From a virus: a stretch of DNA of 54,212 nt. Below are positions 1 to 54,212 of this stretch, piece after piece (within the stretch, counting starts at the first letter, position 1; each line of letters begins with the position of its first letter). The notes beneath the pieces are model-generated. The model was not told the DNA's origin, did no database searches, and saw nothing but the letters and a program-made list of their open reading frames with translations. A program made the translations under genes and the position numbers. The stretch lies in IMG/VR virus record IMGVR_UViG_3300003478_000003, positions 21,244 to 75,455 of that record; one strand, written 5' to 3'.

Positions 1-53
1 TTATCTAAACATCTTTGAGCAAGCTCTTTAATATCTTCCAAGTCATCGCGCAT
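1..53 (-). CDS. 5' end of a gene cut by the window edge
   Basis: An open frame begins with ATG at 53 and runs off the left edge after 17 codons (start MRDDLEDIKELAQ). The start lies 6 bases after the TAG of the next gene on this strand. The junction CATAGAAAGTTATG is repeated at the following junction near 894, which supports a real start. Nothing can be said about function. Confidence 0.4.
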   Translation of the reverse strand, partial: MRDDLEDIKELAQRCLD

Positions 54-59
54 AACTTT

Positions 60-896
60 CTATGTACCTTTTAAGCGTTGTAGAGATCTACGGTGCACCA
101 TCCATGGCAGATCGATTTCATACAATCTCTCCCAATCTGGAAAACCAATTGGTAATACTTGTAGCCATAATACTCTGAGTTCTTCCAGCAAGTCCCAACG
201 CATCTTGTTAGACTCTAGGTCTAAATAACTTAACATAATAGTTATAGAATCTTTAAACTTATATTCATCTAGAATGCTTGACATATCGAATACGTGATAA
301 TGTTTTGATTTTCGCGCAAGATTCGAGTTTTCGGTATACTCGCAGGGTTTCTGTCTTATATCCAAAATCCATTTATAATTTTTGAGGAAAATAGTTTTAT
401 GGTTTTCATATTTAAAATATGGATCATGACTCATGATAGAGTGTACTAAGGCAAAATAATAGATATCCTGCTTTGTTAACATAGACCACACATTCAATTC
501 TGATCTAATTGAGGAATTGGGATCATCAGGTTTTTCGCAATGACCGAATACTTCTCCCCTTACGTGTTTTAAGTCAAAGTCAGGATCAAGTCGTAAATCT
601 TTAGCATCAAATCCACCAGTAATATTTTGATCTATAAATTCCATATGTTGTTTTTTTTTCATACTTAATAAAAACAATGCTTTAATACAATTATAACTTT
701 TCTCAGGCGTCAATTTTCCGTTCATTTTTGCATTCGCCAAAACTTTGCACGGTAATATTACTTTAGGATGCATGCCTAGGCAGTTAACAATAAATCTAGC
801 ACCTGTCCATGGATGAAAAGGTATTACAATAAGTTTGTCCGTTTTTCTGTTAATTAAATCTTCATCAGCTAATCTCATTTTTTCATTACCTTGCAT
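60..896 (-). CDS. hypothetical protein, possibly sulfotransferase-like
   Basis: 278 residues. I do not recognise a family with certainty. The N-terminal part has a hydrophobic strand followed by a glycine turn (IPFHPWTGARF, about residues 25-35), reminiscent of the nucleotide-binding loop of phage sulfotransferase-like proteins, several of which occur elsewhere in this window (39830, 47320, 47952). The rest is mixed alpha/beta and rich in aromatic and charged residues. The start overlaps the end of the amidinotransferase gene by 11 bases, so the two are probably translationally coupled. A second ATG at codon 7 is an alternative start. Confidence 0.6.
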   Translation of the reverse strand: MQGNEKMRLADEDLINRKTDKLIVIPFHPWTGARFIVNCLGMHPKVILPCKVLANAKMNGKLTPEKSYNCIKALFLLSMKKKQHMEFIDQNITGGFDAKDLRLDPDFDLKHVRGEVFGHCEKPDDPNSSIRSELNVWSMLTKQDIYYFALVHSIMSHDPYFKYENHKTIFLKNYKWILDIRQKPCEYTENSNLARKSKHYHVFDMSSILDEYKFKDSITIMLSYLDLESNKMRWDLLEELRVLWLQVLPIGFPDWERLYEIDLPWMVHRRSLQRLKGT

Positions 897-2058
897 AACT
901 TTCTATGCCGCCTTCTCTGTGTATGTCTAGTGTTAAACAATGTAATCCACCATCCCAAAAGAATCTATGTCTAAACGGTGCTACTATGGGTTCTATATTG
1001 TGTGATCTAAACCACTTAAACAAATCTTTGTTCTCTGTAATACATAATACAGTTTCTGGGTTGATCACTAACACATTAACGTCCCATACAGTTTCCTCGC
1101 AAAAGCCTACCCATTCTGAAAACCACGCATCCACAAAATCAATTAATTCATCATTGTGCTCTTCACCTGGCACCCACCATTTTCCATTTACTTTTTCTCT
1201 AATCTCCAAAAATGGAGACATATCCGGCCATTGAGCATCAGGCAAGTAAAATACATCCCAATTTGGAAAGTATTTTTTAAAATTTAAAGCTTCTCCATTG
1301 CTAATCCAAGCACCAGGTTTAATTGGATTATAAATTCCATCACTATGCCCATCATTGAAAGCAGTTATGATTTTATAATCTTTAAATCGTTCTTTAAAAT
1401 ATCTGTATGTTGGACTAGGTAATCCATCTAAAATAATAGTGTCTCCTAATCTAATAATGTTTGGTCCGTTACTGATACAATTTTCAATATTAATTGGAAA
1501 CTCTTTAATTACTTCTCCGTCATATCCTTCAATTTCTTCAAATAAGTTTTCATAAAATATAGCCGAAGAACAGCCAGCTCCATATGATTTAGAATATAAC
1601 TCCCGATCAATTGACCTAAGTTTATACATTGTATCATCTACAACAATTTGATCATCACGGGGAAATAATGGTGGCCGAGTCAATGTTCCGGGGTCAGCAT
1701 ATATATCATAAGAATTGAGCCAATTCTGAACCCCTTGCTTATCTATTAATCGTGGGAAATATCTTAAAACTTCATCAATATTTACATTTAACTCATCATC
1801 AACACACGCACCGCCGACTTTATATATGTTGTAAATATGATCAAAATCGAATATTCTTGGACGTTTAACTGTGACATTATAATTCTCTAGTATTTCACGT
1901 ATGTTATCTAAATCTTCTATAGTTTCTTCTGTTATTTGTCTAAGAATATTTTTTACTTTTTTGTTATCAACATAATCAAAAAAGTCAGGACGATAACAGT
2001 CACCAAGCCAACATTCAACTAATGGCTGAAATCCTGTATTGCAATTTATTATAGCCAA
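886..2058 (-). CDS. amidinotransferase (glycine amidinotransferase-like)
   Basis: 390 residues. The fold resembles the arginine:glycine amidinotransferase family, which moves an amidino group from arginine through a cysteine intermediate. Visible family signatures are the central stretch GPNIIRLGDTIILDG, a histidine in FNDGHSDG, and the C-terminal catalytic cysteine in GGLHCLTLD. Aspartate, histidine and cysteine would form the catalytic set. The frame opens with TTG at 2058, overlapping the end of the QueD-like gene by 10 bases. No ATG lies before the first conserved strand, so a non-ATG start is required. The product could modify arginine-derived metabolites or a surface group; the acceptor is unknown. 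Confidence 0.75.
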   Translation of the reverse strand: MAIINCNTGFQPLVECWLGDCYRPDFFDYVDNKKVKNILRQITEETIEDLDNIREILENYNVTVKRPRIFDFDHIYNIYKVGGACVDDELNVNIDEVLRYFPRLIDKQGVQNWLNSYDIYADPGTLTRPPLFPRDDQIVVDDTMYKLRSIDRELYSKSYGAGCSSAIFYENLFEEIEGYDGEVIKEFPINIENCISNGPNIIRLGDTIILDGLPSPTYRYFKERFKDYKIITAFNDGHSDGIYNPIKPGAWISNGEALNFKKYFPNWDVFYLPDAQWPDMSPFLEIREKVNGKWWVPGEEHNDELIDFVDAWFSEWVGFCEETVWDVNVLVINPETVLCITENKDLFKWFRSHNIEPIVAPFRHRFFWDGGLHCLTLDIHREGGIESYAR

Positions 2059-2525
2059 CCTTTAAAGCCAGCGTCAGGGTTAGTATAAATGGAACTGTTC
2101 TTGTCATTTTCTCTTGCTTCTACACTAATAACCCATGCTCGTCCTCTTGTTCGTTCCCGCAACCATTCATCTGCCCACATACAAATACGGAATGCTGTGC
2201 CTTCCATACCCGGACCTTCTTCTTGCACAATTAACTTACATACTCCTGCATCGTGCATTGCTTGGAATGTTTCCATCCACGGATCATCATGATCAACTAC
2301 AAATGTATGATCATAATTTTCATCTAACCATTGTTTTACTCCATCCAAGTCACCATAGTCGACAAGAAACCCTTCCTTTGTCATTGTCTGTGCACCAAAT
2401 ACAAAATGAAAACTACGACTATAGCCGTGTATCAAATGACAATTTCCGTCGTGCTTATGTTGTCTATGAGCACATGGAAAATTATAAAAACTCTTTGTTG
2501 ATGTAAACTCTGGAACGTCACTCAT
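2049..2525 (-). CDS. queD: QueD-like 6-carboxytetrahydropterin synthase homologue
   Basis: 158 residues, near the usual length of the QueD/6-pyruvoyltetrahydropterin synthase T-fold family. QueD turns dihydroneopterin triphosphate, the FolE product, into 6-carboxytetrahydropterin on the way to preQ0. Visible residues are His20 (first zinc ligand), Cys29 (catalytic cysteine of the CxxxHGH motif) and His33. The third zinc ligand of HGH is replaced by Tyr35 (CHLIHGY). GTAFRICMWADEWL fits the helix before the C-terminal strand. A Shine-Dalgarno GGAG precedes the ATG. folE lies about 1.4 kb upstream on the same strand, which supports a pterin/deazaguanine role. Confidence 0.8.
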   Translation of the reverse strand: MSDVPEFTSTKSFYNFPCAHRQHKHDGNCHLIHGYSRSFHFVFGAQTMTKEGFLVDYGDLDGVKQWLDENYDHTFVVDHDDPWMETFQAMHDAGVCKLIVQEEGPGMEGTAFRICMWADEWLRERTRGRAWVISVEARENDKNSSIYTNPDAGFKGWL

Positions 2526-2535
2526 TACATATCTC

Positions 2536-3093
2536 CTATAATATATGTGCGTGTTCTAACGCTTCATATGCAAACCAAATACCAAATAATAAAAATGTAT
2601 ATCTTGTAATATTAAATAAATTATGTTGTATTATTTTTCTTTTCATTATTATTGGTGTTGCTATTACTACGACCACTATTGCTATTATAGCACCAATTAA
2701 CTTAGATGTAAAGTCTCCTGTATCCATAAACAAGAATGTATTAATCTCCATACTCTCACGGAAATAGATAATAAATATCGCACTTGCACCTGCAAATACT
2801 CCAATACCTTTCCGTGCTTCTTTAACATGTTTACTAATATGTTCCTGTATGTTTTTCGAATTAAAAAACAGATACAACATTAATAATGCGAGCACACCGT
2901 ACGTTGCCCACTCATACGGTTCAAGTATCTCACCTAGAATATAACCTCCACTAACGCCTGTAATAAGTCCTGCTATAGCAGATAATATTATTGGCATTGT
3001 AATAGTTAGTGAACCTATTATTAAATAGGTTAAGAATACTATTTCTAATACTTCTCTACCTACATATACAAAACCACTAATTATATTTTCCAT
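2536..3093 (-). CDS. FTR1-like iron permease
   Basis: 185 residues, mostly membrane-spanning (about six hydrophobic segments). It carries two REXXE motifs, R13-E17 (REVLE) and R112-E116 (RESME), inside membrane segments. Paired REXXE motifs are the iron-ligand hallmark of the FTR1/EfeU high-affinity iron permeases. The protein is shorter than typical members and lacks the N-terminal periplasmic domain of EfeU. The stop of the 67-residue membrane protein overlaps its start, so the two are coupled. Iron import into an infected cell is inferred; no partner oxidase is seen. Confidence 0.72.
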   Translation of the reverse strand: MENIISGFVYVGREVLEIVFLTYLIIGSLTITMPIILSAIAGLITGVSGGYILGEILEPYEWATYGVLALLMLYLFFNSKNIQEHISKHVKEARKGIGVFAGASAIFIIYFRESMEINTFLFMDTGDFTSKLIGAIIAIVVVVIATPIIMKRKIIQHNLFNITRYTFLLFGIWFAYEALEHAHIL

Positions 3094-3296
3094 TACATTT
3101 TCCTATCATGATTATGAAAAACTGGGTGTATTACTATAAGAAAATAAAGCATTGATCCAAAGGGCATAAAACATATCATACCAATTGCCCATAGCATTTT
3201 ACGTCCAAACGTCATTTCTCTGTGGTATAATTCCCATAGTGTATATACTGCCAATGCTAAACCAAATGCCACTCCAAATTCCATCATAATTGACAT
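3093..3296 (-). CDS. small two-TM membrane protein, PLDc_N-like
   Basis: 67 residues with two hydrophobic helices separated by a basic loop (YHREMTFGRKMLW). The second segment, LWAIGMICFMPFGSMLYFL, resembles the small PLDc_N family of two-helix membrane proteins. The gene sits directly before the FTR1-like permease and overlaps it by one base, so a shared membrane function is plausible but unproven. An ATG at 3287 overlaps the stop of the 26-codon lipoprotein frame and may be the real start. Confidence 0.6.
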   Translation of the reverse strand: MSIMMEFGVAFGLALAVYTLWELYHREMTFGRKMLWAIGMICFMPFGSMLYFLIVIHPVFHNHDRKM

Positions 3297-3364
3297 CCTG
3301 CCAAATCAAAACATAATATTACTACTACTATTATGCCTAATATGTATTGTGTTCTTTGTTTCAT
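3284..3364 (-). CDS. 26-residue putative mini-lipoprotein
   Basis: A 26-codon frame fills the gap between the phosphoribosyltransferase and the small membrane protein. Its ATG overlaps the upstream stop (TAATG), and its TGA overlaps a start of the next gene (ATGATG). The peptide has a basic start (MKQRTQ), a hydrophobic core and a lipobox-like LAGC, followed by only two residues. This looks like a lipoprotein signal peptide with almost no mature part. Tight coupling at both ends is the main evidence. Confidence 0.4.
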   Translation of the reverse strand: MKQRTQYILGIIVVVILCFDLAGCQL

Positions 3365-3918
3365 TACCAATTCCTATAATACCACCAACATTCCCATGGG
3401 AATACAACCCACGATGGGTCTTCTATTTTGTTAATTGAACGAGCAGAATATTTTACATCCTTAAACTCACTACCTTCATTGTCAATTAATACGGCAAATC
3501 TAATATTCCGCCGCCACAATGCTTTGTTTTCTGCTGGCATATGTACATATGCCAGCGCTGGCATATGTACTGCCTCGCCATATAAATGTGGCTCTATAGT
3601 GTTCTCCCAATCATTTACCATCCATTGGAAAGTTGCGCCAGTGTCATTTATATCATCTATGATAAGAATTTGTTTGCCTTCCAGTGCATCTAATGGTATT
3701 TCAGGATTAGATTGTTGTTGTACATTATCGCGCAACCTAACATCTTGTATAACCATAGGACGATTAAGATAATGACTTAGCATTACCGCAGGTAATAAAC
3801 CACCTCGCGGTATGCCCACTATATAATCAGGTGTCCAGTTGTCTGTATTCATTTGATAACAAATATCTAATACATATGACTTAACATCTTGCGTATCAGT
3901 ATCTATAATTTTAGTCAT
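3364..3918 (-). CDS. phosphoribosyltransferase
   Basis: 184 residues of the type I phosphoribosyltransferase fold. The PRPP-binding motif is clear as ILIIDDINDTGAT, and an early IVGIPRGGLLPA loop is typical of purine or xanthine-guanine phosphoribosyltransferases. Such enzymes join a free base to PRPP to make a nucleotide. The C-terminal WVVFPWECWW is common in Gpt-like members. It overlaps folE by 4 bases, so base salvage and pterin or deazaguanine synthesis are co-expressed. The base used cannot be read from the sequence. Confidence 0.82.
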   Translation of the reverse strand: MTKIIDTDTQDVKSYVLDICYQMNTDNWTPDYIVGIPRGGLLPAVMLSHYLNRPMVIQDVRLRDNVQQQSNPEIPLDALEGKQILIIDDINDTGATFQWMVNDWENTIEPHLYGEAVHMPALAYVHMPAENKALWRRNIRFAVLIDNEGSEFKDVKYSARSINKIEDPSWVVFPWECWWYYRNW

Positions 3919-4595
3919 ACTCTGTGTACCAATTGCATAAACTCTGCTCTGTGTGCTGTATCTGTTTTATACCGCCCACCTAGTTTGCTTGTAATAGTAA
4001 ATGAACCTGTGTCCTCTACTCCTCTATGCTTAACACAGAAGTGAGCGGCATCAATTATCACAGCAACTTCTGGTGTATCTAAGATATAACTGAGTGCGTG
4101 ATAAATTTGTTCTGTTAAACGTTCTTGTATTTGTGGTCGTTTAGAAAAGTATTCTACAATCCTGTTTAACTTGCTTAAACCTAATACTTTTTGATTTGGA
4201 ATATAACCTACGTGTGCTTTACCGTCTATAGCAACTAGATGATGCTCGCAAAAAGAAGACACTTGTATGTTCCTTTCTACAACCATCTCATCGTAGTCTA
4301 TTTTGTTTGCTACTGCTGTGCATTTAGGGAATGTATCTGGATGTAATCCCCAAAATATTTCGTTGACATACATTTTAGCAACACGTTTAGGCGTGTCAAG
4401 TAAACTGTCGTCTGATAAATCCATCCCCACAATCTCAAGAACCTCTCGCATTCTGCTTTCAATTGCTTCAATCTTATCTGTTCTTGACAGAGTATACAGA
4501 TTTGAGGTGACAGGCGTTTCAAGGCCTAATGCTGATAAATGTGCGTGGACTTGCTGACCCAACTCAGGGTCAGTCTTTGTTTTGTTATAACTCAT
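3915..4595 (-). CDS. folE: GTP cyclohydrolase I
   Basis: 226 residues, the usual length for FolE. It opens the guanine ring of GTP to give 7,8-dihydroneopterin triphosphate, first step of folate and 7-deazaguanine synthesis. The zinc ligands are visible: Cys116 and His119 in SSFCEHHL and Cys187 in HFCVKHRGV. VGYIPNQKVLGLSKLNRIV and QERLTEQI are family signatures. A GGAAGGA ribosome site precedes the ATG, and a TATAAATA late-type promoter lies at 4653-4660. With QueD-like and DpdA-like proteins nearby, deazaguanine supply is the likely purpose. Confidence 0.93.
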   Translation of the reverse strand: MSYNKTKTDPELGQQVHAHLSALGLETPVTSNLYTLSRTDKIEAIESRMREVLEIVGMDLSDDSLLDTPKRVAKMYVNEIFWGLHPDTFPKCTAVANKIDYDEMVVERNIQVSSFCEHHLVAIDGKAHVGYIPNQKVLGLSKLNRIVEYFSKRPQIQERLTEQIYHALSYILDTPEVAVIIDAAHFCVKHRGVEDTGSFTITSKLGGRYKTDTAHRAEFMQLVHRV

Positions 4596-4627
4596 TTTCC
4601 TTCCTTACTCGGTTGTTGTTTTACATC

Positions 4628-4645
4628 AGTTACCTTTGTGTAACT
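4628..4645 (-). other. hairpin in the folE leader
   Basis: A 6-bp stem (AGTTAC/GTAACT) with a six-base loop lies in the predicted 5' leader of folE, followed by an A-rich stretch and the ribosome site. It could influence folE translation. It does not match the preQ1-I consensus as far as I can see. Confidence 0.3.
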
Positions 4646-4652
4646 CTACTAA

Positions 4653-4660
4653 TATTTATA
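4653..4660 (-). promoter_or_regulatory. late-type promoter TATAAATA before folE
   Basis: A perfect match to the T4 late -10 box TATAAATA overlaps the end of the glycosyltransferase gene. The predicted start is the A five bases further on (4647), giving a leader of about 50 bases before folE. Confidence 0.6.
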
Positions 4661-5723
4661 TGTCTAGAATGTTGTCAAACATAATATCGGCACTTAAGAA
4701 ATTATGTGTTAATACCTCTACTTGTTCATCCAAGTATTCTTTTTTCACAATGTCATAGTTATCACATAATTCCACAACAAAATTTTCTAAATCTTTTTTA
4801 TGCTCTAGATAGTTACCATAACTTTCAGTCCATATACTTGGATACTTAAATACATCCTTGTACATTTCACTATAACTTGCTCTGTCCGGAACGATAGGAA
4901 TAGCACCTGCTAAACATCCTTCCATCATACTAATACCCAAATTCTCATGTAGGCTACAACTAAACACCGCCTTTGCTCGCCCCATTTCTTCGTAGTATTT
5001 TTCTTTACTTAAATCTAACTGCTGAGTAATTAAAACACTATACGGACGTAAATTAAGATCTTCTACAATTTCAGGCTGTTTATCCTCGTTATAACGATGC
5101 GGCCACATAATAGTATCTTGTTTCGGGTTATCATAATACTGTTGTAATTGTTTTACAATAGGATTATGTGGTTGCCCACTACGTATCGCCTTGTTGTGAT
5201 ATATGTCAGGTATTTCCAAGTTGTGTAAAAATATGTTTTTGTGGAAATTACTTGCATAATAATTATAGTCACATGCCATATACCACGCTTTTTCTTGTAA
5301 GTGTGGCCATGGTTTGGACATCTTTAAACCCAATATGTCAGTTGGATCGTATGCGCCTGCATGCCAAATACCGTGTATCTCTACAGGTATGTCAAGCAGT
5401 TCGCTCATATATTTGATGGGCGTTACTATGAAGTTCCAAGCATCAGTAATAAGGAATTTGTCGTCGGGGAGGATGAGACCCTTACTAAACAATTCACTTA
5501 CTTGCGCGGTTTGGCTAGCCTTGTACTCATTTGTTTTTCCGAAGTCAAGGAACGCACCGCTGGTGGTTTTATCTTCAACAGTAACCCCATCAATAGTTTC
5601 TACACAATATTCTAAATTGTGTTCGGCTATCTTCTCATTGAGAAGTGATGGAATATTATCGTACCATTGTTTTGTATAGCGTTGATCTATAGGTTCAATG
5701 GGTATAATATAAATTGTATTCAT
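4656..5723 (-). CDS. glycosyltransferase, GT-B fold
   Basis: 355 residues. The C-terminal half has the nucleotide-sugar binding signature of GT-B enzymes (ENLGISMMEGCLAGAIPIVP, with the catalytic-type Glu pattern). The N-terminal half has alternating strands and helices, including VEIHGIWHAGAYDP. It may transfer a sugar to a phage structure, DNA or a host surface molecule. Its start overlaps the stop of the cupin gene (ATGA). Phage glycosyltransferases often modify DNA bases, so a link to the deazaguanine module is possible but not shown. Confidence 0.75.
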   Translation of the reverse strand: MNTIYIIPIEPIDQRYTKQWYDNIPSLLNEKIAEHNLEYCVETIDGVTVEDKTTSGAFLDFGKTNEYKASQTAQVSELFSKGLILPDDKFLITDAWNFIVTPIKYMSELLDIPVEIHGIWHAGAYDPTDILGLKMSKPWPHLQEKAWYMACDYNYYASNFHKNIFLHNLEIPDIYHNKAIRSGQPHNPIVKQLQQYYDNPKQDTIMWPHRYNEDKQPEIVEDLNLRPYSVLITQQLDLSKEKYYEEMGRAKAVFSCSLHENLGISMMEGCLAGAIPIVPDRASYSEMYKDVFKYPSIWTESYGNYLEHKKDLENFVVELCDNYDIVKKEYLDEQVEVLTHNFLSADIMFDNILDI

Positions 5724-6157
5724 TGGTATAATCTTGTAATATCTTCTTCGTCACATTTGTCACCATATTGTACTTCTACAATGCTTAATTCCTGTCTTGA
5801 GGGATTAATTAATTGATGCCAAGTATCTGCTGGTATAACTAATGTTTCAGTTTCATGTAATATAACAGTAGTGCTATTATCTTCTATTAAATCTTGCTCT
5901 AATGTTTTACTACCCCGTGGGTAATCTTCACTAAGTATCACCCTTGCTACGCCACTATTAACGCACCAAAATTCGTTTCTATATTCATGTTTTTGAAAAC
6001 TTAAACACATACTAGGACTAACTACTAGTTCTTTTACTTTAACTTCGTTGAAGTCGCCTAGAACTCTGTAATATCCCCATACGCGATGTTCCTTTTGAAC
6101 TTCTTTAAGAATTTCGTGAATTTGGGTATTCGCGTTTTTTGTACTCTCTGTTGTCAT
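5720..6157 (-). CDS. cupin protein, mannose-6-phosphate isomerase type II-like
   Basis: 145 residues from the ATG at 6157; upstream codons belong to the overlapping neighbour. A single cupin domain shows VWGYYRVL, QKHEYRNEFWCVNSGVARV and TLVIPADTWHQLINPS, which match the C-terminal cupin of mannose-1-phosphate guanylyltransferase/phosphomannose isomerase. A metal site would use the QKHEYR and WHQL histidines. It is followed by a glycosyltransferase with an ATGA overlap, so a role in sugar-nucleotide supply is plausible. The domain alone could also be only sugar-binding. Confidence 0.72.
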   Translation of the reverse strand: MTTESTKNANTQIHEILKEVQKEHRVWGYYRVLGDFNEVKVKELVVSPSMCLSFQKHEYRNEFWCVNSGVARVILSEDYPRGSKTLEQDLIEDNSTTVILHETETLVIPADTWHQLINPSRQELSIVEVQYGDKCDEEDITRLYQ

Positions 6158-6365
6158 GACGCTTGTTATCGAATCGCTTTTTATATTGGTTAAAGGGATA
6201 GCCAGGCCATTGACGTGCCTTGCCCGTATCTTTCCATCTAAGGAAATCATCATAAGGAGTTTTTCCCTTATATAGATGTGCCTCGTTAAATACCCGCCCA
6301 AACTCCCTACAAAAATTGCGGTATTCATCTAGATCTTCAAAGACCTTTATAACTGCTTCTTTCAT
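6105..6365 (-). CDS. hypothetical protein, 86 residues
   Basis: The ATG at 6365 sits 5 bases after the stop of the T-fold gene. The product starts MKEAVIKVFEDLDEYRNF and has a strongly basic, polar C-terminus (KKRFDNKRHDNREYKKR) that may bind nucleic acid. It overlaps the start of the cupin gene by 53 bases, a long overlap for this genome. No family is recognised. A longer reading up to 6443 would overlap the T-fold gene heavily and is not preferred. Confidence 0.6.
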   Translation of the reverse strand: MKEAVIKVFEDLDEYRNFCREFGRVFNEAHLYKGKTPYDDFLRWKDTGKARQWPGYPFNQYKKRFDNKRHDNREYKKREYPNSRNS

Positions 6366-6370
6366 TGTTA

Positions 6371-6817
6371 TTATTCTGCGGCTAAGGTTATAGGATAGAC
6401 GCAATGGCAGCCGTTTTCGCCATCTTCGCCTACTTCGATCCATACTTCTCTATCTGGGTATTTGTCGTTAATAGCCATATAAAGATCATCAGCAATCATC
6501 TCACAGGACTTGTAGTCCAGTTGTAATGTGCCTGCATACAAGTTTTCCATCCAACGCTTAAACTGGATAAATTCAATATCCCTGTCATCGTGGAATACTT
6601 GTATAGTAACTCTAAAGTGGAATGTGTGGCGATGCGGATATCCAAGAAAGGATACATCATACTCATCACCAGTTGCTAGTGCGGGGTCTTCCAAAGCGGC
6701 AGGGTATTTGTGTATGCCTTCTTTTTGGAATTTAACCCAAATCATCTTGGGCATTTGTTGGACTTTTTCTGTCCTTAATTGACGTCTATGATCGTCTATG
6801 TTGAATACTTCATTCAT
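6371..6817 (-). CDS. T-fold protein, possible second QueD-like enzyme
   Basis: 148 residues. The middle contains FLGYPHRHTFHFRVTIQVF, whose His-x-His strand resembles the zinc strand of the QueD/PTPS family. DYKSCEMIADDLYMAI and the final VEVGEDGENGC region fit the helix and last strand of a T-fold. No classic CxxxHGH motif is present, so it may not have QueD activity. It lies between the ferredoxin and the cupin on the same strand, in the same transcription unit as DpdA further upstream. Possibly a diverged pterin-binding protein. Confidence 0.5.
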   Translation of the reverse strand: MNEVFNIDDHRRQLRTEKVQQMPKMIWVKFQKEGIHKYPAALEDPALATGDEYDVSFLGYPHRHTFHFRVTIQVFHDDRDIEFIQFKRWMENLYAGTLQLDYKSCEMIADDLYMAINDKYPDREVWIEVGEDGENGCHCVYPITLAAE

Positions 6818-6819
6818 AA

Positions 6820-7158
6820 TTAACTCACAGGTTCAGTTGATACGTGTTCTTCTTTTCCATCTACCCCTTCCCACGATTTGTGGTCGGGCATTGGGTCCTT
6901 TTGCTCTGTTATGTTGGGCCATATTCTAGAGTATTTGTCATTGAATTCTGCCCAATCTATACTGCCAGTTTGCGTGTATTCATTGTCTGGTACAATGGCT
7001 TCAATGGGACATTCAGGCTCACATATACCACAGTCAATACACTCGTCTGGATGTATAATTAGCATGTTTTCGCCTTCGTAAAAGCAGTCCACCGGGCATA
7101 CTTCTACGCAGTCCGTTAATTTACATTTAACGCAAAGTTCATTAACTATATATGTCAT
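6820..7158 (-). CDS. 7Fe ferredoxin (FdxA-like)
   Basis: 112 residues, the usual length of bacterial [3Fe-4S][4Fe-4S] ferredoxins. Cysteines at 9, 17, 21 and at 40, 43, 46, 50 give the two cluster motifs, and the C-terminal extension with [18 protein letters not shown] matches FdxA-type proteins. It would carry electrons in the cytosol, for instance to radical SAM or oxygenase enzymes; the window encodes one radical SAM and three iron oxygenases. A sigma70-like promoter at 7165-7193 ends six bases before the ATG, so the mRNA is probably leaderless. Confidence 0.88.
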
Positions 7159-7164
7159 AACGTA

Positions 7165-7193
7165 ATTATACTATGACCACTTGATATTGTCAA
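7165..7193 (-). promoter_or_regulatory. sigma70-type promoter, TTGACA-N17-TATAAT, before ferredoxin
   Basis: Both hexamers are perfect with a 17-bp spacer. The -10 box is separated from the ferredoxin ATG by exactly six bases, so transcription would begin at or next to the start codon. The promoter spans the end of the 88-residue gene. Confidence 0.7.
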
Positions 7194-7437
7194 GTAAAGA
7201 TGAGTGTCCTTCTTTGTATTGTATCACTACATTTCCTTTGGCGTCAATACCGTCCCAAGTGAAATCTTCGCCATATATCAGACCTAATGTGCCCAGATGG
7301 TTGCATAGCATAGCAACTGCTTCAACGGTTCTGTAGCTGGCGTTTAGTGCGCCGCCTTCTACAGTTTTACCCGATGTTTCTCCTATCCATCTATCACGGA
7401 CAGTAACTTTATTAATATTAAACCTTCCGATTTCCAT
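7171..7437 (-). CDS. hypothetical protein, 88 residues
   Basis: Starts in a TGATG overlap with the ClpP stop, so it is probably translated with ClpP. The sequence (ALNASYRTVEAVAMLCNHL in the middle, IYGEDFTWDGIDAKGNVVI near the end) looks like a small compact alpha/beta protein. I do not recognise a family. Its position right after clpP could mean an adaptor or regulator role, but nothing in the sequence shows it. Confidence 0.65.
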   Translation of the reverse strand: MEIGRFNINKVTVRDRWIGETSGKTVEGGALNASYRTVEAVAMLCNHLGTLGLIYGEDFTWDGIDAKGNVVIQYKEGHSSLLDNIKWS

Positions 7438-8078
7438 CAGTATACTGATTTAATCTTATCCGCAACACCATACTTTACTGCCTCGTCAGCATTAAGCCAT
7501 ACATCTTGTGGCGGTAACAATACTTCACGAATCTTCTTTTCAGTAAGTCCAGTACATTTTTTATAATGTGATAACATACGTTCTGTACTCATTTCAAATT
7601 CTCGCACAACTGCGAATAATTCGTGTTCTTTACCTCTACTGCCCCAACTATATTGGTGACTTAATATGCTAGTATTTGGTGTAATTGTTCTATAGCCTTT
7701 TTGCCCTGCCATAAATGTCAGTACGCCACAAGAAGCAATCATACCTAATCCTATTGTGCGTACAGGAATAGAAGATCCCTTCATAACATCTATTAAAGCA
7801 AATGCGTGTGCAACTTCACCACCAGGACTATTAATCATTAGTGTAAGATATTTTGGTTTTAATTTTGTAGGTAATACGTTTTTCTCAAGTATAAACCTAA
7901 TTGCCATACCACATGATTCTTCATTAAAGTCAGTCATAAACATATGAATGTTATTATCATATAGTGGATCACCGCTTGGTTGCGGGCCACGTGGGCGTTG
8001 TGGTTTTGGACCTGCTTCTGTATCCTTATCCGCGGCCGCGTTCTTAACTGCTTTTGCTTTCTTTTTCTTTACTGCCAT
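7437..8078 (-). CDS. clpP: ClpP protease subunit
   Basis: 213 residues. ClpP is the serine peptidase ring of the Clp AAA+ protease. The catalytic residues are visible as Ser116 (GMIASCGVL), His141 (SILSHQYSWG) and Asp192 (PPQDVWLNADEAVKYGVAD). NSPGGEVAHAFALIDVM is the usual strand-helix unit. The N-terminus carries a phage-specific lysine- and proline-rich extension of about 40 residues that replaces the normal axial loop region. A strong ribosome site, GAGGAG, lies in the preceding 47-codon gene. The window also encodes ClpA with an IGF loop at 27681-29996. Confidence 0.92.
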   Translation of the reverse strand: MAVKKKKAKAVKNAAADKDTEAGPKPQRPRGPQPSGDPLYDNNIHMFMTDFNEESCGMAIRFILEKNVLPTKLKPKYLTLMINSPGGEVAHAFALIDVMKGSSIPVRTIGLGMIASCGVLTFMAGQKGYRTITPNTSILSHQYSWGSRGKEHELFAVVREFEMSTERMLSHYKKCTGLTEKKIREVLLPPQDVWLNADEAVKYGVADKIKSVY

Positions 8079-8187
8079 GTTTTTGCTCCTCTATATCATT
8101 GATTCGTTTCTCTATAGGAAATCGAATTATATTATTATGTTGTTTGTTTAGTTCTATACGTTGCTGTATATACTCTAAAAGTGTCAT
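8044..8187 (-). CDS. small hypothetical protein, 47 residues
   Basis: A short frame fills the gap between the DpdA-like gene and clpP. Its ATG overlaps the upstream stop (TAATG) and it runs 35 bases into clpP. The product starts MTLLEYIQQRIELNKQ and ends with a lysine/serine-rich tail. It is probably helical. It may serve mainly to couple translation of clpP, whose ribosome site lies inside it. Confidence 0.4.
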   Translation of the reverse strand: MTLLEYIQQRIELNKQHNNIIRFPIEKRINDIEEQKHGSKEKESKSS

Positions 8188-9665
8188 TACTCAAATAAGT
8201 TATGAAATGACTCCTCTGCACTATATACTTCCTTGGCCATCACTTCATCCTTTCCCATTGGTTCTATGCCTAATTCATCTGCATAGGCTTCAGAAGTATT
8301 TACCCCTTGGATGCGTGTAAACCATCTACTATATTTCTCTACTTCAGCAATGGCATTAGCATGATCTTTCTTAGAAAATATCTCGTGAATCACTTCTGCT
8401 ATGTGAGCGCCATTTGGTGCTATTAATTGTTTAGGCATTATTCCTTGATCATAACATTCATTTGCTCGCTGTGTTGCTAAAATATGCAAGTAAACATTGT
8501 GTCCCATTTGTAATGCATAACTAAAACTATCCCAACTTGTTCTTCCTTCCTTTCCTATTTTATTTAAATCACCTGGGCCATACGGACACACGTCATTCAT
8601 TTGTATTCTTTCGCTTATAGGACTTGGTTCCCAATCTCTGTCAGGAAATTCAATATTGTAATCAAATATTCTTGTATCTGTTGAATACTTTTTGTCATCT
8701 ACTGCTTTAAGCATTCTATAAGTCCAACCCTTGCGTAAATGGTCAGTGTGTATGCTTGTATACATCGTGCCATATGCTGTTGCTAAAAACGGTGATGCAC
8801 AATCATATGATAGTATAATGTCTGGGTTTATTTTATCACGTATTTCACGTTGAAATGATGTGAGCACAATACTCCAAAGCAATTCACCTGTGCCCAAGTA
8901 ATGCATCCATTCTGTCTCACCTAAAAATCCATCCTCACGCATTTTCAATAGTCTGCGTATAGCAATCTCTACATCCTTTTTATTGATAGAACTTAATGCC
9001 CATCCCTCAAAGTTTGCCTTCTCGCCTGTGCTGTATGGTTTAACGGCCTCATACCATTCCTCACATTGCTTCCAATTGTTGCCTTGTAATACGTTTAAAA
9101 ACTTTGTAGCACCTGGCTCACGTGCTTGTGCGAAGTAATCATTATTGTTTAACGTGCCTTGCAAGCATTTTTGCCAAGTATCAAGTCCGTGTAAATGTGA
9201 GTGAGTAACACTAAACGTAGGTAAGTCAAGAACCATTGAGTAATCAAATGTGCCTTCTAAAAACCGTAATACTTTTTCGCGTATTTCGTCAGTTTTCTTA
9301 TCAACACCGTATGGTTCCAGCCATTCTCCCATCCACACACCCTTGGATATTTGGAATCCACCGCTGTCACCTACTAATACAGTGTCTTGTGCTCTATTGC
9401 GGACCATGTCCTCTTTAGCAGAGAACTTATCTAAATTCATATCAGCATGACCCGCAGAATACAATGCCCAAGGATACTTAAAATATCCTTCACGCATATT
9501 AAGGAAGTTTAAGCCTTCTATACCACTAGTAAAACGAGACGGAATTCTATCTTGGGGTACAAATTCTTCGTATCGTTGTTTGCCTACATATGCGGCATAA
9601 AAACTACTAATGGCTGGTAAGTAGATGGCATAGTTTCCCTGTGTTTCTACAAGGTTTTCTCTCAT
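8187..9665 (-). CDS. dpdA: DpdA-like transglycosylase (tRNA-guanine transglycosylase superfamily)
   Basis: 492 residues. TGT-like enzymes swap guanine for a 7-deazaguanine base; the DpdA branch acts on DNA. Visible TGT features are the substrate motif D100-SGGFQ, NVLQGNNW and GWALSSI in the barrel, a LGTGELLW turn and a nucleophile-type Asp288 in LSYDCASP. The C-terminal zinc motif of tRNA enzymes (CxCxxC) is not seen, and the length exceeds bacterial TGT, both of which favour a DNA-acting type. It lies directly after the clamp gene (4-base overlap), inside a replication neighbourhood, with folE and QueD-like genes further along. An archaeosine-type RNA role is the alternative. Confidence 0.75.
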   Translation of the reverse strand: MRENLVETQGNYAIYLPAISSFYAAYVGKQRYEEFVPQDRIPSRFTSGIEGLNFLNMREGYFKYPWALYSAGHADMNLDKFSAKEDMVRNRAQDTVLVGDSGGFQISKGVWMGEWLEPYGVDKKTDEIREKVLRFLEGTFDYSMVLDLPTFSVTHSHLHGLDTWQKCLQGTLNNNDYFAQAREPGATKFLNVLQGNNWKQCEEWYEAVKPYSTGEKANFEGWALSSINKKDVEIAIRRLLKMREDGFLGETEWMHYLGTGELLWSIVLTSFQREIRDKINPDIILSYDCASPFLATAYGTMYTSIHTDHLRKGWTYRMLKAVDDKKYSTDTRIFDYNIEFPDRDWEPSPISERIQMNDVCPYGPGDLNKIGKEGRTSWDSFSYALQMGHNVYLHILATQRANECYDQGIMPKQLIAPNGAHIAEVIHEIFSKKDHANAIAEVEKYSRWFTRIQGVNTSEAYADELGIEPMGKDEVMAKEVYSAEESFHNLFE

Positions 9666-10393
9666 TTACTTTGTGCTGGTAATATATAATTGTATTTTGC
9701 TAAACCGCTATCTACTAGTACCCGCAATGCGCCTTTATCGCTAAATGACATTACTTTGTCGCCAGTTAAATGTAAAATCTTTAACACTTGCTGTACTGGC
9801 CACGTCCATCCTGTTTTTAATGAACTACCTATACTTGTTTCAAACACAAACTGTCCTGCGTGTGTACTATGATCACCAAACTCAAATATTAAATTCTTTT
9901 TATCAGTCTTAACTGTAAATACATCTTCCTCTGAGTTTACTTGTGCTTGATAGCCAAAACGCATAATTGCTGGAGTATTTGGCTCAAACTCAATATCCCA
10001 TTCGACGCCTTTAAACTTTACGCTTTTAAGTTTGTTTTCTATAATTTCAGCGTTCATAAATCTGTAATCGTTTTGGAAGTCACCTGCTTTGTTCTCAAAG
10101 TGAATACCTGTAGGAACCACTTCACCATTGCGTTCCTGTTGACTAAGTTCTAACTTCGCATCTTCCTTATATTCAGGAATCTTTAATAACGTGTCTAGTT
10201 TATTAAGGTTTGGCATACCAAACGTGCCTATAAACTCTGACACTGGGTCGTGTGTTTCTGCTTGTAACACGACACTCCTATCCTCAGCCATAGACTCTAT
10301 TGTCGTATCCGTTGTTGTGCCGGTTACCTTAATAATTTCTAAATAGCCTAAGGCGTGTGTATGACTAATTACATCTGCTAAAATATCTTTCAT
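9662..10393 (-). CDS. 45: sliding clamp, T4 gp45-like
   Basis: 243 residues, slightly longer than T4 gp45. The trimeric clamp tethers the polymerase and, in T4, is the mobile activator of late transcription. The composition and the C-terminal KILHLTGDKVMSFSDKGAL and KYNYILPA region fit clamp proteins. Late promoters abound in the window, so a role in late transcription is likely here too. It is preceded by a perfect sigma70 promoter and a leader of about 55 bases carrying a hairpin. The stop overlaps the DpdA-like start by 4 bases. Confidence 0.88.
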   Translation of the reverse strand: MKDILADVISHTHALGYLEIIKVTGTTTDTTIESMAEDRSVVLQAETHDPVSEFIGTFGMPNLNKLDTLLKIPEYKEDAKLELSQQERNGEVVPTGIHFENKAGDFQNDYRFMNAEIIENKLKSVKFKGVEWDIEFEPNTPAIMRFGYQAQVNSEEDVFTVKTDKKNLIFEFGDHSTHAGQFVFETSIGSSLKTGWTWPVQQVLKILHLTGDKVMSFSDKGALRVLVDSGLAKYNYILPAQSK

Positions 10394-10421
10394 TGATTAT
10401 TCCTACGTTAAAGTTATATTA

Positions 10422-10442
10422 TAGAAAAATAGTGATTTTCTA
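10422..10442 (-). repeat. hairpin in the clamp gene leader
   Basis: A 7-bp inverted repeat (TAGAAAA/TTTTCTA) with a seven-base loop lies between the promoter and the clamp start codon. It is flanked by two imperfect copies of a TAC(A/G)TTAAAG(T)TATATTAT element. It may affect clamp translation. Confidence 0.35.
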
Positions 10443-10453
10443 CATTAAAGTAT

Positions 10454-10482
10454 ATTATATTATAAAATTGATTAATTGTCAA
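10454..10482 (-). promoter_or_regulatory. sigma70-type promoter, TTGACA-N17-TATAAT, before the clamp
   Basis: Perfect -35 and -10 hexamers with a 17-bp spacer overlap the stop of the methyltransferase gene. The predicted transcript has a leader of about 54 bases before gene 45. Confidence 0.75.
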
Positions 10483-11393
10483 GGTATTGGCTCTTGATCA
10501 TGAACTTTTAGATAACCAATACTAGGTGTGTGTTTAATTCCTTTTGCTAATTTCCCAGGTTTTCTGATTATAACCCAACTTAATCTAAATTGGTAATCTG
10601 ATTCCTCAATAACGTCAAAACCATTTTTATTGGCCAATCCTTCCATTAATTCTCTAGTCATATAACAATAATGTTTGTTTTCGAACTGCTCTGCTGATTT
10701 TTCTAATAAACAATTAGCATAACTTAAAATAGCAGTTCCACCAGGCATTAATATATCAAATATTCCTACTAGATATCGGTTAATAATGTCATATGGCAGA
10801 AATTCAAGATGGTACCAGCTAAACACAAATGCAAATGCGTTTTGCGGCAAATAACTAAAATTAGCATCTTCTAATTGATACACTCTAATTCGTCGTTTAT
10901 ATACGTTATTAAATTGGGATCTAACATATTCAATTGGTGTTAAATCTGGTCCAATTAAGAATAACGGATCCATACCTACTAAATCCCTTGTCCAAAAACT
11001 AGACCGCGGGCCTATTTCACACCCAGGATATTGAAAATCTATATTCTTTTTAATTTTAGTCATTATTAGAGCTTTTAATTCATCACGCCAGAAATCATCA
11101 GGAATTATCTCAATATCGGTATGTTTTTTCGTTTTTTCATAATTAGCATAACTCTGTTTTAATCGTGGTGGTTGTATTTTTGTATAAAAAGTATTTTGTA
11201 ATTTTAAATCAACATTTCTAATTTCAAGTTCTAAATTTTTTAATTCCTTATTAAATTTTGTTAATATGGTCTTATTATATTTTATTGTACTATTATCTAT
11301 TATTTGATTTATATCATCAAAATTTTCATTAATATCTTCAGTATTAAGTTTATCTAATAACTCACGCTCTTTAATATATTCTAATAAGTTCAT
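10479..11393 (-). CDS. SAM-dependent methyltransferase-like protein
   Basis: 304 residues. The N-terminal 80 residues look coiled-coil (NKELKNLELEIRNVDLKLQN). The rest resembles a class I methyltransferase: a glycine motif GCEIGPRSSF, an acidic strand end in FLIGPDLTP, FAFVFSWYHLEFLP where motif IV would be, and GGTAILSYANC as motif V. The substrate is unknown. It overlaps the polymerase gene by 4 bases, so it is expressed with DNA replication. Confidence 0.65.
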   Translation of the reverse strand: MNLLEYIKERELLDKLNTEDINENFDDINQIIDNSTIKYNKTILTKFNKELKNLELEIRNVDLKLQNTFYTKIQPPRLKQSYANYEKTKKHTDIEIIPDDFWRDELKALIMTKIKKNIDFQYPGCEIGPRSSFWTRDLVGMDPLFLIGPDLTPIEYVRSQFNNVYKRRIRVYQLEDANFSYLPQNAFAFVFSWYHLEFLPYDIINRYLVGIFDILMPGGTAILSYANCLLEKSAEQFENKHYCYMTRELMEGLANKNGFDVIEESDYQFRLSWVIIRKPGKLAKGIKHTPSIGYLKVHDQEPIP

Positions 11394-14041
11394 AATTCAA
11401 ATAAATCATCAAATGTACTGCGTGATGTGCCTTGTCGCAAATCCCACTTCATAACATTTAATAGATTCCCTATTTTTTTATCGATAATTGTTTCTTCCAT
11501 AGCAATATGATCAAATGGAAGTTCTTTAAACCAGTCTGGTAACCTTACTTCATCAATTGGATAGGCTACACTGGTTATGCCCATTGGATTGCTCTTTAAC
11601 TTACATACTATAGTCTTTTGGCCATCCATTATTTGCATACTATACTTGTCGCTATTCATATCCCGCAGGTTATTCCAGTTCATTGCCGCTCTGACATGCC
11701 CTGGCATATTTGCTTTACCTTCGCGTTCTTCACGTTTAGTATACATTGTTAAATTATTTACCCGTTTCGGAGTTCCCTTTTCCCATCCTGGTTTGTCAGC
11801 AAAGTCAAACTTAAATGCTTTAATTTTCTCTATAATCTCTGCTTCTTTTATATTTGTTAAAACATCTAGCAATAGTATATTTAGAAAGTCTTGCATAATT
11901 ACTGGCGTATCTGATCTCTTTAAGTCCATGCCCATTGCTTTTACCTTGCCAGGGCCGTCTTGATCTACACGTTTACCTTCTAAATCATATATAAGAGTAG
12001 CATATCGCTTCTTAGTTATAAACAAACCACTACTTGCAACAATCTCACGCTCACACTTAATAATGTCACCTAATTCCTTTGTACAGTTAAAACTCTGTGC
12101 CATAAATGCTGGAAATGATTTATTAACTTCCTCTGCTACGTTATCATACAATTCAATAACTGTTTCTTTATCCCACGGAATGTTGCCTGCATCTATATCC
12201 TCTTTAAGTATATCATATGTTGAGAAATAACAACTGTCTGTGTCGCCATATATAATAGCATCACCATCATGCTCATAATTGCCTGTTATAATTTTGTTTA
12301 TATAACTTGCCATGTGCTTTGTGATAGTTCTGCCACATAATGTAGTGCTTTGTCCTAAACGCATGTCAAAGAATCTACAATATGGATTTAACAATGCACC
12401 ATATAAACTATTTAGATTAATTTTCTTTACAAGTTGCCTTTTATCCCAAAATACAATATCTTTTTGTGTCTTGGCTTTGTGCAATTTTGTTTGCATTTGC
12501 TTACGTTCAGCATACCACTTTTCCAACAATCCAGGAATAATTCCTTTTCTATCATTCCTAAATAATGTGCCATTTGCACTTAATAGTAATTTGTTGCCAT
12601 GCTTACCAAACACAATACCGTGTATATCTAATGCTGTTTTAACTTCTTCCTTGCCATCTTCCCAGTCAATAGTAATTTCTGTATTTGACTCTCTGTTCAT
12701 TACTGCTTCATATTCTAACGAGCCAAACTGTCCTTCCCAGCCATCTGATTGAGTTTTGCCTGATGCAATAACACTATTGATATGATTCTGCGTCATAGTA
12801 GGACGCAATTGTCCTATGATAGTTTCTGGACTCATGTTTAATGCTCGTATAGCACTTGGATACAGACTGTTTATATCCACTGAGCCAATCCAATGATGTA
12901 ATCCTTTCATGGGCGTTGCTACATATGCACCAGCGGCCGTAACCGTTTTGCTGTCATCCCTGTCAGGTTTATTAGGAACTACTAAACCTTGTGCGTGTGC
13001 TTCATTAATAATCGCTTGCTCTGTTACTGCTACTGCCCCCATTGTTGTGGGTAATAGCACAGTGTTTTGATGTGCCAGTTCGTTTGCTAGGTCAATAAAT
13101 CTTAATTTCTCATCCATACGCACAATAAGCATAACATCCTGCCTGTTATACTCTATAAACTTTTCAAAGTCTGTATTGTATAATTGGTCTAACGTGCCTT
13201 CATATGGAATTTTCTTGTCTTGTAATTCATACTCCGCTACTGTGTCGAGACTATAACTGTGCATCTCATGATATGTATATTTGCGATACAATTCTAAATA
13301 GTCTAAATGCACTCTGCCTGTCAATTTAAAACTTATTTGTTCGCCCCCGTATTTCTCATATGAGAATTTTTTTGGGAATTGATCCCATAAACAAAAGCGC
13401 CTTGTATCATCTTTACTTAATACACGAATAACTCTATTAACGAGATATGGCAAGTCATACCCTTCACTGTTCCAGCCAGTTATGATATCACTATCTTCTA
13501 TTAAGTCTAAAAATGTTTGTAGTAGTTGTGCTTCGCTGTTATAGACAAATGTATTTTCAAAGTTCTTTACAACACCTTGTGCTATATCCTCATGCATTGT
13601 TTTTGGTTTCAATGCTAAAGTTATCAATTGTTGTAATTGACCGAGATATACTGTAATTGCAGTTACTGATGCAGTAGGATCTTCTGGTTGACTAAATCCC
13701 TTTTCAGGATCAAAGTCGGCCTCAATGTCTACGTAGCAAATATTAAGAATAGGAGAATCGGCGTCAAGATAATTATCAGCAAGACACCTAAAGATCGGAT
13801 TAATGTCACTTTCATAAGTTTGATTCCTACTATTAATTTTGAGTTCTCTATTAAACTCTTTTTTGTTTTTAGAATAAAATCTACTAACAGGTCTGTCGTG
13901 TATAGTTTTATGCTTTCCTTTTATATCATCATAATAGAAAACATACTCTACAGGATACTGTTTGTATTGACGCTTGCCGTTAATTCGTTCTGCAACGTTA
14001 ATACATTCTTGTTCTTTATCTAAATAAGCATCAATATACAT
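11390..14041 (-). CDS. 43: DNA polymerase, family B, T4 gp43-like
   Basis: 883 residues, close to T4 gp43. Exonuclease motifs are D105-IEAD, the Exo II region GWNSEGYDLPYL (189-200) and Exo III YNRQD (298-302). Polymerase motifs are A at D389 (DINSLYPSAI), B at about 539-549 (KKINLNSLYGAL) and C at YGDTDS (598-603). The C-terminus ends in FDDLFEL, a likely clamp-binding peptide. All catalytic acids are present, so replication and proofreading should both work. A promoter at 14048-14076 places transcription start at the ATG. Confidence 0.97.
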   Translation of the reverse strand: MYIDAYLDKEQECINVAERINGKRQYKQYPVEYVFYYDDIKGKHKTIHDRPVSRFYSKNKKEFNRELKINSRNQTYESDINPIFRCLADNYLDADSPILNICYVDIEADFDPEKGFSQPEDPTASVTAITVYLGQLQQLITLALKPKTMHEDIAQGVVKNFENTFVYNSEAQLLQTFLDLIEDSDIITGWNSEGYDLPYLVNRVIRVLSKDDTRRFCLWDQFPKKFSYEKYGGEQISFKLTGRVHLDYLELYRKYTYHEMHSYSLDTVAEYELQDKKIPYEGTLDQLYNTDFEKFIEYNRQDVMLIVRMDEKLRFIDLANELAHQNTVLLPTTMGAVAVTEQAIINEAHAQGLVVPNKPDRDDSKTVTAAGAYVATPMKGLHHWIGSVDINSLYPSAIRALNMSPETIIGQLRPTMTQNHINSVIASGKTQSDGWEGQFGSLEYEAVMNRESNTEITIDWEDGKEEVKTALDIHGIVFGKHGNKLLLSANGTLFRNDRKGIIPGLLEKWYAERKQMQTKLHKAKTQKDIVFWDKRQLVKKINLNSLYGALLNPYCRFFDMRLGQSTTLCGRTITKHMASYINKIITGNYEHDGDAIIYGDTDSCYFSTYDILKEDIDAGNIPWDKETVIELYDNVAEEVNKSFPAFMAQSFNCTKELGDIIKCEREIVASSGLFITKKRYATLIYDLEGKRVDQDGPGKVKAMGMDLKRSDTPVIMQDFLNILLLDVLTNIKEAEIIEKIKAFKFDFADKPGWEKGTPKRVNNLTMYTKREEREGKANMPGHVRAAMNWNNLRDMNSDKYSMQIMDGQKTIVCKLKSNPMGITSVAYPIDEVRLPDWFKELPFDHIAMEETIIDKKIGNLLNVMKWDLRQGTSRSTFDDLFEL

Positions 14042-14047
14042 TAACTA

Positions 14048-14076
14048 ATTATAGCAGAAAAGTGTAGAAATTACAA
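14048..14076 (-). promoter_or_regulatory. sigma70-type promoter (TTGTAA-N17-TATAAT, extended TGC) before gene 43
   Basis: A perfect -10 box with an extended TGn is preceded at 17 bp by a partial -35. Exactly six bases separate the -10 box and the polymerase ATG, the same spacing as at 7158, 19745 and 53466. The -35 overlaps the stop of the dehydrogenase gene. Confidence 0.55.
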
Positions 14077-15159
14077 GCCTTTTACCTTACTATCTACCAT
14101 TTCTTTAGCAACTTGTGTAGTTGGTTTGTCTTCTTCTTGACTGGTTTTAAGTATATCATACGCTTTTTCATGTAGTGCTAATAATTTTGGCTTTACCATT
14201 GGATCATCCCATTCTATATCAAGTGTTGTTGTTATATCATGCGTTATATTGGATGCGGCACTAATAAAAATCACACCGCCGGCATTAGAAAGATAATCGG
14301 GAACATATAATATACCCTCTTTATGTAATATATCTCCATCATTAGTTGTGCGTAATTGATTATTTGCTCCACCACATATAGCTTTGCTTTTAAAAGTTTT
14401 AATAAAGTCTGGAGTAATTGTGCCGCCTAATGCACAAGGCATATATACATCTGTAGCAATATCGTGTATATCGTTATCAGTTTCACTCCATATTAATTCA
14501 AAATCAGAATGAGTATTTAAGTGTTGTAATGCTGTTCTTAAATTCCTAAATGCAGCTTTGCGTATGTCTGTAGCATAAACCTTAACTGGGTGTTCTGATA
14601 AGAAGTTAATTAATCTGCTACCTACTTTGCCTAACCCAACTACCGAAAATGATTTGCCAGTCCAATTAACTTTACTAGTATCGTCTAATACTCTTAATAG
14701 TCCTTTTGTAGCACAGTATAAACCATATGCTGTGGCCCATCCAGAATCTTGACCACCAAATCCCAATACATATTGTGTATGTTTGTGTATTTCATCTAAA
14801 TCATTTACATTAGTTCCTACATCGCCAGCACCATAATATGTGCCTGCTGTATAGTCCAATACTTCTGCAAATGATCTCCACAAGTCAGGAGATTTTGCTG
14901 TGTTAGCGTTTATAGTAGATTTACCACCACCAAAATGTAATCCTGCTAAGGCATTTTTATAAGTCATACCTTTTGATAAACGCAATGCGTCATAACGTTG
15001 CTCTTCATAACCAGCATACTTAAGATAGCGACACCCGCCTAAAGCGGGTCCTAGTTTAGTGTTATGAATCGCTACTATAGCATCCAGGCCAGTTGTATCG
15101 TCAGTAGCACGTAATACTCGCTCGTGCGAACCAATCGGTATCTCTCTAATGTTTAACAC
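14071..15159 (-). CDS. Leu/Val/Phe-type amino acid dehydrogenase
   Basis: 362 residues, the usual length for leucine dehydrogenases, which reversibly deaminate branched-chain amino acids with NAD. The conserved block GPALGGCRYL, RLSKGMTYKNALAGLHFGGGK carries Lys68 (substrate) and Lys80 (catalytic). The Rossmann motif GLGKVG is at 175-180, followed by KVYATDI. CGGANNQL and DYLSNAGGV are family signatures. It starts with GTG behind AGGGAG. Placed between DNA polymerase and a DsbA-like gene, it is an auxiliary metabolic gene. Choice of leucine, valine or phenylalanine cannot be read here. Confidence 0.9.
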   Translation of the reverse strand: MLNIREIPIGSHERVLRATDDTTGLDAIVAIHNTKLGPALGGCRYLKYAGYEEQRYDALRLSKGMTYKNALAGLHFGGGKSTINANTAKSPDLWRSFAEVLDYTAGTYYGAGDVGTNVNDLDEIHKHTQYVLGFGGQDSGWATAYGLYCATKGLLRVLDDTSKVNWTGKSFSVVGLGKVGSRLINFLSEHPVKVYATDIRKAAFRNLRTALQHLNTHSDFELIWSETDNDIHDIATDVYMPCALGGTITPDFIKTFKSKAICGGANNQLRTTNDGDILHKEGILYVPDYLSNAGGVIFISAASNITHDITTTLDIEWDDPMVKPKLLALHEKAYDILKTSQEEDKPTTQVAKEMVDSKVKGL

Positions 15160-15190
15160 CTATGTCGCTCCCTAAATGTTATACTATATT

Positions 15191-15207
15191 TACTCTGTAG
15201 AAGAGTA
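15191..15207 (-). repeat. hairpin in the dehydrogenase leader
   Basis: A 6-bp stem TACTCT/AGAGTA with a five-base loop lies between a possible promoter and the GTG start. No T-run follows, so it is not a clear terminator. Confidence 0.3.
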
Positions 15208-15220
15208 GTTATAATACACT

Positions 15221-15248
15221 ATTATAAAGTTTTACCAACTGTTTCCAA
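15221..15248 (-). promoter_or_regulatory. possible promoter, TTGGAA-N16-TATAAT, before the dehydrogenase
   Basis: A perfect -10 hexamer with a four-of-six -35 at 16 bp overlaps the end of the DsbA-like gene. The leader would be about 55 bases and includes the hairpin at 15191-15207. Confidence 0.35.
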
Positions 15249-15485
15249 AATACCTTCTAAATCACCTATGTCCGCTAATTGTTCCTGCCAATCTGATTTA
15301 TATGCTGTACGTATTGCTTTATTAAGAATTGTTGGTTTACAATCCATTTCCTCAGCAATTGCTTTAACTGTATCACGCAATCCTTCTTTAAGGTCATCTA
15401 CTTCTTGTAATACTCTAGTGCCTTCACTTACCAACTGTGTTAGCCTTGCTTTTTCTTCTGGGGTATATGATCCGCCATGCGCCAT
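15222..15485 (-). CDS. DsbA-like double-stranded DNA-binding protein
   Basis: 87 residues, nearly the length of T4 DsbA (89), a small dsDNA-binding protein linked to late transcription. The C-terminal two thirds, DLKEGLRDTVKAIAEEMDC followed by KPTILNKAIRTAYKSDW, has the helical pattern of T4-like DsbA proteins. The ATG overlaps the stop of the upstream lysine-rich gene (TAATG). The assignment is by pattern only and moderate. Confidence 0.55.
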   Translation of the reverse strand: MAHGGSYTPEEKARLTQLVSEGTRVLQEVDDLKEGLRDTVKAIAEEMDCKPTILNKAIRTAYKSDWQEQLADIGDLEGILETVGKTL

Positions 15486-15700
15486 TACATTTCTACCTGT
15501 GCTATTTGATCAGATGTTGTTTTTACAGACGTTGGGTCTGATTTTTTCTTTGCTTTTGCTTTCTTTTTTGCTGTAACTTTTTTAACAGATTTGGTTTCTG
15601 CTATTGTTACTGGTGGTGGCGATATTAGCAATCCAGCAATCGCCGCTTCTATCTTGTCAAGCCTTTCCTTCGCTTCTATCACTTCTCTTTTTAAATTCAT
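15485..15700 (-). CDS. small lysine-rich protein, 71 residues
   Basis: An N-terminal helix (KREVIEAKERLDKIEAAIAG) is followed by prolines and a basic block with alternating Lys and Ala (KKVTAKKKAKAKKK). The basic block suggests DNA or RNA binding. The position next to the DsbA-like gene, with TAATG coupling, fits a transcription or DNA-packaging helper. No family is recognised. Confidence 0.6.
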   Translation of the reverse strand: MNLKREVIEAKERLDKIEAAIAGLLISPPPVTIAETKSVKKVTAKKKAKAKKKSDPTSVKTTSDQIAQVEM

Positions 15701-16503
15701 TGATTATCTCCTTCTTTAATAATTGGTTTGTCTATTCCTTTATAGGAAATAGAGTCTTCCCCCCTGCCATCATTTAATTTCTGACTCACGCCATCGGGGC
15801 CAAAAAATCTAGCATCCATTCCCATTCCTCGCCAAGCCCACATTTCGTTCCATACCACTTTAGCTCTTTCTAATGCAGGATCGTTATCATTTTTATTCCA
15901 ATCGTCAACTGCTATTTTAAATTCTGCAATTTCTTCGTTTAATTTTTTTTGATGATCGGCTCTTTCTATGTCTAATATTCGTTGGCATTCAGCTCTCTCT
16001 TTGTCTAATACTTGTTGACGAGTTGGATCTAATAGGCATGGGGTGAATTCTTTTTCATTGTCATTCCAAAAACATATCAGAACTGAGTCCGGCTCGGAAA
16101 ATCCGGGCCTTGGGGATTTTTCTTCATTTGAAGATACTTTAAAAATCCAATGTCCAACGGATCCTGCCCTGTCCATGTTAACCACATCACTATAATTACC
16201 ATCAATTACTTGTTGAATATCCTCACAGCATCCACTAACAATAGTTTCATATTTAAAATTATCTCCAGCAATAATACTAGTATTATCTATTTCTATTGCT
16301 TTTATATAAATTTCTCTGCCAGCAAGAAAATTAGTACATGATATTGATACTACATCATTATTTGAATTTTTAAAATCTATTCCTTTATACTCTAAAAACT
16401 CTACCTCATCAACTAAAATGCCTTGATCAATCGTTTCATGATTAATTTTTATACGATATGCTGTGTTTTCTTTTGAGCCTTGTTGTAATTTAATTCGTAA
16501 CAT
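15697..16503 (-). CDS. hypothetical protein with beta-rich N-terminus and coiled coil
   Basis: 268 residues. The first half is beta-rich and resembles the paralogues at 16504, 21183, 22012 and 22756 in strand pattern (IYIKAIEIDNTSIIAGDN, VGHWIFKV). The second half contains a coiled coil (RQQVLDKERAECQRILDIE and following). It ends with an acidic, loop-rich tail. A virion or receptor-binding part is possible. Overlaps the downstream gene by 4 bases. Confidence 0.6.
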   Translation of the reverse strand: MLRIKLQQGSKENTAYRIKINHETIDQGILVDEVEFLEYKGIDFKNSNNDVVSISCTNFLAGREIYIKAIEIDNTSIIAGDNFKYETIVSGCCEDIQQVIDGNYSDVVNMDRAGSVGHWIFKVSSNEEKSPRPGFSEPDSVLICFWNDNEKEFTPCLLDPTRQQVLDKERAECQRILDIERADHQKKLNEEIAEFKIAVDDWNKNDNDPALERAKVVWNEMWAWRGMGMDARFFGPDGVSQKLNDGRGEDSISYKGIDKPIIKEGDNQ

Positions 16504-16809
16504 TTATATTCTCAATTTCGCTTCATAATAGATACCGTCTTTTGTTTTAAATGGTATTTCTTCGTCTTCCATTATAATTTTATGTAATTTTATTTCTGCT
16601 AATGCTGTTTTTATATTTTCTACTATAATTTTGTGTAAACCTTTTTTAAAATTTATAGTAACTATTTCTTCTAAATATTCATTATTCTTCTTTCGAGGAG
16701 TTACTCCCCTTTCAGAGATTAGAAAATTATCTATCCATATACGTATAACTGGTGGTTTAAAATCCCAATCGCTATCAAGATAAAAATGTATTGTTTTCTT
16801 TTCAGGCAT
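16504..16809 (-). CDS. small beta-rich protein, paralogue family
   Basis: 101 residues, predicted beta-sandwich. Alternating strands such as PPVIRIWIDNFLI, IVTINFKKGLHKIIVENI and EIKLHKIIMEDE resemble the carbohydrate-binding-like pattern shared by several proteins in the window. The gene abuts the 268-residue gene (1-base spacing). Its ATG lies seven bases after a perfect sigma70 -10 box, so the mRNA may lack a leader. Confidence 0.6.
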   Translation of the reverse strand: MPEKKTIHFYLDSDWDFKPPVIRIWIDNFLISERGVTPRKKNNEYLEEIVTINFKKGLHKIIVENIKTALAEIKLHKIIMEDEEIPFKTKDGIYYEAKLRI

Positions 16810-16816
16810 ACATCAT

Positions 16817-16845
16817 ATTATATAGTGATTTTAGTATTGTGTCAA
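16817..16845 (-). promoter_or_regulatory. sigma70-type promoter, TTGACA-N17-TATAAT, before the 101-residue gene
   Basis: Both hexamers are perfect with a 17-bp spacer. Only seven bases separate the -10 box from the ATG at 16809, so initiation should fall at or one base before the start codon. Confidence 0.7.
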
Positions 16846-16856
16846 GCAGAATCCGA

Positions 16857-17837
16857 TTAATCGCTATAACCAAGTTCAGCCAAGCGATCCATTTGTTTTG
16901 TATTACCAGTTTCCTTTGCAAACTGATATAATTCTTTAGCATATTCTGGATTACGTGCTAGTTTACTGGCGGGAATTCCAGAATAAGGATCTGCTAAGAA
17001 ACTATTTTTTATTAATGGTTTATCAGTCGCTCTATATAATTTCATTGCTTGGCGCCCAGTATCAATTTTTGTTCGATCCATATCTTTCAGATGTGCATCA
17101 AGTTTTGCTTGTAACTTTTTATTGGTTGGATCTTGTTTTACATAATCTTGCAATACTCGCTTCTTGGCCATATTAGTACCATAATTGCCATATTTTTCTT
17201 CCCATTTCTTCTGACTTTTATCGTCTTCTGCCTTTTTTGCATCAAGGTCGGATTGCCATACTTCTTTTCTTACTTTCTTACCGTCTTTATCCCTCTCAAC
17301 GCTTACCTCGAGCCTTTTATCTCTTGGATCACCTTTTTTAACATAGGCATCAGCTCTTATTTGATCCACTACTTGTACTTTAGCTCCACGGCGCAAATCT
17401 GTATCTTTTAATTCTCGATCAAGATCATACTCAGCATGTTTTTGACCTAAAATATTACGATCATAATATTTTGATTTACCTGTCTCTGCCTCTTTATCAC
17501 GACGTTGATCTGCTAAACCTTTAAGATCTGGGCCAGTGCGTACTTCCTTATGACCTGGTTGTCCTTTTGTACCATATGAGGTATAACTACTTGGCTCACT
17601 TACAATTTGTCCTGTTCTAGGATCTTTAAAATAACCAGATAATCTATCTTTGTTGGGGTTTTTAGGACGACTTGCAGCTATTTTCTTTTGTTTTTCTGTT
17701 CGTTGTATTAGATCTGATTTAGACACAGATACTTTTGGTGCCGTTGGATCAACAGTAGTACCAGATTTAACTCTTGGATCTGCAATTGTCACTCTATCTG
17801 TTTCAGTTTTTTCAGTTAAAATATCTTTTATGTTCAT
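16857..17837 (-). CDS. hypothetical protein, highly charged, 326 residues
   Basis: Very rich in Lys, Asp, Arg and Gly with long stretches that look disordered. The N-terminus MNIKDILTEKTETDR resembles short docking peptides seen in phage virion proteins (compare MKNFREILEDN at 37305). The C-terminal 60 residues (IPASKLARNPEYAKELYQFA) look helical and ordered. No family is recognised. It lies 18 bases after the three-domain fusion gene and is probably cotranscribed with it. An injected virion protein is one guess. Confidence 0.6.
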   Translation of the reverse strand: MNIKDILTEKTETDRVTIADPRVKSGTTVDPTAPKVSVSKSDLIQRTEKQKKIAASRPKNPNKDRLSGYFKDPRTGQIVSEPSSYTSYGTKGQPGHKEVRTGPDLKGLADQRRDKEAETGKSKYYDRNILGQKHAEYDLDRELKDTDLRRGAKVQVVDQIRADAYVKKGDPRDKRLEVSVERDKDGKKVRKEVWQSDLDAKKAEDDKSQKKWEEKYGNYGTNMAKKRVLQDYVKQDPTNKKLQAKLDAHLKDMDRTKIDTGRQAMKLYRATDKPLIKNSFLADPYSGIPASKLARNPEYAKELYQFAKETGNTKQMDRLAELGYSD

Positions 17838-17855
17838 TATTATATACTTATCTGA

Positions 17856-19685
17856 CTACATATTGGCGTGCATTGCCGCCATGTGCTTCTTATATTTCTT
17901 CGTGCCTTTTTTATGCGGACTCTTACCTTCTAAAGCATTAGCAATACTGCTACTATGCTCTGGCTTTTCTTCCTCATTCAAACTATCGTCTAAATCCCAA
18001 GGACCCCAATGCCCTTGTTTTAACATATTAGCAAGACCTTTATGATGTTCATATCTAGCAAAAGCACCTTTTGTTTCTTCAACACCGCCTAGTTTATAAT
18101 ATTGTTCCTTACGCATTACAATATTATTACCATTGGCTTGATCAAACACTACATCACCCATCTCAGTCCATGCGTGTGGGAATCTGCGTCCTTCTAATTT
18201 GCCTTGGCCACGCACTAATGCATGAACTAATGTTGTATTGTCTATCAACATTTCTTCTGTATCCATCAAAGCACGGCCTGCTTTACTAAAGCAATCACCA
18301 CAAGCATCTTCTGTAATTGTAGCAAGTCCTTCACTAAACCCTGATTGTTGGTCCATCCAATCCAATGCTTCTCTATTTGTAACTGGTGTTGCTAACCAAC
18401 GTTGCATACTATTATATGCTTTTTTCACACGATCTTCATTCTCTGAATTTTCTGAATTATCTATTACATAAAAATCATTACGGCCAAATAACATTTGGAA
18501 ATTTCCAACATTTTCTTGGGCCATTTTCCATCCCTTGTTTAATAATTTTTCTGGAACAGAGCGTTCTGGGCGTTGCATGTTTCGTCCTTGCGCCGTTTCA
18601 AGATTGGTATTAACAAATATCATTCGTGTTTCATATCCAATATCTTCTAAATCTTTCTTTGCTTTTGCGATTTTCTCATAATCTTTAGCAGTACCATCAA
18701 TAATAAGTCCTAGTCTACCATCAAGATAATTACCTCTACGAGTATTTGTTAATTCTTTAGCACGACCACGTTGAACATCCCTATCTGCTTGTTCTTCATC
18801 AGGCATTTTAGGATCTAAATCGTGTTTAACCATTAAGTATTCTAATGCTTGATCTGTATTAACTACTTTAAGTCCACTGCCACCAAGCATTGCTCGTGAC
18901 ATATAACTCTTGCCTGAACCAGGGCCACCAGCCATAAACACCGCTTTAAAAATATGCGGATCATTTACACCTTCAGTAAGTTCTTTTTTAGGTTCTTTAT
19001 GGTCTATATACGCCTGTATAATTTTATCATCTATATCGTGTAAACGTTCCCAATCTGGATCGTCTACATACTCAATACCTGCTTCGCGATCTGCTTTCAT
19101 ATCGCCTTCGCGTAACTTCGGGGTAACTTGTGCTAACCACTCATCTCGTGATATACCAAGATCACCAGGCTTACCTAAATCATCTACTCTAATAGCATCT
19201 ATAATTCTGTCTGCTCTGATATCTGAACCACTTCGTAATGCTCTGCCTTTATTAGCAACAAATGGATCTTCTGCCGGGTCATCATCCCAAATCTCATCTT
19301 CCATATCAATACGTATAATGGAAATGTCTTTATCTGTATCACGAAACTCCCAAGCCATTTTGCCTGCCCAGTTTAATGCATCTTCTGGATCATCAAATGC
19401 AAATATACCTGCTTCTTCGTTATATCTACTACCACCTGGGCCTTTAATCCATAAACTAGGCTGGAATTGTAGCAATCCTTTTTGCTTAATGCTAGGAACG
19501 TTCTTAGTAAATGTAGCATGATACAAATACTTTGGCATTGTTTCGTCGCCCGCCTCATAGATGTCTTTGATAAAGTTTTTATATACCATATTATCAGCAG
19601 AATAACCTGTCTCATATTTGGATTTGCGTTTATAACTGCGCCGATTTTTTAATACATTACGACTGACAAGATCATGTAGTTTCAT
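17856..19685 (-). CDS. three-domain fusion: ADP-ribosyltransferase-like, P-loop kinase, papain-like
   Basis: 609 residues from the ATG at 19685, chosen because a late-type promoter lies five bases upstream. About residues 50-165 resemble ADP-ribosyltransferase/KptA-type folds (KYLYHATFTKNVPSIKQKGL, then EAGIFAFDDPEDALNWA). About 245-430 is a zeta-toxin or polynucleotide-kinase-like P-loop domain (MAGGPGSGKSYMSRAM, VVNTDQALEYLM, GLIIDGTAKD). About 455-575 looks like a papain or transglutaminase-type domain with a possible triad Cys (ACGDCFSKA), His (RFPHAWTE) and Asp (VVFDQANGNN). It could be injected to modify host proteins or RNA. All activities are inferred. Confidence 0.65.
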   Translation of the reverse strand: MKLHDLVSRNVLKNRRSYKRKSKYETGYSADNMVYKNFIKDIYEAGDETMPKYLYHATFTKNVPSIKQKGLLQFQPSLWIKGPGGSRYNEEAGIFAFDDPEDALNWAGKMAWEFRDTDKDISIIRIDMEDEIWDDDPAEDPFVANKGRALRSGSDIRADRIIDAIRVDDLGKPGDLGISRDEWLAQVTPKLREGDMKADREAGIEYVDDPDWERLHDIDDKIIQAYIDHKEPKKELTEGVNDPHIFKAVFMAGGPGSGKSYMSRAMLGGSGLKVVNTDQALEYLMVKHDLDPKMPDEEQADRDVQRGRAKELTNTRRGNYLDGRLGLIIDGTAKDYEKIAKAKKDLEDIGYETRMIFVNTNLETAQGRNMQRPERSVPEKLLNKGWKMAQENVGNFQMLFGRNDFYVIDNSENSENEDRVKKAYNSMQRWLATPVTNREALDWMDQQSGFSEGLATITEDACGDCFSKAGRALMDTEEMLIDNTTLVHALVRGQGKLEGRRFPHAWTEMGDVVFDQANGNNIVMRKEQYYKLGGVEETKGAFARYEHHKGLANMLKQGHWGPWDLDDSLNEEEKPEHSSSIANALEGKSPHKKGTKKYKKHMAAMHANM

Positions 19686-19690
19686 ATATG

Positions 19691-19698
19691 TATTTATT
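19691..19698 (-). promoter_or_regulatory. late-type promoter AATAAATA, leaderless arrangement
   Basis: The box ends five bases before the ATG of the three-domain fusion gene at 19685. Late transcripts would begin at the A of that ATG. Confidence 0.5.
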
Positions 19699-19709
19699 TC
19701 GATTATTAC

Positions 19710-19738
19710 TTGACTGGTAAATAGAAACACTATATAAT
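19710..19738 (+). promoter_or_regulatory. sigma70-type promoter, TTGACT-N17-TATAAT, before guaC
   Basis: Five of six -35 bases and a perfect -10 box with a 17-bp spacer. Exactly six bases separate the -10 box from the guaC ATG, predicting a leaderless mRNA. It is divergent from the late box at 19691-19698. Confidence 0.7.
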
Positions 19739-19744
19739 ATACGT

Positions 19745-20809
19745 ATGAGAATAGAAACAGACATTAAACTAGACTACAAAGACGTCTTACTAAAACCTAA
19801 ACGTTCTACGCTATCCAGTAGGCGTAGCGTTACGATAGAACGTGACTTTACATTTAGACACTGGAATGACACTAGAGAATCATGGTCAGGTGTTCCTATT
19901 ATGGCGTCCAACATGGATGGTGTAGGTACCTTTTCAATGGCAAACGTATTGCAAAACTACAATATGTTAACGATTATTAAAAAGCATTACACAATAGAAG
20001 ATTGGGAAAATGCAGTAGGGCATGGTATGAGTTTAAGTAATATAGCAGTTAGCACAGGAACCAATGCTATATTTGATCCAGATGCAGAAGATTACAAAAA
20101 AGCACAAGAAATACTTACACGTTGGCCTGATATTAAATTTATTTGTATTGATGTTGCCAATGGCTATCAGCAAAACTTTTCAGATTTTGTGAGAGAAGTG
20201 AGAGAAAGGTTTCCTAAAAAGATTATCATAGCAGGTAATGTTATTACAGGTGAAATGACTGAGCAATTATGTATTGCTGGTGCCGATATTGTAAAATGCG
20301 GTATCGGGCCTGGCTCAGTATGCACAACACGAATAATGACCGGTGTTGGTATGCCACAATTAAGTGGTATTATGGAATGTGCTGATGCCGCACATGGATT
20401 AGGCGGGCATATTATAGCAGATGGTGGTTGCACAGAGCCTGGTGATGTTGCTAAAGCATTTGGTGCCGGCGCTGACTTTGTTATGTTAGGTGGAATGCTT
20501 GCTGGACATGATGAGAGTGAACTATCTGAAGTTGCAGGGCAATATGAGTTTTACGGTATGAGTTCCAATCGCGCAATGCAGGAACACGGCACACGTAAAG
20601 ATGGATATAGAAGTTCTGAAGGGCGTCATATTAGATTAGATGCTCGTGGCCCAGTAGAACACACTGTAGTAGAAATACTTGGTGGTGTGCGTAGTGCTTG
20701 CACATATATTGGTGCTCGTCGTATTAAAGATATACCCAAATCTGCAACATTTGTCTTAGTTAATACTACATATAATACTGTTTACTTACAAAACACAGTA
20801 GGAGATTAA
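19745..20809 (+). CDS. guaC: GMP reductase
   Basis: 354 residues, about the length of E. coli GuaC (347). It converts GMP to IMP and ammonia with NADPH. Similarity to GuaC is visible throughout: FKDVLL-type start ([15 protein letters not shown]), [34 protein letters not shown] with catalytic Cys193, [15 protein letters not shown] and [20 protein letters not shown]. No CBS domains are present, unlike most IMP dehydrogenases. It opens a two-gene plus-strand operon. The enzyme would return guanine nucleotides to the IMP/adenine side, or recycle host GMP. Confidence 0.93.
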
Positions 20810-20810
20810 C

Positions 20811-21191
20811 ATGGCTTGGCAATACCAAATAAGGTTTACTTTAGATATTCCTGGAGAAATGCCTTCAGAAGTAACCTCATTATTAAATACTTACAACGCC
20901 GTTCCTATGTGTCAGTATGATTTGTTTGCTGGATATTGTAGAGAAGCTGAACAAGAAGGTGTTGAAGATTATCCATTATATAATTGGACTATAGATACTA
21001 TTACTAATCCAAAGAAAAAAGAAAAATATCAAAAAGTTTATAGCATTTATGTAAATGGTGATGAGATATATGATAAAACTATTGCTGATGAAATAGAACA
21101 AGAATTATTGGCACTAGGGCATGTAGGAATAAACACTATCACTAAACACGATTCTAATCCTGCTAACAACCCACAGCCACCTTCACGCTAA
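20811..21191 (+). CDS. hypothetical protein, 126 residues
   Basis: Follows guaC with a one-base gap and is surely cotranscribed. The N-terminus (WQYQIRFTLDIPGEM) suggests a beta strand; the middle has Cys34 and Cys43 (PMCQYDLFAGYCREAEQ) and a YNWTIDTITNP strand. The C-terminus is Asn/Pro rich. It may modify or assist GMP reductase, but no family is recognised. It overlaps the convergent gene at 21183 by 9 bases. Confidence 0.65.
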   Translation: MAWQYQIRFTLDIPGEMPSEVTSLLNTYNAVPMCQYDLFAGYCREAEQEGVEDYPLYNWTIDTITNPKKKEKYQKVYSIYVNGDEIYDKTIADEIEQELLALGHVGINTITKHDSNPANNPQPPSR

Positions 21192-22010
21192 ATCATCTCC
21201 AAATATATTATCTGACACCCACGCATAAAACGGCGTTTTAAAGTTTATTACCCATTTGCCGTTTAAACTAATAGTAGCATCATTAGGTATGTGATGTATT
21301 AACTTATTCTCTTCTACATATAAATTAGGATTCTTAGCGTTATCTGCTATAAAATGAATATCATTGGTACAATCATAATACAAATTTTTCCCTTTTAATA
21401 TATAACCGCTATTAGCTATATAATAGCCAGTGTATTGTGTAAACTCTCCTGTTACATTATTAAACACACGTGGGTTGTTTCCTTGTACGTTGCTGTGCCT
21501 AAAGTGTAATAATCTAAAATCTTCAATAATAAACACTTCGCCTCGCTTGTGCCGGCCGCGTCTATTGTCATTATTAATTTGACTATACGTGTAATATGGA
21601 TTATTAGTGCAATCTAAATATACGTGACCACGTCTGTGTATTAAGTCGCACAAATCTATACCACATATATCTAAATATTTTATATTGACGCCAAAATCGC
21701 CCTTTACATAATCGTCAGGATATACAGCATTGGAATGTTCTATTATTAATGTATAGTCATTCTCTATGTTGTCGTCAATATCTACTTTGAATTTATAATG
21801 TTGTTCACCTTTCCATCCACCAGAATCAATCGACGTATTATATTGATCGCCTATATGCGGTACTTGTTCAATAGGATGTTGAGGAGTACTCCAATCTGCT
21901 AACGATTCACCACGTATTAATCCATCGTTACATAGTATCTTGTATTTTAAATCAGGAAACTTACTTCCAGTCCAATCAAAGGTAGTACTGAAGTGAACTG
22001 TAAAGGCCAT
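21183..22010 (-). CDS. beta-rich virion-type protein, paralogue family
   Basis: 275 residues, nearly all beta. It shares a layout with 22012, 22756 and the first part of 45019: a FDWTG-type start, a Tyr/His-rich body strand of the form HYKFKVDIDD, a D-x-G-I-D-L motif (ICGIDLCDLI) and a final strand INFKTPFYAWV. This resembles calcium-dependent carbohydrate-binding or fibre-domain sandwiches. It is coupled to 22012 (TAAAATG). A role in adhesion is likely but inferred. Confidence 0.6.
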   Translation of the reverse strand: MAFTVHFSTTFDWTGSKFPDLKYKILCNDGLIRGESLADWSTPQHPIEQVPHIGDQYNTSIDSGGWKGEQHYKFKVDIDDNIENDYTLIIEHSNAVYPDDYVKGDFGVNIKYLDICGIDLCDLIHRRGHVYLDCTNNPYYTYSQINNDNRRGRHKRGEVFIIEDFRLLHFRHSNVQGNNPRVFNNVTGEFTQYTGYYIANSGYILKGKNLYYDCTNDIHFIADNAKNPNLYVEENKLIHHIPNDATISLNGKWVINFKTPFYAWVSDNIFGDDLA

Positions 22011-22011
22011 T

Positions 22012-22656
22012 TTACTGCAATAATAGTTCTAATAACCAAAGATAAAGAGGTGTTTTAAAAGTGAAATTCATAGTAGATCCTGGCATATGAACATAATCAC
22101 CAGTGGATGTATACCAATATCTGCCATCTATTATTTGTAATTTATCTGTTAATCCTTCCGGAACAAGATGATGTTGAATAAATCCATCATCTGCATAGTT
22201 CTCTTCCAAACATAATGGTACAGAAATTACACTAGTGTCATATATAAGACTTGATACAGATATTTCGTTAATTTCTATATCTCTCACAAACACACCAAAA
22301 TCTTCGTTAAATCCTGTTTCTTTATCAAGTTCTTTGATACTATCAATATGAGTAAAATTCCAATTTGGCGATAACTTTAAATTATGTTCCATATCAACAT
22401 CATCATCTAAGTCTACAGTAAATTCTGTTGTTACATATTTTTCATATTCATTTTTAGCATTCACCATGCCGGGATCGTCATCCGACAGGCCGGTCCAAGC
22501 AGGAAGTTGTGTATCTTCACTATCTTTCTTCACTATAAATTTTTCATCTATGATATTATTATCAAATTCAATTTTTAGCGTAGGACTAATGATTTCATCA
22601 ACGCGAACTAAATGTTCTGGTTCAAAATATAATTTAATTTTAAAAGGTTCATTCAT
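22012..22656 (-). CDS. beta-rich virion-type protein, paralogue family
   Basis: 214 residues from the ATG at 22656. An upstream ATG at 22704 lies inside a terminator stem, so it is rejected. The protein has an LPAWTGLSDDD turn, FTVDLDDDVDMEHNL, VRDIEINEISVSSLI and ends FTFKTPLYLWL, matching its neighbours at 21183 and 22756. A late-type box lies five bases before the ATG, so the gene is probably expressed late from a leaderless mRNA. Confidence 0.6.
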   Translation of the reverse strand: MNEPFKIKLYFEPEHLVRVDEIISPTLKIEFDNNIIDEKFIVKKDSEDTQLPAWTGLSDDDPGMVNAKNEYEKYVTTEFTVDLDDDVDMEHNLKLSPNWNFTHIDSIKELDKETGFNEDFGVFVRDIEINEISVSSLIYDTSVISVPLCLEENYADDGFIQHHLVPEGLTDKLQIIDGRYWYTSTGDYVHMPGSTMNFTFKTPLYLWLLELLLQ

Positions 22657-22661
22657 GCTAG

Positions 22662-22669
22662 TATTTATT
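22662..22669 (-). promoter_or_regulatory. late-type promoter AATAAATA, leaderless arrangement
   Basis: The box ends five bases before the ATG at 22656 and lies just after a terminator (22676-22711), so it should open an independent late transcript for 22012 and 21183. Confidence 0.6.
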
Positions 22670-22675
22670 TTAGTT

Positions 22676-22711
22676 AAAAAAATACGGTCAAATAATGACC
22701 GCATTTTTATA
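22676..22711 (-). terminator. bidirectional rho-independent terminator
   Basis: A 10-bp stem (AATGCGGTCA/TGACCGTATT, one wobble) with a five-base loop is followed by seven T on the minus strand. On the plus strand the same stem is followed by a T-run too. It separates the gene at 22756 from the late promoter at 22662. Confidence 0.75.
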
Positions 22712-22716
22712 TTTCT

Positions 22717-22737
22717 GAATAATTTTATAAATTATTC
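22717..22737. repeat. perfect AT-rich inverted repeat
   Basis: A 9-bp inverted repeat GAATAATTT/AAATTATTC with three loop bases lies between the terminator and the stop codon at 22756. Function unknown; it may be part of the termination region. Confidence 0.4.
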
Positions 22738-22755
22738 GATGTGCGTATTTGCCGT

Positions 22756-23304
22756 TTAGTTATTATTGATGCTACGCATCCAAGGTTCTAATGGACTATC
22801 AAACTGAAAAGTCCAGGATCCTTTGCCGCATATAAGGCCTGCATTATCAGGCCATTCACATTTGCTATATGTATATGATCCATATCCAAAATCTACAGTT
22901 TCAATACTACCTGCTACAAGAATATCGGTATCTAATAATATTTGCATAGCGTCATCTATATGAGTGTATATTTTTAGGTATGGTGCTAGTAACATATCTG
23001 CTAGACCATAATCCACACCTTCGATGTTAATTGATTCTAATTTAACGGATGGGGTTTCGTTTTCAGCTGCCAATAGATCAAATTGTACATTATGTGTACC
23101 AGGATTGCTTTCCATAGTATCAGTACATTGAACATGGAATGAGTGGCTAGGTCTATCCAAAGTAGGATCCTCATGACCACTGCCTATGTAAAAATTTTGA
23201 TCAACGCCTGGTTCGTGTTGCGGCACAACACCATTTACTTTTTGAACGATACGTGATCTAAACGCATCCTCAGTAGTAAACGTAAATTTTAACCATTCTA
23301 CCAT
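22756..23304 (-). CDS. beta-rich virion-type protein, paralogue family
   Basis: 182 residues from the ATG at 23304, chosen because GGGAG lies ten bases upstream. The ATG at 23331 has no ribosome site and sits in a palindrome. Strands such as WLKFTFTTEDAF, HSFHVQCTD, VKLESINIEGVDYGLADML and the final GSWTFQFDSPLEPWM repeat the pattern of 21183 and 22012. It is followed by a strong terminator, so it is a one-gene late unit. A receptor-binding or capsid decoration role is inferred. Confidence 0.6.
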   Translation of the reverse strand: MVEWLKFTFTTEDAFRSRIVQKVNGVVPQHEPGVDQNFYIGSGHEDPTLDRPSHSFHVQCTDTMESNPGTHNVQFDLLAAENETPSVKLESINIEGVDYGLADMLLAPYLKIYTHIDDAMQILLDTDILVAGSIETVDFGYGSYTYSKCEWPDNAGLICGKGSWTFQFDSPLEPWMRSINNN

Positions 23305-23322
23305 TTTGTATTTTCTCCCACG

Positions 23323-23353
23323 GGTTTTCATGAAAACCAGTTAGTAACTGGTT
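23323..23353 (-). repeat. overlapping palindromes in a late mRNA leader
   Basis: A perfect 16-bp palindrome GGTTTTCATGAAAACC (23323-23338) overlaps a second inverted repeat, AACCAGTTA-C-TAACTGGTT (23335-23353). The two share four bases, so their hairpins compete. They lie between the TATAAATA at 23359 and the start at 23304. Confidence 0.5.
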
Positions 23354-23358
23354 GCTCA

Positions 23359-23366
23359 TATTTATA
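23359..23366 (-). promoter_or_regulatory. late-type promoter TATAAATA
   Basis: Perfect late box upstream of the 182-residue beta-rich gene. The predicted start is the A at 23353, which is the first base of the inverted repeat, giving a structured leader of about 49 bases. Confidence 0.6.
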
Positions 23367-23378
23367 CAAAATGTTAAA

Positions 23379-24179
23379 TTATATACGCAACTTCACTCGA
23401 TTAATCATTGTTTCCCTACCACCAGTGTATTTGCTTACTTCGTGGCTTTTAACAAATCCAGCAATTTCAAATTTATCACCGGGTTCACTATTCATAGCAA
23501 AGTCATGGGTGAAGAATTTTACAACATTATTATCTTCATCAACACAGGTAACAATGGTACAATTATGATTAGGAATGTAACGAGTACTTACTACTTGAAG
23601 GTCAAAATTACATCTTTTGCCTTCCGTGCCAGTATAATCACTAACATCAGCAAGATCGCGTTCTACCTCTGCCGCTTTATCCCATTTTTTAGAATTGTAA
23701 AAGGCTTTGGGCAACGATGCTACCAATCCAAATTCATTAATTGGTATTCGTTCCTCGTTTATAACTTTAAGTATTGTTTGGTTAAAGTCACTCATTTTGC
23801 CGCTTAACTGCTTAAACAACAACCCTTGAAAGTAAGAGGTTATGTCTTCTGCCAATTCTTTATCCTTGGCAGTAATTTCCACCTCTCTCCCTTCCTGCAG
23901 ATCATCATATGCGAGAACCATATGATCTCTGTTTGCCATTATTTGGACGCGATCCACGTTGCTCGATATACCTTTCTGATGCTCAACATGCTTTTCATAC
24001 TTTGCATCTAACGCGGCATAGTATGCTTCTTGGCTCTTAATGTGGGTTCGTTTATTCAAACGATATGCGGTGCAGGCTAATTGAATAGCCAATGGCGTTT
24101 CAATCATTGCTTCACTTTTGCGATACATACGGTAAATTTTACCGGCAAATAATGTATCACGTTTTTTAAGCTTTCCCAT
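23379..24179 (-). CDS. hypothetical protein with OB-fold-like C-terminus
   Basis: 266 residues from the ATG at 24179, which overlaps the upstream stop (TAATG). The N-terminal part is helical and basic (MGKLKKRDTLFAGKIYRMYR). The C-terminal 90 residues form alternating strands (FDLQVVSTRYIP, CTIVTCVDEDNNVVKFFTH, DKFEIAGFVKSHEVSKYTG, TMINRVKLRI) that resemble an OB fold, so single-stranded DNA or RNA binding is possible. It is the last gene of a three-gene operon driven by an early-type promoter, fitting a replication or transcription role. Confidence 0.6.
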   Translation of the reverse strand: MGKLKKRDTLFAGKIYRMYRKSEAMIETPLAIQLACTAYRLNKRTHIKSQEAYYAALDAKYEKHVEHQKGISSNVDRVQIMANRDHMVLAYDDLQEGREVEITAKDKELAEDITSYFQGLLFKQLSGKMSDFNQTILKVINEERIPINEFGLVASLPKAFYNSKKWDKAAEVERDLADVSDYTGTEGKRCNFDLQVVSTRYIPNHNCTIVTCVDEDNNVVKFFTHDFAMNSEPGDKFEIAGFVKSHEVSKYTGGRETMINRVKLRI

Positions 24180-24439
24180 TACGCCACTCCTACTAAGGCA
24201 CGATCCCAAAAAGTTTCGCCCCAAATGTTTTCCATATCTGCGTCTACCGGAGCATACGCTGTTATGGCATATACCGCGGCCCGTCTCGCCGATGCATCAG
24301 CACCAGACTGTAAGGTGGATCGTAAATCTTCTATACGGTCCTCGTTAGATATGCCTCTGAAGGTTTCCATAACTCTACTGAAAACCTCGCCGGTAACTTC
24401 GTTTTCAAAGTCAACCAACACATCAAATCGCTGTGCCAT
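24179..24439 (-). CDS. hypothetical protein, 86 residues
   Basis: Starts in a TAATG overlap with the 58-residue gene. The sequence is acidic and mostly helical (RFDVLVDFENEVTGEVFSRV, DRIEDLRSTLQSGAD). The upstream extension of the frame is rejected because it covers the previous gene. No family recognised; it belongs to the early-type operon 24615-23379. Confidence 0.6.
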   Translation of the reverse strand: MAQRFDVLVDFENEVTGEVFSRVMETFRGISNEDRIEDLRSTLQSGADASARRAAVYAITAYAPVDADMENIWGETFWDRALVGVA

Positions 24440-24615
24440 TATTTCATCCCCTTGAGCGCGGCCGCCAGTTGATCCAATTGTTTTGCCGCCAACGCTTTCT
24501 GTACTGCTGAATTGGCAACGGCACGACACAAGGCTTCACGTTCCTTGTTGCGTTCATTTTTTTCAAAGTTTCTCTCACGTTCTATATCGCGGAGCATATC
24601 TGCTGGTATTGACAT
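24439..24615 (-). CDS. small helical protein, 58 residues
   Basis: The ATG at 24615 follows AAGGA at good distance, so this start is preferred over the one at 24645. The product is one long charged helix (DIERERNFEKNERNKEREAL) followed by an Ala/Leu-rich helix. It contains an Ala-Ala-Ala run encoded by GCGGCCGC. First gene of an early-type operon. Confidence 0.6.
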   Translation of the reverse strand: MSIPADMLRDIERERNFEKNERNKEREALCRAVANSAVQKALAAKQLDQLAAALKGMK

Positions 24616-24712
24616 TTGTTTTCCTTGGGAGAAAGTGAGGGGCACCGCAACCTGGTTGGCACTGTTGAAAGAGTGTGGGTAATCCCATACCCCTCTTTTA
24701 ATCTATACCACT

Positions 24713-24740
24713 ATTATAGCATATCGAGCGATCTAGTCTA
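24713..24740 (-). promoter_or_regulatory. extended -10 sigma70-type promoter, TAGACT-N16-TATAAT
   Basis: A perfect -10 box preceded by TGC (extended -10) with a TAGACT -35 at 16 bp. It drives the operon 24615-23379 through a leader of about 98 bases. Confidence 0.65.
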
Positions 24741-24783
24741 TCTTTTATGGGCATGTAAGTACTTGATTTTATTGAAGATATAT

Positions 24784-24814
24784 AAAAAGAAAAAGTCAAT
24801 GAGATCAATGACTT
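24784..24814 (-). terminator. second terminator-like hairpin
   Basis: Stem AAGTCA/TGACTT (extendable with one mismatch) followed by TTTCTTTTT on the minus strand. It lies 15 bases after the main terminator and would form a tandem pair. Confidence 0.45.
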
Positions 24815-24828
24815 ACATTTTACCCATG

Positions 24829-24854
24829 AAAAAAGGCCCGTAAATCAGGCCTTT
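24829..24854 (-). terminator. rho-independent terminator after the 75-residue gene
   Basis: A 9-bp stem (AAAGGCCTG/CGGGCCTTT, one wobble) with a five-base loop and a T-run. It lies 18 bases after the stop of the gene at 24873. Confidence 0.75.
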
Positions 24855-24872
24855 CCCCAATAAAACTTTTAA

Positions 24873-25100
24873 TTAGTCCTTGTTAAAACACCAGTAAAGA
24901 ACTGCTAAGGCTACTAAACCTACTAGTCCCTGACTACCTAGTGAACTAACTAGACCAGTAATATTACCGACTACGTCAACACCCAAGAAAGGTACTGTGC
25001 CGCCAAATAATACTTGTAATACTACGGATAGAGCAATTGCTACAACACCGACATCAATGATGCCACGTGCCCATCCTTTTACTTTACCTAAAATATCCAT
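24873..25100 (-). CDS. small membrane protein, 75 residues
   Basis: A short basic amphipathic start (MDILGKVKGWARG) is followed by two hydrophobic helices around a Gly/Val-rich loop. The start and length resemble a small membrane protein often seen in T4-like marine phages, without known function. It is bracketed by terminators at 25155 and 24829, so it is expressed alone. GGAG lies 13 bases before the ATG, with a two-codon frame (ATG AAA TAA) between. A holin-like role is possible but not shown. Confidence 0.65.
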   Translation of the reverse strand: MDILGKVKGWARGIIDVGVVAIALSVVLQVLFGGTVPFLGVDVVGNITGLVSSLGSQGLVGLVALAVLYWCFNKD

Positions 25101-25154
25101 CTTATTTCATTTCTCCTTTGTTAAGTTGAGATAGAGCTTAAAATTAATACATAT

Positions 25155-25181
25155 AAAAAGTGGGCACAATCCGTACCCACT
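25155..25181 (-). terminator. rho-independent terminator
   Basis: A 9-bp stem (AGTGGGTAC/GTGCCCACT, one wobble) with a five-base loop and TTTTTAT follows the 43-residue gene. It ends the operon 26949-25198. Confidence 0.8.
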
Positions 25182-25197
25182 CAATATAATGTTTTAA

Positions 25198-25329
25198 TTA
25201 TTGTCCGCCTTCAGGCCCACCTGTTGGGATCCATGCTGTCATTTCCCAATAACCTAGCCAATCACCTAGAAAGCCTACCACTAATACTGCGGCAACTATC
25301 ATAGCAATTTTCTTTTGTTTATCACTCAT
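25198..25329 (-). CDS. small membrane protein, 43 residues
   Basis: The ATG follows GGAGATAATA and overlaps the stop of the NMNAT-like gene by 8 bases. The product has a basic start (MSDKQKKIA), one hydrophobic helix (MIVAAVLVVGFLGDWLGY) and a Gly/Pro-rich tail. The strong ribosome site and a terminator right after it support a real gene. Function unknown. Confidence 0.55.
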   Translation of the reverse strand: MSDKQKKIAMIVAAVLVVGFLGDWLGYWEMTAWIPTGGPEGGQ

Positions 25330-26209
25330 TATTATCTCCTAATTTATTTCTCATAGTGTTCAAAACACTATCAGAATAGTTCCCGAACAAATCATTTATA
25401 AATGTTTTTTGCTGATCGCTTGATAAATTTGGAAATCGTTGACGAATTTCGGTGGCGCTTCGTGCCGGCTCACCCATAACATTAAATGTAATTGTTGGTA
25501 CAGTAGTCACATAACTATGATCAGTCAGTGACTTCGCGTTATCCCACCCATTCCATCGTTGCATGTGTGCTGGTTGAAGATCTTTCTTAAGATTAGGACC
25601 TTTGGTAGGAAAATTGAATCTTGGGTCTTCTGCCATGTCTTTTTCGCTTACAGCGTATAACACGACAGTATTGTTCATATCGTACTTACTTGTAATCTCT
25701 TCTGCCTTATAAGGCTGTGTTGTTCTTACTACTACTTGTGGATCAATTCCTGTAGTAGATATCATTTCTCGTTTTTCTTCAAACGAAAATGGTGATTTAC
25801 CTGGTTCTTGTTTTCCACTAGTTGCTATCCACACGTCAGCAGTTGCACCATATTTTCTTACTAAATCTTTATAAACGCTTGCGTGACCTTTGTGGAAAGG
25901 ATGGAATCGTCCAGGATATATTACAACTAATTTGTCATTAGTTGCTTCTGTTAAACTTGCTTGTATTTCGTAATCTTCTAATGTAATTTGTTCTATTATC
26001 TTATCTAACTGGTCATCACTTAATTCTTCTGATAATGTAATCTCTACAACACTACCTTCAGGTGTGTCATATTCTGCCAAATCCATATAACTGTGTTCGT
26101 CATCGGACTCATACAAATTAGTATCAGTATTGGTCGCAACAGTTGCGGCGAAATTTGCGGTAGCCGTGTTGTCGTGTTCGTTTGTAATTAAGCGAATAAA
26201 ATGGGTCAT
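25322..26209 (-). CDS. nucleotidyltransferase, NMN adenylyltransferase-like
   Basis: 295 residues. Residues 100-109 form the HxGH motif of nucleotidylyltransferases (GRFHPFHKGH), and GEPARSATEIRQRF matches the second ATP-binding motif (ISxTxxR type). NTVVLYAVSEKDM lies between, as in NMN or FAD adenylyltransferases. A 90-residue acidic N-terminal region is extra. It could make NAD from NMN in infected cells, or adenylate another metabolite. It is in an operon with virion genes. Confidence 0.75.
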   Translation of the reverse strand: MTHFIRLITNEHDNTATANFAATVATNTDTNLYESDDEHSYMDLAEYDTPEGSVVEITLSEELSDDQLDKIIEQITLEDYEIQASLTEATNDKLVVIYPGRFHPFHKGHASVYKDLVRKYGATADVWIATSGKQEPGKSPFSFEEKREMISTTGIDPQVVVRTTQPYKAEEITSKYDMNNTVVLYAVSEKDMAEDPRFNFPTKGPNLKKDLQPAHMQRWNGWDNAKSLTDHSYVTTVPTITFNVMGEPARSATEIRQRFPNLSSDQQKTFINDLFGNYSDSVLNTMRNKLGDNNE

Positions 26210-26213
26210 AAAA

Positions 26214-26783
26214 TTAGTAATTATAAAGGACTTTGGTGACAGAGCCTGCTGTCATTCCCGTTAGTGCGGCACGAACCCAAACAAAGTTACCTGTATAGTT
26301 GTATCCTTTGTTGGACGTTTCTGCGGATGCGTATGTTGCACTAGTAGCATCTACATCAAACCAATCATCTTTAGTTGGTGTTGATGCTAGGGATGCTTGC
26401 ATTTTAACAACTCCTATATATGCATTTAAATGAAATGCTGAAGTATGCAAACCATCAGTATAACCATAATAACCATCTGCTTTTTGTTTTCCACTATAAG
26501 CACCTTGATGATCAACTGTTACACTTGCGCCTGCCGCTTCTGTTGTTACTGTCTCTAAAACAGTGAGAGTTGTTGCTGTAGGTGATCCGCTGACAGTAAA
26601 TGTTGCATTATTACTTACACTACCTGTAACTACAACAATATCACCGTCTACAAAGTCAGTGAATGCTATAGTTCCAGTATTACTGGATACTAAAGTCTTA
26701 TTTGTTGCGTTAAAAGTAACTACTGTGCCAGCCTTATTCGCAATATGCGATTTACTGGGGAAAAGTATAATACTATCTGCCAT
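26214..26783 (-). CDS. virion structural protein, beta-rich
   Basis: 189 residues, Thr/Ser/Ala-rich with no Cys, and repeated short strands (GTVVTFNATNKTLV, GDIVVVTGSVSNNATFTV, SPTATTLTVLETV). The C-terminal half (AFHLNAYIGVVKMQASLAS, then NFVWVRAALTGMTAGSV) is typical of phage decoration or fibre-tip proteins. It begins one base after the 54-residue gene under a late promoter. The assignment is by composition and context. Confidence 0.6.
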   Translation of the reverse strand: MADSIILFPSKSHIANKAGTVVTFNATNKTLVSSNTGTIAFTDFVDGDIVVVTGSVSNNATFTVSGSPTATTLTVLETVTTEAAGASVTVDHQGAYSGKQKADGYYGYTDGLHTSAFHLNAYIGVVKMQASLASTPTKDDWFDVDATSATYASAETSNKGYNYTGNFVWVRAALTGMTAGSVTKVLYNY

Positions 26784-26784
26784 G

Positions 26785-26949
26785 TTATTCCTTTATAATT
26801 TCAATTAGTCTTCCGGCACCTACTAATTCTTGAACTACGCCTTCTAAAGTACCAACAAACTCCTCGTCCATAATTGGGGATTCGTTCTCGCTATCTTTGA
26901 GTAATTCACTAACTTTGATTACTACCATATCTTCATTGATCTTAGCCAT
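26785..26949 (-). CDS. small acidic protein, 54 residues
   Basis: A 54-codon frame with ATG at 26949, five bases after a perfect TATAAATA. The product is acidic and helical (MAKINEDMVVIKVSELLKD, EEFVGTLEGVVQELVGAG). The stop is one base before the virion gene. It is first in a late operon and its mRNA appears leaderless. No family is recognised. Confidence 0.6.
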   Translation of the reverse strand: MAKINEDMVVIKVSELLKDSENESPIMDEEFVGTLEGVVQELVGAGRLIEIIKE

Positions 26950-26954
26950 GCATA

Positions 26955-26962
26955 TATTTATA
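26955..26962 (-). promoter_or_regulatory. late-type promoter TATAAATA, leaderless arrangement
   Basis: Perfect late box ending exactly five bases before the ATG at 26949. It would drive the operon 26949-25198 that ends at the terminator at 25155. Confidence 0.65.
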
Positions 26963-26971
26963 CGATTTTGG

Positions 26972-27694
26972 CTATAATTCGGACTCTAAAACATACTTGA
27001 TAATGCGTATCGGACAACGTGTCAGGAACATTTTGCTCATCATTAGCGTTGTGTCGTCCTCAATGTACATAAAACCTTGATCTAACCATAATTGTGGCTT
27101 ATTAAAGTACATTTTTGTTTTTCTAGAGAATCTAACAGCATCGCCCTGTGCCTCTCCCCAATTTAATAGAGATTTTGGAATTTCGTGTGTTGTAGTATAG
27201 TTATTCATTATAACTTTATAACGATATCTATTATATGGTAAATCTTTAACTATTATAGAATCTTTGCTATTTAATAAAAATGGAATAGCATCAATTTGAG
27301 GGCGACAATCGACATGCAAAAATTCATTAAATAAGTATATAAGGTTTTCATGCAGATCTAATTTATTTGTAAATATACTTACACTGGGCTCTGCTACTCT
27401 TAACAATACAGTTTTATCATACCTATACGGTTCTAATATTTTAGCAATATGAAGTATCTCTTTTTCATTTTCATCATACTTGCCAATAATATTTTTTAAT
27501 AATGTTGCTCGCCACGATGAAGATTTAAATTCTTGAATATGTGTTTTTATATCAGATGATGAATAATTAGTTCTTAATACATAAACACCAGGAAGAATAT
27601 ATATAGACTTGTATAGATATTTATTATACCAAAGTTTAGTTGTTTCATCCTGTCTATGTTCTGGAATTCTTTTAAAATCATTATAATAATGCAT
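26972..27694 (-). CDS. hypothetical protein, 240 residues
   Basis: Overlaps the clpA end by 14 bases and is likely translated with it. The sequence is rich in Tyr and basic residues, with alternating strands and helices (SIYILPGVYVLRTNYSSSD, KVIMNNYTTTHEIPKSLL, KMYFNKPQLWLDQGFMYI). No family is recognised. Its place directly after clpA could mean a substrate adaptor or other Clp-related role, but this is a guess. Confidence 0.6.
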   Translation of the reverse strand: MHYYNDFKRIPEHRQDETTKLWYNKYLYKSIYILPGVYVLRTNYSSSDIKTHIQEFKSSSWRATLLKNIIGKYDENEKEILHIAKILEPYRYDKTVLLRVAEPSVSIFTNKLDLHENLIYLFNEFLHVDCRPQIDAIPFLLNSKDSIIVKDLPYNRYRYKVIMNNYTTTHEIPKSLLNWGEAQGDAVRFSRKTKMYFNKPQLWLDQGFMYIEDDTTLMMSKMFLTRCPIRIIKYVLESEL

Positions 27695-29996
27695 CGTCTT
27701 TTGGTTTAAAGTTATCTATAACAATATATCCTTCTTTATTTACTACTTCATTTGGTATTTTTTTAGCAGGGGTAGTCCCTGTGGTAAATAATAATTCTTC
27801 ATTACTATCTATGTCTATTTCTAATATAACATCATGTATTTGATCGAATAGTATTTTATGTGCTAATGATGTTTTTATTTTTTCATTAATTACTCTTGCT
27901 AATGGACGAGCACCCATTTTTGGATTCCATCCTTTATCTAACAAATATTCTTTTAATTTAAGTGTAGGTTTGATTAATATATTTTTCTCTACTATTAAAC
28001 TATTAAGTTCACCAATAAACTTATCAACAATTAACAACATACTTTCTTTACTTAATTTATTAAACTTCACTATAGCGTCAAGTCTATTTCTAAATTCTGG
28101 TGGGAAGAATCGTTCTACTGCTACATCATCTTCACCTTCTTTTTCTAATCCCGCAAATCCAATTGCGTTCTTTTCCATTTCGGCCGCGCCTAAGTTTGAT
28201 GTCATAATTAACACAACATTACGCATATCAACTCGCTTACCATTACTACCACTTAAATAACCACCGTCCATTATTTGTAGCAATACATTGGAAACATCTT
28301 TGTGTGCTTTTTCAATTTCATCCAATAGTAATATAGCATGTGGATCTTTCTCAACATCATTAAGCAGTTTACCACCTGCCATTTCTGAATCCTCAAATCC
28401 AACATAGCCTGGTGGTGCGCCAATTAGTTTAGCAACACTGTGACGTTCTTGATACTCACTCATATCATAACGCAATAATTTCACACCTAAATATATTGCT
28501 AGTTGCTTACATACTTCGGTTTTACCTACACCAGTTGGACCTGTAAACAAGAACGATGCTGTAGGTTTATCAATGTCCTTTAGTCCTGCTTTAGCAATAT
28601 ATATTTTCTCACAAATTTTATCAATTGCCTCATCTTGACCAAATACAACTCCGCGCAAGTTGCCTTCTAAATGAACAACGTTATCTGATTTTTCCGTACG
28701 TAATTGGTCAATTGGCATACGTGCTATTTTACTTACTTGCTGTAAGATATCTTCGTGATCTATTATTCTATTTGTTTTTCCACTCACTGTGCGTTTAGCA
28801 CAAGCAGTATCTATTAAATCAATTGCCTTGTCTGGCAATTTTCTATCTGCAATAAATTTAATGCTTTTGTCCACTGCTGTATCAATTGCTTTATTAGTAA
28901 TTTCTAAATTGTGAAACTCTTCATAATATTTTTTAATACCAATCAATATATCAATTGCTTCATCACGAGTCGGCTCATCAATGACTAATCTAAAGAACCG
29001 TCTCATTAATGCGCGATCCTTTTCAAAACTTTTTCTATAATCTTCCCATGTTGTGCTTGCTATAACTTTAATATGTCCACGTGATAAAGCAGGTTTTAGC
29101 ATATTACTAAAATCAACACCACCACTTCCACTACTGCTAGTACCAGCACCACTCATCATGTGTGCTTCATCAATAAACAATATTACATTGTTTAATTTTT
29201 CTAAAGCAATAATAACGTGCCGAACCTTTTCCTCAAATTCACCTCTATACTTACTGCCCGCTAACAAAGCACCAATCTCTAAACTATAAATTGTGTTATC
29301 TATTAAATTAGAAGGAACATCTTTGTGCTGTATTCTATACGCTAGTCCTTCTACTACTGCTGTTTTACCAACACCTGGTTCACCAACCATTATAACATTA
29401 TTTTTAGCTTTACGTGCTAATGTTTCAGATATATCATTTATTTCATCCATGCGTCCAATAACAGGGTCTATTTTACCTTTATCAACTAGGGTATTTAAAT
29501 TAGTGCAGTATTCTTCAAGAATTTGCGTTGCTTTATTAGCAATATTCTGTTTTTCATCATCTCCACAATAATGTATATTATAAAAATCTATTAATTTTTG
29601 TGTTTCTATATCATATTTGCGTAATACCCATGTAGCATAAGAATGGGGTTCATTTGTAATACTAATATACAAATCCATTATTTGGAATTTTTGTCGCCCA
29701 CTAAATAAAACCTGTGTGAATGCTCTACTAAATACTCTTTCTAATGCATGGGTTTTCTTAGGTTGACTAACACTAGTGTCAACAATATCCACAAACCGTG
29801 TATTGAGTATAATATGTAATTCATCATGTAAAGCCGTCCAATTAGCACCAAAGTCTATTAGCATTTGTTTGAAAGTATCAGTTTTCAATAAAGCTAACAA
29901 TATATGTTCGACAGTTACAAAAGAATGATTGTGTGTTATAGCAATTTTAACTGCTTCTTCTACTATTGCTTCAATTTCGGGATTACTATCAAACAT
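27681..29996 (-). CDS. clpA: ClpA-like AAA+ unfoldase
   Basis: 771 residues from the ATG at 29996, which overlaps the deformylase stop by 8 bases. ClpA unfolds proteins and feeds them to ClpP. The order is a Clp N domain (about 1-145), first AAA+ module with Walker A GEPGVGKT (205-212) and Walker B FIDEAH, and second AAA+ module with Walker A GPTGVGKT (486-493) and LLLDEIEKAH. An IGF tripeptide at 612-614 (KNAIGFAG) is at the same place as the ClpP-docking loop of E. coli ClpA. No ClpB middle domain is present. clpP is in the same window at 7437. Confidence 0.93.
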   Translation of the reverse strand: MFDSNPEIEAIVEEAVKIAITHNHSFVTVEHILLALLKTDTFKQMLIDFGANWTALHDELHIILNTRFVDIVDTSVSQPKKTHALERVFSRAFTQVLFSGRQKFQIMDLYISITNEPHSYATWVLRKYDIETQKLIDFYNIHYCGDDEKQNIANKATQILEEYCTNLNTLVDKGKIDPVIGRMDEINDISETLARKAKNNVIMVGEPGVGKTAVVEGLAYRIQHKDVPSNLIDNTIYSLEIGALLAGSKYRGEFEEKVRHVIIALEKLNNVILFIDEAHMMSGAGTSSSGSGGVDFSNMLKPALSRGHIKVIASTTWEDYRKSFEKDRALMRRFFRLVIDEPTRDEAIDILIGIKKYYEEFHNLEITNKAIDTAVDKSIKFIADRKLPDKAIDLIDTACAKRTVSGKTNRIIDHEDILQQVSKIARMPIDQLRTEKSDNVVHLEGNLRGVVFGQDEAIDKICEKIYIAKAGLKDIDKPTASFLFTGPTGVGKTEVCKQLAIYLGVKLLRYDMSEYQERHSVAKLIGAPPGYVGFEDSEMAGGKLLNDVEKDPHAILLLDEIEKAHKDVSNVLLQIMDGGYLSGSNGKRVDMRNVVLIMTSNLGAAEMEKNAIGFAGLEKEGEDDVAVERFFPPEFRNRLDAIVKFNKLSKESMLLIVDKFIGELNSLIVEKNILIKPTLKLKEYLLDKGWNPKMGARPLARVINEKIKTSLAHKILFDQIHDVILEIDIDSNEELLFTTGTTPAKKIPNEVVNKEGYIVIDNFKPKDDALL

Positions 29997-30450
29997 CGTA
30001 TACGCTAACTCTGTCGTTAAAGGTAATACCATTTAAATGATCTAGTTCATGCAAATAACATCTAGCAGTATATCCACTAAGTTCTTCATCACTCCATTTA
30101 TTACCTAGATAATCATAATACTCTATTTTAATCCAATTCGAACGTTCTATTTCTAAATGTTCTCCAGGAAAACTTAAACATCCTTCTGTATCAATATTAG
30201 TTTCTTTACTACTTTCTAATACTGATGGATTAAAAAAGTATTTAAATTTATTTTGCCAATCTTCACTAAACATTACAAATAAACGTTTACTAATTCCTAT
30301 TTGCGGAGCTGCAAGACCAATACCTTTGTTTTCTACCATAAACGCCATCATCATTACTGCAAGTTTCTGTAGTTGGAATGGTTTATCAAACACAACAGGC
30401 TTCGCCTCTTTGTGTAAGACACGTTTAGTAAGTTTTATTTTTCGCTCCAT
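29989..30450 (-). CDS. def: peptide deformylase
   Basis: 153 residues. It removes the formyl group from new proteins. All three motifs are intact: GIGLAAPQIG (43-52), EGCLS (89-93) with metal ligand Cys91, and HELDH (134-138) with His134, Glu135 and His138. It lacks the C-terminal tail of bacterial Def, as in marine phage deformylases. It sits between a small membrane protein and clpA, so processing and turnover of proteins are expressed together. Confidence 0.93.
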   Translation of the reverse strand: MERKIKLTKRVLHKEAKPVVFDKPFQLQKLAVMMMAFMVENKGIGLAAPQIGISKRLFVMFSEDWQNKFKYFFNPSVLESSKETNIDTEGCLSFPGEHLEIERSNWIKIEYYDYLGNKWSDEELSGYTARCYLHELDHLNGITFNDRVSVYDV

Positions 30451-30456
30451 GATATA

Positions 30457-30597
30457 TTATACCCAACCAAAGGCATAAGCAATGCCTACCTCTAAAGACA
30501 GGACAACTGCTAATGTGCCAAAAGCTGTTAATAAGGCAAATGGAATATACTTCCAAGCACCTTTAGGTTTGGCTTTATCACAACATGTTTCTTTCAT
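30457..30597 (-). CDS. small membrane protein, 46 residues
   Basis: The ATG at 30597 lies five bases after a TAAATA late-type box. The product has a Cys-Cys and Lys-rich start (MKETCCDKAKPKGAWKY) and one long hydrophobic helix ending near AFGWV. It fills the gap between dnaJ and def. The promoter arrangement and membrane profile support a real gene. Function unknown. Confidence 0.5.
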   Translation of the reverse strand: MKETCCDKAKPKGAWKYIPFALLTAFGTLAVVLSLEVGIAYAFGWV

Positions 30598-30602
30598 ACA
30601 AA

Positions 30603-30610
30603 TATTTAGT
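30603..30610 (-). promoter_or_regulatory. late-type promoter ACTAAATA, leaderless arrangement
   Basis: The TAAATA core ends five bases before the ATG at 30597, as at six other genes. The first two bases differ from the consensus TATAAATA. It overlaps the last base of the dnaJ stop. Confidence 0.4.
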
Positions 30611-31470
30611 TACGATGATTTAAGTAAATCTTGTATTAGATTCTTTTGATCAGTAGTTAAATTTTTAGGTATGTTAATGTTTAATTGTACAAATAGATCC
30701 CCATATAAATTACTATCCATAACAGGCATTCCTTGTTGTTTTAATAATAACTTGCTATTGGGTTGAGAACCGGGAGGAATTTTTACCTTTAATTCACCAC
30801 CTGTAATTGTAGGTAATATTTTTTCGGCACCGAGCATTGCTTCAAAACAATTTAATTCTATTACAGTAAATAAATTTTGTCCTTGGCGTTGATATGTGTT
30901 ATGATTATATACTTGAACAGTAACTAACAAATCACCAGAAGGCATATTCGGCATAGCCCTATCACCCAATTCACGCATACGCAAAGTTGTGTCGCTTATT
31001 ACACCACGTGGTATAGTAACATCTATTGTTTTTAATTCATTAGATGTGCGATACTCAAGTCGTTTATTAACTCCATTATATGCTTCTTCTAATGTTATTG
31101 CTATTTGTATATGAACATCTCTATTGCGTTGTTGTCGCTGTCTAAAAGGACCACGTCCACCAAATACCTCTCCAAATACTTCTTCTATGTTTATATTAAT
31201 AGGACCGGCGCCACCAGTAGACCATACAAATGGACCTTGTTGTCCGCCAAATTCTTGCGGACCACCGTATTTGCGTAAATGATCATACTCTTCACGTTTA
31301 TCACTCGTAAGGATATCGTTGGCTTCGTTTATTTGCTGAAACTGTTTCCCATCACCGCCTTTGTCGGGATGATGTTTCATAGCCAACTTACGATATGCTT
31401 TTTTAATAGCCGCAGGCTTTGCGTCTTCGCTTACGCCTAGTATTTCGTAGTAATTTTTGCTTGCATCCAT
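30610..31470 (-). CDS. dnaJ: DnaJ-type co-chaperone (CbpA-like)
   Basis: 286 residues. A J domain with HPD at 34-36 (MKHHPDKGGDG) stimulates DnaK. A Gly/Phe-rich linker follows (about 75-115, GGPQEFGGQQGP), then two beta C-terminal domains (VTIPRGVISDTTLRMRE, GGELKVKIPPGSQPNSKL). The zinc-finger domain of class I DnaJ is missing, so it is class II like CbpA. It likely redirects host DnaK for phage assembly or replication. A sigma70-type promoter lies just upstream with a very short leader. Confidence 0.93.
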   Translation of the reverse strand: MDASKNYYEILGVSEDAKPAAIKKAYRKLAMKHHPDKGGDGKQFQQINEANDILTSDKREEYDHLRKYGGPQEFGGQQGPFVWSTGGAGPININIEEVFGEVFGGRGPFRQRQQRNRDVHIQIAITLEEAYNGVNKRLEYRTSNELKTIDVTIPRGVISDTTLRMRELGDRAMPNMPSGDLLVTVQVYNHNTYQRQGQNLFTVIELNCFEAMLGAEKILPTITGGELKVKIPPGSQPNSKLLLKQQGMPVMDSNLYGDLFVQLNINIPKNLTTDQKNLIQDLLKSS

Positions 31471-31480
31471 ATACTATGTA

Positions 31481-31509
31481 ATTATAACATATCTTTATGG
31501 AAAAGTCTA
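31481..31509 (-). promoter_or_regulatory. sigma70-type promoter, TAGACT-N17-TATAAT, before dnaJ
   Basis: A perfect -10 box with extended TGn and a TAGACT -35 at 17 bp; the -35 overlaps the stop codon of the fibre-type gene. The dnaJ ATG is ten bases after the -10 box, so the leader is about four bases. Confidence 0.6.
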
Positions 31510-31814
31510 GTCAGGATCTTCTTCCGGAATCCATTCGGTCCATTCTATATTGTCTTCATTCCAGTCATACACTTTGCCATCGTTAGGATAAGGTATAGAT
31601 GATTCCCAAAGACAAGTTGACTCATCTAACAACCAACTGTCATAAGGTTTGGGTGGGATAAAAGCATCCCTAGTTGCATCATATGTATAACCAATTCCCG
31701 CATAGTTTTTGCGGAGCCTGTTTCACCACTATTAAGTCGTATTAGTGGATCAGTAATGTTAGTAACATCAAAGTTGATTTGTCCTGCTCTTGGTCTTGGT
31801 CTTGTTAATGCCAT
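31507..31814 (-). CDS. fibre-type protein read through a -1 frameshift
   Basis: The first 36 codons (start MALTRPRPRAGQINFDV) stay in one frame up to a run of five A (31706-31710). In that frame the protein ends at 31626 in unlike sequence. One base back, the frame continues as NYAGIGYTYDATRDAF and IPPKPYDSWLLDESTCLWES to a TAG at 31507, which is a familiar C-terminal part of T4-like marine phage proteins. Total about 102 residues. Either the ribosome slips on AAAAA, or a base was lost in the genome or assembly. The second part is too conserved in character to be noise. Confidence 0.6.
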
Positions 31815-31824
31815 ATTTTATTTC

Positions 31825-32565
31825 CTAACTATATAGTGTATCTATAGGTACCCACGCACTACCATTATAACCTTCGAAACGCGTCGTGGTACTATTAAAA
31901 CGCATCATACCTGTTTCTGGAGTACCAGGTCGTTGTGCTGTAGTTCCTACTGGTATGATTATAGCATCTGTACCAGTAACGTCTAATGTTGCGGCAGGTG
32001 AGGTAGTTCCTATTCCAAACTTTCCCGTTGAATCTACAGTCAGTCTGTTTATTCCTGCGGTCATATCGTCAATATGAAACTTTGTTGCATCTACATTTAT
32101 ATCATACTTATGATTGTCCGATGAGTCCTGAATACGAAGTTGGTTTGCCACACCCTTTAAATGGAGTAGTTGCTCTGGACTTGTAGCACCTATACCAACC
32201 CTTTCCGATGAATCAATAGTAACTGCTAAAGCATTAGCATTGTCATCAATACCAGTGGATGCAAAATTAGAAATAGTACCAGCATCTATCTTGTTTCCTG
32301 ATAGAGCATTATTTGCAACTTCTGCATCTGTTATTACGAGTGTTGCTAATTTACTTTGTGCTATTGCCGCACTTGCGTTCACTTGAGAATTAGTAATATC
32401 AAGTGACAATTTACTTTGTGCTATTGCCGCACTTGCATTAACGTCAGCATTAACTATATCTAAAGATGCTAATTTTGTTTTAGCAATCTCGGCTGATGCA
32501 TGTATATCCGCATCAATAATTGTTCCATCTTCGATTAGGCCACTAGGTACTTTTGTTAATGCCAT
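31825..32565 (-). CDS. tail fibre or collar-type virion protein
   Basis: 246 residues. The N-terminal half has tandem repeats of a motif like NASAAIAQSKL, typical of trimeric phage fibres. The C-terminal half has RVGIGATSPEQLLHL, KFGIGTTSPAATLDVTG and a final NGSAWVPIDT, a common fibre-tip type. No Cys and few charged residues. It shares the MALT start with the next gene downstream. A leadered TATAAATA promoter precedes it with GGAG before the ATG. Role in host adhesion is inferred. Confidence 0.75.
   Translation of the reverse strand: MALTKVPSGLIEDGTIIDADIHASAEIAKTKLASLDIVNADVNASAAIAQSKLSLDITNSQVNASAAIAQSKLATLVITDAEVANNALSGNKIDAGTISNFASTGIDDNANALAVTIDSSERVGIGATSPEQLLHLKGVANQLRIQDSSDNHKYDINVDATKFHIDDMTAGINRLTVDSTGKFGIGTTSPAATLDVTGTDAIIIPVGTTAQRPGTPETGMMRFNSTTTRFEGYNGSAWVPIDTLYS
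32348..32436 (-). repeat. direct repeat in the fibre gene
   Basis: A 29-base segment is repeated exactly at 32348-32376 and 32408-32436, a 60-base period. It encodes the repeated Ser-Ala-Ala-Ile-Ala-Gln-Ser-Lys-Leu motif and could change copy number by recombination. Confidence 0.85.
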
Positions 32566-32591
32566 CTAAATTGATTCTCCGATAATACATG

Positions 32592-32599
32592 TATTTATA
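32592..32599 (-). promoter_or_regulatory. late-type promoter TATAAATA before the fibre gene
   Basis: Perfect late box. The expected start is the A five bases on (32586), giving a leader of about 21 bases with a GGAG ribosome site. Confidence 0.65.
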
Positions 32600-32605
32600 C
32601 GTATA

Positions 32606-34003
32606 TTATAAAAGGCCTTCTCTTTTCAGATCTTCCTGCGTAGCATTAATACTTGCGTGTAATACTACCATCATATGATCTATATTCTCTTTAGTTAATG
32701 TCAATGGTGGCGAAATAACATTTAAATGACCAATTGGCCTAATGATTACACCACGGTCTTGTGCGTGATTTGCTATCCTACTGCCAATATCTACACTTGC
32801 TGGAAATAATTCTTTAGTATGGCGTGTCTTAACAAATTCCATACACAACATATAATGACTACCACGTACATCACCAACCATGTAATGTCCACGCATATGT
32901 TGTAATTGTTCTTCAAAGTATGGACCAACTTCACGTACATGTTCAAGTATTTTCTCGTCTTCCATTATTTTAATGTTAGCAAGTCCAGCGGCACACGCAA
33001 CAGGATGTCCTGCGTATGTAAAGCCGTGTGTAAATAATGCGCCTTCTGCTTGAGCGCCATCACTGATTACATCGTAAATTTTGTCTGATATTATAGTTGC
33101 TGATAATGGAATGTAACCTGATGAGATGCCTTTAGCACTTGTTATAATGTCAGGCACTATATCAAATATTTCTTCGGATGCAAACCAATGTCCTAAACGT
33201 CCAAAACCTGTTACTACTTCATCTGATATGTATAACATATCAAACTTTTCACAAACTTCTTTCATGCGTTTGTGATAACCTGGAGGGGCAACAATAACAC
33301 CACCTGCGCCCATAATAGGTTCAGCAATAAATGCCGCCACATTTTCCGATCCAAGTTCTAATATTTTTTTCTCAAATTCTTTTACTAATTCATTACAAAA
33401 TATTTCTAATTGCTCTTTAGTTGGAGGACGGTCACCTTCTATACCTCTATAACAATTAGGTGCTGATATATAATATACTAAATCAGGAGCAATATCAAAA
33501 CCAATGTGATCATGCTGTGTACCTGTTAGTGTCATTGCCATGTATGTGCTACCATGGTATGAGTCTAAACGTGAGATAATTTTCTTTTTGTTTGGCTTCC
33601 CACGTTTATTATTATAAAAATGTATAATACGTATTGCTGTATCATTTGCTATTGAACCACCAGTGCCAAAGAATACATGATTTAAGTCACCAGGTGCTAT
33701 CTCCGCTAATTTTGCCGCTAATTCTGCGGCGGGTGGTGTAACTGTAGGACCAAATGTTGCGTAATAAGCAATCTCGTCTATTTGATCAGCAATTGCTTTC
33801 TTCATTGCTTCGTGTGCGTAACCAATGTTTACACACCATAAGCCAGCAATACCATCTAAATACTGATTACCATCGCTATCATATACATAATTACCAAGAG
33901 AGTTTGCCATTACTAATGATTTTTCATGATTAGCAAAATTTGTCCATGGGTGTATGTTATGATCTATATCTTTTTGTTGTAAATCTTTTGTGTTATATTT
34001 CAC
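32606..34003 (-). CDS. class III aminotransferase
   Basis: 465 residues, the usual length for omega-amino acid:pyruvate aminotransferases, which use PLP to move amino groups from compounds such as beta-alanine or taurine to pyruvate. Signatures are FFGTGGSIANDTAIRI, SRLDSYHGSTYMAMTLTG, AAFIAEPIMGAGGV, YISDEVVTGFGRLG and the PLP lysine in SAKGISSGYIPLSA. All key residues are present. It is coupled to the FAH gene (TAATG), and both lie between fibre genes and lysis genes. Substrate is not readable. Confidence 0.92.
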   Translation of the reverse strand: MKYNTKDLQQKDIDHNIHPWTNFANHEKSLVMANSLGNYVYDSDGNQYLDGIAGLWCVNIGYAHEAMKKAIADQIDEIAYYATFGPTVTPPAAELAAKLAEIAPGDLNHVFFGTGGSIANDTAIRIIHFYNNKRGKPNKKKIISRLDSYHGSTYMAMTLTGTQHDHIGFDIAPDLVYYISAPNCYRGIEGDRPPTKEQLEIFCNELVKEFEKKILELGSENVAAFIAEPIMGAGGVIVAPPGYHKRMKEVCEKFDMLYISDEVVTGFGRLGHWFASEEIFDIVPDIITSAKGISSGYIPLSATIISDKIYDVISDGAQAEGALFTHGFTYAGHPVACAAGLANIKIMEDEKILEHVREVGPYFEEQLQHMRGHYMVGDVRGSHYMLCMEFVKTRHTKELFPASVDIGSRIANHAQDRGVIIRPIGHLNVISPPLTLTKENIDHMMVVLHASINATQEDLKREGLL

Positions 34004-34761
34004 TATGCTATCCTTTGATCAATAATTAAGGTGTCCTCAAACCCCTCAATATACATAGTAACTCTATCGCCATGCTTTAGATATAGTTCTGGTTTATCAT
34101 TGAATACTGCATTGCGTTCCATTAAGCAACCAAATCCATCCATACGCACAGAAGAACTTACTGTTCCACTGCCAATTAATGTTCCTTCGCTTAATGTTCT
34201 AGTTTTTGCCGCGTGTTCTATCAAGTCAGCAAAACTAAATGTCATCTGTTGTGCTGTATTTATTTTTCCAACACGTTCTTCATTTAACTCAATTATCATG
34301 TTTGCGTGTAATTTACAATCTGTATGAAACATTCCTTTTATTTGTAGTGTTTCATGGCAATATTTGCCTAACGCACTATGAGGTTTGCTTTGGAAAAATC
34401 CAAATCCTTTTGCTAATTCTGCGGGTATTAATTTACGTAAACTAATGTCGTTTATAATAGTAATATACTTAATGTGTTCATATGCTTCGTCAGCAGTAGT
34501 GCCTAACGGAACTTCATCAACAATAACACCTACCTCTGCTTCAAAGTCTATTCCATATTCCTCAGGGAATGGATGTATGTTTTCATTCCACAATAAAAAT
34601 TTGTCACTAACGCCTTGATACATTAATGGATCCCAATTAAAACTATCGGGCATTTTTGCTCCACGAGCCGCACGTAATCTCTCCATATGTATAAGATATG
34701 CACTACCATCACAAAATTGTGTTATATTTAGATCACTCGTCAGTGTGTGTTGTATTTTCAT
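34003..34761 (-). CDS. fumarylacetoacetate hydrolase family protein
   Basis: 252 residues. FAH-family enzymes cleave or hydrate beta-keto acids, for instance the last step of tyrosine breakdown. Conserved parts are FEAEVGVIVDEVPLGT (metal-binding Glu), ITIINDISLR (metal Asp), and LIGSGTVSSSVR near the C-terminus. The N-terminal region is shorter than eukaryotic FAH. The start overlaps the VOC gene by 29 bases, and the stop is coupled to the aminotransferase. Together they look like a small catabolic operon. Confidence 0.85.
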   Translation of the reverse strand: MKIQHTLTSDLNITQFCDGSAYLIHMERLRAARGAKMPDSFNWDPLMYQGVSDKFLLWNENIHPFPEEYGIDFEAEVGVIVDEVPLGTTADEAYEHIKYITIINDISLRKLIPAELAKGFGFFQSKPHSALGKYCHETLQIKGMFHTDCKLHANMIIELNEERVGKINTAQQMTFSFADLIEHAAKTRTLSEGTLIGSGTVSSSVRMDGFGCLMERNAVFNDKPELYLKHGDRVTMYIEGFEDTLIIDQRIA

Positions 34762-35176
34762 TTTGCATATTACATGTTATTTCTAATCGTAAATTGTTTG
34801 GATCAAAAAAGTATATACTATATATCCAATCATCGTGATTAGTTGGGCCTATAACATCTAGTCCTCTTGATGTTAATTCAGCAAACCAAGCATCTACATT
34901 CTCAACAGTACCAACATCAAATGCAAAATGTACTACCCAATCTTCGCAATCTGTTGTAGTTGCTTCGCCATCGCCTAAATCAAAAAATGCAATGCAACTT
35001 TTGTCTGGCATTTGGAAAAATATGTGTTTGTATGGAGCATATGCTCCGGTACTTGGAACGTGATCTTTTTCTATAGTATGGACGTGGGGTAACCCCAATA
35101 CATTAGTATAAAATTCTATTGTTTCATCTGCATCTCTACACTTCCATGCAAAATGGTGTAGTTGCTTTAATTTCAT
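34733..35176 (-). CDS. VOC/glyoxalase-type protein
   Basis: 147 residues. The vicinal-oxygen-chelate fold is visible as two beta-alpha-beta units: LHHFAWKCRDADETIEFYTNV, then WVVHFAFDV and a C-terminal IYFFDPNNLRLEI. Metal ligands would be His8 (LHHFAW), His88 in the second half and Glu in LRLEI. Family members include glyoxalases and ring-cleaving dioxygenases. With FAH and an aminotransferase, a role in aromatic amino-acid breakdown is possible. The holin gene ends one base before its start. Confidence 0.82.
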   Translation of the reverse strand: MKLKQLHHFAWKCRDADETIEFYTNVLGLPHVHTIEKDHVPSTGAYAPYKHIFFQMPDKSCIAFFDLGDGEATTTDCEDWVVHFAFDVGTVENVDAWFAELTSRGLDVIGPTNHDDWIYSIYFFDPNNLRLEITCNMQNENTTHTDE

Positions 35177-35177
35177 A

Positions 35178-35597
35178 TTATATGCGCGAAGTTTTTTCTA
35201 CCGCGATCGCCTCGCGTTTTTCCATGCCGCGTGTCCATGCCGCCGCTCCAAGTATAGCACCAAAAGCAATATGAAACAAGCCACCACCTTGTAATGTTAA
35301 GGACTGCCAGTCGCCTTTATTCATCATAATATTTAATGCTTCAGACTGTTGTTCAACTGGCATCTGCAATACATACTTAAATATCTCTGCTAAATCGTGT
35401 GGTTGTGCTTGTACATAATAAGGTGCAATAATAAAATCAAATATACAGATAGCCAAATATGTTAATGCAGCTATTGGACGCCATAATGAACGCATCCATT
35501 TAGCAATAGGACCATTAGAGTTGTTGCTTGCTATTGGTGTTACTGATAAATGTTCTGATACCGCAGTTTCTCTAACTGCTGTCCTGGTTCTTGTCAT
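35178..35597 (-). CDS. holin, 3-TM type
   Basis: 139 residues. The middle has WRPIAALTYLAICIFDFIIA and QSLTLQGGGLFHIAFGAIL, both typical of the 3-TM holin family found in phages and gene transfer agents. The helices are bounded by a polar N-terminus and a basic C-terminus (RGMEKREAIAVEK). Holins make membrane pores that release endolysin at the end of infection. It overlaps the gene at 35572 by 26 bases and is followed at one base by the VOC gene, so metabolic genes sit in a lysis operon. Confidence 0.8.
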   Translation of the reverse strand: MTRTRTAVRETAVSEHLSVTPIASNNSNGPIAKWMRSLWRPIAALTYLAICIFDFIIAPYYVQAQPHDLAEIFKYVLQMPVEQQSEALNIMMNKGDWQSLTLQGGGLFHIAFGAILGAAAWTRGMEKREAIAVEKTSRI

Positions 35598-36189
35598 AGT
35601 TCCTCGTTAAATTGAATGTAGTAATACCTTCATCCTGTACAATATTACTTATCTTAATTGTCGAGTCAGTTCTTGTGATTACTTTTGCATACAAACTATC
35701 CACTAAGTGGTTGCGAAATCCTCGATATGTTAAACTACGTCCATGCGACTTATCATTAATTCCGTTCCTAAAATCACCAATTAAAACAACATCAGTACCT
35801 GTGCCACACACTCTTAGTAATTCTGATATGCTTTTTTGCATAAGTTCCACATCACTATTGTCAAATGGTAAACAATTAACTAATTTTAAACCATTTATAT
35901 TATATGCATGCCAGTGTTGAATACGATCATCAGTTGAGCAGTCAAATTTATACACTTCACAATGATAACAGTTCTGTTTATCTACCATTGGAGTGTTATT
36001 AGAAATAATACATAGACCGGTATCACCATTATCTATCCATTGGTGGTATGCCGTCAATTGGCTAGCAATAGGATACGGAACCTGTTGCAGAAAGCACAGG
36101 TCATATTGGCCTAAGATTTCCTTAGGAAATTCGCTAGTGTTTCTCCAATGAACACTAGACGTCAGGATCTTTAGTGTCTGCGTGTTCAT
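35572..36189 (-). CDS. endonuclease/exonuclease/phosphatase-like protein, degenerate
   Basis: 205 residues. The pattern of strands (LKILTSSVHWRN, YDLCFLQQV, GLCIISNN, KLVNCLPFDNSD, VVLIGDFRNG) resembles the EEP nuclease fold, with Asp in GDFRNG at the GDFN place. The usual first-motif Asn and Glu residues and the last Asp-His pair are not clear, so activity is doubtful. It overlaps both neighbours in the lysis region. Confidence 0.5.
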   Translation of the reverse strand: MNTQTLKILTSSVHWRNTSEFPKEILGQYDLCFLQQVPYPIASQLTAYHQWIDNGDTGLCIISNNTPMVDKQNCYHCEVYKFDCSTDDRIQHWHAYNINGLKLVNCLPFDNSDVELMQKSISELLRVCGTGTDVVLIGDFRNGINDKSHGRSLTYRGFRNHLVDSLYAKVITRTDSTIKISNIVQDEGITTFNLTRNYDKNQDSS

Positions 36190-36349
36190 TTTCGTCTTTC
36201 AAAATTTCTACATCAGTTTTCTTTACTATATGTGTTAATAGACGATCTACTTTTTTCTGAAACCAAACGCCCATTTTGGTATCTTTAAACCACATCCAAA
36301 ATGCTGACGCTATTACGTTCAGTACGATAACTTTGATTAAAACCCACAT
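36155..36349 (-). CDS. small membrane protein, 64 residues
   Basis: One N-terminal hydrophobic helix (WVLIKVIVLNVIASAFWMWF) is followed by a charged cytosolic tail. The ATG at 36349 is five bases after a perfect TATAAATA. It starts a late unit that continues through the nuclease-like gene and the holin. Possibly an accessory lysis or membrane protein. Confidence 0.6.
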   Translation of the reverse strand: MWVLIKVIVLNVIASAFWMWFKDTKMGVWFQKKVDRLLTHIVKKTDVEILKDENEHADTKDPDV

Positions 36350-36354
36350 GCATC

Positions 36355-36362
36355 TATTTATA
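36355..36362 (-). promoter_or_regulatory. late-type promoter TATAAATA, leaderless arrangement
   Basis: Perfect late box ending five bases before the ATG at 36349. It opens the unit carrying the 64-residue protein, the nuclease-like protein, the holin and the VOC/FAH/aminotransferase cassette. Confidence 0.65.
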
Positions 36363-36377
36363 TGGGTTTATTATAAT

Positions 36378-36773
36378 TTACTTGAATTGTTTGTTGTGTT
36401 CTATAAGAGCGTTATCTTGGTCTTTGTAGTATTCTTCGTAAGCAATAATAATTGCTTGCTGTTGTTGAACTAGTTTTCGAATAGCGGCCATGTTGAGAGA
36501 TAAATTCTCATAACCAGTATCGGTTAAACCAAATATTGCTCCATCTACGCTTTCTTTAGATAATTTGTGAAAAACATCATCTACATTTTCTGGTGTAACA
36601 ATAATCCATTTAACTTCTCTCTGATTAATTGTATCTGTACTTGGTAAATTTAATGGAACACGTACTGCTGGTTTTACTTGTATTGCTACTTTAGGTGGAT
36701 TAGTGCTACACCCTGAGAGGGCAAATGGGCCTAAAGCAAGTATAGATGTACCTACAATAATTTCTTTTAACAT
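36378..36773 (-). CDS. lipoprotein, possible outer-membrane spanin
   Basis: 131 residues with a signal peptide and lipobox (FALSGC, Cys at about 22), then a Pro-rich start of the mature part. The C-terminal helix (AAIRKLVQQQQAIIIAYEEYY) could form a coiled coil. It abuts the membrane coiled-coil gene upstream, which fits a two-gene spanin pair. It is longer than most outer-membrane spanins, so this is tentative. Confidence 0.55.
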   Translation of the reverse strand: MLKEIIVGTSILALGPFALSGCSTNPPKVAIQVKPAVRVPLNLPSTDTINQREVKWIIVTPENVDDVFHKLSKESVDGAIFGLTDTGYENLSLNMAAIRKLVQQQQAIIIAYEEYYKDQDNALIEHNKQFK

Positions 36774-37265
36774 TTACTCGTCCTCCTTGGGATGATAGTT
36801 TGGATTGGCTACAGATGGACATTCTGTATTAATTTGACTTGGTTTTGTAGCAGTAATTTCTTTATTAGTTAAAGGACTACCACTGAGTATTTCAAAGCAT
36901 CGCAATACCCTAGCAGATGCTTTACTTATTACTCTTTCAATTAATTTTGGTTTATTCTCAGCAAGTTTTCCAATGTCGCGTGTACCAAAATTAGCAGATA
37001 ATTTACCAAATCTACCTACTAGATTGTCATAATCTTTTTGTGATTGTGCAAATCTTTGGTTTAAGTTGTCAACTACTTGTTGAATTTTTTCTCTGTCTCT
37101 GTCAGCCTGTGCTATTGCTTCATTTTGTAATGCAATTTTTGTATCTCTAACAGCTGCCTCGGCAATTAAAACGGCTTTTTCCTGTTGGGAATTTTGGTAG
37201 TACATGTAACCACCACCGCCACCGATGCCCATGATGACTATTAGAATCATGACTATGTATGACAT
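36774..37265 (-). CDS. membrane coiled-coil protein, possible inner-membrane spanin
   Basis: 163 residues. One N-terminal TM helix (YIVMILIVIMGIGGGGGYMYY) is followed by a long periplasmic coiled coil (VRDTKIALQNEAIAQADRDR and on). This is the layout of Rz-like inner-membrane spanins. The lipoprotein gene follows directly. A leadered late promoter at 37299 and AGGAG precede the ATG. The C-terminal domain with two Cys is unusual for Rz. Confidence 0.6.
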   Translation of the reverse strand: MSYIVMILIVIMGIGGGGGYMYYQNSQQEKAVLIAEAAVRDTKIALQNEAIAQADRDREKIQQVVDNLNQRFAQSQKDYDNLVGRFGKLSANFGTRDIGKLAENKPKLIERVISKASARVLRCFEILSGSPLTNKEITATKPSQINTECPSVANPNYHPKEDE

Positions 37266-37298
37266 AATTAACTCCTGCGTATAATAATATGCTACTAT

Positions 37299-37306
37299 TA
37301 TTTATT
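37299..37306 (-). promoter_or_regulatory. late-type promoter AATAAATA before the spanin-like pair
   Basis: The box overlaps the end of the gene at 37305. The expected start is the A five bases on (37293), giving a short leader with AGGAG. Confidence 0.5.
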
Positions 37307-38087
37307 ACTTCATAGGTACGCGGGCGTTAATTCTGAGTTGTTGTAACTGATCTTTAATATTTTGCTCTTTTGCTAGAAAAGAGTCATATTGTTCTGGGGT
37401 AACTGGAAGTGTGTTGTGTAATTCTTCCATCGTTAGTGTTTTACTGCTTTTATAATGTTTAAATGACCAATTATCAATGCCTGTTAGTTTTTCAACACCT
37501 GTTAACATTTCAGATAATACATCTTTGAATGTATCTTTACGTTCAAACTCTACAAATACAACGTAATCACCATCAATATTTTCACTTGAAATATTATCAG
37601 CATCTATAACATCTGTATAACCACGCTCAACAAATGACATTAAGTCCTTTGCGGCATCATTATTTTTAACTTCCATTGCTAATACAATAACATCCTTATC
37701 TTCACCTAATTTGCTTTTATGTTTATCTACAAAAATTGTAGAATTTACAAGATCTGCCAAATCTAAAGCATTGAGGTCTTCATTAATTGGAGATTCGCCT
37801 AAATGAGTTAAGTCACTTGAAAAATCACCACCAATTTCTTGTGTTGTTATTGTATCTGTAACAGGTATAGTAGGATCTGCAGATATTACTTTTCTTGCTG
37901 TTGTATTTGATTTTGGATCGTTTGTTGTTATAGTAGTTATGTCTGGTTCCCCATCTACTCTTTTTGTAACAGTCTTTTTTGTAGGCCGTAAATTATCACG
38001 TATTTTAGCAATATTTGCTTTTTCTTTTATTTTCTTTTTAGCTACATTACTTAAATTATCTTCTAAAATTTCTCTAAAATTTTTCAT
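37305..38087 (-). CDS. hypothetical protein, 260 residues
   Basis: The N-terminal third is basic and low-complexity (MKNFREILEDN, then VAKKKIKEKANIAKI), followed by a Thr-rich linker. The C-terminal 150 residues have an ordered alpha/beta pattern (KDVIVLAMEVKNNDAAKDLM, GDYVVFVEFERKDTFKDVL). It is coupled to the upstream gene by TAATG. A virion-associated role is likely from context. The N-terminus resembles that of the protein at 16857. Confidence 0.6.
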   Translation of the reverse strand: MKNFREILEDNLSNVAKKKIKEKANIAKIRDNLRPTKKTVTKRVDGEPDITTITTNDPKSNTTARKVISADPTIPVTDTITTQEIGGDFSSDLTHLGESPINEDLNALDLADLVNSTIFVDKHKSKLGEDKDVIVLAMEVKNNDAAKDLMSFVERGYTDVIDADNISSENIDGDYVVFVEFERKDTFKDVLSEMLTGVEKLTGIDNWSFKHYKSSKTLTMEELHNTLPVTPEQYDSFLAKEQNIKDQLQQLRINARVPMK

Positions 38088-38644
38088 TAGATCATTCCTC
38101 CTTCCATTTCTGGCTCCATAGCCATTTCTGGAGCGGCCGCAGCCTGAGCAAGATTTTCTTGTTCAGCTTGTTCAATATCCTCCAAATCTAATTTTTCACC
38201 TTCCAACTCTACATAACCACGTTCAATGTTTGTCATTAACTTGCGTGGAATTTTAATATTAACTATCCAAATTGGCGTTTCTTTAGTTTCAACTTTTTGA
38301 TGAACTTCTTGTTCACCTGCTTTCTTTGGATATACGTTTAAGTCTTTAATAGGTTTTGTTAATTTAGACTTTCTATATGTTATAGTAATATCATAGTCTA
38401 GTAAGCGTTTTGCGCCAAGGGGATTGGGCATTAACTTACGTGGCCACATAAATTCACATTCTACAAAATAACGAGAATGGGTAGGACCAACAACTAATTC
38501 ACCCTTATCCCAGTTTTCAAACACATATAAATCAAGTGTATCTAAAACACGTTCAAAATCTAGTAAATTTTCTAATGCGTTGTTACTTAAATAGATATTT
38601 TTAGTATTATCTAAAACGTCATATAATTCTATTTTATTGGCCAT
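38087..38644 (-). CDS. hypothetical virion-associated protein, 185 residues
   Basis: The ATG at 38644 is five bases after GATAAATA, which decides the start against one at 38701. A beta-rich first half (NIYLSNNALENLL, GELVVGPTHSRYFVECEFM) is followed by TPIWIVNIKIPRKLM and an Ala/Met/Glu-rich tail that includes an Ala run encoded by GCGGCCGC. It begins a late unit with the 260-residue gene. No family recognised. Confidence 0.6.
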   Translation of the reverse strand: MANKIELYDVLDNTKNIYLSNNALENLLDFERVLDTLDLYVFENWDKGELVVGPTHSRYFVECEFMWPRKLMPNPLGAKRLLDYDITITYRKSKLTKPIKDLNVYPKKAGEQEVHQKVETKETPIWIVNIKIPRKLMTNIERGYVELEGEKLDLEDIEQAEQENLAQAAAAPEMAMEPEMEGGMI

Positions 38645-38648
38645 AATC

Positions 38649-38855
38649 TTATTTATCCAATTTACCCCATTGAATGTTATTCCATAAGCGTTCATAGCCA
38701 TAGTATAAAACCATTGTCAATATAGCACCTATTGTTAAAAGACCTGTTGACTTCCATGAACCTGTTACAGCATATGCAAGTATCGGCCAATATATAAAAT
38801 TAAATACACGCCATATAATTGTTTTAACTAATGTTCGTTTATGCGAGTCAGGCAT
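38649..38855 (-). CDS. DUF2061-like small membrane protein
   Basis: 68 residues from the ATG at 38855 (start MPDSHKRTLVKTIIWRVF). It has two TM helices, WPILAYAVTGSW and GLLTIGAILTMVLYYGYERLW, and the pattern K-T-x-x-W-R of DUF2061 proteins. The start overlaps the 2OG oxygenase gene by 28 bases. Its role is unknown. Confidence 0.68.
   Translation of the reverse strand: MPDSHKRTLVKTIIWRVFNFIYWPILAYAVTGSWKSTGLLTIGAILTMVLYYGYERLWNNIQWGKLDK
38650..38657 (-). promoter_or_regulatory. late-type promoter GATAAATA, leaderless arrangement
   Basis: The box ends five bases before the ATG at 38644 and overlaps the end of the DUF2061-like gene. Confidence 0.5.
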
Positions 38856-39481
38856 TCGTCTCCGTCCAATATATCTTGTGTTTTGTTTGTTATAGTTCCA
38901 GTGCATTGTAAAAGACATCGAGGTTCCCACCCTGCATTAGCGGTGGCGTGTGGCATATTTGCCCAATCAAACCAAAACACATCTCCTGCTTGCCATCTGC
39001 ATAAACTTGTGCCAAACTGTATAAAATGGCCAGGCTTCCAGTCTTCTAAAAATATTAAAAATCGGGATACTTTAGATGGATCATCATTCATTTCATATAG
39101 CTTATCAATATGTAAATTGACCATTTCACCTGGATATTGTATATGAAATGCTGTTTTAGAGTTTAATAACCCTAAACAATCTACCATAGTTTGCCATATT
39201 CCAGTAATGTCTCTTGAGCGGCGATACATGACTGTATCAGGGTTTTGACCAGCTCTAACTAAATCATTAACTTCAGTATCTAAACTAGCATCACTATTAT
39301 GATAATTTTTCTTTCTAGTTTTCCAAGTAACTGGCTCAACACTATTTTTAATTTGCTGTAATTCATTGGACCAGTCGCCTATAAAACGAGTAACTTTTTT
39401 AAAATCAGTCTCTTGACTAGGCAAACTCCATTCAAAATGATAGTTACTTTGTGCTTTGCCAAGATCCCAGTTGCTTTCCAT
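38828..39481 (-). CDS. 2OG-Fe(II) oxygenase-like protein
   Basis: 217 residues from the ATG at 39481, one base after the upstream stop. The iron ligands are likely His124 and Asp126 (NLHIDKLY) and His178 (MPHATANAG), with Arg188 for 2-oxoglutarate. The framework W-x-P-G-H-F and GDVFWFDWANMPHA is shared with the gene at 40487. Such enzymes hydroxylate proteins, bases or small molecules. Substrate unknown. Confidence 0.72.
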   Translation of the reverse strand: MESNWDLGKAQSNYHFEWSLPSQETDFKKVTRFIGDWSNELQQIKNSVEPVTWKTRKKNYHNSDASLDTEVNDLVRAGQNPDTVMYRRSRDITGIWQTMVDCLGLLNSKTAFHIQYPGEMVNLHIDKLYEMNDDPSKVSRFLIFLEDWKPGHFIQFGTSLCRWQAGDVFWFDWANMPHATANAGWEPRCLLQCTGTITNKTQDILDGDECLTRINEH

Positions 39482-39482
39482 A

Positions 39483-39833
39483 CTAATATACTCCATCAAA
39501 TATAAAATAATCTACAGTAAATGTTAGTTCAGCACCAATAAAAACTGCTAACCAATAATTATTTAACCAATCCCATAACTGCTTGATTACCCACCAAGCA
39601 CATAATACTCTAATAGAGTATACCACATCAGCCCATATTATGTCAAGCCATAAAAACGAATCTGCTTCAAAATAGTTGTAAAATAGGATATTGTCAGCTA
39701 AAAAACTTAATTGGGCCATAAAGAATACTGCCCAATAGTAAGTTATATATTTGTTTAAGAACTTAACTATTGGTCCGGAAACAACCAATCTATAAAGTAC
39801 ATAAATTATATTAGTGACAGCTAGTTCTATCAT
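39483..39833 (-). CDS. membrane protein, 116 residues
   Basis: Three to four hydrophobic, Trp/Tyr/Phe-rich helices (YWAVFFMAQLSFLADNILFY, WWVIKQLWDWLNNYWLAVF). Two segments with a similar Leu/Thr-x-x-D pattern (SFLADNILFYNYF and TFTVDYFIFDGVY) suggest an internal duplication. It lies between a P-loop protein and an oxygenase. No family recognised. Confidence 0.6.
   Translation of the reverse strand: MIELAVTNIIYVLYRLVVSGPIVKFLNKYITYYWAVFFMAQLSFLADNILFYNYFEADSFLWLDIIWADVVYSIRVLCAWWVIKQLWDWLNNYWLAVFIGAELTFTVDYFIFDGVY
39617..39646 (-). promoter_or_regulatory. possible internal promoter, TTGACA-N18-TATACT
   Basis: A perfect -35 with a TATACT -10 at 18 bp lies inside the membrane protein gene and could express the oxygenase at 39481. 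Coding constraints make it less certain. Confidence 0.35.
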
Positions 39834-40480
39834 ACAGCGCCTTTCCGGTTACTTGCTAACTTTATTGTTTTATCTAATTTTGATTCTGCTTGTGATATGT
39901 ATTTTTCATTAGCATCTTTAGATAATATTTCTGATAGTTTAGCATCATCTATTGTTACTTCATTTGGTAACAATCCTAGTTGTTTTTCTAACCATTGTAA
40001 ATATCTTATCTCATACAAGTATAATAACTCTTGACTAGCAAATACTGTTTTATGGTTAAGTGTTATACTAACTAACTGTTTTATAAAAAACGGTGTTGTA
40101 TGTTTTCCTCTTACACGTTCTTGCTGTAATTTTACAATATTACTATCTCTTCCTATTATAAGAAATTGAATTCTACAAAACTTCCTTGCTACTTCTATAA
40201 AACTATTATATGCTGGAATAGTTTCTACGCCATCATCAAAATAAGGACAACTAATACTTGTAATAAAATAATTGCTTTGTTCCCAATCAAATTCATTTAG
40301 CTTTGATGGATCTTTCCAACACTCTGCGAAAGGTTCTAAATCATGACCTTCCCAATACTTTTCTTGTAGTTTAGGCCATACAAATATATTTTTATTTTGT
40401 CCTAATGCTTTGCTGAATAAGTGATTACCACTACCTTGTGGTCCTGTCATTATTGTTAGTATTGGTTTCAACGTTAACAA
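39830..40480 (-). CDS. P-loop protein, sulfotransferase- or kinase-like
   Basis: 216 residues. It has a strand and P-loop near the start (PILTIMTGPQGSGNHLFSKAL) and a later strand-helix RIQFLIIGRDSNIVKL. The pattern fits phage sulfotransferase-like proteins. The open frame begins with TTG at 40480; an ATG at 40450 would remove the strand before the P-loop, so TTG is preferred. It sits between two 2OG oxygenase genes, suggesting a joint modification pathway. Confidence 0.58.
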   Translation of the reverse strand: MLTLKPILTIMTGPQGSGNHLFSKALGQNKNIFVWPKLQEKYWEGHDLEPFAECWKDPSKLNEFDWEQSNYFITSISCPYFDDGVETIPAYNSFIEVARKFCRIQFLIIGRDSNIVKLQQERVRGKHTTPFFIKQLVSITLNHKTVFASQELLYLYEIRYLQWLEKQLGLLPNEVTIDDAKLSEILSKDANEKYISQAESKLDKTIKLASNRKGAV

Positions 40481-40486
40481 GACTTC

Positions 40487-41233
40487 TTACGCTAGTGTCC
40501 ATACTGTATCACTTGATCCATTAGCAATAATCTCTCTAGTCTTTTCAGATTTTAGTCCTGTAATCTGGATAATTGGTCTTGGGAAATTACTAGCATTCGC
40601 TGTGGCGTGTGGTGCATTTGCCCAATCAAAGATATGTGCCTCGCCAGCTTTCCATCTTTCATAGATAAAATTACCATACATATAAAACTGTCCTGGTCTC
40701 CAATCATCTAAGAAAAATGCAATACGACATATTTGTTCTGGATCATCAATACATCTATCCCATAGCTTATCAATATGTAAGTTAAACATTTGACCTGTTA
40801 ATTGAACATGGGCTCTATATTTTAACTCGTCTTTACTGCCTATTACCCCAAAGTGTTCTTTCATTTTAACAAGCATTGGATAATCTTCTAACTCATCTTT
40901 CATATTTGTAAGCATAAGTTTTTTAGGATCTCCGCCTCCTTGTTCAATATCGTATTCTTCTTGTTTTAGCATTGGAGATTCGTCTTCTTTATCTCCATAG
41001 AATTTACGTGATTCCCAATTAATTGCTTTAGTTGAATTTTCAACTAATCTATCTCTATCTTCTTTCCAAAGTTCAGGATTATCAAATCGGCCTAATACCT
41101 TAAACCATTCACCTTCTTTATCTTTAACGTTATCATCAAAATGATATTCGCTATGTGCTACTGTCCAATCCCAGTTCGAATCGAATTCAGATGGGTCTTT
41201 TAAGGTTTTAGACCAATCTGTTTTGTGTATCAT
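40487..41233 (-). CDS. 2OG-Fe(II) oxygenase-like protein
   Basis: 248 residues, paralogue of 38828. Likely ligands are His153 and Asp155 (NLHIDKLW), His209 (APHATANAS) and Arg219 (FPRPIIQITG). CRIAFFLDDWRPGQFYMYG aligns with the same part of its paralogue. The start overlaps the tctA stop (ATGA). Two such enzymes in one operon with a P-loop protein suggest related substrates. Confidence 0.72.
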   Translation of the reverse strand: MIHKTDWSKTLKDPSEFDSNWDWTVAHSEYHFDDNVKDKEGEWFKVLGRFDNPELWKEDRDRLVENSTKAINWESRKFYGDKEDESPMLKQEEYDIEQGGGDPKKLMLTNMKDELEDYPMLVKMKEHFGVIGSKDELKYRAHVQLTGQMFNLHIDKLWDRCIDDPEQICRIAFFLDDWRPGQFYMYGNFIYERWKAGEAHIFDWANAPHATANASNFPRPIIQITGLKSEKTREIIANGSSDTVWTLA

Positions 41234-42738
41234 GTGTAATCAAGTCCTTTGTCTTTTCTTACTAAACTATTTATGAATATGCCTAATGCTATTACAATAC
41301 ATACAAGGAAGATAGGATGATTATAAATGTTAAATAATTCTCCCCATCTAAATCCTTCCATCGACGTTAAGCCTGGCTTCCATTGTTTGTAACCGTACAG
41401 TTGTAAGGTTCCCCAGAAGTATTCATCTATTTTAAATGCTACAACGTATGCAACTAGAATTGCCGGTCTACTAATGTTATATATTTTACATACAACACCA
41501 ATAGCACTTAATATAGCAAGTAAGGCCAAGTCTTCCCAGCCACCTGTATATTGCATATTAGCATAAACAATTACTGCTAAAATAAATGTAGCATAAATCC
41601 AAAACGGAACTTCTAATATTTTAAGAATATATTTGTATAAGACTATACTCAACAATGCTACACCAACTGTTCCAAATATATAACCAAATGCCAGTGAATT
41701 TGTAAATTGTAAATCTTGTAGTAAACTTGGTGTGCCAATCTCCATACCGAAGTACATACAGATTGCCATAACCATAGCCGCAAATGGTGCCGCAGGAATA
41801 CCAAACAAACAAGCAGGTATCATACTAGATACTTTCTGTGCATTGTTGGCTCCTTCACAGCCTAGTAATCCTACAGGATTACCTTCACCAAATGGAACTT
41901 CTTGATCTTCTTCTTTGTGTGCGGCTTTGGTTGCACCGTATGCTAAGAAGTCACCTACTGCTCCTCCTACGCCTGGCAATAAGCCAGTTACGAATCCAAT
42001 TAGTCCACCTCTAACCATATCTTTCCAATGTCGTTTGCAATCACCAAAACCTTGTTTCAGTCCTGTCCAATAATTTCCTTCTAACGGTGGTGCCGCTGAT
42101 TTTAATTTCTTTCTGAATCCGTCTAATAATTCAGGAACTCCGAATAAGCCTGATAGTAGAACCACCATGCCAATTCCATTTTGTAAATATTCCCAACCGA
42201 ATGTCAGTCTAGGATTACTTACAACATCTTCTCCTACCATACCTACTGCTAATCCGAATATGATTGCACAGATACTTAAGAAAACATTTTTACTTGCAAC
42301 AAAGCCTACACAGGCTAGTGCCATTGTCATAAAGCCCAGAAACTCCGGGCGTCCAAATAATACTATAATTTTTCCATAGTATGGAAGTAAAAAGAAAGTT
42401 AATGCCGCAAATACAACACCATTAAATGTTGAATCAGCAATAGCAATTCCCATTGCTCTAGCGGCTTGACCTTTCTTTGCCATAGGATAACCGTCAATAA
42501 CACATGCCGCAGTAGTACTAGCGCCAGGAATACCAGTAAGAATACTTGTATAACTATCTGCACTCGCACAACTTGCCACGATAGCAGTTAAAAAGACCAA
42601 CCCCAAATAAGGGTCGGCCATAAAATATGCTCCCATGGTAAAGACAGTTATCAGAGCAGTAGTTACACCTGCGATAGGAATAATACCAACTAACATTCCA
42701 TAACAAGTGCCAACTAATGCCCAGATAACATATTCCAT
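41230..42738 (-). CDS. tctA: tripartite tricarboxylate transporter, large membrane subunit
   Basis: 502 residues, the usual TctA length, with about 11-12 TM helices. Family signatures are the N-terminal GMLVGIIPIAGVTTALI, SILTGIPGASTTAACVIDG and a second GFVTGLLPGVGGAVGDFLAYG. TctA forms the channel of a secondary transporter for carboxylates such as citrate. It is complete, which is unusual for a phage. The TctC-like gene follows upstream on the strand; no TctB is seen. Confidence 0.93.
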   Translation of the reverse strand: MEYVIWALVGTCYGMLVGIIPIAGVTTALITVFTMGAYFMADPYLGLVFLTAIVASCASADSYTSILTGIPGASTTAACVIDGYPMAKKGQAARAMGIAIADSTFNGVVFAALTFFLLPYYGKIIVLFGRPEFLGFMTMALACVGFVASKNVFLSICAIIFGLAVGMVGEDVVSNPRLTFGWEYLQNGIGMVVLLSGLFGVPELLDGFRKKLKSAAPPLEGNYWTGLKQGFGDCKRHWKDMVRGGLIGFVTGLLPGVGGAVGDFLAYGATKAAHKEEDQEVPFGEGNPVGLLGCEGANNAQKVSSMIPACLFGIPAAPFAAMVMAICMYFGMEIGTPSLLQDLQFTNSLAFGYIFGTVGVALLSIVLYKYILKILEVPFWIYATFILAVIVYANMQYTGGWEDLALLAILSAIGVVCKIYNISRPAILVAYVVAFKIDEYFWGTLQLYGYKQWKPGLTSMEGFRWGELFNIYNHPIFLVCIVIALGIFINSLVRKDKGLDYT

Positions 42739-42748
42739 AGTGCTTTCC

Positions 42749-43804
42749 TTAGTCTAAAAGTTCAGGTTTGTAGATTGATGGGAAGCCATACGCTTCTTGG
42801 TTCCACTTCACCGCATCTCTTAGTGCTTTCTCTGTAATCAAAGATTTAAGAGCCGCTAATAGACTATCACCATCTTGAATCCAAGGATAAACACCTGTCT
42901 TAGCATAAATTTCTGCTGATGCAACTGGATCATTGATCATTGCAGTTACAGCCGATTTAACTTTTGCCGCATTTGGATTACCTTTGTTCATCCAAAGTGA
43001 TTTTTGGATTGCGTCACGCCAGTTACGAGTAAGTTTATATGCTTGATATAAATCACCTGATGGTGCTTCGCCCCATAATCTTTCATACACATCTTCAAAT
43101 TGTGTATTAGGGAAGTTAGGGTCATCCATTTGTATATTGTTTTCTAAGTCTAGGATACCGTGAGTGAACCATAGTTCATTACCTTCGATATCTGTATAGA
43201 AACGCTTCCATGCCGCTGGTGATTCACGTGCGATATCAAATTCACCATTTTGGAAACCTAGACGCTTTTCACCGCCTGATACACCGTTAACCCATACAAC
43301 ACGTTCTCTCCAACATGTCAAGTAGGCATCGATTGAACCGTTTTCTTGTGGGCCACAGATTAACATTGCCGCCGCGGCCGCATCTGGTTCAAAACCTGAC
43401 CCGCCTGCGATTGTCCAAGTGCCTGATTTTTCATCTTTACCTTCTTGTTTACCAAGAACGATATCATTATTCATTGAACCAATTAGTTCATAATCAAAAT
43501 AATTGTATCTAACTTTATCTAATAGAAACGATACACCGTTGCCACCGTGTGCAACCATGATTGTTTTATCATCAAAACGTAGACTATCGTGGAACTTGTT
43601 AAATCCAGGAATATCACGTGCGCCTGGAATGTGACGTACTACTACTGGTTCGCCTAGGAACTTTTCTAAGTTCTTAGCAATGATTTCACTCCAAACTGAA
43701 GTGCCCTTACCAGGTGCCTGTGGCACGATTAGGGTATAATCGGCTAACGCCGATGTTGCAATACCTATTGAAAGTATTGCCGAGATTAATAGTTTTTTAA
43801 ACAT
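42749..43804 (-). CDS. tctC: TctC-like periplasmic solute-binding protein
   Basis: 351 residues. A signal peptide (MFKKLLISAILSIGIATSALA) is followed by the Bug/TctC fold: LIVPQAPGKGTSVW, EPVVVRHIPGARDIPGFNKF, TIMVAHGGNG. It would bind a carboxylate in the periplasm and hand it to TctA. The mature protein holds four Cys and some long loops, more than usual. GGAG precedes the ATG. It contains an Ala run encoded by GCGGCCGC. Confidence 0.88.
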   Translation of the reverse strand: MFKKLLISAILSIGIATSALADYTLIVPQAPGKGTSVWSEIIAKNLEKFLGEPVVVRHIPGARDIPGFNKFHDSLRFDDKTIMVAHGGNGVSFLLDKVRYNYFDYELIGSMNNDIVLGKQEGKDEKSGTWTIAGGSGFEPDAAAAAMLICGPQENGSIDAYLTCWRERVVWVNGVSGGEKRLGFQNGEFDIARESPAAWKRFYTDIEGNELWFTHGILDLENNIQMDDPNFPNTQFEDVYERLWGEAPSGDLYQAYKLTRNWRDAIQKSLWMNKGNPNAAKVKSAVTAMINDPVASAEIYAKTGVYPWIQDGDSLLAALKSLITEKALRDAVKWNQEAYGFPSIYKPELLD

Positions 43805-43831
43805 TTGTTACTCCATTAATAAACTTCTTCA

Positions 43832-44017
43832 TTATATTCTCCTATGAATAATTGATTCTATTTTTACGAAAATAGCAAAATCTTCCCAACCTCCTGTATA
43901 CTGTACACAAACCCATATAACTATTGCAACGAGGCCTGTAGTCGCACCAGCACCGGGTATGATGCCGATTAATAGTCCATACAAAGTCCCGCCCAATAGA
44001 GCGATAATTTCATTCAT
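43832..44017 (-). pseudogene. decayed second tctA, internal deletion
   Basis: 61 codons. The first 33 (start MNEIIALLGGTLYGLLIGII, then PGAGATTGLV) match the TctA N-terminus, diverged from the intact copy. They are joined directly to VQYTGGWEDFAIF, which matches a stretch near residue 400 of TctA (MQYTGGWEDLALL), after which the frame is lost. About 370 codons are missing. A ribosome site and a short start codon frame (MKKFINGVTNV) follow, perhaps the remains of another transporter gene. It lies behind a late-type promoter at 44079. Confidence 0.75.
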
Positions 44018-44078
44018 AGGGGATAGTGTGTGTTAATGAACTTCCTAAGGAGCGTTACTAACACTTGGTAGGTAAATA

Positions 44079-44086
44079 TATTTATT
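44079..44086 (-). promoter_or_regulatory. late-type promoter AATAAATA before the tct locus
   Basis: The box is followed five bases on by an A (44073). It would transcribe the tctA remnant, tctC, tctA and the downstream oxygenases. Confidence 0.5.
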
Positions 44087-44098
44087 GTATTATATAAT

Positions 44099-45025
44099 TT
44101 AGTCACAAAAAATGGCAAAATTATTAATATTTCTATCAAACTTTATAATAATGTTATCATTTGTTTTTTCAAATTTATAAAAATAAGTTGCCCATACATC
44201 TTGATTCATTAAATGTAATGAACTATTTTCTATATTAAAACAACCTATAATACCTAATAACATTGCACCATATTTGCCATTAGGTAAATTATTATTAATT
44301 TTCCACTCATAATTTGTTGTAGGATTATGCATGTCAAATTTAATAACATTTCTTAATATAGTAGTCGTTGTTTTTAATGCAGAACTATATAATTGCATTA
44401 ATAATCTATGTTTATCAGATTGTTCAGTGATAAATGGTCTAACATTATACTTCTGTTTTCCAAAATTTAGATCAAACAAATCACATGTGATGGAATAATT
44501 ATCATCAATATCTTTAACTCCAGTTTCCATTTCAATGATTTTATTATTATGACTATCTATTATTTCAAACATTTCTGTATCAGTAAATAAAGCAAATGAG
44601 CCTAATAACGTATCAGGTATTAATACAGCATGTCTTGTTGATTCATTGTATTTTATTAATCCATATAATTTACTAAGATCTATTCCAAAGAAATTACTTG
44701 TTATAAGTTCACTTACTATTACGTCTATCTTGGGTAGTTTATCAATTAATTCTTGATCAAATTCAGCATGAATTATAGTATATTTTTCTTCAGGTATATT
44801 TGCTTTTTGAAATATTCTTCCTGCCATCTCACAACAATCAATATTATGATCAATCATATATACATGCTTCGCACCAGAATGAATAGCAAATAAAGAAAGT
44901 ACCCCGGATCCAGTTCCTATATCCAAACATATTTTATCATTACAAGAACTTTTTATTTGTTTATAATACCAATTATTCCTGTGACGATTAGTGAATAACA
45001 TTTCATGATTATATGTTGTTACCAT
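44099..45025 (-). CDS. methyltransferase, protein arginine methyltransferase-like
   Basis: 308 residues. The N-terminus RHRNNWYYKQI, motif I CLDIGTGSGVLSLFAI, post-I VYMIDHN, and the acidic VIVSELITSNFFG are the order of the PRMT family, where the last is the double-Glu loop (one Glu is visible). The C-terminal half is beta-rich, as in PRMTs. It may methylate a host or phage protein. It overlaps the oxygenase gene by 7 bases. Confidence 0.68.
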   Translation of the reverse strand: MVTTYNHEMLFTNRHRNNWYYKQIKSSCNDKICLDIGTGSGVLSLFAIHSGAKHVYMIDHNIDCCEMAGRIFQKANIPEEKYTIIHAEFDQELIDKLPKIDVIVSELITSNFFGIDLSKLYGLIKYNESTRHAVLIPDTLLGSFALFTDTEMFEIIDSHNNKIIEMETGVKDIDDNYSITCDLFDLNFGKQKYNVRPFITEQSDKHRLLMQLYSSALKTTTTILRNVIKFDMHNPTTNYEWKINNNLPNGKYGAMLLGIIGCFNIENSSLHLMNQDVWATYFYKFEKTNDNIIIKFDRNINNFAIFCD

Positions 45026-46131
45026 GTTTCAAAAGGTTCTATTCTATAATCTTTATCTACGGCATCTCTTTCTGAATAAAGAATTGTATTAACTGTTACA
45101 ATATATCTTTCATCTGTATGATTTTTTCTAATCCAATGATTTAAGTAGCCAGGCCATATATTCATCATTCCAGATTTGGGTTGAATCTCAAATTCTTCAA
45201 TTCGATACTCGTCCATATTATCTGTTCCTATATGATCAAGACCTTTCCTATATGAATGACTAGCTACTATAGCCTGAGTACTTGGATGCTCAAATACTAT
45301 TGGAGCTGAATCTTCATCAACATATGGATACCACGCTCCCACAATCACCGCACCAGGATGAAAATGCATTTTAATAGAATCTAATTTCTTATACGACACA
45401 AACCAACTGCTTGATATTAGAACTCTAGGTAAATTAAACTTAACACAGTGCTCATCAAATGCAGTTTGAAAAGTTAACCACAGTGGGTATAACTCAGGAA
45501 TTGATAATAATTTTTTATCAGATAATAATTTAGTCATCTCTTGTTTTTCATAATAATCACCCATCATTTCTATAATACGATCCGTACATACATGTTTTTT
45601 GATAAATCTAGTACTAAATGGTATTTTAAAAATCTCTGGATAATTTACTTCTTCTTTATTAAACTTTTCTAACTTTAATACTTTTCTATATGGATATAAT
45701 GGCATAGTAAAACTTATTTCAAGTTCAGGATTTTCTGTATGTACTGAACCCACCAAATCTGTGCAACCTATTATTATAATACTGTTAGCCGAAATACTAC
45801 GTATATTAATACAACACGAAAGTTCTGTGTCGGTAAATACAACTCTTATTTTATGTGTGCTTGTTGTATCGCGGTCGTTATGGTTGTCCAATTCAACTAT
45901 AAATTTATAACAACTGCTGTCTGCCCCGCTCTCATTTTTAGGAACATCATTTCCTGCTTTAATTCCAGTCCATTCTGGCAATAGAGTATTAACCGTCTTC
46001 TTAATCTCTCGCACTTCTATGTTCTCTTCGATCAATACATCATCAAAAAATATTGACATTCTTGGATATTGATTATTTTCAACACCATATTCTTCCACAA
46101 ATATTGCAATAATGTTATCTTCTAGCGCCAT
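45019..46131 (-). CDS. fusion of a beta-rich domain and a 2OG-Fe(II) oxygenase
   Basis: 370 residues from the ATG at 46131, two bases after the upstream stop. Residues 1-165 repeat the beta-rich family pattern (LLPEWTGIKAGND, YKFIVELDNHNDR, LEISFTMPLYPYR) seen at 22012. The C-terminal 190 residues resemble the phage 2OG-Fe(II) oxygenase family: IKMHFHPGAVIVGAWYP, IVFEHPST and GMMNIWPGYLNHWIRKNHTD with iron His and a later Arg. It joins a possible ligand-binding domain to an oxygenase. Confidence 0.68.
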   Translation of the reverse strand: MALEDNIIAIFVEEYGVENNQYPRMSIFFDDVLIEENIEVREIKKTVNTLLPEWTGIKAGNDVPKNESGADSSCYKFIVELDNHNDRDTTSTHKIRVVFTDTELSCCINIRSISANSIIIIGCTDLVGSVHTENPELEISFTMPLYPYRKVLKLEKFNKEEVNYPEIFKIPFSTRFIKKHVCTDRIIEMMGDYYEKQEMTKLLSDKKLLSIPELYPLWLTFQTAFDEHCVKFNLPRVLISSSWFVSYKKLDSIKMHFHPGAVIVGAWYPYVDEDSAPIVFEHPSTQAIVASHSYRKGLDHIGTDNMDEYRIEEFEIQPKSGMMNIWPGYLNHWIRKNHTDERYIVTVNTILYSERDAVDKDYRIEPFETW

Positions 46132-46133
46132 AA

Positions 46134-46811
46134 TTATTTCTTTGACCAAACAAAATACATTCTTTCTTTGTAATCGTTTCTCAAATCTAATACATCTACT
46201 TTTAAAAAGTCAGCACAGTTAATTATAAATGTTGGTGTCCATTCATAAAAAGATATCCAACTGGATTCTGTTGGTATATGCGTTAGTCCTGGGTTTACTC
46301 TAAAATATATTTTACCACCAGGCGTTGTTAATTTTACTATATGCTCTAACTCTTTTAATATTTTATCAGTTGATCCAAAGTTAATTGAACCTAAGCACAT
46401 AACTACATCAAATGTTTCAGAAGGATGATAATCTAAAATACTTACTTTAATATCTGCGTGACTATTATATGGGTCAATACCTATTAGGTTGTCTATTTTA
46501 CTTTTAAACTCGTTATAGCCACAGCCAACGTCTAACACACTACGTGGTTTTAAACTATTAATCTCATCCACTAATGCTAATCCACTGTGCTTATATTTTT
46601 TAGTTTCAGACTGCCATACATTACTAAAGTATTTTTCCAATACTTTGTCATCAATTTTATTAACTAATTCGCCAGTATTGTCAAAACTAACATCCTCAAC
46701 CCATACGTCAAACATACCTTGTATAGACTGCCGTAGTTTGTGATCATCTCGCAAGATTTGAGGAGATGTTTTAAACATATCCTCTAATGCATTAAGTATT
46801 TTTATATTCAT
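46134..46811 (-). CDS. SAM-dependent methyltransferase
   Basis: 225 residues of class I type. Motif I is SVLDVGCGYNEF, motif II LIGIDPYN, motif IV FDVVMCLGSINFG and motif V LTTPGGKIYFRVNPG. The first 60 residues are helical and extra. It overlaps the tryptophan dioxygenase gene by 4 bases. The substrate is unknown. Confidence 0.78.
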   Translation of the reverse strand: MNIKILNALEDMFKTSPQILRDDHKLRQSIQGMFDVWVEDVSFDNTGELVNKIDDKVLEKYFSNVWQSETKKYKHSGLALVDEINSLKPRSVLDVGCGYNEFKSKIDNLIGIDPYNSHADIKVSILDYHPSETFDVVMCLGSINFGSTDKILKELEHIVKLTTPGGKIYFRVNPGLTHIPTESSWISFYEWTPTFIINCADFLKVDVLDLRNDYKERMYFVWSKK

Positions 46812-47323
46812 TTATCCCACAAATTTTTATCAACTGTTTGTTTTAAATACTTTACTCCAGATGTGCCTCCAGTCCCAGGCTTATCCCCTATAATGCGTTC
46901 TACAGTTTTCATATGATTAAACTGCCATTTTTTAAACGCATTTTCTACATCGCATAACGCTTCACGTGGAAATAAACTTGTATTTGGACAACATTTGCTG
47001 GGTAAATCTCTCAATAACTGTTCTACTTCTATATATTGTGTTGATTGTTTGCCTGACGCTGAGCCTAGTGTGCTTCTAAATCTCTCGTAGTCTTGTGGGG
47101 TAAGTGTTGCTATAATGTCCCACAATGTATTTAAGTGATTGAATATTTTGGCAATGCGTTTTAGATCTGGATTAGTAGCAATGCTTAATTCGCGTATTAA
47201 TACTTTAAACCATAATTCGGATGCTTGGTGTGCAACTATAAACATCAGTTCATTGCGATCCGATGTTATTGTGTTTTGTGAATTTAATATTGTATCTAGA
47301 TCTAAATAATCGCCATAATTCAT
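46808..47323 (-). CDS. kynA: compact tryptophan 2,3-dioxygenase
   Basis: 171 residues from the ATG at 47323 (ATGA overlap). TDO opens the indole ring of tryptophan to N-formylkynurenine with heme and O2. Key residues are kept: His32 in MFIVAHQASELWFK, Arg83 in YERFRSTLGSASG, heme ligand His137 in FNHMKTVERIIG, and the substrate loop PGTGGTSGVKYLK. Bacterial TDO is about 280 residues; here the middle helical part of about 100 residues is replaced by about 25. It may be a minimal active form, as all heme and substrate parts remain. Confidence 0.8.
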   Translation of the reverse strand: MNYGDYLDLDTILNSQNTITSDRNELMFIVAHQASELWFKVLIRELSIATNPDLKRIAKIFNHLNTLWDIIATLTPQDYERFRSTLGSASGKQSTQYIEVEQLLRDLPSKCCPNTSLFPREALCDVENAFKKWQFNHMKTVERIIGDKPGTGGTSGVKYLKQTVDKNLWDK

Positions 47324-47955
47324 ATTACGCACACTTTAATATCTTCTGCCTTATAACTTTGGTGTACACCTTCTATAGGACACTTTATATTTAACAAATT
47401 GCACGTATCAAAACTGTCTATCGCATTAAATTTTGCTTTATTAACTGCCATAAATGCTTTAATATTTTTATTTTGTAAAGCAATCTCTGCCTTCATCTTT
47501 TTCTCGTTTTCATACCATTCATAACTAGGATACGAGATTTCAAATCCGCCTGCCTGCATCCACCAATCATAGCATTTCTTGTTTGTTCTATACGTCAAAA
47601 CTATTTTGCTATTAGGCCATTCTGTTTTTATATATTGTAAATTGTGTGCTAATGTGTGGCTTTTAATAATCCTGTATTTGTCTCTGCGTAAAATACCACT
47701 AAATGCTTTATTAAACTCTGCTTCGTTTTGTTTTTTATTGTGCTTATCTATGCTATCAAACCAATTACCAAATTCCATACCTGGATCAAAATAAGAGCCA
47801 CTGTGTTTTGCTTTATAATCACTAAGTTGTGGCCCGCCTAAATATTCACGGTGGGGAGCGGCGTCTGTTTGATCTATATCAACAGATTCGTATATATGAG
47901 CGGCAACACTACTCCAACGTGATCCTGGCGCTCCTACTAAGAAAATATAACTCAT
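47320..47955 (-). CDS. sulfotransferase-like protein
   Basis: 211 residues. The 5' phosphosulfate-binding loop is VGAPGSRWSS at the start, and RIIKSHTL with IVLTYRTNKKCYDWWM matches the 3' phosphate region of sulfotransferases. Such proteins would move sulfate from PAPS to a sugar or protein. The pattern is common in marine T4-like phages. ATGA overlaps on both sides. Confidence 0.7.
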   Translation of the reverse strand: MSYIFLVGAPGSRWSSVAAHIYESVDIDQTDAAPHREYLGGPQLSDYKAKHSGSYFDPGMEFGNWFDSIDKHNKKQNEAEFNKAFSGILRRDKYRIIKSHTLAHNLQYIKTEWPNSKIVLTYRTNKKCYDWWMQAGGFEISYPSYEWYENEKKMKAEIALQNKNIKAFMAVNKAKFNAIDSFDTCNLLNIKCPIEGVHQSYKAEDIKVCVI

Positions 47956-48761
47956 ATATTAAATTCATCCTTTATGCTTTGTGGTGTTACATACAACCAC
48001 CTACCAATTAGAAGTTTACAAACTTGTATCTGATGTGCTGTTAATTCTCTATTAATAAATTTTTCAATATGTTCCTGCCAAGTCCCTTCCCATATAGATT
48101 CTATAGGAAACATGTTCAATTTATTCTTATAATTATTTAATATATCCGTTATATAAATATTTCTTTCAAAATTTCCAGTGTATAAATCTTCATAATTTAT
48201 TTCACCACACACTTTTTCATCCTCACATAATCTAAGAAATTTATATGGTGTAGTTACAAACAGAACTTTACTTGGATCAAATAACAAGTCTGATAATTTA
48301 ATAATATCCATAATATTATCTCCGTCATATATCCACGGTTCTTCTACTGGTTCGCCAGCGGCTATACCCCATAAAGGGTTGCTGGCTTGCCGCCGTATTA
48401 TGTAATTACAGTGATAATATTTTACTCTCATTCTAAAATCTGCTACACTGTATAGTTTAGTATCTTTATTGATAGTTCTTTGCAATAATTCATGTACATC
48501 TTTTTCTAATAAAAAACCATCAAAATGATTTTCATACAAATCATAAAAAGAATTACACAATATTCCTATATCAGGCGGAGTTAATTCATGATTTTTCCAT
48601 TCAAGTGGCTTATTTTTTAATGTCAATGGAAATCGATTTAAAGCATCTACCGCATGTGATGGAGATTTGGATTTGCGCTGATCATGCGCTAGTTGTAATA
48701 ACCAGGAAACCAAAAAACCACCAGAGCCACCTTGATAGCGCACTACAAACTTACGTTCCAT
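47952..48761 (-). CDS. P-loop protein, sulfotransferase-like
   Basis: 269 residues from the ATG at 48761, placed five bases after a late-type box. It starts MERKFVVRYQGGSGGFLVSW, a nucleotide-binding loop. VLFVTTPYKFLRLCED resembles the second phosphate motif. It is probably the same kind of enzyme as the gene at 47320. It opens a late operon down to 44099. Confidence 0.6.
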   Translation of the reverse strand: MERKFVVRYQGGSGGFLVSWLLQLAHDQRKSKSPSHAVDALNRFPLTLKNKPLEWKNHELTPPDIGILCNSFYDLYENHFDGFLLEKDVHELLQRTINKDTKLYSVADFRMRVKYYHCNYIIRRQASNPLWGIAAGEPVEEPWIYDGDNIMDIIKLSDLLFDPSKVLFVTTPYKFLRLCEDEKVCGEINYEDLYTGNFERNIYITDILNNYKNKLNMFPIESIWEGTWQEHIEKFINRELTAHQIQVCKLLIGRWLYVTPQSIKDEFNI

Positions 48762-48766
48762 GTGAA

Positions 48767-48774
48767 TATTTATT
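48767..48774 (-). promoter_or_regulatory. late-type promoter AATAAATA, leaderless arrangement
   Basis: The box ends five bases before the ATG at 48761. Confidence 0.5.
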
Positions 48775-48808
48775 CGAAGAGCACCCGAACAAATCGTATT
48801 AGTGATAT

Positions 48809-49126
48809 TTATATTCCTGTTTGATCGAGTAGTCGCAAATCCTCTGATAACCAATCAATAGGCCGAGCATGCCAGTGTAAATGATCTGGAATACTTCGTT
48901 GTTTTTTATCTATATAATAATTGCCTGATCCATATTTCTTATCACCAACACATGTTAAAGCATATTCCATCTCATTGTAATCTTTAACAGGTATAGACAT
49001 CGTGTGCGATGCCCGCCAAACGACCATAGGCACCACACACGACATGCAATCTAATATGATCCAACGTGGATCATGATCTTCATATAAATGAATTATTGTA
49101 TGCAATTTGCATAATTCACACGTCAT
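48809..49126 (-). CDS. HIT-like protein
   Basis: 105 residues. It has the C-x-x-C start (CELCKLHTII) and a C-terminal DHLHWHARP, with His82, His84 and His86 as the HxHxH histidine triad of nucleotide hydrolases or transferases. It is shorter than usual HIT proteins. It overlaps the phoH stop. Possible dinucleotide hydrolysis or AMP release is inferred. Confidence 0.65.
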   Translation of the reverse strand: MTCELCKLHTIIHLYEDHDPRWIILDCMSCVVPMVVWRASHTMSIPVKDYNEMEYALTCVGDKKYGSGNYYIDKKQRSIPDHLHWHARPIDWLSEDLRLLDQTGI

Positions 49127-49881
49127 TATTCATCTCCGTAAATTCGTAGTACCTCCTCTACAACGACGTGGCGTCTTATATCTCGGTTATTAAAATGAAC
49201 CATATCTATATGCCTACATTCATTATACCTCTCAAGTAAATCTTGAAATTCGTATAATCCATTGTCATGGTATCTATCACTTTGGTCCAAATCTCCTGTA
49301 ACTACCATACGGGAATCATCACCTATTCTTGTTAATAACATTTTCATTTGATTTCGTGTAGCATTTTGCATCTCATCTGCGATAATAAATGCTCTTTTAA
49401 ATGTTCGTCCTCTCATATATGCTAGTGGAGATATTTCAACAATACCTTCATCTATCATACGTGATATGTTTTTTGGTGAATAATACTCTTGAAAGATATC
49501 AAAAATTGGGCGTGTCCATGGTTCCATTTTTTGTTGGATAGTGCCGGGTAAGAAGCCATGTTGTTCGTCAACTTCTACTGCTGGGCGGGTTAGTACAATT
49601 TTATCTACCTTGTTTTCTGAGTATGCTTTAAGTGCGGCTAAACATGCTAACATTGTTTTGCCAGTTCCTGCTGGGCCACATGCAAATACTATCGCATTGG
49701 CTGGATTAGTTAATAAGTTGATATAATCTTGTTGATTAAGTGATCTTGCTTTTAGTTTTATGTTTGGTTTTTTTAGTGTGTTTTTTGGTTTTCCATAATA
49801 TTTTTCAAATTCAATAATTTTTTCGTCCATATAGTCGTAATGTGTGCTACGGCGTTTAGGACGACTTTTACGTTTTGACAT
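49126..49881 (-). CDS. phoH: PhoH-like ATPase
   Basis: 251 residues. Walker A is GPAGTGKT (69-76) and Walker B is AFIIADEMQNAT. VLTRPAVEVDEQHGFLPG and RMVVTGDLDQSD are PhoH signatures. PhoH is very common in marine phages; its cellular role, perhaps in RNA handling, is unclear. The N-terminus is strongly basic (MSKRKSRPKRRSTHYDY). GAGGTGA precedes the ATG with a late-type box about 50 bases upstream. Confidence 0.92.
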   Translation of the reverse strand: MSKRKSRPKRRSTHYDYMDEKIIEFEKYYGKPKNTLKKPNIKLKARSLNQQDYINLLTNPANAIVFACGPAGTGKTMLACLAALKAYSENKVDKIVLTRPAVEVDEQHGFLPGTIQQKMEPWTRPIFDIFQEYYSPKNISRMIDEGIVEISPLAYMRGRTFKRAFIIADEMQNATRNQMKMLLTRIGDDSRMVVTGDLDQSDRYHDNGLYEFQDLLERYNECRHIDMVHFNNRDIRRHVVVEEVLRIYGDE

Positions 49882-49932
49882 AAGTCACCTCGCTTGCAAA
49901 GTTATTTCACACTCCACATTGTGTGATACAAA

Positions 49933-49940
49933 TATTTAAT
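49933..49940 (-). promoter_or_regulatory. late-type promoter ATTAAATA before phoH
   Basis: The TAAATA core is followed five bases on by an A (49927). The leader is about 46 bases with GAGGTGA before phoH. Confidence 0.4.
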
Positions 49941-49977
49941 ATTAAACCCATACAATAATAACATCGTAGTTTATTCC

Positions 49978-49985
49978 AATAAATA
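49978..49985 (+). promoter_or_regulatory. late-type promoter AATAAATA before the Cys-rich gene
   Basis: Plus-strand box, with a G five bases on (49991) as likely start. It faces away from the phoH promoter and drives 50011 and 50316. Confidence 0.5.
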
Positions 49986-50010
49986 TACAGGCAAGTGTGA
50001 TTCAATAACG

Positions 50011-50313
50011 ATGACAGATGATGAATATGATGCGGTGTACTCACTGCTGAGAGAAGGACTTAATTCAATTCCGTTTAATCAACGTGTGCATTCCGGGTCT
50101 TGGAAAGAACTATTAGCACATATCAGTCTTAAGCATACTAATCCAGGAAAGTGTCAAACCTGTGATCACAAGTGTCATGGTTATGCTGGTGTAGGCGAAC
50201 GCGTCAGCGGCCATTGCGGAAGTGATAATTGCGATTGTAAAAATTGTCGCTGTAATTTGTGTCAGCTTAAATACGGTAGAGGGTTTAGTAATTTAACTAT
50301 CCCTATAAAATAA
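50011..50313 (+). CDS. Cys-rich small protein, possible radical SAM substrate
   Basis: 100 residues. The first half is helical and has no Cys. The second half is packed with nine Cys and several His: CQTCDHKCHGYAGVGE, then GHCGSDNCDCKNCRCNLC. This may bind two zinc ions or carry modifiable cysteines. The radical SAM gene follows after two bases, so the two are expressed together. I do not recognise a family. Confidence 0.65.
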   Translation: MTDDEYDAVYSLLREGLNSIPFNQRVHSGSWKELLAHISLKHTNPGKCQTCDHKCHGYAGVGERVSGHCGSDNCDCKNCRCNLCQLKYGRGFSNLTIPIK

Positions 50314-50315
50314 TT

Positions 50316-51806
50316 ATGTCAGTATATAACGAAAAAAATAAAAATACTTACTGCCCAGTTCCATGGCGTGAACAAATGGTAGATTCTAATGGTGAAATGA
50401 GACTATGTTGTATTGCTCAAAATATTATAACAAATGACGATGGTACTAATGTAAATATTTCTACTGATTCTCTAGAAAAAGTATGGAATAACAAGTACAT
50501 GCAAGATGTTAGAACAGCAATGTTAGATGGTGTAAAAATTGACGCGTGTCATAATTGTTATAAGCATGAAGAAGATAGTGGATACAGTAATAGATTAAAT
50601 GAACTTGAAGATATTCAAAATATAAGCGCAGGTGTTAAAAGGCTGAAGGAATATGATCATTACACAGCAGACTTCCCAAGTGATATTATCACAGATTTAA
50701 GACCTGATATTTATGATATACGATTTGGTAATTTATGTAATCTTAAATGTATTAGTTGTAGTCCAAATTATAGTTCAGAATGGTATGAAGAAGTTAGAAA
50801 ATCTCATAATACTATGCAAATAGAGTTTGATGGTAATAAAGAACAAATAGATGCTGAATTCAAAAAATTAGGTGATTGGGGGAATTTTGATCATGGTACG
50901 GCATGGGATGACTCGGAAGTAAATCGTATTATTGTTAATAACAAGAGTGGTACTTTTGAATGGGTAAATAATACCAAAGTATTTGAAAACATATTAGAAC
51001 AAATACTTAAATCAGATACTAAAAGAATATATATCACTGGTGGTGAGCCAACGATAACACAAGGCAATTATAAATTATTACAAGCACTAGTAGATAATAA
51101 CGTAGCTAAAAATATACAAGTGTGGTGTAATACAAATTGTACAAATGCCAATCTAAAATTTTATAATTTATTAGCACATTTTGGTGATGTTAATTTAATG
51201 TTAAGTATAGACGGAGTAAGTGATGCGTTTGATTATATCAGATACCCAGGAAAATGGACACAAATAGAAAAGAATATTAAAAAAATTGTTGACTTTGTTA
51301 ATGAAAATAAACTAAAACATTGGAATGTATCATTAGTACCAGTTATACAATTTTTAAATTTATTTGATTTAGAAAACTTAATCGAATACTATTACAGAAT
51401 GCTTTTATTAAGTGATTATGGTCCAAAACAAATTCGATTTATGCCAATAACTTTAGATGGACCACGATATTACCGTATTCAAAATGCTGAATTGTCTGTT
51501 AGACTAGAAATAAATGAACGTCTACAATCAAAATATTGTAGCAAAGAAATAATAACAGACCGTGTTTGGCCTGAAATTAAATCGGGCGAAATAGACATTT
51601 ATGATACAGTATCACAACCATTACTAGAATGGCTTAGAATTTTAAATCTTACATTAAAACAAGAAGCAAATGATGAAGAAAGAGATAATATTCCTGACTA
51701 TAGAAAACAAATATTAGCGAATCACGAGTTTTATAAGAAATATAGAAAAATCAGCCATTTAGAAACATGGTTTACTGATACATATAACAAACTTACCATA
51801 TCATAA
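50316..51806 (+). CDS. radical SAM protein, twitch/SPASM-like
   Basis: 496 residues. The [4Fe-4S] motif is CxxxCxxC at Cys141, Cys145, Cys148 (NLCNLKCISCSP). Before it lies a cysteine-bearing domain (YCPVPWREQM, MRLCCIAQN, CHNCYKHEE) resembling SPASM or twitch auxiliary cluster sites, here at the N-terminus. YITGGEPTITQGNY is the SAM-binding GGE motif, and LMLSIDGVSDAFDYIR is the later barrel strand. Such proteins modify peptides or small molecules. They are common in phages but their targets are unknown. Confidence 0.82.
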   Translation: MSVYNEKNKNTYCPVPWREQMVDSNGEMRLCCIAQNIITNDDGTNVNISTDSLEKVWNNKYMQDVRTAMLDGVKIDACHNCYKHEEDSGYSNRLNELEDIQNISAGVKRLKEYDHYTADFPSDIITDLRPDIYDIRFGNLCNLKCISCSPNYSSEWYEEVRKSHNTMQIEFDGNKEQIDAEFKKLGDWGNFDHGTAWDDSEVNRIIVNNKSGTFEWVNNTKVFENILEQILKSDTKRIYITGGEPTITQGNYKLLQALVDNNVAKNIQVWCNTNCTNANLKFYNLLAHFGDVNLMLSIDGVSDAFDYIRYPGKWTQIEKNIKKIVDFVNENKLKHWNVSLVPVIQFLNLFDLENLIEYYYRMLLLSDYGPKQIRFMPITLDGPRYYRIQNAELSVRLEINERLQSKYCSKEIITDRVWPEIKSGEIDIYDTVSQPLLEWLRILNLTLKQEANDEERDNIPDYRKQILANHEFYKKYRKISHLETWFTDTYNKLTIS

Positions 51807-51819
51807 TATACATAAAGTA

Positions 51820-51827
51820 AATAAATA
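51820..51827 (+). promoter_or_regulatory. late-type promoter AATAAATA before the 138-residue gene
   Basis: Plus-strand box with a G five bases on. GGGAG lies ten bases before the ATG at 51844. Confidence 0.5.
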
Positions 51828-51843
51828 CGTCGGGAGATGAAAT

Positions 51844-52260
51844 ATGGCGGATAATTCTATGAATCGTCGCTCTAGCGACAATTCTATAAACAAGGGACTT
51901 ATACTATCAATGGCAGTGGCCTTTTTAGTTCAAGCAGGTGGATTCATTTGGTGGATGTCTGGATTAAATTCAGAAGTAACACGACTTGCAAGTATACAAG
52001 GTCAAGCAATACCTGCATTGGAAGCAGAGGCACAGAAATGTGGAATCGCGATTCATAACAATATACAAGCAATTAAAGACATACAAGAAAACGAAGAGGC
52101 CATTTCAGGACTAGACGTTTTAGGCTTTAAAGTTGATCAACTCAGAGAAGAAATTAGAACATTACGTGAAGTTGATCGAGAAATTATGAAACAACATGAA
52201 AAGATATTTGAGTGGATGGCACAGAATAGTAGTAGCCGTGGTAGTGGTGGTTATAATTAA
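51844..52260 (+). CDS. membrane coiled-coil protein, 138 residues
   Basis: A polar start with repeated Ser-Asp-Asn (NRRSSDNSINKG) is followed by one TM helix (LILSMAVAFLVQAGGFIWWM) and a long periplasmic coiled coil (FKVDQLREEIRTLREVDREI). The layout resembles an inner-membrane spanin or an antiholin-type protein. It has its own late promoter. It overlaps the convergent gene 44 by 4 bases. Confidence 0.6.
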   Translation: MADNSMNRRSSDNSINKGLILSMAVAFLVQAGGFIWWMSGLNSEVTRLASIQGQAIPALEAEAQKCGIAIHNNIQAIKDIQENEEAISGLDVLGFKVDQLREEIRTLREVDREIMKQHEKIFEWMAQNSSSRGSGGYN

Positions 52261-53180
52261 GAGTTAATTTGAGATAACTCTACAAGTGTTGCACTTAAAT
52301 TAATCTCTGGATCAGCGGCTAATGTGTGATTAACTAATCCCTTACGTATAATTAAAATTGCTTTATCCGTGCCGTCAGGATTATCTGACCACAACTCCAA
52401 ATTATCATACATCCAACGATACATGTCGTCAATCTCATCTGGGCGTATTTGCTTACACAATAATTCACGTGCCTCTCTATACTGACCTTTTTTAACTAAC
52501 TCTACCATATCAATTTTATAGTCACTAATGCCAGCATCTTCACTATGCGGAGATACAAGTTTGCCTGTAGTGCTATTCATTTGTAGTAAGTTAATACACT
52601 TACGCAAATCTGGATAAGTTGCTTTTACATAATTGTCTAACACATCAAGTTCAAACTCAACGCTTTCCTCCAACATTATGTGTGCTACTCTCGCAGTAAA
52701 CTCTGTTGGATCAATTTTATCAATGTGAAAGCCTTGACATCTACTGTGTAATGCTGGAATAACTTTATGTGGATAATTACAAGTTAAAATAAAACGTGCT
52801 GTGTCGTGATATGTTTCCATAACACCACGCAATGCCGCCTGTCCGTTGGGAGACATATAGTCTGCCTCATCAAGCAATACAATTTTAAATTCACCAAATG
52901 GCAATGTGCTAACAAAGCCTGTTACTTTATCTCTAATACTATCTACAGAGTTTTCCCTACTAGCATTAATCTCTAGCATATCATATTGGTCAATGTCAAG
53001 TGCTGTAATTAGTATTTTTGCCAACGTTGTTTTGCCAACACCAGCCGCGCCACTAAACAATAAATGTGGGATTGCCCCACTTTTAATCCAACCCTTAACT
53101 TGTTTTCGTTGACTTTCATCACGAAATACATAAGAGTCTATGTCAGTTGGCCTGTATTGTTCAGTCCACAGTTTTTTCAT
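52257..53180 (-). CDS. 44: clamp loader large subunit, T4 gp44-like
   Basis: 307 residues, near T4 gp44 (319). It loads the sliding clamp onto primed DNA. Walker A is GAAGVGKT (44-51), Walker B LLDEADYM, and FILTCNYPHKVI with SRCQG is the sensor and SRC arginine-finger motif. All AAA+ residues are present. The start overlaps the 101-residue gene by 20 bases. No gp62 partner is obvious in the window. Confidence 0.95.
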   Translation of the reverse strand: MKKLWTEQYRPTDIDSYVFRDESQRKQVKGWIKSGAIPHLLFSGAAGVGKTTLAKILITALDIDQYDMLEINASRENSVDSIRDKVTGFVSTLPFGEFKIVLLDEADYMSPNGQAALRGVMETYHDTARFILTCNYPHKVIPALHSRCQGFHIDKIDPTEFTARVAHIMLEESVEFELDVLDNYVKATYPDLRKCINLLQMNSTTGKLVSPHSEDAGISDYKIDMVELVKKGQYREARELLCKQIRPDEIDDMYRWMYDNLELWSDNPDGTDKAILIIRKGLVNHTLAADPEINLSATLVELSQINS

Positions 53181-53466
53181 TAGTGCCTAGGAATTTGTCT
53201 ATGTGATCTTTGTAATTTTGATAATAATAATCAAAGAGAAAGTCATAATCGTCTGATATATCATGTATCTTGCTACGCCGCAATATCTTTTTGTTTTCTA
53301 AATCTAATACAACGGTAGCACTAATAAAATCTTTATCTCGTAATTTATTTGTTATGCTTACCTTCTCATCATATACTAGGTTTTCTTTAAGATAACCTTT
53401 CTTTGACGTTTGACTAGGATCTGCTGGTTTCCCTGCATATTGAATTACTAAAAATTTACCTTTCAT
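53161..53466 (-). CDS. hypothetical protein before gene 44
   Basis: 101 residues. Beta-rich middle (KDFISATVVLDLENKKILRR) and an aromatic helix (YDFLFDYYYQNYKDHIDKFL). It opens the gene 44 operon, with an ATG six bases after a perfect -10 box. It could be a small replication protein. It does not look like gp62 to me. Confidence 0.65.
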   Translation of the reverse strand: MKGKFLVIQYAGKPADPSQTSKKGYLKENLVYDEKVSITNKLRDKDFISATVVLDLENKKILRRSKIHDISDDYDFLFDYYYQNYKDHIDKFLGTNEKTVD

Positions 53467-53472
53467 ATGCTT

Positions 53473-53501
53473 ATTATACTACTCATCTAGGCATTTGTCA
53501 A
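53473..53501 (-). promoter_or_regulatory. sigma70-type promoter, TTGACA-N17-TATAAT, before the gene 44 operon
   Basis: Both hexamers are perfect with a 17-bp spacer. Exactly six bases separate the -10 box from the ATG at 53466, predicting a leaderless mRNA. Confidence 0.75.
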
Positions 53502-53504
53502 ATA

Positions 53505-53906
53505 TTATACACTAGTATCAATTACTGTATTTTCACCAATGCCATATTGTTCATGTTCTGGTGGACGCTCATCACTTATAAGTAAAATTTCTTCTGGGTC
53601 AACCATTCGTATAGTTTTTTCTTCGCCATCTACTGTGCGAACTTTTAAACCACGTGTCCAACGGCCATGTTCAACAAGTATCCATTGGCCCTGCGATACT
53701 TCATGTTGTAGCGGGCCAATGCGGTATACTTTCCCCCAACGTGGACGAATGCCACGTTCTATTGCGTTATCATCTGGAATAACAATGCCAGTTTTAGTGA
53801 TAGTTTCACCAGTTTTTAATTCTTCTACAACAATTCTATCTTGAATTGCTCGCAACTCACCACTTAATTGATATGTTGAAAATAATTGAACATCATTCCA
53901 TTCCAT
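53505..53906 (-). CDS. GroES-like co-chaperonin
   Basis: 133 residues. The cpn10 pattern is visible: LRAIQDRIVVEEL at the start of the barrel, TKTGIVIPDD (the mobile-loop side), PRWGKVYRIGP, SQGQWILVEHGRW and a final PEEILLISDE. It is longer than GroES and likely works like T4 gp31, replacing host GroES for folding the capsid protein. AAGGAG precedes the ATG. A 20-residue N-terminal extension is extra. Confidence 0.78.
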   Translation of the reverse strand: MEWNDVQLFSTYQLSGELRAIQDRIVVEELKTGETITKTGIVIPDDNAIERGIRPRWGKVYRIGPLQHEVSQGQWILVEHGRWTRGLKVRTVDGEEKTIRMVDPEEILLISDERPPEHEQYGIGENTVIDTSV

Positions 53907-53916
53907 TTTGGACTCC

Positions 53917-54212
53917 TTATCCTAAATCGAGATTATCCAACGCGCCTGTAACCGCCTTAGGTAATTTTGCTTCTGCTTCTGCTTTTTCTTCTTGAGCCTT
54001 ATTTTTTGCTTTGGCCGCCGCCTTTTTGATTTTCTTTTCTAAAGCAGACTGCGTTGCCTCATCAGCAACAACAGTTGGGTCTGCTGATATAGCAGGTGGT
54101 GCCGGTGTTTGCTTCGGTGTTGATGATACTTCCGGTGCTGGTTGCTCTTCAACACTCATTGCTGGTGTTACAGTTGCTGGATTTTTTAAATCATCTGGAA
54201 TTAAATCTTCAG
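53917..54212 (-). CDS. Ala/Pro/Lys-rich protein, 5' end cut by window edge
   Basis: The open frame continues to the right edge (upstream residues EDLIPDDLKNPATVTPA), so the ATG at 54159 is probably internal. The visible C-terminal 97 residues are Pro/Ala-rich followed by a lysine/alanine helix (ALEKKIKKAAAKAKNKAQEE). A virion or tail-assembly protein is possible. Function unknown. Confidence 0.55.
   Translation of the reverse strand, partial: EDLIPDDLKNPATVTPAMSVEEQPAPEVSSTPKQTPAPPAISADPTVVADEATQSALEKKIKKAAAKAKNKAQEEKAEAEAKLPKAVTGALDNLDLG

What the first reader, a model, noticed from the sequence alone, without database searches (positions are those of the whole stretch)
17856..19685. Three-domain fusion: ART-like, P-loop kinase, papain-like
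One 609-residue late protein seems to join an ADP-ribosyltransferase or KptA-like domain, a zeta-toxin or polynucleotide-kinase-like domain, and a Cys-His-Asp papain-type domain. This combination is not one I know. The kinase and ART parts could act on RNA ends or proteins together, and the cysteine domain could process the polyprotein or cut a host target. Each domain call is from motifs only.
Basis: inference. Interest (0 to 1): 0.7.

Follow-up and report, generated by a model that had tools for sequence, protein, structure and literature searches.

The report
Phage effector polyprotein with cut sites
A giant marine T4-like phage makes one protein holding three different enzymes, with a motif like the phage head protease's cut site at the edges of each enzyme, which suggests that the string is packed into the virus head, cut into separate enzymes and injected into the host with the DNA.

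Summary
The ORF is real (609 aa, conserved in relatives) and the three domain calls largely hold. Residues 51-193 have an ADP-ribosyltransferase fold (Tpt1/KptA catalytic lobe). Residues 239-431 are a P-loop kinase (Pfam Zeta_toxin/AAA_33; nearest solved sequence T4 polynucleotide kinase). Residues 463-567 are an undescribed Cys-His-Asp family whose closest, non-significant, folds are papain-like glutamine amidohydrolases. All five L/I-x-E motifs, the cleavage signature of T4-type prohead proteases, lie at module edges and none inside a fold. In 12 related proteins the motif is depleted inside folds (3 against 25.5 expected); L/I-x-D is not. Relatives gain or lose whole modules at these sites. 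The kinase usually occurs alone behind a short leader ending LxE|G, like a T4 capsid-targeting sequence, often after a T4-type late promoter. The phage encodes an S77 prohead protease. Best reading: a late, head-packaged 'polyvalent' effector polyprotein, cut by the prohead protease and injected with the DNA. Packaging, cutting and substrates are inferred, not shown. New variant of a known kind.

The parts
17856..19685 (-). 609-aa effector polyprotein ORF
   Evidence: conserved in L001-L008
19691..19698 (-). T4-type late promoter-like AATAAATA, 5 nt before the ATG
   Evidence: same place in L003, L007, L128, L132, L171, L172
19554..19685 (-). N-terminal basic leader, residues 1-44, predicted disordered, ending ..NFIKDIYE|A (possible capsid-targeting propeptide)
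   Evidence: pLDDT about 40; conserved leader end
19554..19562 (-). putative prohead-protease site IYE44|A
19107..19535 (-). ADP-ribosyltransferase-fold module, residues 51-193 (Tpt1/KptA-like catalytic lobe)
   Evidence: alignment
19107..19115 (-). putative prohead-protease site LRE193|G; extra modules are inserted here in L003, L007, L128
18972..19106 (-). linker, residues 194-238, mostly low confidence
18972..18980 (-). putative prohead-protease site LTE238|G
   Evidence: same (L/I/M/V)xE|G in 65 of 66 distinct kinases
18393..18971 (-). P-loop kinase module, residues 239-431 (Walker A GGPGSGKS 253-260; D278, R368 conserved)
18309..18317 (-). putative prohead-protease site ITE459|D
   Evidence: conserved in L003, L007, L128
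17985..18299 (-). Cys-His-Asp module, residues 463-567 (C465, H504, D515), papain-like/Gln-amidohydrolase-like
17973..17981 (-). putative prohead-protease site LNE571|E
17859..17972 (-). C-terminal tail, residues 572-609, ending ALE|GKSPHKKGTKKYKKHMAAMHANM, a Lys-rich cassette seen in other phage proteins
16857..17837 (-). next gene; starts MNIKDILTE|KTE.., also leader-like; possibly a second packaged protein
   Evidence: inference

Best explanation
This is a late-expressed polyvalent effector polyprotein. An N-terminal leader brings it into the prohead core. The phage's S77 (T4 gp21-type) prohead protease cuts after L/I-x-E, after residues 44, 193, 238, 459 and 571. This frees an ART-fold enzyme, a P-loop kinase, a Cys-His-Asp amidohydrolase-like enzyme and a Lys-rich tail. 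The freed enzymes stay in the head and are injected with the DNA, as T4 Alt and the T4 internal proteins are, to modify host molecules at the start of infection. Shown: the modules, the sites at their edges, depletion of the motif inside folds, module shuffling at the sites, late-promoter-like sequence and the S77 gene. Inferred: packaging, cutting, injection, and that ART and Cys modules act on host proteins; the kinase substrate is unknown.
For: All 5 L/I-x-E motifs lie 0-6 residues from a domain edge, none inside, 4.0 expected inside by composition. In 12 related proteins: 3 inside against 25.5 expected, ratio 0.12; other third residues 0.58-1.36, L/I-x-D 1.12; housekeeping enzymes of the same phage 47 against 43.8. 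Stand-alone kinases: 66 of 66 have E|G and 65 of 66 an aliphatic P3; 64 of 67 complete ORFs are 300 aa or less. Even the distant Straboviridae kinases S13_193 and 65p142 begin with CTS-like leaders. Whole modules inserted at LRE| in L007 and L128; ART-SOD-tail in L129; ART-NT5C-Cys in L130; stand-alone ART in L132. S77 protease and gp23 in the 322-kb relative; capsid protein N-term reads QYLSE|AATAG, protease C-term AIYE|G and YLKE|G. S77 also in HTVC008M, Melnitz, Atu_ph07. ATAAATA upstream in 38 of 56 stand-alone kinases against 3.3 in shuffles. Precedent: gp21 L/I-X-E specificity and 10-19-residue CTS (PMC9026906); T4 Alt cut at ITE-6 and LTE-619 (PMC5694885).
Against: No protein-level data. 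The leader here is 44 residues, longer than T4's 10-19. ITE459|D and LNE571|E have acidic P1' residues, and E193 is the last residue of a helix. The homologs are related, so the depletion counts are not independent. In stand-alone kinases depletion is weaker (43 against 89). Across the relative's proteome, L/I-x-E-[AGS] is only about 2-fold denser near N-termini. The kinase set was found partly with a pattern containing EG, so the 66 of 66 is partly selected; P3 is not.
Confidence: 0.62

Rival explanations
1. Intact multifunctional injected (polyvalent) protein: packaged and injected whole, with the L/I-x-E motifs only flexible-linker coincidences.
For: Known polyvalent proteins can be transferred uncut (phage N4 vRNAP, ArdC, TraC1; PMC5512222). 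Linkers favour charged residues.
Against: L/I-x-D is not depleted inside folds while L/I-x-E is; sites mark every module edge and are where modules are gained or lost; stand-alone kinases keep the LxE|G leader.
Confidence: 0.2
2. RNA-end healing enzyme: KptA-like domain removes 2'-phosphate and PNK-like kinase phosphorylates 5'-OH ends of RNAs cut by host nucleases.
For: Nearest solved relatives are Tpt1/KptA and T4 PNK; L113 joins the kinase to an NT5C-type phosphatase.
Against: No RNA ligase in the 322-kb relative, the weak hit is a DNA ligase; Tpt1 N-lobe missing; T4 PNK Arg38 position is Leu here; kinase is mostly alone without ART.
Confidence: 0.1
3. Self-processing polyprotein: the Cys-His-Asp domain is a papain-type protease that cuts the chain itself.
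For: Papain-like active-site arrangement.
Against: Relatives with the same sites lack this domain (L129, L062, L113, Atu_ph07); sites fit the S77 prohead protease consensus; best fold matches are amidohydrolases and deamidases.
Confidence: 0.05

Closest known systems
Polyvalent proteins of phages and conjugative elements (Iyer et al. 2017, PMC5512222)
   Same: Several unrelated enzymatic domains (ART, ParB-like, GNAT, others) in one chain, variable architectures, predicted injection with DNA.
   Different: Processing there is ascribed to embedded zincin or assemblin-like peptidases; here the candidate cutter is the separate S77 prohead protease acting at module edges. That paper's main text, as searched, does not use the words papain, P-loop kinase, NTAQ1 or transglutaminase.
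T4 internal head proteins and Alt (CTS plus gp21 processing)
   Same: Late, leader ending in L/I-x-E, S77 protease in the phage, an ART among the cargo; Alt is cut at both ends.
   Different: T4 cargo is one protein per gene; here several enzymes are strung on one chain. Alt is an R-S-E ART (PMC5512222); this one is Tpt1-like in fold.
Tpt1/KptA RNA 2'-phosphotransferases
   Same: Fold of the catalytic ART lobe.
   Different: No N-terminal lobe; only a short sequence match.
Zeta toxins / T4 polynucleotide kinase (AAA_33)
   Same: P-loop kinase core, Walker A, catalytic Asp and lid Arg.
   Different: PNK acceptor Arg38 not conserved; no antitoxin gene looked for; substrate unknown.
NTAQ1, SseI, protein-glutaminase, PMT-C3 (papain-like glutamine amidohydrolases)
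   Same: Cys on a helix start, His and Asp on strands; closest folds found.
   Different: No sequence similarity found; Z below 8; a family of its own, without a match in Pfam, NCBIfam or (beyond E 0.05) PHROGs.

Membership tests
Polyvalent protein | Two or more biochemically disparate domains in one polypeptide | tested here: met
Polyvalent protein | Domains recombined in many architectures | tested here: met
Polyvalent protein | Transferred into the host with the DNA | not testable with these tools
   needs virion and infection proteomics
T4-type CTS internal head protein | Short N-terminal leader ending in L/I-x-E | tested here: inconclusive
   met for the stand-alone kinases; here the first site is at residue 44
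T4-type CTS internal head protein | Phage encodes an S77 prohead protease | tested here: met
T4-type CTS internal head protein | Late promoter | tested here: met
   one-mismatch AATAAATA
T4-type CTS internal head protein | Present and cleaved in virions | not testable with these tools
   the Atu_ph07 kinase protein is CDS 53, inside the virion-protein cluster CDS 31-76; its own detection could not be checked
ADP-ribosyltransferase superfamily | ART fold | tested here: met
ADP-ribosyltransferase superfamily | Complete NAD-binding/catalytic residue set | tested here: inconclusive
   H56 conserved; second and third residues not assigned
Tpt1/KptA | Two-lobed enzyme with the N-terminal lobe | tested here: not met
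   only chain residues about 86-183 align and only about 50 low-confidence residues precede
Zeta toxin (PF06414) | Profile match above gathering score | tested here: met
   42.8 bits against 22.3
Zeta toxin (PF06414) | UDP-GlcNAc-binding residues and antitoxin partner | not tested
   -
T4 polynucleotide kinase | Acceptor-binding Arg38 equivalent | tested here: not met
   Leu at that column of the profile alignment; role of Arg38 from general knowledge
Papain-like (Gln amidohydrolase) fold | Cys-His-Asp set | tested here: met
   C and H invariant, D 13 of 15
Papain-like (Gln amidohydrolase) fold | Significant fold match | tested here: inconclusive
   VIA Z 6.9, Foldseek best E 0.086

The most novel reading that the evidence does not exclude
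T4-like marine jumbo phages use their prohead protease to turn one translated chain into a set of head-packaged, injected enzymes, with protease sites serving as module borders for swapping cargo (ARTs, kinase, amidohydrolase, superoxide dismutases, phosphatase, GNAT, ParB-like), and the Cys-His-Asp module is a new protein glutamine amidohydrolase family.
Probability: 0.45. Interest if true: 0.78.

Novelty: new variant of a known kind. Interest (0 to 1): 0.62.

Why it matters
It suggests a simple sequence rule (L/I-x-E at domain edges, depleted inside folds) that could pick out head-packaged, injected proteins in uncultured phages. It would explain how a T4-like head carries many enzymes from one gene, and it puts a function class (packaged, injected kinase) on a hypothetical-protein family with at least 591 hits in viral contigs.

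Tried and rejected
Combined RNA-repair enzyme: no RNA ligase found, kinase mostly stand-alone, Tpt1 N-lobe and PNK Arg38 missing. Cys domain as the processing protease: same sites in relatives without it. Defence gene: no PADLOC match for P0001. Proteome-wide N-terminal enrichment of L/I-x-E-[AGS] was only about 2-fold, so it is not used as proof. A first in/out count failed because a gapped copy of the protein was read; redone. No meaningful PDB sequence match for the Cys family.

Full report
Observation. The ORF at 17856-19685 (-) encodes 609 aa. The window lies in a 75-kb IMG/VR virus record; an identical protein sits in a 322,647-bp contig (G001), and relatives at 79% and 68% identity exist. 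G001 carries a gp23 capsid protein and an S77 prohead protease, so this is a T4-like jumbo phage.

Domains. Kinase: Pfam Zeta_toxin E 5e-11 and AAA_33 E 5e-10; a profile of six homologs finds T4 polynucleotide kinase best among solved structures (E 4e-8) and zeta toxin at E 6e-4. ART: sequence gives only a weak KptA hint, but the predicted fold of residues 51-195 matches Tpt1/KptA (Foldseek E 5e-5, VIA Z 10.9 over 93 residues), followed by other ART families. Cys module: 15 homologs down to 23% identity keep C465, H488, R501, H504, W506, E508 and GPW 561-563, with D515 in 13 of 15. It also occurs as stand-alone ~120-aa proteins (L152, L158, L160, L161, L164) and in very large multidomain proteins (L143, L146, L153, L159). 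The closest folds are NTAQ1, then SseI, protein-glutaminase and PMT-C3, at Z 6.9 and below with no significant Foldseek hit, so the papain-like, glutamine-amidohydrolase-like reading is probable but not firm.

Modules are shuffled. The kinase is usually alone: 64 of 67 complete ORFs are 300 aa or less. It is also found in larger chains (L062, L113, L128, Atu_ph07). ART is alone in L132, L171, L172; with an Fe superoxide dismutase in L129 (Pfam E 1e-22); with an NT5C phosphatase and the Cys module in L130. L007 has an extra domain inserted exactly after LRE (..KLRE|SLDDKIFYHGS....VLEE|GDMKADR); a stand-alone ORF in L129 (2283-2720) looks like its counterpart and ends ..DIIE*. L003 and L128 have other inserts at the same place. 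The Cys module is joined to GNAT- and ParB-like regions in L009 and to a Cu/Zn superoxide dismutase and ParB domain in L143 (Pfam E 5e-40 for the dismutase; the GNAT and L009 ParB assignments are by eye, Pfam 0.19 for ParB).

Cut sites. T4 gp21 cuts after L/I-X-E, and T4 internal proteins carry 10-19-residue leaders called capsid-targeting sequences (PMC9026906); Alt is cut at both ends at ITE and LTE (PMC5694885). In P0001 all five L/I-x-E motifs lie at module edges: 44, 193, 238, 459, 571. Composition alone would put 4.0 of them inside the folds. Over 12 proteins, 3 are inside against 25.5 expected; with D in place of E the ratio is 1.12, and other residues give 0.58-1.36. Housekeeping enzymes of the same phage show 47 against 43.8. 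The relatives are not independent, so no P value is claimed; but proteins sharing only one or two modules (L129, L130, L062, L113, Atu_ph07, L143, L009) each show 0 inside. Edge placement also depends partly on my domain limits, and E193 ends a helix.

Leaders and timing. In 66 distinct kinases the residue before the conserved G[VLPI][NY]DPxIFKA is always E, with an aliphatic residue two before it in 65 of 66, behind leaders mostly 7-16 residues long and otherwise variable. The scan used a pattern containing EG, so E|G is partly selected; the aliphatic P3 is not. The distant Straboviridae kinases S13_193 and 65p142 start MNFKEFCQLDE|A and MKKFSEFIKLEE|K, so EG is not a fold requirement. ATAAATA lies within 70 nt upstream of 38 of 56 stand-alone kinases (shuffle mean 3.3), and AATAAATAC precedes this ORF. 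The capsid protein of G001 begins with a propeptide ending QYLSE|AATAG and the protease ends with AIYE|G and YLKE|G, the expected S77 sites by analogy.

Interpretation. The simplest account is a head-packaged polyvalent effector cut by the prohead protease. Polyvalent proteins are known (PMC5512222), with processing ascribed to embedded zincin or assemblin-like peptidases; packaged phage ARTs are common (PMC9503650). What appears new is a multi-enzyme chain whose module borders match the head protease's motif, and a motif-depletion signature. My literature searches found no description of it, but only open-access papers were searched. The Atu_ph07 kinase protein is CDS 53 by counting annotated CDS, inside a cluster (CDS 31-76) with 29 mass-spectrometry-identified virion proteins (PMC6102473); whether it is one of them could not be checked.

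Noticed in passing
L129:2723-6013 and L143:284-4525: Related polyproteins carry superoxide dismutases as modules: Fe/Mn type in L129 (Pfam E 1e-22), Cu/Zn type in L143 (E 5e-40). A packaged, possibly injected SOD would be unusual.
   Followed up: partly
window 46808-47332: Tryptophan 2,3-dioxygenase homolog (Pfam E 1.5e-43), about half the length of the profile, in a phage.
   Followed up: no
window 41230-42738, 42749-43804: TctA tricarboxylate transporter gene (Pfam E 1.4e-86) next to a protein with a signal-peptide-like start that may be its binding protein (no Pfam hit).
   Followed up: no
window 32606-34003, 34733-35176, 14071-15159, 19745-20809: Metabolic genes: class-III aminotransferase, glyoxalase, Glu/Leu/Phe/Val dehydrogenase, IMPDH/GMP reductase.
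   Followed up: no
G001 10-36 kb (L025, L026): Cluster of genes whose products start with leader-like M[KRL]xx..E (MKITEILVE|A, MKLVELFLAITE|G, MYLEELFE|A, MGFIKDLYE|S): candidate further head cargo.
   Followed up: partly
window 17859-17924; L009, L012-L014: Lys-rich cassette EGKSPHKKGTKKYKKHMAAMHA recurs at the end or inside of otherwise unrelated phage proteins that start with leader-like sequences.
   Followed up: partly
window 37305-38087: Protein starting MKNFREILEDN matches phrog_13138, a head-and-packaging virion structural family (E 1e-26).
   Followed up: no
L146, L153, L159: Very large proteins (1312-1745 aa, cut by contig ends) that also hold the Cys-His-Asp domain, with pentapeptide-like repeats in L146 by eye.
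   Followed up: no

Follow-up and report, generated by a model that had tools for sequence, protein, structure and literature searches.

How does a phage genome come to hold an intact pair of transporter genes next to the fragment of another permease gene, and what might such a pair do? The genes concerned belong to the tripartite tricarboxylate transporters (TTT, TC 2.A.80), known from TctCBA of Salmonella and BctCBA of Bordetella. The DNA analysed here, referred to as the window, comprises 54,212 nucleotides (bases 21244-75455 of the 75,455-bp virus record IMGVR_UViG_3300003478_000003), and the transporter features described below lie on its minus strand.

The intact pair and its phage

The DNA polymerase encoded in the window is of the T4 type, and its nearest isolates, Atu_ph07 (490 kb) and Phosso (469 kb), matched at 47%, are jumbo phages. 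Together with Gp23, found in 10 of 32 tctA-bearing records of which several exceed 300 kb, this polymerase places the transporter genes in real phage genomes. Among isolated phages, no close relative of either the TctA or the TctC of the window was found; kinship to Agrobacterium/Sinorhizobium phages makes an alphaproteobacterial host a fair guess. The window further encodes a class III aminotransferase (32606-34003, minus strand; Pfam, 316 bits) and a 624-aa protein with a kinase domain of the zeta-toxin/AAA_33 type in its middle (17856-19730, minus strand).

The permease gene tctA (41230-42738, minus strand) is complete; its 502-aa product matches the whole Pfam profile PF01970 with 291 bits and displays about 11 hydrophobic helices (Kyte-Doolittle), as befits a 12-TM permease of the TctA type. 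Its AlphaFold2 (AF2) model reaches a pLDDT of 79, and a fold search retrieved no close solved structure; the middling matches (barley YS1, Z 10.3, rmsd above 10; NaCT/VcINDY and TRAP SiaQM, Z 6-8) were not used. The low-confidence part of the model is an extra loop of ~18 residues (about 449-470), which other phage TctAs do not have. The gene overlaps its downstream neighbour by 4 nt (ATGA). This neighbour (40487-41233, minus strand; 248 aa), whose place after tctA is supported by synteny, is a paralogue (36%) of the gene at 38828-39499 (minus strand), which has a weak match to Asp/Arg beta-hydroxylases (PF05118); in many phages, one or both of these genes are again found next to the TctA-TctC pair.

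The gene tctC (42749-43804, minus strand) encodes a 351-aa protein with an N-terminal signal sequence (..SALAD). The protein has no match in Pfam, PHROG or NCBIfam, and its identity as a solute-binding protein follows from its fold: the AF2 model (pLDDT 91, pTM 0.88) matches 11 Bug/TctC binding-protein entries with Z 18.1-20.4, the next entry following at Z 13.0, and the top matches, among them Bug27, TphC, TBP, AdpC, BugD, MatC and other TctC proteins, superpose with an rmsd of 3.1-4.0 over 263-274 residues. A profile match to BugD (E 0.002) points the same way, and viral predicted proteins annotated as Bug/TTT binding domains are present in BFVD. The claim of an earlier note on this DNA that a phage carries an intact TctA together with a TctC is thus confirmed, for TctA by its profile and for TctC by its fold. 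Against relatives, dN/dS is 0.03-0.09 for TctA and 0.07-0.12 for TctC; with these low values (0.03-0.12 overall), indicative of strong purifying selection, both genes are kept functional.

The remnant of a second cassette

Upstream of tctC lies an open reading frame (ORF) of 61 codons (43832-44017, minus strand), which matches the Pfam TctA profile weakly and below the cutoff (14.9 bits). A scan with its 61 residues recovered a sister phage contig, IMGVR_UViG_3300008954_002004 (L064), which encodes an intact TctA of 479 aa and, after it, a TctC of its own, within which the contig ends. Three neighbouring genes of this contig, encoding the sulfotransferase-like protein r211, a tryptophan dioxygenase and the methyltransferase MT225, share 90-91% identity with their counterparts in the window. 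Residues 1-32 of the remnant are 100% identical to the TctA of L064, as opposed to 53% to the neighbouring intact TctA, in agreement with the proposal that the remnant is not a recent copy of that gene; residues 29-51 match L064 at 91%. At the DNA level, three collinear blocks are shared: the leader with codons 1-32 (94%), 69 bp near codons 382-404 (87%), and 54 bp (100%; L064 6268-6321) spanning the 3' end of tctA, the spacer and the first five codons of tctC. This match rules out an unrelated short membrane gene.

The block offsets put the losses of the remnant relative to L064 at 1059 nt (353 codons, in frame) and 205 nt. Since the latter number is not a multiple of three, the last ~12 codons of the ORF are tctA DNA read in the wrong frame; the layout is therefore codons 1-32, about 23 codons (~382 to ~404) and an out-of-frame 3' end, that is, a pseudogene. 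The earlier description of a diverged TctA N-terminus joined to a later segment holds, and its single gap of roughly 370 codons resolves into these two deletions. At the joint of the 1059-nt deletion (43922-43933, minus strand) lies an imperfect 12-nt repeat, CTCGTTGCAATA / CTTGTAGCGATA in L064, both coding for LVAI, although exact homology within L064 is limited to 3 bp; the joint of the 205-nt deletion (43865-43871, minus strand) coincides with an exact 6-bp repeat, TTCGTA, for which a simulation on this locus gave a chance of about 0.003 for 6 bp or more. Immediately downstream, the start codon and first five codons of the lost second tctC (ATGAAGAAGTTTATT; 43818-43832, minus strand) are preserved along with its Shine-Dalgarno sequence. 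Past ATGAAGAAGTTTATT the window reads TTTATTAATGGAG..., which resembles the tctC leader of a phage with the present gene order, L007 (TTTATTAATG...), and TTTATT is shared at this third joint.

Short repeats at joints could in principle mislead an assembler into fusing two tctA genes. The same scar, however, occurs in four other assemblies (L002-L005, four other IMG/VR datasets), which are 100% identical in every gene compared, remnant included, and one of these, of 322,647 bp, is identical (100%) to the window over 19,901 bp. The five scar-bearing records are mutually identical and may share samples; the joined segments moreover derive from one sister-phage gene, in collinear order. An assembly artefact is thus highly improbable, to the point where we dismiss it.

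The tryptophan 2,3-dioxygenase of this neighbourhood (46808-47332, minus strand; 174 aa) is also abridged, its N-terminal part being fused to a C-terminal segment (FNHMKTVERIIG..GTGGTSG) with the middle gone. Unlike the tctA remnant, this short form is conserved (91% in L064, dN/dS about 0.11) and recurs in two other contigs (66%); it is possibly a compact enzyme.

The leader of the lost cassette persists as well (44018-44086, minus strand). The 94% block begins at a late-promoter-like box, AATAAATA (44079-44086), at its 5' edge, and L064 has at the same place, -69 of tctA, the sequence TATAAATA, the T4 late box. In the window, TATAAATA occurs 7 times, less often than the 13.9 expected, and five of the seven copies lie no more than 60 nt upstream of a same-strand gene start (P about 2e-6). 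The label of a late-type operon attached to this locus is therefore borne out in part: the boxes near gene starts, the one in L064 and AATAAATA at the same place in the window speak for it. A late-promoter motif common to all cassettes was ruled out, such a motif being present at only 9 of 70 loci. Because the scar retains the old leader, transcription of the new cassette may begin there.

At TAATG, the stop codon of the 61-codon ORF overlaps the start of the old tctC, from which an 11-codon ORF runs 5 nt into the new tctC; this overlapping chain (43800-43834, minus strand) could couple translation. Such a chain is typical of translational coupling, and residues 1-32 of the remnant retain one hydrophobic helix, features that would suit an ORF kept as a small functional membrane peptide or as a translated leader of tctC. 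We consider this unlikely, because its 3' part is out of frame, it is confined to one identical lineage while 27 of 31 loci with the present gene order do not have it, and the present tctC has a GGAG of its own.

Transporter cassettes across phages

Two scans identified at least about 106 distinct viral contigs with a TctA, some from T4-like jumbo phages over 300 kb, and TctC adjoins TctA in nearly all of them unless the contig ends there. Two gene orders exist: tctC-tctA, as in the window (type I; 31 contigs plus L111), and tctA-tctC, as in L064 (type II). In a TctA tree of 95 sequences (34 from viral and three MAG contigs, 61 bacterial), the phage-type proteins group in a single clade on a long stem (support 1.0, stem length 0.89). 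Type I TctAs form a clade within it (0.999), whose sister, L108 and L109, has the tctA-tctC order; the TctC tree agrees (0.981), and in both trees the type I order is a single clade nested among type II phages. The extra TctA loop is confined to type I proper, L111 excepted.

With sampled bacterial TctAs, the TctA of the window shares no more than 33% identity and that of L064 no more than 36%. No close bacterial donor appeared among the matches listed in a scan of a genome collection, and neither 385 genomes from the class to which the Rickettsiales MAG belongs nor two phylum samples supplied one; the three near matches, L112-L114, all lie on MAG contigs. L112 and L113 nest inside the phage TctA clade, and these may be real bacterial members, arisen by phage-to-bacterium transfer, or binning errors. 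Their neighbours look bacterial (an outer-membrane efflux protein, a class III aminotransferase, HD/GAF proteins), and in L112 the TctA-TctC genes adjoin homologues of the window's sulfotransferase-like and methyltransferase genes.

Within the window, the block upstream of the pair is nearest to L064 (synonymous difference 0.29-0.43), TctC and TctA are nearest to L006/L007 (0.27/0.33), whose MT225 differs from that of the window to saturation (0.76), and the two genes after tctA are nearest, by the same measure, to L009 and L017. Judged by these distances, the transporter neighbourhood is evidently a mosaic. Phages with two intact systems exist, since the 328-kb record G019 carries two complete pairs of a TctA and a binding protein, at 74 and 162 kb. 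Repeated gain and loss of transporter genes, which the earlier note had proposed, is documented by one event relative to L064, with the mosaic neighbours and the two pairs of G019 suggesting more. In G019, the second, divergent TctA lies beside a 320-aa exported protein (G019:C1:70500-79500), about 88 kb from the type II pair. A further contig, G028 (28 kb), carries one phage-type TctA and two additional TctA genes of about 100 bits, and may be partly cellular.

The locus is thus very probably the result of one phage transporter cassette having replaced another, the old one being eroded to a scar. The parentage of the remnant and its joints are read off the alignment, and the presumed course of events is the following: The site would once have held, in a T4-like jumbo phage, a type II cassette preceded by a late-type leader. 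Its place would have been taken by a type I cassette from another phage lineage, joined through the 6 bp shared at the third joint, among the opening codons of the old tctC, and the tctA of that older cassette would have shrunk through two deletions to the frameshifted remnant. The old leader and start region, left upstream of the new genes, may help to express them.

The other peculiarity of the pair, the absence of TctB noted earlier from the window, extends to the family. PF07331 (TctB) matched none of 36 whole records of up to 342 kb, with positive controls. The nearest bacterial TctAs among the 385 genomes are alphaproteobacterial TctA-TctB fusions (L193-L206; 640-680 aa) with a C-terminal extension of about five hydrophobic segments, which aligns to a separate TctB-like protein beside TctA in L118 (hhalign probability 97.7%, E 1.3e-12); TctB is thus fused or adjacent in these relatives. 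A profile built from this extension found TctB in at least 25 bacterial loci and yielded no match in the phage loci, so that doing without TctB characterises the phage branch; neither profile found in the phages the 4-TM subunit of a whole TTT system. A 116-aa membrane gene (39483-39833) was rejected as a substitute, having no Pfam match and being present in only some loci.

Possible function of the pair and its place among known systems

Like TctCBA and BctCBA, the phage locus places a TctA-family permease and a binding protein of the Bug/TctC fold side by side; it differs in being phage-borne and devoid of TctB, in a TctA that is about 36% identical at most to sampled bacterial TctAs and in a TctC too divergent for Pfam PF03401. 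Next to most of the alphaproteobacterial fusions there is likewise a TctC-like protein, which shares 24-30% identity with the phage TctC, whereas the phage TctA (about 480-502 aa) does not have the C-terminal TctB domain of the fusions. During infection, TctC would bind a solute in the periplasm and TctA would carry it across the inner membrane by ion coupling, without a phage TctB. The protein families and the selection on them are observed; transport, substrate and any role of host TctB are inferred.

The ligand may differ from those of bacterial relatives. The phage TctC shares their scaffold residues, but the loop residues D36, S86, S88 and D/E144, conserved in those relatives, give way to S, H, G and A in the phage proteins, which hints at a different ligand; since the pocket loops are altered, a carboxylate is not assured. 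Bug27, the top fold match, binds quinolinate (PMC11452294), and a tryptophan dioxygenase gene lies nearby; quinolinate was not adopted as the ligand, this link being only suggestive.

We consider it moderately probable that the pair now in place imports an anion without the help of a phage TctB. The most serious competitor, which we rate as possible but clearly weaker, is a hybrid three-part transporter in which the phage proteins recruit the TctB of the infected host. All well-studied TTT systems include TctB, although it is poorly conserved and its role is unknown (PMC5812351), and as the nearest bacterial TctAs have a fused or adjacent TctB, a related one could be present in the host; a fused TctB, however, is not free to pair, and an entire phage branch without its own TctB suggests that none is needed. 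It is quite improbable that the pair feeds no cell at all, with TctC/TctA blocking a host permease or retargeting it, for instance in defence against a second phage, or TctC serving as a sensor. In bacteria, many TctC/Bug proteins are orphans that have other partners (PMC5812351, PMC11452294), and the ligand loops of the phage TctC are altered, yet TctA is complete and co-evolves with TctC throughout the clade, as expected of a working pair. Taken as a whole, cassette replacement with a scar, combined with a phage-encoded anion uptake system, is the explanation that we regard as likely. More tentatively, and on balance with some reserve, marine jumbo phages may possess their own ancient TTT branch, a two-part importer of TctA and TctC with an altered pocket, maintained as an exchangeable phage cassette rather than by new acquisitions from hosts.

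Viral TctA genes as such have been seen before: Viral contigs from SUP05 single cells were reported to contain a tctA domain match (PMC4164917), a review lists tctA for marine viral contigs (PMC6359870), and tricarboxylate-transport genes occur near viral norB/nirK (PMC8115048). The SUP05 and norB/nirK contigs resemble the present case in carrying TctA-type genes in marine phage contigs; in the available parts of both articles these appear as a domain match or in passing, and the pair, its order, the absence of TctB, a phage clade or a scar are not described there. In the literature outside subscription journals, the TctA-TctC pair was not found described, and neither were its two gene orders, the absence of TctB or a replacement scar.

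Virus-encoded genes for nutrient uptake include pstS of cyanophages and viral amt. In these, as in the phage TctA-TctC, the virus supplies a transporter component; pstS and amt provide a binding protein or a channel alone, whereas here a permease and a binding protein are inherited together. Few of the known metabolic genes of phages encode transporters, and the TctA-TctC pair fits the known class of auxiliary metabolic genes. Viral amtB is also mentioned in PMC8115048.

In more than 100 viral contigs the permease is accompanied by its binding protein, and the pair would make it possible to ask whether transport needs TctB at all. The scar offers a base-level view of the replacement of a metabolic cassette, a process usually inferred only from whole-genome comparison: These phages swap nutrient transporters and leave a readable scar, and the two-gene system now in place probably takes up organic acids.
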